Virus record (IMG/VR): IMGVR_UViG_3300017743_000117
Coordinates: 1-24,249 of that record
Length of the DNA: 24,249 bases
Source: a virus
Reading direction: 5' to 3' (one strand)
The notes beneath the pieces were generated by a model. It had not been told where the DNA came from, searched no databases, and was given only the letters and a program-made list of their open reading frames with translations. This document shows, piece by piece, positions 1-24,249 of the stretch. A program made the translations under genes and the position numbers. Numbering within the stretch: position 1 is the first letter of the stretch; each line of letters begins with the position of its first letter.

Positions 1-327
1 CAGTTAAGACTTGAAAAAGAGTTAAGAAAGATGAAGGCAAAAGCAGAGTATAAGCAGAGACGAGCGGAATACGAAAAAAGCCAACAACCAGATCTAGATC
101 CCTCTAGGGCATTGCCACAGAACTCTGAACCAGAAGGGACTGGAGTGTCTATCATCATTGAACCTAAAGATCTAGAAATATATGTCAATATTATGAATAG
201 GGTATCTAGAGGAGAGGGAGGTATGGATAACGCCAAACTTCAAAAACTGATTGATAGGTATGGAAAAGAAAATTTAGATAAGGCAGCGGAAGGTATGCTG
301 TACGAAATGTTTAAAAGATATTTATAA
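1..327 (+). CDS. Unknown protein, 5'-truncated
   Basis: The reading frame is open from the first base of the window, so the gene almost certainly begins upstream; the first internal ATG is at 31. The visible 108 residues start with a highly charged Lys/Glu/Arg helix (about residues 1-35), pass through a Pro-rich linker, and end in a mixed helical domain containing IIIEPKDLEIYVNIMNRV and a KLQKLIDRYGKENL segment. I do not recognise the family. It is followed 17 bases later by the large 888-aa gene, with which it probably shares a transcript. An N-terminal coiled coil is likely; no signal peptide or membrane segment is visible. Confidence 0.75.
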   Translation, partial: QLRLEKELRKMKAKAEYKQRRAEYEKSQQPDLDPSRALPQNSEPEGTGVSIIIEPKDLEIYVNIMNRVSRGEGGMDNAKLQKLIDRYGKENLDKAAEGMLYEMFKRYL

Positions 328-344
328 GGATAAGGAACTAGACT

Positions 345-3011
345 ATGAATTTAACAAAAGATTATCTCAGATCTCTCATTATAGAAGAGATGAACAAACA
401 AATAAACGAGGCAACTGAGGAAGAAATAGGATACCTAAATGATTTATTGGAAGTACCCTTGTCTGCTCTTCCTTTTCATGATATATTCGGAGATAAGTAT
501 CGTATCTTATCTTCTTTTAAATCTGATAATCCTGATAATCCTCTGCTTGTTTTTGAAAGATTTCTTGAGAGTACTGGTTGGAGATTCAATCCAGATAATA
601 TGGGCGAAGTCATAAAGTCAATCAATACTTCTTATATTGCAAAACCAGAAGATGGCATTCAAAAGAGGACAAAAGAAGAAAAATTGTCTTTAGTTAAATG
701 GATCAATGAGTTGTCTGCTTACTTGGATAAACTTTCAAATACTATGCAATCTTGGGCAACCATTATAGAAGATATGCGAGAGTATGCTGAAAATACTTTC
801 GAAAGAAACCCTAGGCAACCAAAAGGAGGGTTCAAGAAAGAATACCTCAAAGATAAAAATTATTTAAACATGTTTCGAAGAAGACTCGCCCTCAAAAAAT
901 CAATTATGAAGTTTCTTCCACCAGATGCGTCTATGCGTATTTTTGCTGACATAGGCAAAGTAAGATGGAACAGGGGAGAAGAAACTGCTAACGATATTGA
1001 AGATTTCTTTAAAATTTCATCAGTAAAGCAACAAGTAGGCTTACAACAACAATGGCTTATGGGCAATGTAGAAGATGCCGGAACTAAAGTAAAAAACTAT
1101 GAATTTTTTGCCGGAAAGAATCTAGATGAATACAAGGCTTCATTGGGAGAAGATGAATACGTTGTCTTTTCTCGTCACCCTATTGATGTGTTCAGGATGT
1201 CTGATCACCAAGGGCTGGAATCTTGTCACACATTACCATCTAGCCGTGACAAACTTGGCGCATCCCCTAGTGAGCCTGTCTGGGATCAGTATAATATCTG
1301 TGCCCTTTCAGAAGCCCATGCTAACGGAATGATTGCGTATGCCTTAAATCCAGATGAGTTTGAAGAGGCGCCAACACAAGAACTCTTAGATCAATATGAA
1401 GATGGTGAATTGTTTTTAGATGACGAAAGAGGGATAGATGGGTTTGTTCCAATGAGTAGATTAAGAATTAAAAATGTTGCTTTCCTAGAGGATAAAGGAG
1501 ACTACTCAAACATAAAGACTAGATTTGCAGTACCCGATTACAAAACCTATGGAGACACAATTCCGGGATTCAAAAGACATGTTAGTAAGGTATTGGCTAC
1601 AGCACAGAAATCTAAGATTGAAGATATTGTAGACAGTTTTCAAGGCAGTATAGATCGTAGAAGATTTCTTAGAGTTGGTGGAAGTTACCAAGATCAATCG
1701 ATGAACGCAATGTTACCAGATTTTTTTAGTGAAGTGTTGGAACGAGACGATATCGAATATACAGAAACAGTTCAATATTCCAATGATCTAGAGCAATCTT
1801 TGAAAGATGAATACCAAGGAATGAATATAGATGCAGTCAAGCAGGTACTACAAGGGCTAGTGGAAGAATATAATGGATCTTATGTTAATTTTGAAAACCT
1901 AGACGTAGAGGAAGACTGGAACGGAAGTGGTTTTTATATGACAGGAGAGGTTAGGGTTATATACAACTATGCAGAAGAGATTGAATATGTTGCCGGTAAA
2001 TACGATGTCCAAGAACTTATGGAAGAGGCAATTGACTACGCTTCAGAGACTTACTTTTATGACGATAATTGGTTTAAAGATTACTCTGTTATGTTTGATA
2101 CTTTTTGGGGTGGATATAAAAATGTTATGATAATCTCAATAGATATTTCAAATTTTAGTCCTGAAGATAATTTTGACTACATTCCTTTCTCTCCGGATAC
2201 TTGGATGTATGCTATTTCTGAAATGAAAGACAAACTAAGTCATGTAATGGATCCACATGTTGATGATTCTCTTAACAACACCATAAAGGATTATATTTCA
2301 TTTCGAGGAAAACCAACCACTGTCAGAACTGATGTTTCTGAGAAATACTTTTTGTCTAGATTCAAAGAAGCCTTAGACGAAGACAACAATTGGGATATCA
2401 ATGAAGAAGAAGTAGATGATGACAATCCACTAGGGTTTGAAGTTCTTACCTCTTTTACTGCAGAGATTACTGAGAGCATTGATCTTACTGTCTTGTTTGG
2501 AGAAGTCAATGAAGATTTTGATCCAGATAATCCAGAATTAGTTGAACAGGCTAGAAAATTGTCAGCACACATAGCCACATTAGTCTCTATACTGGCTTCT
2601 GAGGATATGAACATACTTAAGGCTGGTTTGCTAGACGAACAGTTCTACAATAACCAGAGTCTATACTCAGGACTCTCACAGGCAACAAAAATAAACGAAC
2701 TAGATATGAAAGTAGTTGCAAGTATTGGCTGGGGTGATGAAGATATTAGTCCTGAAACAATTCTTCAAGGTATCGCCAATGATAAGGACTTAGAGTTAAG
2801 TATTAATATTACTTGTGAAGATTGGAGTGCTGTTGACATAGAAACTATAGGCAACATGATGCTAGGAAAGTTCAAAGACAACAATGGATGGCACATTGAC
2901 TCTGATCAAAATATGGTTGCCTTGGTTAATGCCAACGTACAGGTTACTCGCCCATCACAGCCCCAAGACATTCAAGAAATTATAAGAAAAGAAATTTTAA
3001 ATCTCCTATAA
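345..3011 (+). CDS. Large unknown phage protein with SCH/EAH module
   Basis: This 888-residue acidic protein opens with MNLTKDYLRSLIIEEMNK, a short basic amphipathic helix like those on several other proteins of this window and similar in character to T4 capsid-targeting peptides. Around residues 280-335 is a compact motif block: RMSDHQ (about 284-289), ESCH (C294, H295) and CALSEAH...GMIAYAL (C319, E323, H325). It looks like a conserved enzymatic or metal-binding core, but I cannot name it. The rest is long, acidic and rich in Asp/Tyr, and the C-terminus ends with a helix containing EIIRKEILNLL. An AAGGA element lies upstream of the ATG. A virion-associated role is inferred from the N-terminus and context only. 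Confidence 0.85.
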   Translation: MNLTKDYLRSLIIEEMNKQINEATEEEIGYLNDLLEVPLSALPFHDIFGDKYRILSSFKSDNPDNPLLVFERFLESTGWRFNPDNMGEVIKSINTSYIAKPEDGIQKRTKEEKLSLVKWINELSAYLDKLSNTMQSWATIIEDMREYAENTFERNPRQPKGGFKKEYLKDKNYLNMFRRRLALKKSIMKFLPPDASMRIFADIGKVRWNRGEETANDIEDFFKISSVKQQVGLQQQWLMGNVEDAGTKVKNYEFFAGKNLDEYKASLGEDEYVVFSRHPIDVFRMSDHQGLESCHTLPSSRDKLGASPSEPVWDQYNICALSEAHANGMIAYALNPDEFEEAPTQELLDQYEDGELFLDDERGIDGFVPMSRLRIKNVAFLEDKGDYSNIKTRFAVPDYKTYGDTIPGFKRHVSKVLATAQKSKIEDIVDSFQGSIDRRRFLRVGGSYQDQSMNAMLPDFFSEVLERDDIEYTETVQYSNDLEQSLKDEYQGMNIDAVKQVLQGLVEEYNGSYVNFENLDVEEDWNGSGFYMTGEVRVIYNYAEEIEYVAGKYDVQELMEEAIDYASETYFYDDNWFKDYSVMFDTFWGGYKNVMIISIDISNFSPEDNFDYIPFSPDTWMYAISEMKDKLSHVMDPHVDDSLNNTIKDYISFRGKPTTVRTDVSEKYFLSRFKEALDEDNNWDINEEEVDDDNPLGFEVLTSFTAEITESIDLTVLFGEVNEDFDPDNPELVEQARKLSAHIATLVSILASEDMNILKAGLLDEQFYNNQSLYSGLSQATKINELDMKVVASIGWGDEDISPETILQGIANDKDLELSINITCEDWSAVDIETIGNMMLGKFKDNNGWHIDSDQNMVALVNANVQVTRPSQPQDIQEIIRKEILNLL

Positions 3012-3021
3012 GCCCCATAAA

Positions 3022-3039
3022 CCCTATATACTTATAGGG
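3022..3039 (+). promoter_or_regulatory. Hairpin covering the ribosome-binding site of the 3052 protease
   Basis: A perfect 7-bp stem, CCCTATA / TATAGGG with a TACT loop, lies in the 40-base gap before the protease ATG at 3052. Its 3' arm includes the first three Gs of the G7 run at 3037-3043, which is the only Shine-Dalgarno-like purine tract for this start. A further CCCC at 3014-3017 could compete for the same Gs. The structure could limit translation of the secreted protease or act as a weak processing site. No U-tract follows, so it is not a classic terminator. Confidence 0.45.
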
Positions 3040-3051
3040 GGGGTATAGATT

Positions 3052-3714
3052 ATGAAAAACATTTTATTTTCACTGCTCTTGTTGGCTAGCGACACTTCAC
3101 ACGCTGAAGTTCGAAACTTGAGCAGCAGTTTAGTTCATGAAGATGCAGAAGAGGGACTAAGACTGGCATTTGAGTCTTCTGTGCAATTAGTGTCGATATC
3201 GGAGAAGGGCACGGCGTTTGGATCGGGCAACTTGTTCACATATAACGGTGAACAGTACATCATCACAGCAAACCATGTAGTTGCTGGATCATTATTTCTA
3301 GATATTCTAGAGAAAGATGGTAACGTAGCAAATGGGATTGTATTTTTAACAAATCCAGATCTTGACTTGGCAATAATAAAGCCAGTTACAAGATTGACTG
3401 GGACAACTGCAGTAGAATTCGAATTCGCAAACGACAACAAACTAGGCAAAGAGGTATTCCATTGTGGGCATCCGTTAGGTGTTAGTTTTAATTTGTCAAA
3501 AGGAATGATCACAACGTATGAACCAACAGGTTATATCATCAATTCTCTTTCATTGCCGGGAACTTCAGGATCTGTTGTTTTCGATAAATACGGAAAAGTA
3601 GTAGGTGTTATCGTTTCAGTAGCAGGGATGGGAGAGCCGCCTAATGCTCAGTTGATAGAGGGTATCGTTAAGGTGATTCCTATTGATTTAAAGTATATTA
3701 TAGACTCGATGTAA
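3052..3714 (+). CDS. Secreted trypsin/HtrA-like serine protease
   Basis: The 220-residue protein has a typical signal peptide (MKN, hydrophobic IFSLLLLAS-type core, cleavage probably after SHA at residue 18). A chymotrypsin-fold protease domain follows. The triad is readable: H75 in ITANHVV, D105 in NPDLDLAIIK, and S172 in LPGTSGSVVF. No PDZ domain follows, so it is a minimal HtrA/trypsin-like enzyme that should act in the periplasm or outside the cell. It is preceded by the hairpin at 3022-3039, which may control translation, and followed 11 bases later by a small unknown gene. Exported proteases are uncommon in phage genomes; roles in lysis, surface modification or superinfection control are all possible. 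The fold call is firm, the biological role open. Confidence 0.88.
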   Translation: MKNILFSLLLLASDTSHAEVRNLSSSLVHEDAEEGLRLAFESSVQLVSISEKGTAFGSGNLFTYNGEQYIITANHVVAGSLFLDILEKDGNVANGIVFLTNPDLDLAIIKPVTRLTGTTAVEFEFANDNKLGKEVFHCGHPLGVSFNLSKGMITTYEPTGYIINSLSLPGTSGSVVFDKYGKVVGVIVSVAGMGEPPNAQLIEGIVKVIPIDLKYIIDSM

Positions 3715-3725
3715 CTAGTTATATC

Positions 3726-4067
3726 ATGGGGCTGAGTGATTTAATACAATTGCCAAAAATTGGAGATCTAGTAACTTTTACTGAAAGTTGGAATGAGATA
3801 TTTCCCAGAAATGGGAAATATCCTTATGGGCTAGTGACAGATATATTTGAATATGATAGCCTAGTGATCACAGAAGGGAAAGCAAGTTTAATAGGCACAT
3901 TAGCGTTTCCTATGATGTGGGACGAAGATAAGCCTCATAATAAAAAATTCAAAGTCTATCATGTACGATGGGCTAGCAAAGATGACAAAGGCGAGAACTC
4001 TTTCAGGTTCATCAATGAAGAGTGGTTCCAAAATAAAAGTTTTATTGTCATACAAGGTGCTAATTAA
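3726..4067 (+). CDS. Small SH3-like unknown protein
   Basis: The 113-residue protein begins with a short helix, then KIGDLVTFTESW and a series of beta-type segments (YGLVTDIFEYDSLVI, FKVYHVRWASK). The pattern GD-L-V-x-F/W followed by GLVTDI suggests a small SH3-like barrel. A second protein of the same general plan is at 7037-7273 (VGDLISWTE ... GIVLKKYV). No clear Shine-Dalgarno precedes the ATG, so translation may be coupled to the protease gene ending 11 bases upstream. Function unknown. Confidence 0.72.
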   Translation: MGLSDLIQLPKIGDLVTFTESWNEIFPRNGKYPYGLVTDIFEYDSLVITEGKASLIGTLAFPMMWDEDKPHNKKFKVYHVRWASKDDKGENSFRFINEEWFQNKSFIVIQGAN

Positions 4068-4081
4068 TAGGAGGAACAAAT

Positions 4082-4480
4082 ATGAACATATTAAAAGAAG
4101 GGGATACGACGACATCCGCAAAAGCGTTTTTTTATAAAGAAGGTAGAGTTTTATTAGTAAAACCAACAGGTAGCGAAGATAGATATGATATTCCCGGTGG
4201 CAAAATTAAATTCTGTGAATCTCCCATGCAAGGAGTTTACAGAGAATGTTTAGAAGAGGTTGGACTTAAAATAAAAAAGGCTAAATTCATAGGAAAAGAC
4301 ACAGATAGAGACAAGGTTTACTTCTTTGTTACTAAATGGAATGGAGATATAGTCTTGCAAGAAGAAGAATTGGAAAAGTATCGATGGGTTCCCATAGATA
4401 GGGTGCTAGATTATTACCTCACAAAGACTGCTCATAACGGTTTTGTAGACTACTTACTTAATGAACTCGGAGGGGTATAA
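4082..4480 (+). CDS. Nudix hydrolase
   Basis: The 132-residue protein carries a complete Nudix box, GX5EX7REUXEEXGU: G40, E46, R54-E55, E58-E59 and G61, in the order GGKIKFCE ... YRECLEEVGL. Nudix enzymes hydrolyse nucleoside diphosphates linked to another group, such as oxidised dNTPs, NAD, ADP-ribose, sugar nucleotides or RNA caps. The length is typical of a single-domain MutT-like enzyme, with no extension revealing the substrate. A strong AGGAGG lies just before the ATG. The next gene begins two bases after its stop, and that gene's ribosome-binding site lies inside the last codons of this one. Confidence 0.93.
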   Translation: MNILKEGDTTTSAKAFFYKEGRVLLVKPTGSEDRYDIPGGKIKFCESPMQGVYRECLEEVGLKIKKAKFIGKDTDRDKVYFFVTKWNGDIVLQEEELEKYRWVPIDRVLDYYLTKTAHNGFVDYLLNELGGV

Positions 4481-4481
4481 A

Positions 4482-4802
4482 ATGGATTCAGCAGCAGGAT
4501 GGGAAGGGTATAGTAGAATAGTTTTGCAACAATTGCAGGACTTAAACAATGGAATGTCGGAGTTACGCAATGAGATTCAAGAGGTTAAAACACAAATTGC
4601 TGAGGTGAGAGCCCAGCAGAGCAATATTACAGAATTAAAACAGTGGAAAGAACGAATTGATGATATCGTATCTCCAACGCAATTAGGTGAAATGAAACAA
4701 GAAGTACGAGAATTGAAAGATTTTAAACTGAAAGCGATTGCAGGATTTACTGTTATACAATTTTTGATGGGTTTAGTCTTATTTTATGACAAACTAATGT
4801 AA
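4482..4802 (+). CDS. Coiled-coil protein with C-terminal membrane anchor
   Basis: Start chosen at 4482 because GGAGGGG at 4470-4476 is well placed for it; an ATG at 4461 has no such site. The 106-residue product is a heptad-rich coiled coil (about residues 12-80: LQQLQDLNNGMSELRNEI, EVKTQIAEVRAQ, MKQEVRELKDF) followed by one hydrophobic helix (AIAGFTVIQFLMGLVLF, about 86-102) at the very C-terminus. This architecture resembles XhlA-type proteins and other lysis-associated or membrane-tethered phage proteins. No lysis partner is visible nearby, so a lysis role is only one possibility. Confidence 0.85.
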   Translation: MDSAAGWEGYSRIVLQQLQDLNNGMSELRNEIQEVKTQIAEVRAQQSNITELKQWKERIDDIVSPTQLGEMKQEVRELKDFKLKAIAGFTVIQFLMGLVLFYDKLM

Positions 4803-4816
4803 AAAATACTATTTAT
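4799..4816 (+). promoter_or_regulatory. Candidate late-type promoter (CTATTTAT leader motif)
   Basis: The gap before the 4835 gene contains GTAAAAAATACTATTTAT. Its left half is a near match to the T4 late element TATAAATA, and its right half, CTATTTAT, recurs before the genes at 13990 and 18238. The ATG lies 26 bases downstream of the first base of CTATTTAT. Two of the three downstream genes encode proteins that look virion-associated, which fits a late promoter. The evidence is one short motif in three places. Confidence 0.35.
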
Positions 4817-4834
4817 GCAGAGGTATTTCTTAGC

Positions 4835-5743
4835 ATGTCCATAAAAGTAAAATTAAATAGAATAAAAAAAGCAGTAGTAGGGCTAATCTGTCCTCCTGCA
4901 ACACAAGATTTAGCACTCAACACAAAGAACAGAGACGCTACAATCAAAAAATATAATTACGGCCCACTAAATGTTGATGAGCCGGCAGATTATTGGAAAA
5001 AGATTGCAAAATATTGGAAAACTTCTGAAGAGGCAGCCAAAAAATCTGTATGTGGAAACTGTGTGGCGTTTGATATTTCGCCTAGAATGAAAGATTGTCT
5101 TCCCGGTGACACATTTGATGAAGATGGCGAATTAGGGTATTGCTGGATGCATCATTTTAAGTGTCACAGTGCCAGAGCATGCCATACTTGGGCTAAAGGC
5201 GGGCCGATTGCAAAAGACTCTGAGTCTAAAGAGTGGCAAGAAAAGAATAAAAGCAGTTTAGATGAGAAACTTAACCCTTCAATGGGGGCTGGTGCCTATG
5301 TGAAAGACTTTTATAAGTCTGACGCTCCTCAGTTTAAAGGTAAATCCAAAAAAGAGAGAAGAGAAATGGCTGTTGCGGCATACCTAGACGCCAAAGAAGA
5401 AGTAAAAGAAGGCAAAGATCCTAAAGTTGGCACTGGAAAAAAGCCAAAAGGCTCTGGAAGAAGACTTTATACCGACGAAAACCCAGACGATACAGTTTCT
5501 GTAAAGTTTGCGACGGTTCAAGACATCAAAGATACTCTCTCTAAATCAAGTTTTAAGTCCAAATCTCACAAAAGACAGTCTCAGGTTATCAACCTGATAC
5601 ACCAAAGATCTAGAGCGGCTTACAAAAACGCCAAAGATCCAAAAGTTAAGGCTAGATTGAAGAAAGCATATGAATATGCAGAGAAGCGAAAGGAAGCATC
5701 GAAGAAAAAAACTCAAAGAATGAACAAGGAGAAGAAGAAATGA
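4835..5743 (+). CDS. Basic modular protein with Cys/His cluster
   Basis: The 302-residue, strongly basic protein has three readable parts. A Cys/His cluster at residues 73-116 (C73, C76, C88, C103, H106, H107, C110, C116; CGNCVAF ... GYCWMHHFKC ... CHTWAKGGP) looks like a zinc or Fe-S site. A conserved-looking segment follows at about 150-190 (YKSDAPQFKGKSKKERREMA, then AAYLDAKEE), of a type I associate with T4-like marine phages but cannot name. The C-terminal 120 residues are Lys/Arg/Ser-rich and helical, suggesting nucleic-acid binding. The stop overlaps the next start (ATGA). A virion-internal or DNA-binding role is inferred. Confidence 0.85.
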   Translation: MSIKVKLNRIKKAVVGLICPPATQDLALNTKNRDATIKKYNYGPLNVDEPADYWKKIAKYWKTSEEAAKKSVCGNCVAFDISPRMKDCLPGDTFDEDGELGYCWMHHFKCHSARACHTWAKGGPIAKDSESKEWQEKNKSSLDEKLNPSMGAGAYVKDFYKSDAPQFKGKSKKERREMAVAAYLDAKEEVKEGKDPKVGTGKKPKGSGRRLYTDENPDDTVSVKFATVQDIKDTLSKSSFKSKSHKRQSQVINLIHQRSRAAYKNAKDPKVKARLKKAYEYAEKRKEASKKKTQRMNKEKKK

Positions 5744-6300
5744 GCAATTACGATCTAACAAAAGATGAAATGAAGTGGTTAATGGAAGAATTACAAAAAG
5801 AGGTGTCATTGAAAAAGAAAAGTGATGGCTGTGGACACGATTTGGAGCCTTATGATCCGAATATGCATGGAGGACAGATGACTGATCTTCAAACAGGGGC
5901 AACAAAAGCCACTGGTGCTCTTACGATCACTGGAGAATTAGATCATGAAGTGTCTATGGCTAGAACCCAACTAGACAAAGCAGCAAAGTATTCTCAATCC
6001 ATGTCTGCTAGGATGGAGCAAATCGGCGAACAGAACCTTCCAGCATGGGTTCAAGCCAAAATCACTAAGGCTTCAGACTATATTTCCAAAGTATATCACT
6101 ATATGGAGAAATATTTAGGCGAAGACACGGGAATGATGCAGGAATCTGCCGAAGGTGAGATCAAAAAAGCCAGTCATGACATAGAAATTGACGTGTCAAT
6201 ATCAAAATCAGACATCAAAAAGTTACAAGATGGAGAAGCCATCAGTCTGAATGACGTTAGTGGCACCAATACCTTTAAGGTAAATATCAAAGCGGACTAA
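5740..6300 (+). CDS. Conserved helical phage protein
   Basis: The 186-residue product starts at the ATGA overlap with the previous gene and has AAGGAG 8 bases upstream. Its centre (about residues 65-130) has the characteristic string DHEVSMARTQLDKAAKYS, then PAWVQAKITKASDYISKVYH. I recognise this as a recurrent helical module of tailed marine phages, without an assigned function. The N-terminus is a short charged helix (YDLTKDEMKWLMEELQKE), and the C-terminus is a small beta-rich acidic tail (IEIDVSISKSDIKKL). The close coupling to the Cys/His protein suggests the two act together. Confidence 0.82.
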   Translation: MSNYDLTKDEMKWLMEELQKEVSLKKKSDGCGHDLEPYDPNMHGGQMTDLQTGATKATGALTITGELDHEVSMARTQLDKAAKYSQSMSARMEQIGEQNLPAWVQAKITKASDYISKVYHYMEKYLGEDTGMMQESAEGEIKKASHDIEIDVSISKSDIKKLQDGEAISLNDVSGTNTFKVNIKAD

Positions 6301-6364
6301 TTAGCAAAAGTTAAGCCAAAAAATGTCCGAAAATAAACATTAAAGCACACAACAGGAAGATGAG

Positions 6365-6538
6365 ATGCAAGATTACGAAAAATTAAAAGAAGAAATGACA
6401 AAAAAACTTGAACTTAAGTTCAATGAAGCAGGTATATATGGAGCCTGAGCGTATAATGCAGCCCGTCGGGTTGTTAAGTTGTATGAAGAGGGCATGGAGT
6501 TCCATAAAGCCGTTTACAAAGTATACAGAGGATTATAA
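6365..6538 (+). pseudogene. Small gene interrupted by an in-frame TGA
   Basis: From the ATG at 6365, preceded by an AGGAAG ribosome-binding site, the frame reads MQDYEKLKEEMTKKLELKF then NEAGIYGA. It meets TGA at 6446-6448, then continues without another stop as AYNAARRVVKLYEEGMEF, HKAVYKVYRGL, to TAA at 6536-6538. That stop is 3 bases before the next ATG. Both halves have protein-like composition and the helix pattern carries across the TGA, so this is one 57-codon gene. TGA serves as the normal stop of several genes here (for example 5741-5743, 13943-13945, 18877-18879), so wholesale recoding is unlikely. The choices are a nonsense mutation, a base error, or programmed readthrough. It fills most of the 241-base gap between 6300 and 6542. 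Confidence 0.7.
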
Positions 6539-6541
6539 ACT

Positions 6542-7027
6542 ATGAAAAAACTATTCGAAAATTGGAGAAAATTCACAAATGAAGAAAGAATTGCTACCAA
6601 AGATGGCGACAAAGAGGTAAAAGCCTCTAGAGGTGGTACGAAACACTTCTTTGCATACAAATCTGGTAAAGGATATATCTTAACTCACAAGCCAAGTGGT
6701 AAAGCAGTCTCCAGAGCAGTCACCAAGTACGGCTCTAAACTGTCAGATCTCAAAAAAGTCATGAAAGACATTGAAGACGCCAACATTCCGGGTATTGGAG
6801 ACGAAAATCCTTCCAAAGAAACACTTGAGGCTATCAAAGATGTACTCAAAGATGGCAACCCTTACCTAAAAGAGTCGGAATTGGCTGATCTTTATGATGA
6901 ACTTGCTGATGCAAAGCGTAAAGAGGCTGAAGCAGAGGAAGAGGAAAGAGAAAATGAGGAAGAAAGAGAAAATGATCAAGAAAGGCGAATTAAAGCGTAT
7001 GGTGCTGCCAATCCAGACTTAGGATAA
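6542..7027 (+). CDS. Small basic protein with capsid-targeting-like N-terminus
   Basis: The 161-residue protein starts MKKLFENWRKFTNEE. This short aromatic/basic amphipathic peptide ending in Glu resembles the T4 capsid-targeting sequence of internal proteins (MKTYQEFIAEA type) in length, pattern and position. A small domain follows (KHFFAYKSGKGYILTHKPSGKA), then a helical part, and the C-terminus is a Glu/Arg-rich single helix (about residues 120-150). It starts 3 bases after the TGA-interrupted gene. I infer an internal head protein; the N-terminal resemblance is the only direct clue. Confidence 0.82.
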   Translation: MKKLFENWRKFTNEERIATKDGDKEVKASRGGTKHFFAYKSGKGYILTHKPSGKAVSRAVTKYGSKLSDLKKVMKDIEDANIPGIGDENPSKETLEAIKDVLKDGNPYLKESELADLYDELADAKRKEAEAEEEERENEEERENDQERRIKAYGAANPDLG

Positions 7028-7036
7028 GGCTCTGAA

Positions 7037-7273
7037 ATGCTTGGAGAAGTCAATTTTTCTAGAATTAGTGTTGGAGATTTGATTTCTTGGACGGAGATAG
7101 GCAAAGAAAATAGAAAAAGAAAAGGAATTGTTCTAAAAAAGTATGTTTTAGGATATGGCGAATCGCATAGGCAAAGAAAAATAGCAATGCTGAAGGTTGT
7201 AGACGGATCTTGTAACACTATAGTCAATATTTTAGCATTAAATGCCAAAATAGAGAGCAAAAGCACTACTTAG
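7037..7273 (+). CDS. Small SH3-like unknown protein
   Basis: The 78-residue basic protein follows the previous stop by 9 bases and has AAGG upstream. The sequence RISVGDLISWTEIG ... KGIVLKKYVLG ... AMLKVVDGS is a compact run of beta segments with the GDL-x-x-W and G-I-V-x-x-K pattern typical of small SH3-like barrels. It matches the plan of the 3726-4067 protein, though identity is low. Function unknown. The 93 bases after it (7274-7366) hold no gene or clear signal. Confidence 0.7.
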   Translation: MLGEVNFSRISVGDLISWTEIGKENRKRKGIVLKKYVLGYGESHRQRKIAMLKVVDGSCNTIVNILALNAKIESKSTT

Positions 7274-7366
7274 ATAGAGTTAAAGCATGCATTTTATATG
7301 TAGCAACTAAGATATATGGGATGTAACCATAAAATTGTCAAAAATTTATTAAATGAGGGTGTAACT

Positions 7367-9271
7367 ATGAACGACAACAAAAATAAAGTGATCAGAGAGG
7401 AATTTGCTCGTGCAATGATGATCAAGAAGGCTCAATCTGTTTTAAGTGAGTCTGCATTTCGCGGTTTTATCGCTGAGATGAGAAAATATGAAGAAAATGC
7501 GATTATTACTGAAAATATGTCCTCAGAAAACATATATGATGGCTTCAAGAGGCAACTTCAAGAGCAAACTTCTGAAGGAGAGATTGTTGCCAACGAATAT
7601 GGTGAAGGTGAAGGGAATGTAACTGCTGATGCTGTCAAAAAGCCCCCTACAGGTGGTGGCGGTGATGATGGCAAAGGAGATAAAGGCGGCGACAAGAAAT
7701 CTGATGAGGTTAAGAAATTTATGGATAGATTATCTGCAGATTCCAAGGCTAAATTAAAAGCGTTAAGAATATCGGATCCTGTTAAAGCAGCAAAATACAT
7801 TATGAAAAATCCAGATCAGTTTGAGCCAAATGAAGAAATGGAAGCAGATGCTTTTGTTCGTTCTGAGACTGCTAAAGTTACAGGTAAAGATCCCGGAAGT
7901 TCTTTCGATGCACCTGAAGAGCCTACCGGTGATGTGAAGAAAGATACTCAAAATCTTGGTAAAGAACTTGAAAGCCCAAAAGCAAAAGGCATTTTGTCTT
8001 CTATCTTTGATTCATACAAGTTTGCATTCGCATCAAATGCGAAAATGTGGGAAAAAATTTATGATTTCATTAATGGGATCGGAAATAAGCCTCCTGCTCA
8101 GCAAGCACAGGCTGCGCAACAAGCAAAAGATGACTTAGATAAAAACGTAGACACAGATGAAGAAGCAGGTAGAACCGCTGAAGATCCAGATGGTGATGAA
8201 GATGGTGATGAAGAAGGCGGAGGAGATGAATCTGTCAATGTACGCAAAGGAAAGAGTAGTCTTCAATCTAGAATTTCTAAATTATTTCCAGATCTCGCAA
8301 AAGCAAGAGGTACATATTATTACAGAAAAACGGACAAACAGGGTGATCAAGGAAAAATCATTTCTAAAAACACCAGTGCTTTGGCTGCTATCTTAGGAGA
8401 CATCGAGGCTCAGTTGAAAGGTTCAGGCATTGCTATATCAGAATCACTGAGAGCGGAGTTGGTTGATACTGTCGGGACATTGTTTGCGCTGCAAACAGAC
8501 GGAATTTTGATGGAGCGTAACGAATATGCAAAATTTAAAACAAATCTTCAAGTTGCCCTACAGAGAGTAACCAGAATGCACGAAGATCCTAAGAAGAAGA
8601 GAAAGGCAATTCAAAAATTCTTATATAGATTAAAAAGATATGCCCAAGATGGAGACTTTAGTCAAATGGCAGGGAAGAAAGAGTATCAAGGTAGAACTGA
8701 AGTTCCTGACAAACGTGGTAAAACTCAACCAGTTAATACACCAATTGCAAAATTAGGACAATTGTATTCTGAAATGAGTCCTGAAGATCAAGAAAAGGCT
8801 AAGGCAAAGGCTATTGACTACGCAAACAACCAGATCAATCAGCAAGAAAAAAGAGATGATCCAAATAATCCAGAGTTCAAGGCAACCACTCTTGGCAATG
8901 CTAGAAAAGATGCTCCAACTAAAACCAGACATCAGATGGCTCAGCAAGTTCCAAAGATTAAAAATGGTGTATTAAATATTGCTCAAATCGTTGGGCCGAA
9001 ACTTAAGGCTGCTGGGTATGATCTTAAATCACCCGAAGGACAAAAAGTACAACAAAGGCTCTTAAAAGTGCTTCGACGATTCTTGAAGAAAGATCTAGAA
9101 AGACTAGGACTGTCAAGCAAAGTTAAACTTTTGGCTATGTTTTCCAAATCAAAGAAAAAAGGCAAAAAAGGCAAAATGAACGAGTCAATGGAAATGTTGG
9201 AAGAATCATATTTAGATTTCTTCTCAAATTATATGCTAGAAGGTATAATCGATGAATTGTCAAATCAATAA
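7367..9271 (+). CDS. Large helical, probably virion-associated protein
   Basis: The start at 7367 is preferred because GAGGG lies 7 bases upstream; an in-frame ATG at 7316 would add 17 residues but has only weak purines before it. The 634-residue protein begins with a charged helix (NKVIREEFARAMMIKKAQ) followed by VLSESAF and FIAEM, which contain L/I-x-E triplets like T4 prohead-protease sites. A Gly/Asp/Lys low-complexity linker (about residues 93-110) and an acidic Glu/Asp linker (about 265-285) separate helical domains. The C-terminus is a basic segment and then LEESYLDFFSNYMLEGII. It overlaps the next gene by 20 bases. No enzyme motif is visible. An internal or scaffold-like head protein is a reasonable guess. 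Confidence 0.83.
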   Translation: MNDNKNKVIREEFARAMMIKKAQSVLSESAFRGFIAEMRKYEENAIITENMSSENIYDGFKRQLQEQTSEGEIVANEYGEGEGNVTADAVKKPPTGGGGDDGKGDKGGDKKSDEVKKFMDRLSADSKAKLKALRISDPVKAAKYIMKNPDQFEPNEEMEADAFVRSETAKVTGKDPGSSFDAPEEPTGDVKKDTQNLGKELESPKAKGILSSIFDSYKFAFASNAKMWEKIYDFINGIGNKPPAQQAQAAQQAKDDLDKNVDTDEEAGRTAEDPDGDEDGDEEGGGDESVNVRKGKSSLQSRISKLFPDLAKARGTYYYRKTDKQGDQGKIISKNTSALAAILGDIEAQLKGSGIAISESLRAELVDTVGTLFALQTDGILMERNEYAKFKTNLQVALQRVTRMHEDPKKKRKAIQKFLYRLKRYAQDGDFSQMAGKKEYQGRTEVPDKRGKTQPVNTPIAKLGQLYSEMSPEDQEKAKAKAIDYANNQINQQEKRDDPNNPEFKATTLGNARKDAPTKTRHQMAQQVPKIKNGVLNIAQIVGPKLKAAGYDLKSPEGQKVQQRLLKVLRRFLKKDLERLGLSSKVKLLAMFSKSKKKGKKGKMNESMEMLEESYLDFFSNYMLEGIIDELSNQ

Positions 9272-10322
9272 CAACTCAAATATGAACGTGCAGGATTTAA
9301 ATCCTCTTATTAGTGATTTGGCTTCTGCTGTTCAACAGAAAGTTGGGTTCAAGTCCATGCCCAATATCACCCTTCAGGATGACGAGGATAACGCTGACGC
9401 CATTCTAGGTAAGACAGCCTACTATGATCCCCAAAACAAAGCAGTGACTGTCTACGTGACGAATAGGCATCCTAAAGACATACTTAGATCTATTGCTCAT
9501 GAGTTGATCCACCACGGACAAAATCTCAGAGGTGAATTCGATAAGATTGGGGCTGTTGGTGAAGGGTATGCACAGAATGATGAACATTTAAGAAATATGG
9601 AAAAAGAAGCCTATTTACAAGGTAATATGTGCTTCCGAGATTGGGAAGACGGACATAAAAGACAAATGATGGAATCTATTCATCGACAAAATTCATTTAA
9701 AAGGAGAAACAATACAATGAAAAAATATAAAAGCGATAAAAATAATGAACTTAATAAATTGTTGATGGAAAAGTTCAATCTTGGAAATAACACTCTGAAT
9801 GAAGCACACTGTAGTGGAAACAGAGACGATGAAGAAAAAGAAGAAACTATGGAAGAAGCCCACTGTATGGGACAAGGTAACAGAGGTGATAAGCCATGCC
9901 CTGAGTGTGGTAAGAAGAACTGTCCCGGAAAAGACGGTGACAAAAAAATTGATGAAGCACATTGTGCTGGAAATCGTGATGATGACAGTGATGATAAGAA
10001 GGAAGGCAAAAAAGATGAAGAACAATTATATCGATATAAGAATGGTAAAATTGTACCTGTTTCTAAAGAGTTTATGGCTGGAAGAAAAGTAAGAAAGAAG
10101 GTAATGAAACTTCTTGGACTAGATGAATCAATAGACTCTCTCGATGAAGAACTAGAAAATCCTGAAAAGGCTGATCTGGATAAAGATGGTGAACTTTCTG
10201 GATATGAAAAGAAAAGAGGAAAGGCTATTGAAAAGTCCATGAAGGATCAAGATAAAAAGAAAAACGAATCTTATCGTAGACAAGTTCGTAAAATGATGGA
10301 AGAAATTCTAAAACTAAAATAA
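9252..10322 (+). CDS. Zincin-like metallopeptidase joined to EF-hand Lys-rich protein
   Basis: The 356-residue product starts inside the previous gene, with AGAAGG upstream. Residues 1-150 form a small zinc-peptidase domain: HELIHH (H83, E84, H87) and a downstream EKEAYLQG with E119 as the likely third ligand. The second half, from M156, is different. It has three copies of an EAHC-x-G-(x)-NR motif (around 184-191, 202-211, 235-242), a CPECGKKNCPG cluster, and a textbook EF-hand loop at 308-319 (D308, D310, D312, G313, L315, S316, E319). It ends in YRRQVRKMMEEILKLK. A strong ribosome-binding site precedes the in-frame ATG for M156, so two products, or a recent fusion of two genes, are likely. 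Confidence 0.85.
   Translation: MNCQINNNSNMNVQDLNPLISDLASAVQQKVGFKSMPNITLQDDEDNADAILGKTAYYDPQNKAVTVYVTNRHPKDILRSIAHELIHHGQNLRGEFDKIGAVGEGYAQNDEHLRNMEKEAYLQGNMCFRDWEDGHKRQMMESIHRQNSFKRRNNTMKKYKSDKNNELNKLLMEKFNLGNNTLNEAHCSGNRDDEEKEETMEEAHCMGQGNRGDKPCPECGKKNCPGKDGDKKIDEAHCAGNRDDDSDDKKEGKKDEEQLYRYKNGKIVPVSKEFMAGRKVRKKVMKLLGLDESIDSLDEELENPEKADLDKDGELSGYEKKRGKAIEKSMKDQDKKKNESYRRQVRKMMEEILKLK
9702..9719 (+). promoter_or_regulatory. Internal ribosome-binding site and in-frame start (M156)
   Basis: AAAAGGAGA followed by about 10 bases and ATG at 9717 sits in frame inside the 9252 gene, exactly where the protease-like half gives way to the Lys/Cys/EF-hand half. The segment is translated F-K-R-R-N-N-T-M. 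The purine run and ATG are as good as those before the separate genes of this window. An independently translated C-terminal protein of about 201 residues (MKKYKSDKNNELNKLLMEKF...) is therefore likely. Confidence 0.6.
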
Positions 10323-10332
10323 GGAATATAAT

Positions 10333-13023
10333 ATGATCAGACAATTATTGATGGAAGGCCCGGTTGGGCATATGTGGCATCCATTTGATCTGGACAGTGT
10401 TCAGAACGGTAAAGACTTGTTGGAGTTTTTTGTCGGAAAAGAAGGTAAACCCGGACTTCCAGAGCAATATATAAACGAGTTCACGCCCTCCATCAAGATT
10501 GATGGTATCAATGGGCCGATCAGACTAGTTGTTAATAACTCTGGTGATAAAGAGTTTGCTATTGATAGAATGTCTAGGGCTTCTATTGATGTTGAAGGTG
10601 TCACTGCGGATAGACTCAAAGAGAGATTCGAGAAGGCTGTTTTGCAAGCACTAGACACCGATGAAGTGTTGGAGATTCCTCTTCACAAATTGGTTGCAAT
10701 GGGCATTCCAATGGACAAACTAAATATTGGAACTAACCTAACAATCATTCACAGAAAGAAGAAAAAGCCTGTAATCATAAAGAGGATCACATCTGGACAT
10801 GGTTTTGTAAACGATGGGACTGTAGCCCTTACTGTCCTGAACAATGCTCTGAGTTCCAAGCCACAAGAAATGGAAACAGTTTTAAGAATATTAGATATGT
10901 GGAATAATCCCAATGTATGTCTTAACAACGATATTGTACATGAATCTTCAAAGCCTGATGGACAGGTTGGTTCTGTTAAATATGGAGAAGACTTCATTGC
11001 TTTTCATGGGTTAAACGAAATATACAACCCTGAAGGAAAGACTACAAGAAAAACAAGAGAAATCAGTATCAATGATCAACAAAAGGCTGCATTGAATGAG
11101 TTGGTGAAGATTATCAACGAGACTAATACCGTAGAAGGCTTTAGGGCGCTCTCACCCTTTGATACAGTGGCTATGAAAGGTGAGGTGGACATTGACTATA
11201 CTGGAGTCTTAGGAACGATTATAGAGATAAAATTGGACTCACAAACGTCTACATCGCAAGCGTTGTCTGCTTGGCTAGGTGACTCAAATATTGTGAAGCC
11301 ATCATATTCATCTAGATACACATTTTCTGACGGTAAGGTGAGATCTAGTTTTAGTAAAGCAAATTATATAGCATTGATACCTGATCAAGGAGAACAGCAG
11401 TACTCTATCAGAGAACTTCTCAGCGAAGAGACTCATCCAGATTTAGATGATGACATGTATTACGATTTTGCATCTGGAGCAATATTCTACCATGCAACAA
11501 GACTATTAGGAAGAGCGGTTCTACAGACTCTAGTCAATAAATCAAAAGTAGGAAATGAGGCTTTAACTAGCCATGAAGGTATTGTGATGCGTTCGAAAGA
11601 CTTATTTGGTATTGACAAGCCAATAAAAATTACTGGTGATTTTATCAGAGATGGAATGGGTAGCAACCTTGCTTTGGCTATGGCTAAAAAACCTGAAGCA
11701 GTAAATGAATCAACCGAACTACAAGATTCAGTAGAAGGTGAATTAGGTGATGAACCAGAAGAGCAAACAGTGGTAACTACCACAGGAACTAGAACAGTTG
11801 CTGTCATGCCCGGCTCTTTCAAGCCTCCACATAGAGGGCACTTATTGATGGCAGAGCATCTTTCAGGAATTGCAGATGAGGTTTTGATTTTTATATCTGC
11901 TCCAAAAGGCTCTAAAAGATTATTACCTTTCTCTGGTACCGAAATTACATACGAGAAAGCCATTGAACTTTGGAATCTTTTATTGAAAGGGGCATCTGGT
12001 AATATTAAAGTTGTGGAATCTTCTAGTCCCAGTTCTTCTCCTATAATGGCATTGGCTGAATTAATGAAACCTGCAGAGGAAAGACAAAATTACCAAGATG
12101 TCGATTTCTATGCTGAAGAATATTCTAAATTTTATTTATCAATGTCAGAGAAAGAAAAAAATGACTCTGGATCTATGAGAAGATTTTCATTTTATGAAGA
12201 AATGGAAAATGTAGAAATAAAATTAGTACCTGCGTTTGGGCATGATCCCGAATATGCACAATCTATTGCTCAATTGATTTCTACTTCTTCTGATATTATC
12301 GAAAGAATATCGGACGATGTTCAAGCAAAAGCACTAGAACTTGCCAAAGGGCTTGTCTCAGCAAGAGGGCAAAAAAGATTACCTGCTAACCCATCTGTTC
12401 AAGATTACATTTCTGTATTATCAAAAGCAAATCAAATGAAAGTTGCAAAGTTTATGAAGTCTACTCCAAGTGGGTTAGATAAAAACAACTTTAGTGCTAC
12501 TGATCTTAGACTTCTTTTGGATTTGAAAAAAGTTTATAACCTCCCAGTAGATTCACTTCTCAAAGACTTCGTAGGGCAAAACCTTGAAGATTATCTTCGT
12601 ATTATTTTTGGCTCTGGAGAAGTGAGAGAATCAATAACCGTTATTCAAGATATGGTTAGATTGATCTTAGCAGAGCAATTAGATGAAACTTCCACTATGG
12701 CTAGTGGAGCCGTTTCTGGGCATATGGGCGGATCTAAACCTGAACCGAATAGAGACGAGGATGAAGATGACGTTAGCGAGGCAAAATACCACCCTTCCGA
12801 ACTTCCACAGCAGCCCGGTTTATCAACTATGACTGTCAGAGTTATTCCAAGTAGCAGACATAAGTCCGATGGAATTAGCGATGCAGGATACAAAAAAAGT
12901 AACAGCAACAGATTTAAAATTGATAGTTCATATACTAACAAACGAGCCCCCTATTATGATAAGGACGATATTATAACCGATTTGGTTGAAAAAGTCCTAC
13001 ATAATATTATACGTTCGAACTAA
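10333..13023 (+). CDS. KxDG ligase-like domain fused to HxGH nucleotidyltransferase
   Basis: The 896-residue protein begins MIRQLLMEGP, a short peptide with an L-x-E|G-like site. Residues 50-440 carry covalent-nucleotidyltransferase (RNA/DNA ligase-type) motifs: motif I SIKIDG (K55, D57, G58) with R64 downstream, HGLNEI-type motif III (about 225-232), EGIVMRS as motif IV (E415-S421) and KPIKITGDF as motif V (K429, K432). After an acidic linker comes a second catalytic domain of the nicotinate/cytidylyl type: VMPGSFKPPHRGH with HxGH at H500-H503, and SATDLR (721-726) as the usual C-terminal (S-x-T-x-x-R) motif. The tail is disordered, then helical. It may join or cap nucleic acid and make a nucleotide cofactor; substrates cannot be read from sequence. 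Confidence 0.82.
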   Translation: MIRQLLMEGPVGHMWHPFDLDSVQNGKDLLEFFVGKEGKPGLPEQYINEFTPSIKIDGINGPIRLVVNNSGDKEFAIDRMSRASIDVEGVTADRLKERFEKAVLQALDTDEVLEIPLHKLVAMGIPMDKLNIGTNLTIIHRKKKKPVIIKRITSGHGFVNDGTVALTVLNNALSSKPQEMETVLRILDMWNNPNVCLNNDIVHESSKPDGQVGSVKYGEDFIAFHGLNEIYNPEGKTTRKTREISINDQQKAALNELVKIINETNTVEGFRALSPFDTVAMKGEVDIDYTGVLGTIIEIKLDSQTSTSQALSAWLGDSNIVKPSYSSRYTFSDGKVRSSFSKANYIALIPDQGEQQYSIRELLSEETHPDLDDDMYYDFASGAIFYHATRLLGRAVLQTLVNKSKVGNEALTSHEGIVMRSKDLFGIDKPIKITGDFIRDGMGSNLALAMAKKPEAVNESTELQDSVEGELGDEPEEQTVVTTTGTRTVAVMPGSFKPPHRGHLLMAEHLSGIADEVLIFISAPKGSKRLLPFSGTEITYEKAIELWNLLLKGASGNIKVVESSSPSSSPIMALAELMKPAEERQNYQDVDFYAEEYSKFYLSMSEKEKNDSGSMRRFSFYEEMENVEIKLVPAFGHDPEYAQSIAQLISTSSDIIERISDDVQAKALELAKGLVSARGQKRLPANPSVQDYISVLSKANQMKVAKFMKSTPSGLDKNNFSATDLRLLLDLKKVYNLPVDSLLKDFVGQNLEDYLRIIFGSGEVRESITVIQDMVRLILAEQLDETSTMASGAVSGHMGGSKPEPNRDEDEDDVSEAKYHPSELPQQPGLSTMTVRVIPSSRHKSDGISDAGYKKSNSNRFKIDSSYTNKRAPYYDKDDIITDLVEKVLHNIIRSN

Positions 13024-13054
13024 TTACTTTATTCAAGTTTTGGAGAAAATATTT

Positions 13055-13945
13055 ATGAAAAGAGAAGATTTATTTGAGAGCATCGAGAAACAAATACTTG
13101 CTGAGAAAGTATACCGATCTCAGATTAGAAAGAAATTGGTTGAATTCAAAGTTCTCCAAGAAAATAAAAACAAAAAGCGATTGATTGCTGAAAAATTGTA
13201 TAGAGCCAAACTGAGAAAAGAATTTGCAAGTGTTGCGATCGAACTCACCGAAGGGAAGAAAACATCATTTATACACAAGACTACCGGTATGAATGCTTTG
13301 GAAGATCTTTTCTCTAATACTAACTTGCTTAGCGTCCTTGAGGGTGATTACAAGATACTGACAACTTCGTATGAACAAAGAAAAGATTATAAAGAAAGAG
13401 TGATGGAATTAGTTCTAAATCTTTTCACTCAAGAAAATATTAATAAAGATACAGAAGAAATAAATGAAAGTTTACAAAGATTATACGAAGAAGAAGAGCC
13501 AGATATTCAAATTACTTTAGACGATGAAGATCCTCCGGAGGACAAAATTGTCGGCCCCAAGAGGGATGAGATGGAAAAAGAAAAAGAACAGTCTCGCGAA
13601 GATTCTGAAAATGCTGATGCTATTGATCTCAAACAAGATGCAACTGGTGTTAGAAGAGCAGACTTAGCCTTCAAGAAGATCGAGAATAGCATTAAAACGG
13701 CATATGATACGTTAGGTAACCCTGCAGATCAAGCAGAGTTTAAAAGGTTTTTGATCGCCAACCTGAGTATGTACTTTAAACAATTTGAAGAAGGACTTTC
13801 CAATGAACCTCAAGCAGATATTCCAGAAGACGCACAGCAAGCAATTGAAGATGCTGAGACTAAATTAACTGATGATACTGAAAGTGCTGAAGGTGTAGAG
13901 GGTGGTGAAGAGATGGAAGTTGATCTAGGTGATTTAGGACTTTGA
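13055..13945 (+). CDS. Acidic helical protein with duplicated N-terminal helix
   Basis: The start at 13055 is chosen because TGGAG lies 9 bases upstream; an ATG at 12986 lies inside the preceding gene and has no ribosome-binding site. The 296-residue protein begins MKREDLFESIEKQ and then carries two copies of one helix: ILAEKVYRSQIRKKLVEF (14-31) and LIAEKLYRAKLRKEFASV (43-60), offset 29 residues. The C-terminal two thirds is very acidic (Glu/Asp-rich, with a helical DLAFKKIENSIKTAYDTL segment around 205-225). The YR-x-x-[IVL]RK element also occurs at the C-terminus of the 9252 protein. Probably virion-internal or a scaffold-like partner; no enzyme motif is seen. Confidence 0.82.
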   Translation: MKREDLFESIEKQILAEKVYRSQIRKKLVEFKVLQENKNKKRLIAEKLYRAKLRKEFASVAIELTEGKKTSFIHKTTGMNALEDLFSNTNLLSVLEGDYKILTTSYEQRKDYKERVMELVLNLFTQENINKDTEEINESLQRLYEEEEPDIQITLDDEDPPEDKIVGPKRDEMEKEKEQSREDSENADAIDLKQDATGVRRADLAFKKIENSIKTAYDTLGNPADQAEFKRFLIANLSMYFKQFEEGLSNEPQADIPEDAQQAIEDAETKLTDDTESAEGVEGGEEMEVDLGDLGL

Positions 13946-13989
13946 TATATTAATATTATATAATATATTATATATAATCTATTTATTAT
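13946..13989 (+). promoter_or_regulatory. AT-only leader with CTATTTAT motif
   Basis: The 44 bases between two genes are A/T except for one C and include several TATAAT-like strings and inverted repeats. CTATTTAT at 13979-13986 is the same motif found before the genes at 4835 and 18238. The ATG of the next gene follows at 13990, leaving no room for a Shine-Dalgarno. A promoter is likely, but no well-spaced -35/-10 pair could be fixed. Confidence 0.4.
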
Positions 13990-14346
13990 ATGTTAAAAGA
14001 AAAAGAAGTAAAACATTTATATTATAAAAACTATTCTAAATTATCAGAACTAAAAAGTTTGAATAAAATAGATGATCAATTCGTATATTATATTGAGTCA
14101 TTATCATTAGAAGATATCATATCTATTAAATTAGAAACTATGATTAGATCTCTAGATTTTAAGTTTTTTAACTTTCCACTTTGGAAATCATTTCATAAGA
14201 TTGTTTCTGAGGCTTTAGTTAATTCTATAATTGGTATTGCCTCTAATAACTCTGAGGCTGCTAGGATACTGGGCATAGACATGAATCAGTACAAAAGATG
14301 TCTCAGAGACTTTGGATACGAAATTAAAACATGGGAGAGAGAATGA
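13990..14346 (+). CDS. Small protein with Fis-like helix-turn-helix
   Basis: The 118-residue protein has a Tyr/Leu/Lys-rich N-terminal part and a C-terminal helical domain. That domain reads ALVNSIIGIASNNSEAARIL, then GIDMNQYKRCLRDFGYEI. The spacing of AARILGI ... L-x-x-FGY matches the Fis/NtrC-type DNA-binding helix-turn-helix (AAxxLGIxxxTLxxKLKxYGI). A transcription or DNA-architecture factor is likely. The 5' end is less sure: the ATG at 13990 has no Shine-Dalgarno, and a further in-frame ATG is at 14140. A promoter-like element lies inside the gene at 14059-14087. The stop overlaps the next start (ATGA). Confidence 0.72.
   Translation: MLKEKEVKHLYYKNYSKLSELKSLNKIDDQFVYYIESLSLEDIISIKLETMIRSLDFKFFNFPLWKSFHKIVSEALVNSIIGIASNNSEAARILGIDMNQYKRCLRDFGYEIKTWERE
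14059..14087 (+). promoter_or_regulatory. ECF-like promoter element, copy 1 (inside the 13990 gene)
   Basis: TTGAATAAA at 14059-14067 is followed after exactly 14 bases by CGTATA at 14082-14087. Written as TGAATA-N16-CGTATA, it is identical in sequence and spacing to copies before uvdE and the 21278 gene. Being inside a coding region, it could be chance, or it could drive the downstream genes at 14343 and 14479. Confidence 0.4.
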
Positions 14347-14492
14347 GTGAAAAAAGATATATAATAATAGATTCAACAAAGTTTGTAGGTAAATTCAGTG
14401 TATATGATACCCTTAAGAAAGAGGAACACCCATGTCATAATTACGCTACAGCCAAGAATCTCTGTCAGGAGTGGAATAATGGAGACAATTGA
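14343..14492 (+). CDS. Unknown 49-residue protein
   Basis: This small frame starts at an ATGA overlap with the preceding stop and runs to TGA at 14490-14492. The product begins MSEKRYIIIDSTKFVGKFSV, continues YDTLKKEEHPCHNYATAKNL and ends CQEWNNGDN. Composition is protein-like and the coupling to the Fis-like gene supports it. The next gene starts inside it at 14479, with its ribosome-binding site in this reading frame. No family is recognised; there is one Cys-x-His and a second Cys. Confidence 0.65.
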   Translation: MSEKRYIIIDSTKFVGKFSVYDTLKKEEHPCHNYATAKNLCQEWNNGDN

Positions 14493-14586
14493 AGATCCAT
14501 GCCCAGTCTGTCAATGTGATCCATGTGATTGTCACGGTATTGATGACGATGATGAAGAGTATTGGAAAATCATAGGTGATAGATAG
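14479..14586 (+). CDS. Cys-rich mini-protein (35 residues)
   Basis: AGGAG at 14467-14471 lies 7 bases before ATG 14479. The product begins METIEDPCPVCQCDPCDCHG and ends with an acidic tail (IDDDDEEYWKIIGDR). Five cysteines and a histidine within 12 residues (CPxCxCxPCxCH) suggest a metal site. A longer in-frame extension upstream to 14398 lacks a ribosome-binding site and is not favoured. It overlaps the end of the previous small gene by 14 bases. Such mini-proteins are easy to miss in phage annotation; function unknown. Confidence 0.65.
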   Translation: METIEDPCPVCQCDPCDCHGIDDDDEEYWKIIGDR

Positions 14587-14587
14587 T

Positions 14588-14618
14588 TTGAATAAAGTCA
14601 TATCCTCAGTCGTATAGA
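14588..14618 (+). promoter_or_regulatory. ECF-like promoter element, copy 2 (before uvdE)
   Basis: TTGAATAAA at 14588-14596, 14 bases, then CGTATAGA at 14611-14618. The element is intergenic, 28 bases before the uvdE start codon at 14646, and a GGGGG ribosome-binding tract lies between. Sequence and spacing equal copies 1 and 5. Confidence 0.65.
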
Positions 14619-14645
14619 AAGAGTAATCAAACAACGGGGGTTAAA

Positions 14646-15611
14646 ATGATTAACAATATAGGTTATGCATGTATCAACATGCAACTCAATGATCCAAAAA
14701 ACTATGGATCAAATCCAAAAGCGGAGCGTGTAACTACAAACCGTGCAATGATCAAGAGGACATTTAAGGCAAAAGGTATGGAATACGCTGGACAACTGGC
14801 ATTACAAAACTGTCGTGATCTTCTATCAATTCTCAAATGGAATAAAGCAAACGGTTTCGATTTCTTTCGATTATCGTCTAATTTGTTTCCTTGGGCATCT
14901 GAGTATAACATTGAGGATCTACCTCAATTTGATCTTATCGAGCAGGCACTATTTGACTGTGGACTATTTATTGAGGATAACGGTATGCGAGTTACATCCC
15001 ATCCCGGCCCGTTCAATAAGTTGACTTCTCCTAATGAGCAAGTTATTCTCAACACTATTAAAGATCTTGAGAATCATGGTAAGGTATTTGATCTACTATG
15101 CTTAGAACGTTCTCCATATGCCAAACTCAACATTCATGTTGGTGCACACTATAATAATCGAAAGATGGCATTGGACAACTTCTGTAAAAATTTTGAGCGA
15201 TTATCTGAAAGTGTGCGTTCTAGACTAACGGTGGAAAACGATGACAAAGCAACATTATACTCAACAAAGGAACTTTACGACGAAGTTTATACACGTATCG
15301 GTACTCCTATTGTGCATGACTACCATCACCACGGCTTCTGCACTGGAGGCTTATCGCAGGAAGAGGCAGTTAAGTTAGCGGCTTCAACGTGGAGTGATAT
15401 CGTCCCTGTGGTTCACTATTCTGAATCAAGACGTGATGAGTTTTGTGACAATTCTATAAAACCTCAAGCGCATTCTGACTTTATTTATCGTAAGATAGAT
15501 ACTTACGGTGTTTTACTTGACGTTATGGTTGAGGCAAAAATGAAAGAACTTACCGTTCTAAAATACTTGGAGTTACATGGTGAAGAAACAGAATCAAAAA
15601 TTGTGGCTTAA
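14646..15611 (+). CDS. uvdE: UV-damage endonuclease (UvdE/UVDE family)
   Basis: The 321-residue protein spans the whole UVDE family (TIM-barrel, metal-dependent). Signature blocks appear in order: IGYACINMQL at the N-terminus, FFRLSSNLFPWASEY (about 75-90), SHPGPFNKLTSPNE (about 118-131), AKLNIHVGAHYNNRKMALD (about 159-177), SRLTVENDDKATLYS (about 192-206) and IVHDYHHHG (about 221-229). These supply the His, Glu and Asp metal ligands of the barrel. The enzyme nicks DNA 5' of UV photoproducts and abasic sites, an alternative to T4 endonuclease V. It would protect phage DNA in sunlit water. It has its own ECF-like promoter at 14588 and overlaps the next small frame by 35 bases. Confidence 0.95.
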   Translation: MINNIGYACINMQLNDPKNYGSNPKAERVTTNRAMIKRTFKAKGMEYAGQLALQNCRDLLSILKWNKANGFDFFRLSSNLFPWASEYNIEDLPQFDLIEQALFDCGLFIEDNGMRVTSHPGPFNKLTSPNEQVILNTIKDLENHGKVFDLLCLERSPYAKLNIHVGAHYNNRKMALDNFCKNFERLSESVRSRLTVENDDKATLYSTKELYDEVYTRIGTPIVHDYHHHGFCTGGLSQEEAVKLAASTWSDIVPVVHYSESRRDEFCDNSIKPQAHSDFIYRKIDTYGVLLDVMVEAKMKELTVLKYLELHGEETESKIVA

Positions 15612-15741
15612 ATGGAATACGGTGTTGAAGAAAACTCAGCACCTTAAATACAACTATGCTGGAACTGAAGATAATGAAATTATCGAAGATATGATCCGGT
15701 ATATAAAAATCTTAATGGAAAGATTAGAAAAAGATGAATAA
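15577..15741 (+). CDS. Unknown 54-residue protein overlapping uvdE
   Basis: ATG at 15577 lies inside the 3' end of uvdE, 4 bases after GGAG, and the frame runs to TAA at 15739-15741. The product begins MVKKQNQKLWLKWNTVLKKT, then QHLKYNYAGTEDNEIIEDMI, and ends in a helix (RYIKILMERLEKDE). Composition is protein-like, with a basic N-half and an amphipathic acidic C-half. It fills the otherwise empty 130-base gap after uvdE. The next promoter element (15734) overlaps its last codons. Confidence 0.6.
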   Translation: MVKKQNQKLWLKWNTVLKKTQHLKYNYAGTEDNEIIEDMIRYIKILMERLEKDE

Positions 15742-15764
15742 AATCATCTACTGAAACGTATAAT
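15734..15764 (+). promoter_or_regulatory. ECF-like promoter element, copy 3 (before lipoproteins)
   Basis: ATGAATAAA at 15734-15742, 14 bases, then CGTATAAT at 15757-15764. It lies 20 bases before the first lipoprotein start at 15784, and AAAGGAG follows. One base of the first box differs from copies 1, 2 and 5; the spacing is exact. Confidence 0.6.
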
Positions 15765-15783
15765 AATATAGAAAGGAGAAACA

Positions 15784-16017
15784 ATGAAAACTAAATTATT
15801 TGCACTGGCATTCTTGATTGGATGTGGAGACGAAGAGCAGGCAACTGTAACCGCCACCACTACCACCACTGAAGAAGCCACTACTGTAGAAAATACTACA
15901 AACACTACTGCTGAGACAACTACTAATATGGTTGAAGTCAAGAATGACATCACAGCAGATAGCCCAGTTACGACTGAAGAAAACACAACTAATGTTGAAG
16001 GAGAAAATAATGATTAG
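15784..16017 (+). CDS. Thr-rich small lipoprotein
   Basis: AAAGGAG lies just upstream. The 77-residue precursor begins MKTKLFALAFLIGCGDEEQ, a short lipoprotein signal peptide with lipobox LIGC and acylated Cys at residue 14. The mature part is almost entirely Thr, Glu, Asn and Val (TATTTTTEEATTVENTT), mucin-like and probably unstructured. Asp is not at +2 (it is Gly), so outer-membrane sorting is plausible. It overlaps the next lipoprotein gene by 8 bases, so the two are a translationally coupled pair. Phage lipoproteins made during infection are often superinfection-exclusion factors (for example T5 Llp); this is inference here. Confidence 0.8.
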   Translation: MKTKLFALAFLIGCGDEEQATVTATTTTTEEATTVENTTNTTAETTTNMVEVKNDITADSPVTTEENTTNVEGENND

Positions 16018-16180
16018 TAGTTTAATGTTTATGCTCTTTGCTTGTGGAGATAAAGAAGAAGATACAAGTATAGAAGCAGAAGAGGTAGTAGAAGAAACTG
16101 CCGAAGAAGTTGAAGAAGAGGATACTGCCACTGAAGAAAGTGAAGAAAGTGATCCTGAAGAAACTTCATCAGAAGAATAA
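16010..16180 (+). CDS. Glu-rich small lipoprotein
   Basis: The start at 16010 is chosen for GAAGGAG 6 bases upstream and because it gives a clean signal peptide; ATGs further upstream lie inside the first lipoprotein. The 56-residue precursor begins MISSLMFMLFACGDKEEDTS with lipobox LFAC (Cys at residue 12). The mature chain is nearly all Glu, Asp, Thr, Ser and Ala. Both lipoproteins share a C-G-D start after the lipobox but then diverge to Thr-rich versus Glu-rich tails. A Rho-independent terminator follows 17 bases after the stop, ending this unit. Confidence 0.78.
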   Translation: MISSLMFMLFACGDKEEDTSIEAEEVVEETAEEVEEEDTATEESEESDPEETSSEE

Positions 16181-16197
16181 TAACCCCCCCCTGAGTT

Positions 16198-16231
16198 TGG
16201 CAGTTCTCTTTAAAAAACTGCCATTTTTTTT
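16198..16231 (+). terminator. Rho-independent terminator after the lipoprotein pair
   Basis: The stem GGCAGTT (16199-16205) pairs perfectly with AACTGCC (16216-16222), with an added T-A pair outside, a 10-base loop, and a run of eight Ts at 16224-16231. It separates the lipoprotein pair from the phosphomannomutase gene, whose ATG is 13 bases beyond the T-run. Confidence 0.85.
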
Positions 16232-16244
16232 ATCTGGAGAAAAT

Positions 16245-17048
16245 ATGAAAAAGATTGTTTTATTTGATATGGATGGCACGTTAACTGAGCCTAGGCAAAA
16301 GATGGGGATTCAAATGGAGCAGCAACTATTAAAACTTCAAGATTCTGGATATGAAATTGGTATTATCACAGGATCAGACATGAATTATGTAAAACAGCAG
16401 TGTTCTGGATTGTTTGATTTAAGCCTCGTAGATACCTCTAAAATCCATTTTCTGCCTTGCAATGGTACAAAGTATATCCTCGACAGAGAATCGATTTACG
16501 AGCGAAATATGAGAGAGTATATGGGTGATAGGCTTTGGAGCCGACTTATGGTTCTTTTGATAGATCTTCAAAGAGACTTGGTATTGCAATATAAGATACC
16601 CCTTACTGGACATTTCTTTGACTACAGAGGTAGTATAATTAATTGGTGCCCGATTGGAAGAAACGCGTCTTTAGAAGATAGAAAGAAATGGGAAGAATTA
16701 GATATAGATAATAAAATCAGAAAGCCATTTATAAAACAACTTAAAACACTGATATACGAGCACGTTTCACACCTAGGAGACTTAGAATCAGCAGATGTCG
16801 AACTAAAAGTTAAATATGGTGGCGATACATCATTTGATATATTTCCTGTAGGGTGGGATAAAACTTATGTACTTGAGAAGACTAACATATTTTCAGAATA
16901 TGAGCAAATTCATTTCATTGGAGATCGTTGTGGACAAAATGGGAATGACTATGAACTGTACATGCACCCTAGAACCATAGGAATGAAGACAACATCTCCA
17001 CAAAAAACTATAAAAATTGTGAATAATATCATACACTCAATCGTATAA
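16245..17048 (+). CDS. Phosphomannomutase, eukaryotic PMM-like (HAD family)
   Basis: The start at 16245 is set by TGGAG upstream and by the HAD motif at the N-terminus; earlier ATGs run through the terminator. The 267-residue protein begins MKKIVLFDMDGTLTEPRQK with catalytic D8 and D10. The eukaryotic PMM/SerB-like order is preserved: IITGSD, LPCNGTKYI, NWCPIGRNAS ... RKKWEELD, KYGGDTSFDIFPVGWDKTY, and HFIGDRCGQNGNDYELY. The enzyme interconverts mannose-6-phosphate and mannose-1-phosphate, supplying GDP-mannose synthesis. Most bacteria use an unrelated PMM (alpha-D-phosphohexomutase), so this type is unusual in a phage. No GDP-mannose pyrophosphorylase is visible, but a nucleotidyltransferase (17665) and a GT4 glycosyltransferase (23323) lie nearby. 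Confidence 0.92.
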   Translation: MKKIVLFDMDGTLTEPRQKMGIQMEQQLLKLQDSGYEIGIITGSDMNYVKQQCSGLFDLSLVDTSKIHFLPCNGTKYILDRESIYERNMREYMGDRLWSRLMVLLIDLQRDLVLQYKIPLTGHFFDYRGSIINWCPIGRNASLEDRKKWEELDIDNKIRKPFIKQLKTLIYEHVSHLGDLESADVELKVKYGGDTSFDIFPVGWDKTYVLEKTNIFSEYEQIHFIGDRCGQNGNDYELYMHPRTIGMKTTSPQKTIKIVNNIIHSIV

Positions 17049-17049
17049 T
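17019..17049 (+). promoter_or_regulatory. ECF-like promoter element, copy 4 (before the tRNA)
   Basis: GTGAATAAT at 17019-17027, 14 bases, then CGTATAAT at 17042-17049. The first part lies in the last codons of the phosphomannomutase gene. Transcription starting 6-8 bases after the -10 would begin almost at the first base of tRNA-Arg (17058). Two bases of the first box differ from the consensus; the spacing is exact. Confidence 0.6.
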
Positions 17050-17057
17050 AAGCATAG

Positions 17058-17133
17058 GCACTCGTGGCTTAATGGATAAAGCAACTGCCTTCTAAGCAGT
17101 CGATTGCTGGTTCGAGTCCAGCCGAGTGTACCA
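17058..17133 (+). tRNA. tRNA-Arg (anticodon TCT)
   Basis: A full cloverleaf can be drawn. The acceptor GCACTCG pairs with CGAGTGT (17123-17129; the first pair is G-U). The D-arm is GCTT/AAGC with an AATGGATA loop, the anticodon arm ACTGC/GCAGT with loop CTTCTAA (anticodon TCT at 17091-17093), the variable region CGATT, and the T-arm GCTGG/CCAGC with loop TTCGAGT. Discriminator A is followed by an encoded CCA (17131-17133). It reads AGA, the arginine codon used very often in this AT-rich phage, so codon-use compensation is the likely role. The ECF-like element at 17019 lies directly upstream. Confidence 0.95.
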
Positions 17134-17146
17134 CTGAGGAATGATA

Positions 17147-17668
17147 ATGGAAGAAAAGACAATAGACGAAATGATTCAAACATTTATTGACAATGGGTTA
17201 GATTTATCTAGTTTTAAATTTATGAGTGATTATGATAAAGAAAACTTTTTTATGATGTACACTGATCTGTTTGAATCTATGATGAAAGATGACGATGACT
17301 ATAACTTCAAAATAACTGAAGAGAAAGATTTGTTCATAACTTTAAATCAAGAAGAAATGTTTATATATGTCACAGATGATTATCAGACTTTAAGGTGTGA
17401 TTTGTGTGGCGAATATTATGACAAAAATAATACAAATCAAATTTTATTATTATCTATTCTTTTTCTTACTGTAAAAGAATTAAAAGCGATGATAGATTTA
17501 TTCGCTGGAGAAATAATAAAAAATATGGAAAACAGAAAGTCTGGAAAGTTTACTAAACTGCCAAAATCTTTCTCAGGTAAAGCAAATTATCTATCCTCCA
17601 AACAGGAAAGTATAATGGAAGACATCAAAAAAGCAAGAGATAAGGTAACTATAAAGGAGATAAAATGA
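17147..17668 (+). CDS. Unknown acidic/helical protein with single CxxC
   Basis: ATG 17147 is preferred over ATG 17141 because GAGGA ends directly against 17141 but is 6 bases from 17147. The 173-residue protein has an acidic N-terminal half (MEEKTIDEMIQTFIDNGL, a YDKENFFMMYTDLFE helix), one CDLCGEYY motif near residue 89, a hydrophobic segment (ILLLSILFLTVKELKAMI, about 104-121) and a basic C-terminus. The hydrophobic stretch could be a buried helix or a single membrane segment. It follows the tRNA by 13 bases and may be co-transcribed with it. Its stop overlaps the next start (ATGA). No family recognised. Confidence 0.72.
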   Translation: MEEKTIDEMIQTFIDNGLDLSSFKFMSDYDKENFFMMYTDLFESMMKDDDDYNFKITEEKDLFITLNQEEMFIYVTDDYQTLRCDLCGEYYDKNNTNQILLLSILFLTVKELKAMIDLFAGEIIKNMENRKSGKFTKLPKSFSGKANYLSSKQESIMEDIKKARDKVTIKEIK

Positions 17669-18084
17669 TGACTGTAATGGTATCTGGTGGGTTTGATCCC
17701 ATACATGGAGGACATGTTCAAATGATTCGCGATGCAGCAAATCACGGTGACGTGATAGTGGTTGCAAATTCAGATGAATGGCTCATGAGGAAGAAAGGGT
17801 ATGTATTTATGTCCTTTGAAGAGCGAGCAAAAATTCTTAGAGAAATCAAAGGTGTAATTTTGGTTGCAGCGGTAGACGATTCAGACGATACTGTATGTAA
17901 TGCAATCCGAATGATTCGCCCTGATTACTTTGCCAATGGCGGAGATAGAGGTAAGTCTAATACTCCAGAGCAAGATGTTTGCGAAGAACTGGGAATTAAA
18001 ATGCTGTGGGGAATAGGAGGAGATTACAAATTCAATTCTTCTTCAGATTTGGCAAAAAAGTTGGTAAAAAATTACCCTCAATAG
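17665..18084 (+). CDS. TagD/RfaE-like nucleotidyltransferase
   Basis: The 139-residue protein is a minimal cytidylyltransferase-fold enzyme. It starts MMTVMVSGGFDPIHGGHVQM with the HxGH motif H14-H17 (HGGH). Then come VVANSDEWLMRKKGY, FMSFEERAKIL, RPDYFANGGDR and a C-terminal FNSSSDLAKK in the position of the family's S-S-T motif. These are the hallmarks of TagD (glycerol-3-phosphate cytidylyltransferase), the HldE/RfaE C-terminal domain and phage homologues, which form CDP- or ADP-linked sugars or alcohols. The exact substrate is not readable. AAAGGAG lies upstream. The gene is followed by a strong terminator at 18167. It could act with the phosphomannomutase and glycosyltransferase of this window. 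Confidence 0.9.
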   Translation: MMTVMVSGGFDPIHGGHVQMIRDAANHGDVIVVANSDEWLMRKKGYVFMSFEERAKILREIKGVILVAAVDDSDDTVCNAIRMIRPDYFANGGDRGKSNTPEQDVCEELGIKMLWGIGGDYKFNSSSDLAKKLVKNYPQ

Positions 18085-18122
18085 GATTTTTAACTATTTG
18101 AACAATACTTACTACTGTGATT

Positions 18123-18140
18123 ATGAAATTGTCATTTCAT
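18123..18140 (+). other. Short hairpin in the gap after the 17665 gene
   Basis: ATGAAAT (18123-18129), TGTC loop and ATTTCAT (18134-18140) form a perfect 7-bp stem without a T-run. It lies between the stop at 18084 and the terminator at 18167. It may stabilise the mRNA end or belong to a short transcript ending at the terminator. Confidence 0.35.
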
Positions 18141-18166
18141 GAAAACTCTCCACTCTCAAAAATTTT

Positions 18167-18198
18167 AAGAGAAGATATTCGTATCTTCTCTTTTTTTT
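18167..18198 (+). terminator. Strong Rho-independent terminator with TTCG loop
   Basis: An 11-bp perfect stem, AAGAGAAGATA (18167-18177) with TATCTTCTCTT (18182-18192), closes on a TTCG tetraloop and runs into Ts through 18198. It ends the unit containing the nucleotidyltransferase, and a new leader begins just after it for the 18238 gene. Confidence 0.92.
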
Positions 18199-18210
18199 GT
18201 GCATATGCGA

Positions 18211-18218
18211 CTATTTAT
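18211..18218 (+). promoter_or_regulatory. CTATTTAT leader motif (candidate late promoter)
   Basis: CTATTTAT occurs between the terminator at 18167-18198 and the ATG at 18238, 27 bases from the ATG by its first base. That matches the arrangement before the 4835 gene (26 bases). Because the terminator cuts off upstream transcription, a promoter is expected here, which makes this the most convincing of the three copies. Confidence 0.45.
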
Positions 18219-18237
18219 TTTGAAATGAGGGTTAGGT

Positions 18238-18879
18238 ATGAACAATAAATGGAGAGACTTCTTAATTGACGAAGAGGCAAAATATGAATATGATCCGAAT
18301 CTATCGCTCATATCTGAAAACGATTTTGAGGATCTTGAAGACTATTCTCAGGTTTTAAATGAGGCTGAAGATCTTCTTGACGAAAAGAAGAGAAAAAAGA
18401 AGAAAAAAAAGAAAAAGAAGAAGGGCAAGAAGGATGCTTGCTATCACAAGGTACGTTCTCGATATGATGTGTGGCCGAGTGCTTATGCTTCTGGTGCTCT
18501 TGTTAAGTGTCGTAAGGTTGGTGCAAAGAACTGGGGTAACTCTAAGAAAACTAATGAAGAGTTAGAACTAGATGAAGATATACTAGAAGAAATCGAGTCT
18601 GAAGAAACATTAGATGAGAAAAAGCGCAAATTATCCTCTAAGCCATCATCAGAGAAATCTCTTAAGGATTGGTTTGGGAGAAAAGGAGCCAAAGGCTCTA
18701 AAGGTGGATGGGTAGACTGCAACGCACCAGATGGTAAAGGCGGATACAAATCCTGCGGAAGAGGTTCTGGAGAAAAAAGAAAGAAGTATCCTGCATGTCG
18801 CCCAACCCCCGGCGCATGTAAAAAAATGAAAGGCTCAAAAGGTAAGTCTTGGGGCAAAAAAGGATCAAAGAAAAAATGA
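18238..18879 (+). CDS. Very basic two-module Lys/Cys protein
   Basis: The 213-residue protein starts MNNKWRDFLIDEEA, a capsid-targeting-like peptide. After an acidic stretch comes a near-pure lysine run (about 50-65). Module 1 (68-100) reads CYHKVRSRYDVWPSAYASG, then ALVKCRKVGAKNWGN. A second acidic stretch repeats LDEKKRK (125-131, as at 48-52). Module 2 (140-205) reads LKDWFGRKGAKGSKGGWVDC, YKSCGRG, YPACRPTPGACKKMKG, with C161, C173, C187 and C194. Both modules are types I associate with T4-like marine phages and large DNA viruses, with no established function. DNA binding inside the head is a natural guess. The A-rich lysine tract is prone to slippage. The stop overlaps the next start. Confidence 0.85.
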   Translation: MNNKWRDFLIDEEAKYEYDPNLSLISENDFEDLEDYSQVLNEAEDLLDEKKRKKKKKKKKKKGKKDACYHKVRSRYDVWPSAYASGALVKCRKVGAKNWGNSKKTNEELELDEDILEEIESEETLDEKKRKLSSKPSSEKSLKDWFGRKGAKGSKGGWVDCNAPDGKGGYKSCGRGSGEKRKKYPACRPTPGACKKMKGSKGKSWGKKGSKKK

Positions 18880-19469
18880 AAATCACTAAACAAAGATTAA
18901 AAGCAATCATTTTAGAGGAGACTAAAATTGCTCTCTTGTCGGAAGGATTGAAACACCACATTGATTCTAGAACACCTCTTACAGATAATATTTATCGTGT
19001 AGGATCTGATTCTTATTTCGAAGTGATATCTGAAGCCAGAAAGGCTTATAATGAAGGAATTTATACCCCTCTCAACGAGGAAGAGAAAGAACTTCTAGAA
19101 TCTGATTTAGGAGTTTGGGCTGAATTTAAAGGCGAAAAGGTACCTCTTGATTTTCCTATGTACACAGAGACACTTGAGGAAGCAAAGAAGAAAAAGAAGA
19201 AAGATCCACCAATCGGAAAGCCAATGAAAGGTTCTGGCGGAAAGAAGTACCAAGTCTATGTTCGCAGTAAAAAGACTGGACGTATCAAAAAGATTTCCTA
19301 TGGTGATTCAAAAGGTGGACTTAAAGGCAACTGGAACAGCGCTGAGGCTCGCAAGTCATTTGCTTCACGTCATAACTGCGCAGAAAAGAAAGATCGCACT
19401 AAAGCCGGATATTGGGCTTGTAGAGCACATAAAGATTTTGGGACAAATGTTCCCGGAAGATTCTGGTAA
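18876..19469 (+). CDS. Basic protein with KSFxSRHNC module
   Basis: The start at 18876 is set by the ATGA overlap with the preceding stop; it gives MKITKQRLKAIILEETKIAL. This helix is typical of this window's capsid-targeting-like N-termini, with LEE and LSE|G sites. Residues 25-105 are mixed and acidic, with a YEV-type strand core. A lysine run at 104-109 leads to a compact basic domain: YQVYVRSKKTGRIKKISYGD (125-144) and EARKSFASRHNCAEKKDRTK (157-176), then GYWACRAHKDFG. C168 and C182 may form a metal site with H166 and H185. Coupling to the 18238 gene suggests the two proteins are made in similar amounts. Probably virion-internal. Confidence 0.85.
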   Translation: MKITKQRLKAIILEETKIALLSEGLKHHIDSRTPLTDNIYRVGSDSYFEVISEARKAYNEGIYTPLNEEEKELLESDLGVWAEFKGEKVPLDFPMYTETLEEAKKKKKKDPPIGKPMKGSGGKKYQVYVRSKKTGRIKKISYGDSKGGLKGNWNSAEARKSFASRHNCAEKKDRTKAGYWACRAHKDFGTNVPGRFW

Positions 19470-19744
19470 TGAGCGATTTTCCATTCAAACAAGTCAAAAT
19501 AAAAGAAAATATAGTTCATAGAACGTTCAAAATGAGCGTAGATACATCTGAACTAGTTTGGCACATGGATAGAGAGGATAGAATGGTAAAAGTCCTTGAA
19601 GGGCATTCTTGGTACCTTCAGATGGATAACGAATTACCAACGAAATTAATTGAAGGAAAGAGATATTTTATTCCCAAAATGTCTTTTCATAGGATAATTA
19701 AAGGTACAAGCAATCTGATTTTAGAAATACAGATGCTAACATAA
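19469..19744 (+). CDS. Small cupin-like protein
   Basis: The start shares an A with the preceding TAA (TAATG). The 91-residue protein reads as one small beta-barrel: ELVWHMDREDRMVKVLEG, SWYLQMDNELP, GKRYFIPKMSFHRIIKG, then a final LILEIQM strand. H28 together with E/D residues nearby and the later H71 fit the two cupin motifs (HxH...E and G...H), so metal binding is possible. Many phage single-domain cupins lack a known substrate. It is the last gene before PIN-PhoH, from which it is separated by 10 bases. Confidence 0.75.
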   Translation: MSDFPFKQVKIKENIVHRTFKMSVDTSELVWHMDREDRMVKVLEGHSWYLQMDNELPTKLIEGKRYFIPKMSFHRIIKGTSNLILEIQMLT

Positions 19745-19754
19745 AGGAGTCCTT

Positions 19755-21179
19755 ATGGCGAAGAAAACATATGTGATTGATACAAGCGTATTCTTAAGTG
19801 ATTTTAGTTGTATCAACAAATTTGATAACAATGATATTGTTATCCCATTGAAAGTATTGGAAGAGGTTGACAAACATAAAAAGCGACAAGATTCTGTAGG
19901 TTCGAATGCTCGTTCCTTCATCAGAATCTTAGATAGTTTACGAGAAAAAGGATCTTTACAAAAAGGCGTCAGGATCGATAAAGGGAAAGGAGTTGTTTCT
20001 GTCGTTTCTTACGATAATGTAACAGAGAAACTTCCTAGAGATTTGACATCTGGAATTGCAGATCATATGATTTTAGAGACTGCAATGACAGTCAAGGCAA
20101 ATAGCGCTAAGTCTAGAAAGGTGATCTTAGTCTCTAGAGACATAAACTTGAGAGTTATTGCTGATGCCGTTGGGATGCTATCACAAGATTATCTTGTTTC
20201 TCAAGTAGTCACCGATACAGATAAATTATATTCAGGTATGGCTACTGTATTGGTTGATGATGAGTTGATAGATCAGTTTTATTCAGGAGAAAATATATTT
20301 ATTACGAAAGAGTTCGCTGCTGAGCAGAAAGTTGCACTTTATCCAAATATATTCTTAATGCTTGTTTCCTCCTATAATGAGAAGAAAACTGCATTGTGCA
20401 GGTATTATAATTGTAATGAGCCAGTTGATAAGCTGCTAGATTACAAAAATAGCCTAAACTGGGGAGTTTACCCTAGAAACAAAGAACAGACATTTGCATT
20501 TGACTTATTGATGGATCCAGATATCCATCTTGTGACTCTCACAGGACAAGCAGGATCTGGAAAGACTTTGTGTGCAATCGCGGCTGGGATGGAACAGTGT
20601 GTCACATTTGGTAAAATGTTTAATAACAAACTGGACACAAAGCACAAAATGGAATTATCAAAGAAGTATTATCCGATTGAGGATGAGGAAGAAGGCGTCG
20701 CCTTTAATAAGATGGTAGTCTCCCGTCCCGTCCAGCCAATGGGGAAAGATATTGGATTCTTACCCGGAACTATGGAAGAGAAAATGTTGCCTTGGCTCAA
20801 GCCAATACAAGATAACATCCAATTCATTGTAGGTAACGATAAAATCATTATGGAACAACTTATGGAATCTGGAGCGATTGAACTAGAGGCACTCACGTAT
20901 ATCAGGGGTAGATCGATATCTAATTCATTTATTATCGTAGATGAGGCTCAGAATCTCACAGCGCACGAAGTCAAGACTATTATCACTAGAGCAGGAGAGG
21001 GTACTAAGGTAGTCCTGACAGGTGATATTGAGCAGATTGACAATGTGTACACGAACGAGACTTCTAACGGACTCACATATGCTATTGAGAAGTTTAAAGA
21101 CTCAGTTATTGCTGGGCACGTATCATTTAAGAAAGGTGAGAGATCTAGACTCGCCACGGAAGCCGCAAAGCGTTTGTAA
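19755..21179 (+). CDS. phoH: PIN-PhoH protein (nuclease + ATPase)
   Basis: AAGGAG lies before the ATG. The 474-residue protein has an N-terminal PIN nuclease domain (about 1-140; YVIDTSVFL with D9, VLEEVDKHK, then VILVSRDINLRVIAD). A PhoH-type P-loop ATPase follows, with Walker A GQAGSGKT at 264-271 (K270) and Walker B FIIVDEAQN with D396-E397, then VVLTGDIEQID and a C-terminal RSRLATEAAKRL. PIN-PhoH (PhoH2-type) proteins are reported to cleave and unwind RNA, and PhoH is a common marine-phage marker gene. The phosphate-starvation link is weak. No antitoxin-like gene adjoins, so an RNA-metabolism role is more likely than toxin-antitoxin. Intergenic DNA follows (21180-21277). Confidence 0.95.
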   Translation: MAKKTYVIDTSVFLSDFSCINKFDNNDIVIPLKVLEEVDKHKKRQDSVGSNARSFIRILDSLREKGSLQKGVRIDKGKGVVSVVSYDNVTEKLPRDLTSGIADHMILETAMTVKANSAKSRKVILVSRDINLRVIADAVGMLSQDYLVSQVVTDTDKLYSGMATVLVDDELIDQFYSGENIFITKEFAAEQKVALYPNIFLMLVSSYNEKKTALCRYYNCNEPVDKLLDYKNSLNWGVYPRNKEQTFAFDLLMDPDIHLVTLTGQAGSGKTLCAIAAGMEQCVTFGKMFNNKLDTKHKMELSKKYYPIEDEEEGVAFNKMVVSRPVQPMGKDIGFLPGTMEEKMLPWLKPIQDNIQFIVGNDKIIMEQLMESGAIELEALTYIRGRSISNSFIIVDEAQNLTAHEVKTIITRAGEGTKVVLTGDIEQIDNVYTNETSNGLTYAIEKFKDSVIAGHVSFKKGERSRLATEAAKRL

Positions 21180-21225
21180 AGAAAAATCGATTTCTTTTAC
21201 ATAATAATAAAAATATGTAAAAATA

Positions 21226-21256
21226 TTGAATAAACCTTTACATATAAACGTATAAA
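21226..21256 (+). promoter_or_regulatory. ECF-like promoter element, copy 5 (before the 21278 gene)
   Basis: TTGAATAAA at 21226-21234, 14 bases, then CGTATAAA at 21249-21256. It lies in the 98-base gap after phoH, 22 bases before the GTG start at 21278, with GGAGG at 21268-21272 between. TATAAAC is repeated 8 bases apart (21243 and 21251). This is an intergenic exact match to copies 1 and 2. Confidence 0.65.
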
Positions 21257-21277
21257 CAGTATACACTGGAGGCAAAA

Positions 21278-21523
21278 GTGGAAACTGTCAAAGAAATTCT
21301 TATCAATTACGTTGGTGATAAACTAAATCCTGAAAATGGAGATGTTACTGTCGAGCACATCGTAGAAGTTATGGCAGAAGAGTTTCCTGATTTTCTGCTC
21401 TTGGTAGCAGAAGAGAATTGGATTCGTGGTTACGAACAGGCTTTAAATGATGTTGAAGAAGGAGAAAGACTTGTCAAGAAACAGAAAGAACTTAACGAAG
21501 TTACTGCAACAGTCGCAGAATAA
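21278..21523 (+). CDS. Conserved small phage protein, GTG start
   Basis: GGAGG sits 5 bases before GTG 21278. The 81-residue acidic protein reads VKEILINYVGDKLNPENGDV, EHIVEVMAEEFPDFLLLVAE, then ENWIRGYEQALNDVE. I recognise this as a widespread small helical protein of T4-like marine phages, with no known function. The last 50 bases overlap the next gene in another frame. It has its own ECF-like promoter at 21226. Confidence 0.85.
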   Translation: METVKEILINYVGDKLNPENGDVTVEHIVEVMAEEFPDFLLLVAEENWIRGYEQALNDVEEGERLVKKQKELNEVTATVAE

Positions 21524-22196
21524 GATTCTTTCTGAAAAGAAAAGATTTTATTTTAACAGAGGTATCGAGTTTATTCTAGATAAGCCTCTTAAAAGCAATA
21601 TTGATATTGAAAAAGTTATGGGCTTGTTACGAACTAACTTGCCCATTTCGTCGTATACTGGAATTAATAATGTTTATTTTGGGGATTTTGATATACTCAA
21701 GAAGAGATCATTGACAGCCTTACACCACAAAAACAACATATATGTTTCCTCAGAAGAGTTAACCAGTGAAGAAGAAATACTTGATGATTTAGTTCATGAA
21801 TTTGCTCATAGGTTTGAAGAAAACAATTCTGAGCCAATATATGAAGACGGCAAAATTATCAATGAATATCTAGGCAAGATGAATCGATTACACGATAGGA
21901 TAACTCAGGAATATAATTTAGATGATTATGATTTGTCATATTTTGACTTCATTAACACCGAATTTGATCCAAAGTTAGATAAGTTTTTGTACAAAGTGGT
22001 TGGCTATGAGAAAATAAGAAATTTAGTACCCAATCTTTTTATACGTCCGTATGCTGCAACATCAGTTCGAGAGTATTTCGCTACAGGCTTTGAAGATTAT
22101 TACCTAGAAGGTGGACTAAAACTTAAGAGTATTTCGCCAATATTACACTCTAGGATTGAACTTCTAGAAAAGAATACAGATTTCAAAATTAACTAA
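21471..22196 (+). CDS. Zincin-like metallopeptidase (HEFAH)
   Basis: The start is uncertain. TTG 21471 has AAGGAG six bases upstream, inside the previous gene, and is preferred; ATG 21447 has only a weak site and would deepen the overlap. The product (about 241 residues) has HEFAHRFEE (the HExxH zinc motif, near residue 113) and a downstream SVREYFATGFEDYYLEGG. The latter fits a third-ligand Glu helix like that of anthrax-lethal-factor-type (ATLF) zincins, which have EYFAEAF. No signal peptide is seen, so it should act in the cytoplasm. It is the second HExxH protein in the window. Target unknown. Confidence 0.78.
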   Translation: MSRNRKNLTKLLQQSQNKILSEKKRFYFNRGIEFILDKPLKSNIDIEKVMGLLRTNLPISSYTGINNVYFGDFDILKKRSLTALHHKNNIYVSSEELTSEEEILDDLVHEFAHRFEENNSEPIYEDGKIINEYLGKMNRLHDRITQEYNLDDYDLSYFDFINTEFDPKLDKFLYKVVGYEKIRNLVPNLFIRPYAATSVREYFATGFEDYYLEGGLKLKSISPILHSRIELLEKNTDFKIN

Positions 22197-22205
22197 GGAG
22201 AAAAT

Positions 22206-22529
22206 ATGAAACAGATTATTATAGACAAAAACGAAAAAGACAATAAATTGATTGTCAATGTTAAACTACCAGAAAGAAAATACGCTAGAGATCCAATACA
22301 ACAATTTAGTAATTCAGAATTACTAGAGTACCTTAAAACAGAAGGAATATTATTATCAGATTATGAACTCAAAGAACACCCTAAGCATGACTTATCCTCT
22401 TACAGTACAAAAGGTTTGTCACCAAAACTAGAGGGAACTTGGGTATTTAATAAAATTGATGAAGAAAAAGTGAATAAATCTGATTCTCAAACGTATAAAA
22501 AGAGAAGAACAAAAAAATCGGGGGATTAA
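22206..22529 (+). CDS. Unknown basic protein
   Basis: AAGGAG precedes the ATG. The 107-residue protein has short strands (KQIIIDKNEKDNKLIVNVKL), a helical centre (PIQQFSNSELLEYLKTEGIL), and a basic C-terminus (YKKRRTKKSGD). No family is recognised. Its TAA shares its final A with the ATG of the nuclease gene, so the two are translationally coupled. A promoter-like copy with one-base-shorter spacing lies in its last 60 bases (22470). Confidence 0.72.
   Translation: MKQIIIDKNEKDNKLIVNVKLPERKYARDPIQQFSNSELLEYLKTEGILLSDYELKEHPKHDLSSYSTKGLSPKLEGTWVFNKIDEEKVNKSDSQTYKKRRTKKSGD
22470..22499 (+). promoter_or_regulatory. ECF-like promoter element, copy 6 (N13 variant)
   Basis: GTGAATAAA at 22470-22478, 13 bases instead of 14, then CGTATAAA at 22492-22499. 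It lies inside the coding region of the 22206 gene, 30 bases before the nuclease ATG at 22529. The one-base spacing difference and coding position make it less sure than copies 2-5. Confidence 0.45.
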
Positions 22530-23308
22530 TGACTAATAAATATATTTCTTTTTCACAACTTAAAAACTGGGCTAAATGTCCGTTTTATCACAAACTGTCA
22601 AATATTGACAAAGTAGATGGTGCTTTTTCTGGAAACATCTACACTGCTTTTGGATCTGCGCTGCATGAGACAATCGAAAAGCATTTAGAAAACCAAATAA
22701 ATGAAGCAGAATTGAAAGACTATTTTGGCATAGCGTTTGGGAAAGAAAGAGGATTATTAGTCGAAGAAATAAAAGACAATCATTTCGATCAGTTTAAAAC
22801 TCAAGGAGAAAATTTGGTAGAAAAATATAAAGCAAAACTTGATTCGTATTTTGGCAATGATTATGAAATTGTAAAGTGTGAAGAAGAGATATTCGAGGAT
22901 GTACCAGAGTACAAAGGTAATCCTTTTAAGTTTAAAGGCTTTATTGACTTGGTTGTTAAAAAAGGCGACACTTATCATATCTTAGATTGGAAATCCTGCT
23001 CATGGGGATGGGACGCCAAGAAAAGATCAGATAAGATGATCGTCTATCAATTAATTTTTTATAAACATTATTACGCTATAAAACATGGTATCGATCCTAA
23101 AAACATTGAATGCCATTTTGGACTTTTGAAGCGTACTGCTAAGAAAAACGAAGTAGAGTTGTTCAAGGTAACTTCAGGCAAGAGAAGAACAGAAAATGCA
23201 ATGCAGTTATTGACTAGAGCACTTTACAATATCGATAATCGTGTTTATATTAAGAACAGGCTTTCTTGTACTTATTGTGAGTTCAAGGGAACCAAACATT
23301 GTCCGTAA
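22529..23308 (+). CDS. Cas4/RecB-like PD-(D/E)xK nuclease with Fe-S cysteines
   Basis: The 259-residue protein starts at TAATG. It shows the PD-(D/E)xK exonuclease layout: SFSQLKNWAKCPFYHKL with C17, FGSALHETIE with H46, FIDLVVK with D140, and ILDWKS with D153 and K155. The C-terminus has CTYCEFKGTKHCP, three cysteines that with C17 can hold a 4Fe-4S cluster, as in Cas4 and AddB. No CRISPR array or cas1/cas2 is near, so a stand-alone phage Cas4-like exonuclease for recombination or DNA processing is the sensible reading. Note that T4-like phages use other nucleases (gp46/47) for host-DNA work, so this is an addition. Confidence 0.92.
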   Translation: MTNKYISFSQLKNWAKCPFYHKLSNIDKVDGAFSGNIYTAFGSALHETIEKHLENQINEAELKDYFGIAFGKERGLLVEEIKDNHFDQFKTQGENLVEKYKAKLDSYFGNDYEIVKCEEEIFEDVPEYKGNPFKFKGFIDLVVKKGDTYHILDWKSCSWGWDAKKRSDKMIVYQLIFYKHYYAIKHGIDPKNIECHFGLLKRTAKKNEVELFKVTSGKRRTENAMQLLTRALYNIDNRVYIKNRLSCTYCEFKGTKHCP

Positions 23309-23322
23309 CAAAAGGAGAAGAA

Positions 23323-24249
23323 ATGTCGGAAAAAAGAATTAAAGTTTTGACTATCTCCGATCACCCATTATCGCCATCGGGTGTCGGAACTCAAACAAAA
23401 TATATTATAGAAGCCCTGCTTAAGTCTGATAAGTTTGATATAATCAGTCTTGGTGGGGCAATACAGCATCCGGATCACAAGCCACAGATCACGGAAGAAT
23501 GGCAAGAAAGATGGAAGATCTTTCCAGTAGATGGCTATGGATCGCAAGATATCGTGAGATCAATAATCAGGAATGAACGTCCTGATATTTTGTATTTTAT
23601 GACTGATCCTCGTTTTTATGGTTGGCTATGGGAAATAGAAGCGGAGATACGCTCTTTGATTCCTATGGTTTATTATCATGTGTGGGACAATTACCCATAT
23701 CCAAAATATAACCAGAAGTTTTATGAATCTAATGACTTCATTGCGACTATATCAAAAGTTACAAGTGATATTGTGCAAAATGTTGCACCTGATGTAAAAG
23801 AATTGTATGTACCTCATGCAGTAGATTCAGAATTTTTCAAACCTCTACCTACAGAACAGGTTTCCAACTTCAGAGAGGTTTTTGACAAAGAACACGGAAC
23901 AAAAGGAAAGTTTTTGTTTTTCTGGAATAATCGAAATGCTAGGCGAAAGCAAAGCGGATCTTTGTTATTTTGGTTCAAAGATTTTTTGGATGAAGTTGGG
24001 CACGATAAGGCTTCGTTGATTATGCACACAAATCCTGTGGATCCATATGGGCAAGATCTTAATGCAATCATCAAAGAGTTGAATATCAATAAAGGACAGG
24101 TTTTGTTTTCTACCCAAAAAGTTGGAATGGACAAACTTGCCATGTTCTACAACTTGGCTGATTGCACAGTGAATATTTCAGATGCTGAGGGTTTCGGACT
24201 AGCAACTCTAGAGTCTCTTTCCTGCGGTACACCTATTATAGTCAATATG
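23323..24249 (+). CDS. GT4-family glycosyltransferase, 3'-truncated
   Basis: AAAGGAG lies 6 bases before ATG 23323; the frame is open to the window end (309 codons seen). The N-terminal Rossmann half includes KVLTISDHPLSPSGVGTQT, with a Gly-rich loop, and ERPDILYFMTDPRFYGW. The C-terminal half begins around GKFLFFWNNRNARRKQSG, and has the EX7E motif EGFGLATLE (E289, E297) followed by SCGTPIIVN. This is a GT-B enzyme of the GT4 type (retaining, nucleotide-sugar donor). Acceptor is unknown: host surface glycan, phage protein, or modified DNA base are all possible. The phosphomannomutase and nucleotidyltransferase upstream could supply an activated sugar. Confidence 0.92.
   Translation, partial: MSEKRIKVLTISDHPLSPSGVGTQTKYIIEALLKSDKFDIISLGGAIQHPDHKPQITEEWQERWKIFPVDGYGSQDIVRSIIRNERPDILYFMTDPRFYGWLWEIEAEIRSLIPMVYYHVWDNYPYPKYNQKFYESNDFIATISKVTSDIVQNVAPDVKELYVPHAVDSEFFKPLPTEQVSNFREVFDKEHGTKGKFLFFWNNRNARRKQSGSLLFWFKDFLDEVGHDKASLIMHTNPVDPYGQDLNAIIKELNINKGQVLFSTQKVGMDKLAMFYNLADCTVNISDAEGFGLATLESLSCGTPIIVNM

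Follow-up and report, generated by a model that had tools for sequence, protein, structure and literature searches.

In the available parts of three reviews (PMC9503650, PMC7824862 and PMC5512222), enzymes of the HIGH type are described as joined to a Nudix or a kinase domain, and ligases as working with end-healing enzymes or with RlaP. NadM is the enzyme fused to Nudix, and NadR the one fused to a kinase. Several unlike enzyme domains can share one chain in the phage polyvalent proteins (PMC5512222, in the part available), and in T4 the internal head proteins and Alt carry a capsid targeting sequence, a short leader that gp21 removes at (L/I)xE before a small residue. Here we describe a widespread family in which a ligase-type domain, LIG, is paired with an HxGH domain, HIGH; we found no description of a ligase-HIGH pair in the literature searched, including the available parts of the three reviews. 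The window, by which we mean the whole 24,249-base virus record that was analysed, contains an ORF (10333-13023, + strand, 896 codons plus stop) that combines two nucleotide-handling domains, LIG (residues ~9-441) and HIGH (~484-745), in a single chain. Its carrier is an uncultivated T4-like phage.

LIG has in common with T4 Rnl1 (PF09511) and Rnl2/TbREL1 (PF09414) a core fold, as predicted by modelling, together with the acid of motif III, the EG of motif IV and the Lys of motif V. It differs from the two T4 enzymes in giving no significant sequence match to them, in having no C-terminal domain and in having one Lys in motif V, and it has in addition a GGxxGHMxHPFD signature and a near-obligate HIGH partner. 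HIGH shares HxGH, SxTxxR, Pfam CTP_transf_like and, judged from the model of a relative (L063), the fold with NadM/NadD/NadR and PPAT. It departs from these enzymes in a K...R signature between the motifs, in that its partner, fused or adjacent, is a ligase-type domain and not Nudix or a kinase, and in that the search for NadV was negative in 14 of 15 records. As in the T4 head proteins, there is a short leader that ends in (L/I)xE before a small residue, and a gp21-type S77 prohead protease (PF03420) is encoded in 13 of 20 records tested, including that of Microcystis phage Mel-JY01; in the HIGH-LIG chains, however, the site separates two enzymes. Polyvalent proteins likewise unite several unlike enzyme domains with a zincin as neighbour or module, whereas the available part of PMC5512222 makes no mention of a LIG-HIGH pair and the pairing here is fixed. 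Mel-JY01 is the sole cultured carrier that we found. Its protein WWT39297.1 (639 residues, 'cytidylyltransferase like protein') has the same two domains, HIGH first and LIG second, and the same junction, IIAE↓GG (the arrow marks the putative cut). It matches the LIG profile at E 2.8e-66, being itself a row of that profile, but it is annotated for the HIGH part only, and its LIG is about 20% identical to the compact members.

Motifs and predicted folds of the two domains

A reading of the window made from its letters only (the sequence-only reading) had proposed two domains in one 896-residue chain, and the fold model and the Pfam and PDB profile matches bore this out. The fusion is real in the window and is one of several arrangements, which include neighbouring genes and the reverse order. 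The residues singled out in that reading, K55, E415, K432, HRGH 500-503 and SATDLR 721-726, stand at those positions (Table 1), and the first three are invariant in 29 of 29 representatives; K429, offered as a further motif V residue, is Lys in just 10 of the 29. Our analysis added motif Ia (R79), motif III (D200), GGxxGHMxHPFD, K607...R617 and the family-wide pairing. Between the window and its close relatives dN/dS is about 0.06-0.09 for LIG and 0.10-0.21 for HIGH, which indicates purifying selection on both domains; for the C-terminal tail (746-896) it is about 0.2-0.26 within the window subclade.

Table 1. Features of the LIG-HIGH gene and of two further genes in the window
Feature	Position	Strand	Remarks
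Leader MIRQLLME, residues 1-8	10333-10356	+	Ends (L/I)xE before G9; candidate leader for removal by prohead protease
LIG domain, residues 9-441	10357-11655	+	Predicted ligase-type covalent nucleotidyltransferase; AF2 model, VIA rows, invariant motifs
GHMWHPFD, residues 12-19	10366-10389	+	LIG signature, upstream of motif I
Motif I KIDGIN, residues 55-60	10495-10512	+	K55 is the predicted nucleotidylated lysine
Motif Ia-like DRMS, residues 78-81	10564-10575	+	R79 conservation; TbREL1-like spacing
Inserted beta domain, residues ~98-155	10624-10797	+	Tudor/GreA-like matches
Motif III-like N198-x-D200	10924-10932	+	NxE in most relatives; hhalign register
Motif IV EGIV, residues 415-418	11575-11586	+	E415 and G416 in 29/29
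Motif V KITG, residues 432-435	11626-11637	+	One Lys, no KxK
LIG/HIGH linker, residues 442-483	11656-11781	+	Confidence of LIG model low from 442 onward
HIGH domain, residues 484-745	11782-12567	+	HxGH adenylyltransferase-type; Pfam CTP_transf_like and PDB profile matches
GSFKPPHRGH, residues 494-503 (HRGH 500-503)	11812-11841	+	Conserved among 85 HIGH domains
K607...R617	12151-12183	+	HIGH-family signature; 85 HIGH domains
SATDLR, residues 721-726	12493-12510	+	SxTxxR motif; alignment
C-terminal tail, residues 746-896	12568-13020	+	Alignable within window subclade
HExxH zincin-like protein (HELIHHGQN)	9252-10322	+	Homologue in 39 loci, often adjoining LIG
Nudix gene	4082-4480	+	Pfam NUDIX 8.8e-16

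Conservation in LIG was assessed in 29 divergent representatives clustered at 60% identity, among them the cultured Mel-JY01 and the huge phage LR756500, and the motif residues are kept in these divergent homologues. Besides K55, E415 and K432, all 29 have D57, G58, G416, G435, H13, H16, P17, Y217 and H225; M14 and N60 are each present in 28 and D19 in 25, and position 79 is Arg in 27 and Lys in two. Position 200, the acid of motif III, holds Glu in 27 and Asp in two of the 29 (D200 in the window), and the place of a second motif V lysine (T434) is taken by Thr or Ser in every representative, KxK being absent. The superfamily features observed are the KxDG lysine of motif I, the acid of motif III and the Glu-Gly of motif IV. 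In TbREL1, the trypanosome RNA editing ligase, K87, N92 and R111 bind the ribose of ATP, and their spacing (+5, +24) is that of K55, N60 and R79 in LIG (PMC4599027). In hhalign alignments that are not significant as a whole, motif III of LIG falls on NFEYV of T4 Rnl1 and GEFAG of Rnl2. The comparison of the LIG profile with the Rnl1 and Rnl2 profiles gave no significant match and is underpowered, because the control of Rnl1 against Rnl2 itself scored just 11%.

Profile searches divided the chain: the HIGH half matched CTP_transf_like and PDB profiles, whereas LIG returned no match above the cut-off in Pfam, PHROGs, NCBIfam or the PDB. Its matches below the cut-off are weak ones to RNA ligases (phrog_548, E 0.007; PF09414, E 0.024); PF09414 was reached by two of 21 LIG members at E up to 1, with 0.024 the best value, and PF09511 by none. 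Several LIG proteins stop about 10-25 residues past KITG, and a C-terminal domain of the T4 Rnl type is absent after motif V; without the C-terminal/OB domain of known ligases, LIG may therefore not join polynucleotides.

Residues 1-460 were modelled with AlphaFold2 at a mean pLDDT of 82. A Foldseek search with the LIG model gave nothing below E 0.05, the best ligase standing at 0.11. In a second look with VIA the 14 best rows were all RNA ligases (Z 8.2-6.6 over 174-221 residues), led by T4 Rnl1 (Z 8.2 over 193 residues), so that the ligase-type fold proposed around K55 is indeed predicted. For the model of the relative L063, the first ligase match in Foldseek was again T4 Rnl1 (E 0.011), ranked beneath the matches of that protein's HIGH domain. 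Support from modelling for a nucleotidyltransferase fold is thus moderate, Foldseek alone being weak, and we regard the RNA-ligase-like fold of LIG as well supported but not proven. The insert at 98-155 is confined to the window subclade and L010 and is a gap in the other alignment rows. Tudor and GreA rows in the VIA output concern this insert only and were rejected for LIG as a whole.

The window's HIGH domain scores 20.8 bits against Pfam CTP_transf_like, just below the 21-bit cut-off, and its relatives score 26-35 bits; the HxGH site is also backed by an NCBIfam match. Across 85 HIGH domains P493, G494, F496, P498 and H503 are conserved at 95-96% (H503 at 96%), K607 at 98% and R617 at 100%. 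In profile searches of the PDB, HIGH matched PPAT and NadM/NMNAT entries. The predicted HIGH-type nucleotide-binding fold is assigned through the model of L063, whose HIGH domain matched NadM/NadD in Foldseek (E 1.6e-4) and PPAT/NadM in VIA (Z 9-10.7). Judged by these models, the fold is about as close to NMNAT as to PPAT, and we take the SxTxxR motif to favour an NMNAT-like enzyme. A Pfam search found no Nudix domain in the LIG-HIGH chain. Elsewhere in the window (17665-18084) lies a second, short HxGH gene of the heptose 1-phosphate adenylyltransferase type (phrog_7878), separate from the LIG-HIGH protein.

Distribution and pairing of LIG and HIGH

No Pfam or PHROGs family matches LIG, which is widespread in uncultivated phages. 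Scanning with the full protein found 11 viral loci, and scanning with a LIG-only alignment found 29 loci and then at least 551 matching stretches in IMG/VR, a figure that is not a number of distinct phages because IMG/VR contains near-copies; the best 80 of these matches were used. In GTDB genomes, 109 pattern matches to LIG yielded no confirmed case. Two metagenomic huge-phage genomes likewise encode LIG, and in BFVD the predicted structures of relatives are labelled, for example, 'cytidyltransferase-like' or 'SET domain-containing' protein.

HIGH lies in the same ORF or within 3 kb for 94 of 98 distinct LIG proteins, which are not independent and form 35 clusters at 70% identity. The arrangement is HIGH-LIG in 48 chains and LIG-HIGH, as in the window, in 16, while 30 have a separate HIGH gene within 3 kb; 24 of the latter are within 100 bases of LIG, two of these on the opposite strand. 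Among the four LIG proteins without HIGH, two are cut by contig ends. As background, three HIGH ORFs occur in 464 kb lying more than 3 kb from LIG. The pairing was not selected for, since most loci were fetched with LIG-only alignments. One alignment (A4), in which stand-alone HIGH rows were misaligned onto LIG, was kept out of the modelling. A tree of 93 LIG domains shows about 10 changes of arrangement; the pair has therefore been repeatedly fused and split, and yet has stayed together.

The dependence appears to run one way. In 15 phage records HIGH is present in 14 and LIG in three; in each of the three HIGH is fused to LIG or lies about 1.5 kb from it, and it seems from this distribution that LIG needs HIGH while HIGH does not need LIG; we therefore infer that HIGH makes something that LIG uses. 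Because they stand side by side in very many phages, the two domains probably cooperate in one undescribed reaction. The sequence-only reading had suggested that one domain makes NAD-like or CDP-like nucleotides with which the other joins or caps nucleic acid. The functional link in that suggestion is strengthened by the near-universal pairing; the choice of nucleotide is not, as the HIGH fold accommodates either enzyme type.

The junction before LIG and the neighbouring genes

The site of the T4 prohead protease prefers Leu or Ile. T4-type prohead proteases cut after Glu, and the leaders of T4 head proteins are 10-20 residues long (PMC5694885). Just before GGxxGHM, 29 of 35 LIG clusters have (L/I/V)xE↓G(G/P/A), five start with MGG and one has LLLS↓GG, and a junction of the (L/I)xE↓GG type precedes LIG in all architectures. 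The MIRQLLME↓G start of the window protein, which had been read as a hint of packaging, thus belongs to a family-wide pattern. Such sites are enriched two- to threefold near the start (residues 1-17) of other genes on these contigs. Given the conserved junction and the gp21-type proteases of many of these phages (none was found in the window's sister contig L001, an 83-kb fragment), LIG is probably processed in the head, and the same evidence suggests that it is probably packaged there. A general location of LIG beside head genes was rejected, as its distance from the terminase gene varies by contig, from about 2.6-8 kb in L065, L070 and Mel-JY01 to tens of kb in L001, L087 and L110.

Some HIGH-LIG chains have SET, cupredoxin, zincin or DUF-repeat modules inserted between the two domains, and these bring further xxE↓G junctions. 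Examples are SET inserts (L102:6411-8729 and L107:2142-5276), a plastocyanin/azurin-like insert (L096:5454-9095) and a LETM1-related one (L065:6303-9038). Chains with inserted modules reach 1317 residues and, with their recurring junctions, are polyprotein-like. A module beginning DPKxGTGKKPKGSGRRLYTDENP occurs in a separate gene of the window (4835-5743) and as a HIGH/LIG insert in L094, L096, L103 and L107.

The zincin-like gene directly upstream may be a possible third member of the set. The Nudix gene, which had been proposed to act on the same nucleotides, turned out to be weakly linked: it persists throughout the window's subclade (contigs of L001, L002, L003 and L010), with a weak match in the contig of L011 and none in five other records tested, and it was rejected as a core member. 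Canonical RNA ligases were found in few of the contigs, and absence from a fragment carries little weight. The window also encodes a trypsin-like protease with an apparent signal peptide (3052-3714; Pfam Trypsin_2, 9.8e-18), a UvdE-type UV endonuclease (14646-15611; Pfam 8.9e-54) and a tRNA-Arg (TCT) gene (17058-17133).

Candidate reactions

The reading that we prefer, which we hold tentatively as plausible and somewhat short of probable, is a head-carried two-enzyme unit in which LIG and its partner HIGH are coupled through A-pp-X; both domains, their intact catalytic motifs, the pairing with its asymmetry and the junction come from computation, whereas its substrates, the coupling, the packaging and the role in infection are what we infer. 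HIGH would condense ATP with a small 5'-phosphate, pX, to A(5')pp(5')X, perhaps NAD-like, with NMN as the leading candidate for pX. LIG would then draw AMP from A-pp-X to charge K55 and next a 5'-phosphate; alternatively, A-pp-X could supply the pX that LIG joins to the end of a nucleic acid. The prohead protease would mature LIG at (L/I)xE↓GG, and LIG carried in the head would therefore act early after injection, possibly on RNA ends cut by host defences. A more specific version, in which a head-carried two-step pathway has the LIG-like enzyme attach pX to RNA or DNA ends as a previously unknown phage-made tag or cap, we consider improbable. A literature search for dinucleotide donors of RNA ligase found none. 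Counted against this reading are the modest fold match of LIG, the lack of a significant hhalign match to Rnl1 or Rnl2, the single motif V Lys, the end of LIG soon after that motif, the negative protease search in the fragment L001, and the inserted modules, the last of which would fit loose co-packaging. Plain NAD salvage is disfavoured, because NadV, the usual phage partner of NadM (available part of PMC9503650), is present in one of the 15 records, several of which are fragments in which absence is weak evidence.

The main rival, possible but rather unlikely in our judgement, is that the two domains are independent head-borne effectors, an adenylyltransferase that restores NAD and a ligase that repairs RNA, delivered as early counter-defence cargo with no shared substrate. 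The unrelated modules and repeated xxE↓G junctions of some HIGH-LIG chains would suit such a cargo; polyvalent proteins, which combine dissimilar domains, are recognised as cargo of phages (PMC5512222), and both the restoring of NAD and the repair of RNA are among the described ways in which phages counter host defences (PMC9503650), each in the part of the source available. The other modules are sporadic, however, whereas HIGH is nearly always there; LIG is hardly ever seen without HIGH, although HIGH is seen without LIG, and an NAD-restoring role sits poorly with records that lack NadV.

It is unlikely that LIG is instead an NAD+-dependent enzyme that takes AMP from NAD+ and releases NMN, from which HIGH and ATP would remake NAD+. 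The nearest HIGH folds do include NadM/NadD, and binding of the nicotinamide part could fall to the invariant GHMxHPFD that precedes motif I, but LigA-type domains are absent, the nearest LIG folds are ATP-dependent RNA ligases, and the cycle costs one ATP with no clear gain over using ATP directly. Least probable of all is that LIG, a core domain without nucleic-acid-binding parts, modifies proteins or caps RNA rather than joining strands, as the lack of a domain past motif V and the lone lysine of that motif would allow, since the spacing of K55, N60 and R79 is that of the RNA editing ligases (PMC4599027).

We return, then, to the coupled pair. The fixed association of LIG with HIGH points to a shared reaction, and its occurrence in the cultured Mel-JY01 makes virion proteomics possible. 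If the coupling is true, it would link the making of NAD-type nucleotides with chemistry at the ends of nucleic acids; in the parts available, the reviews treat these two arms of the conflict between phage and host separately.
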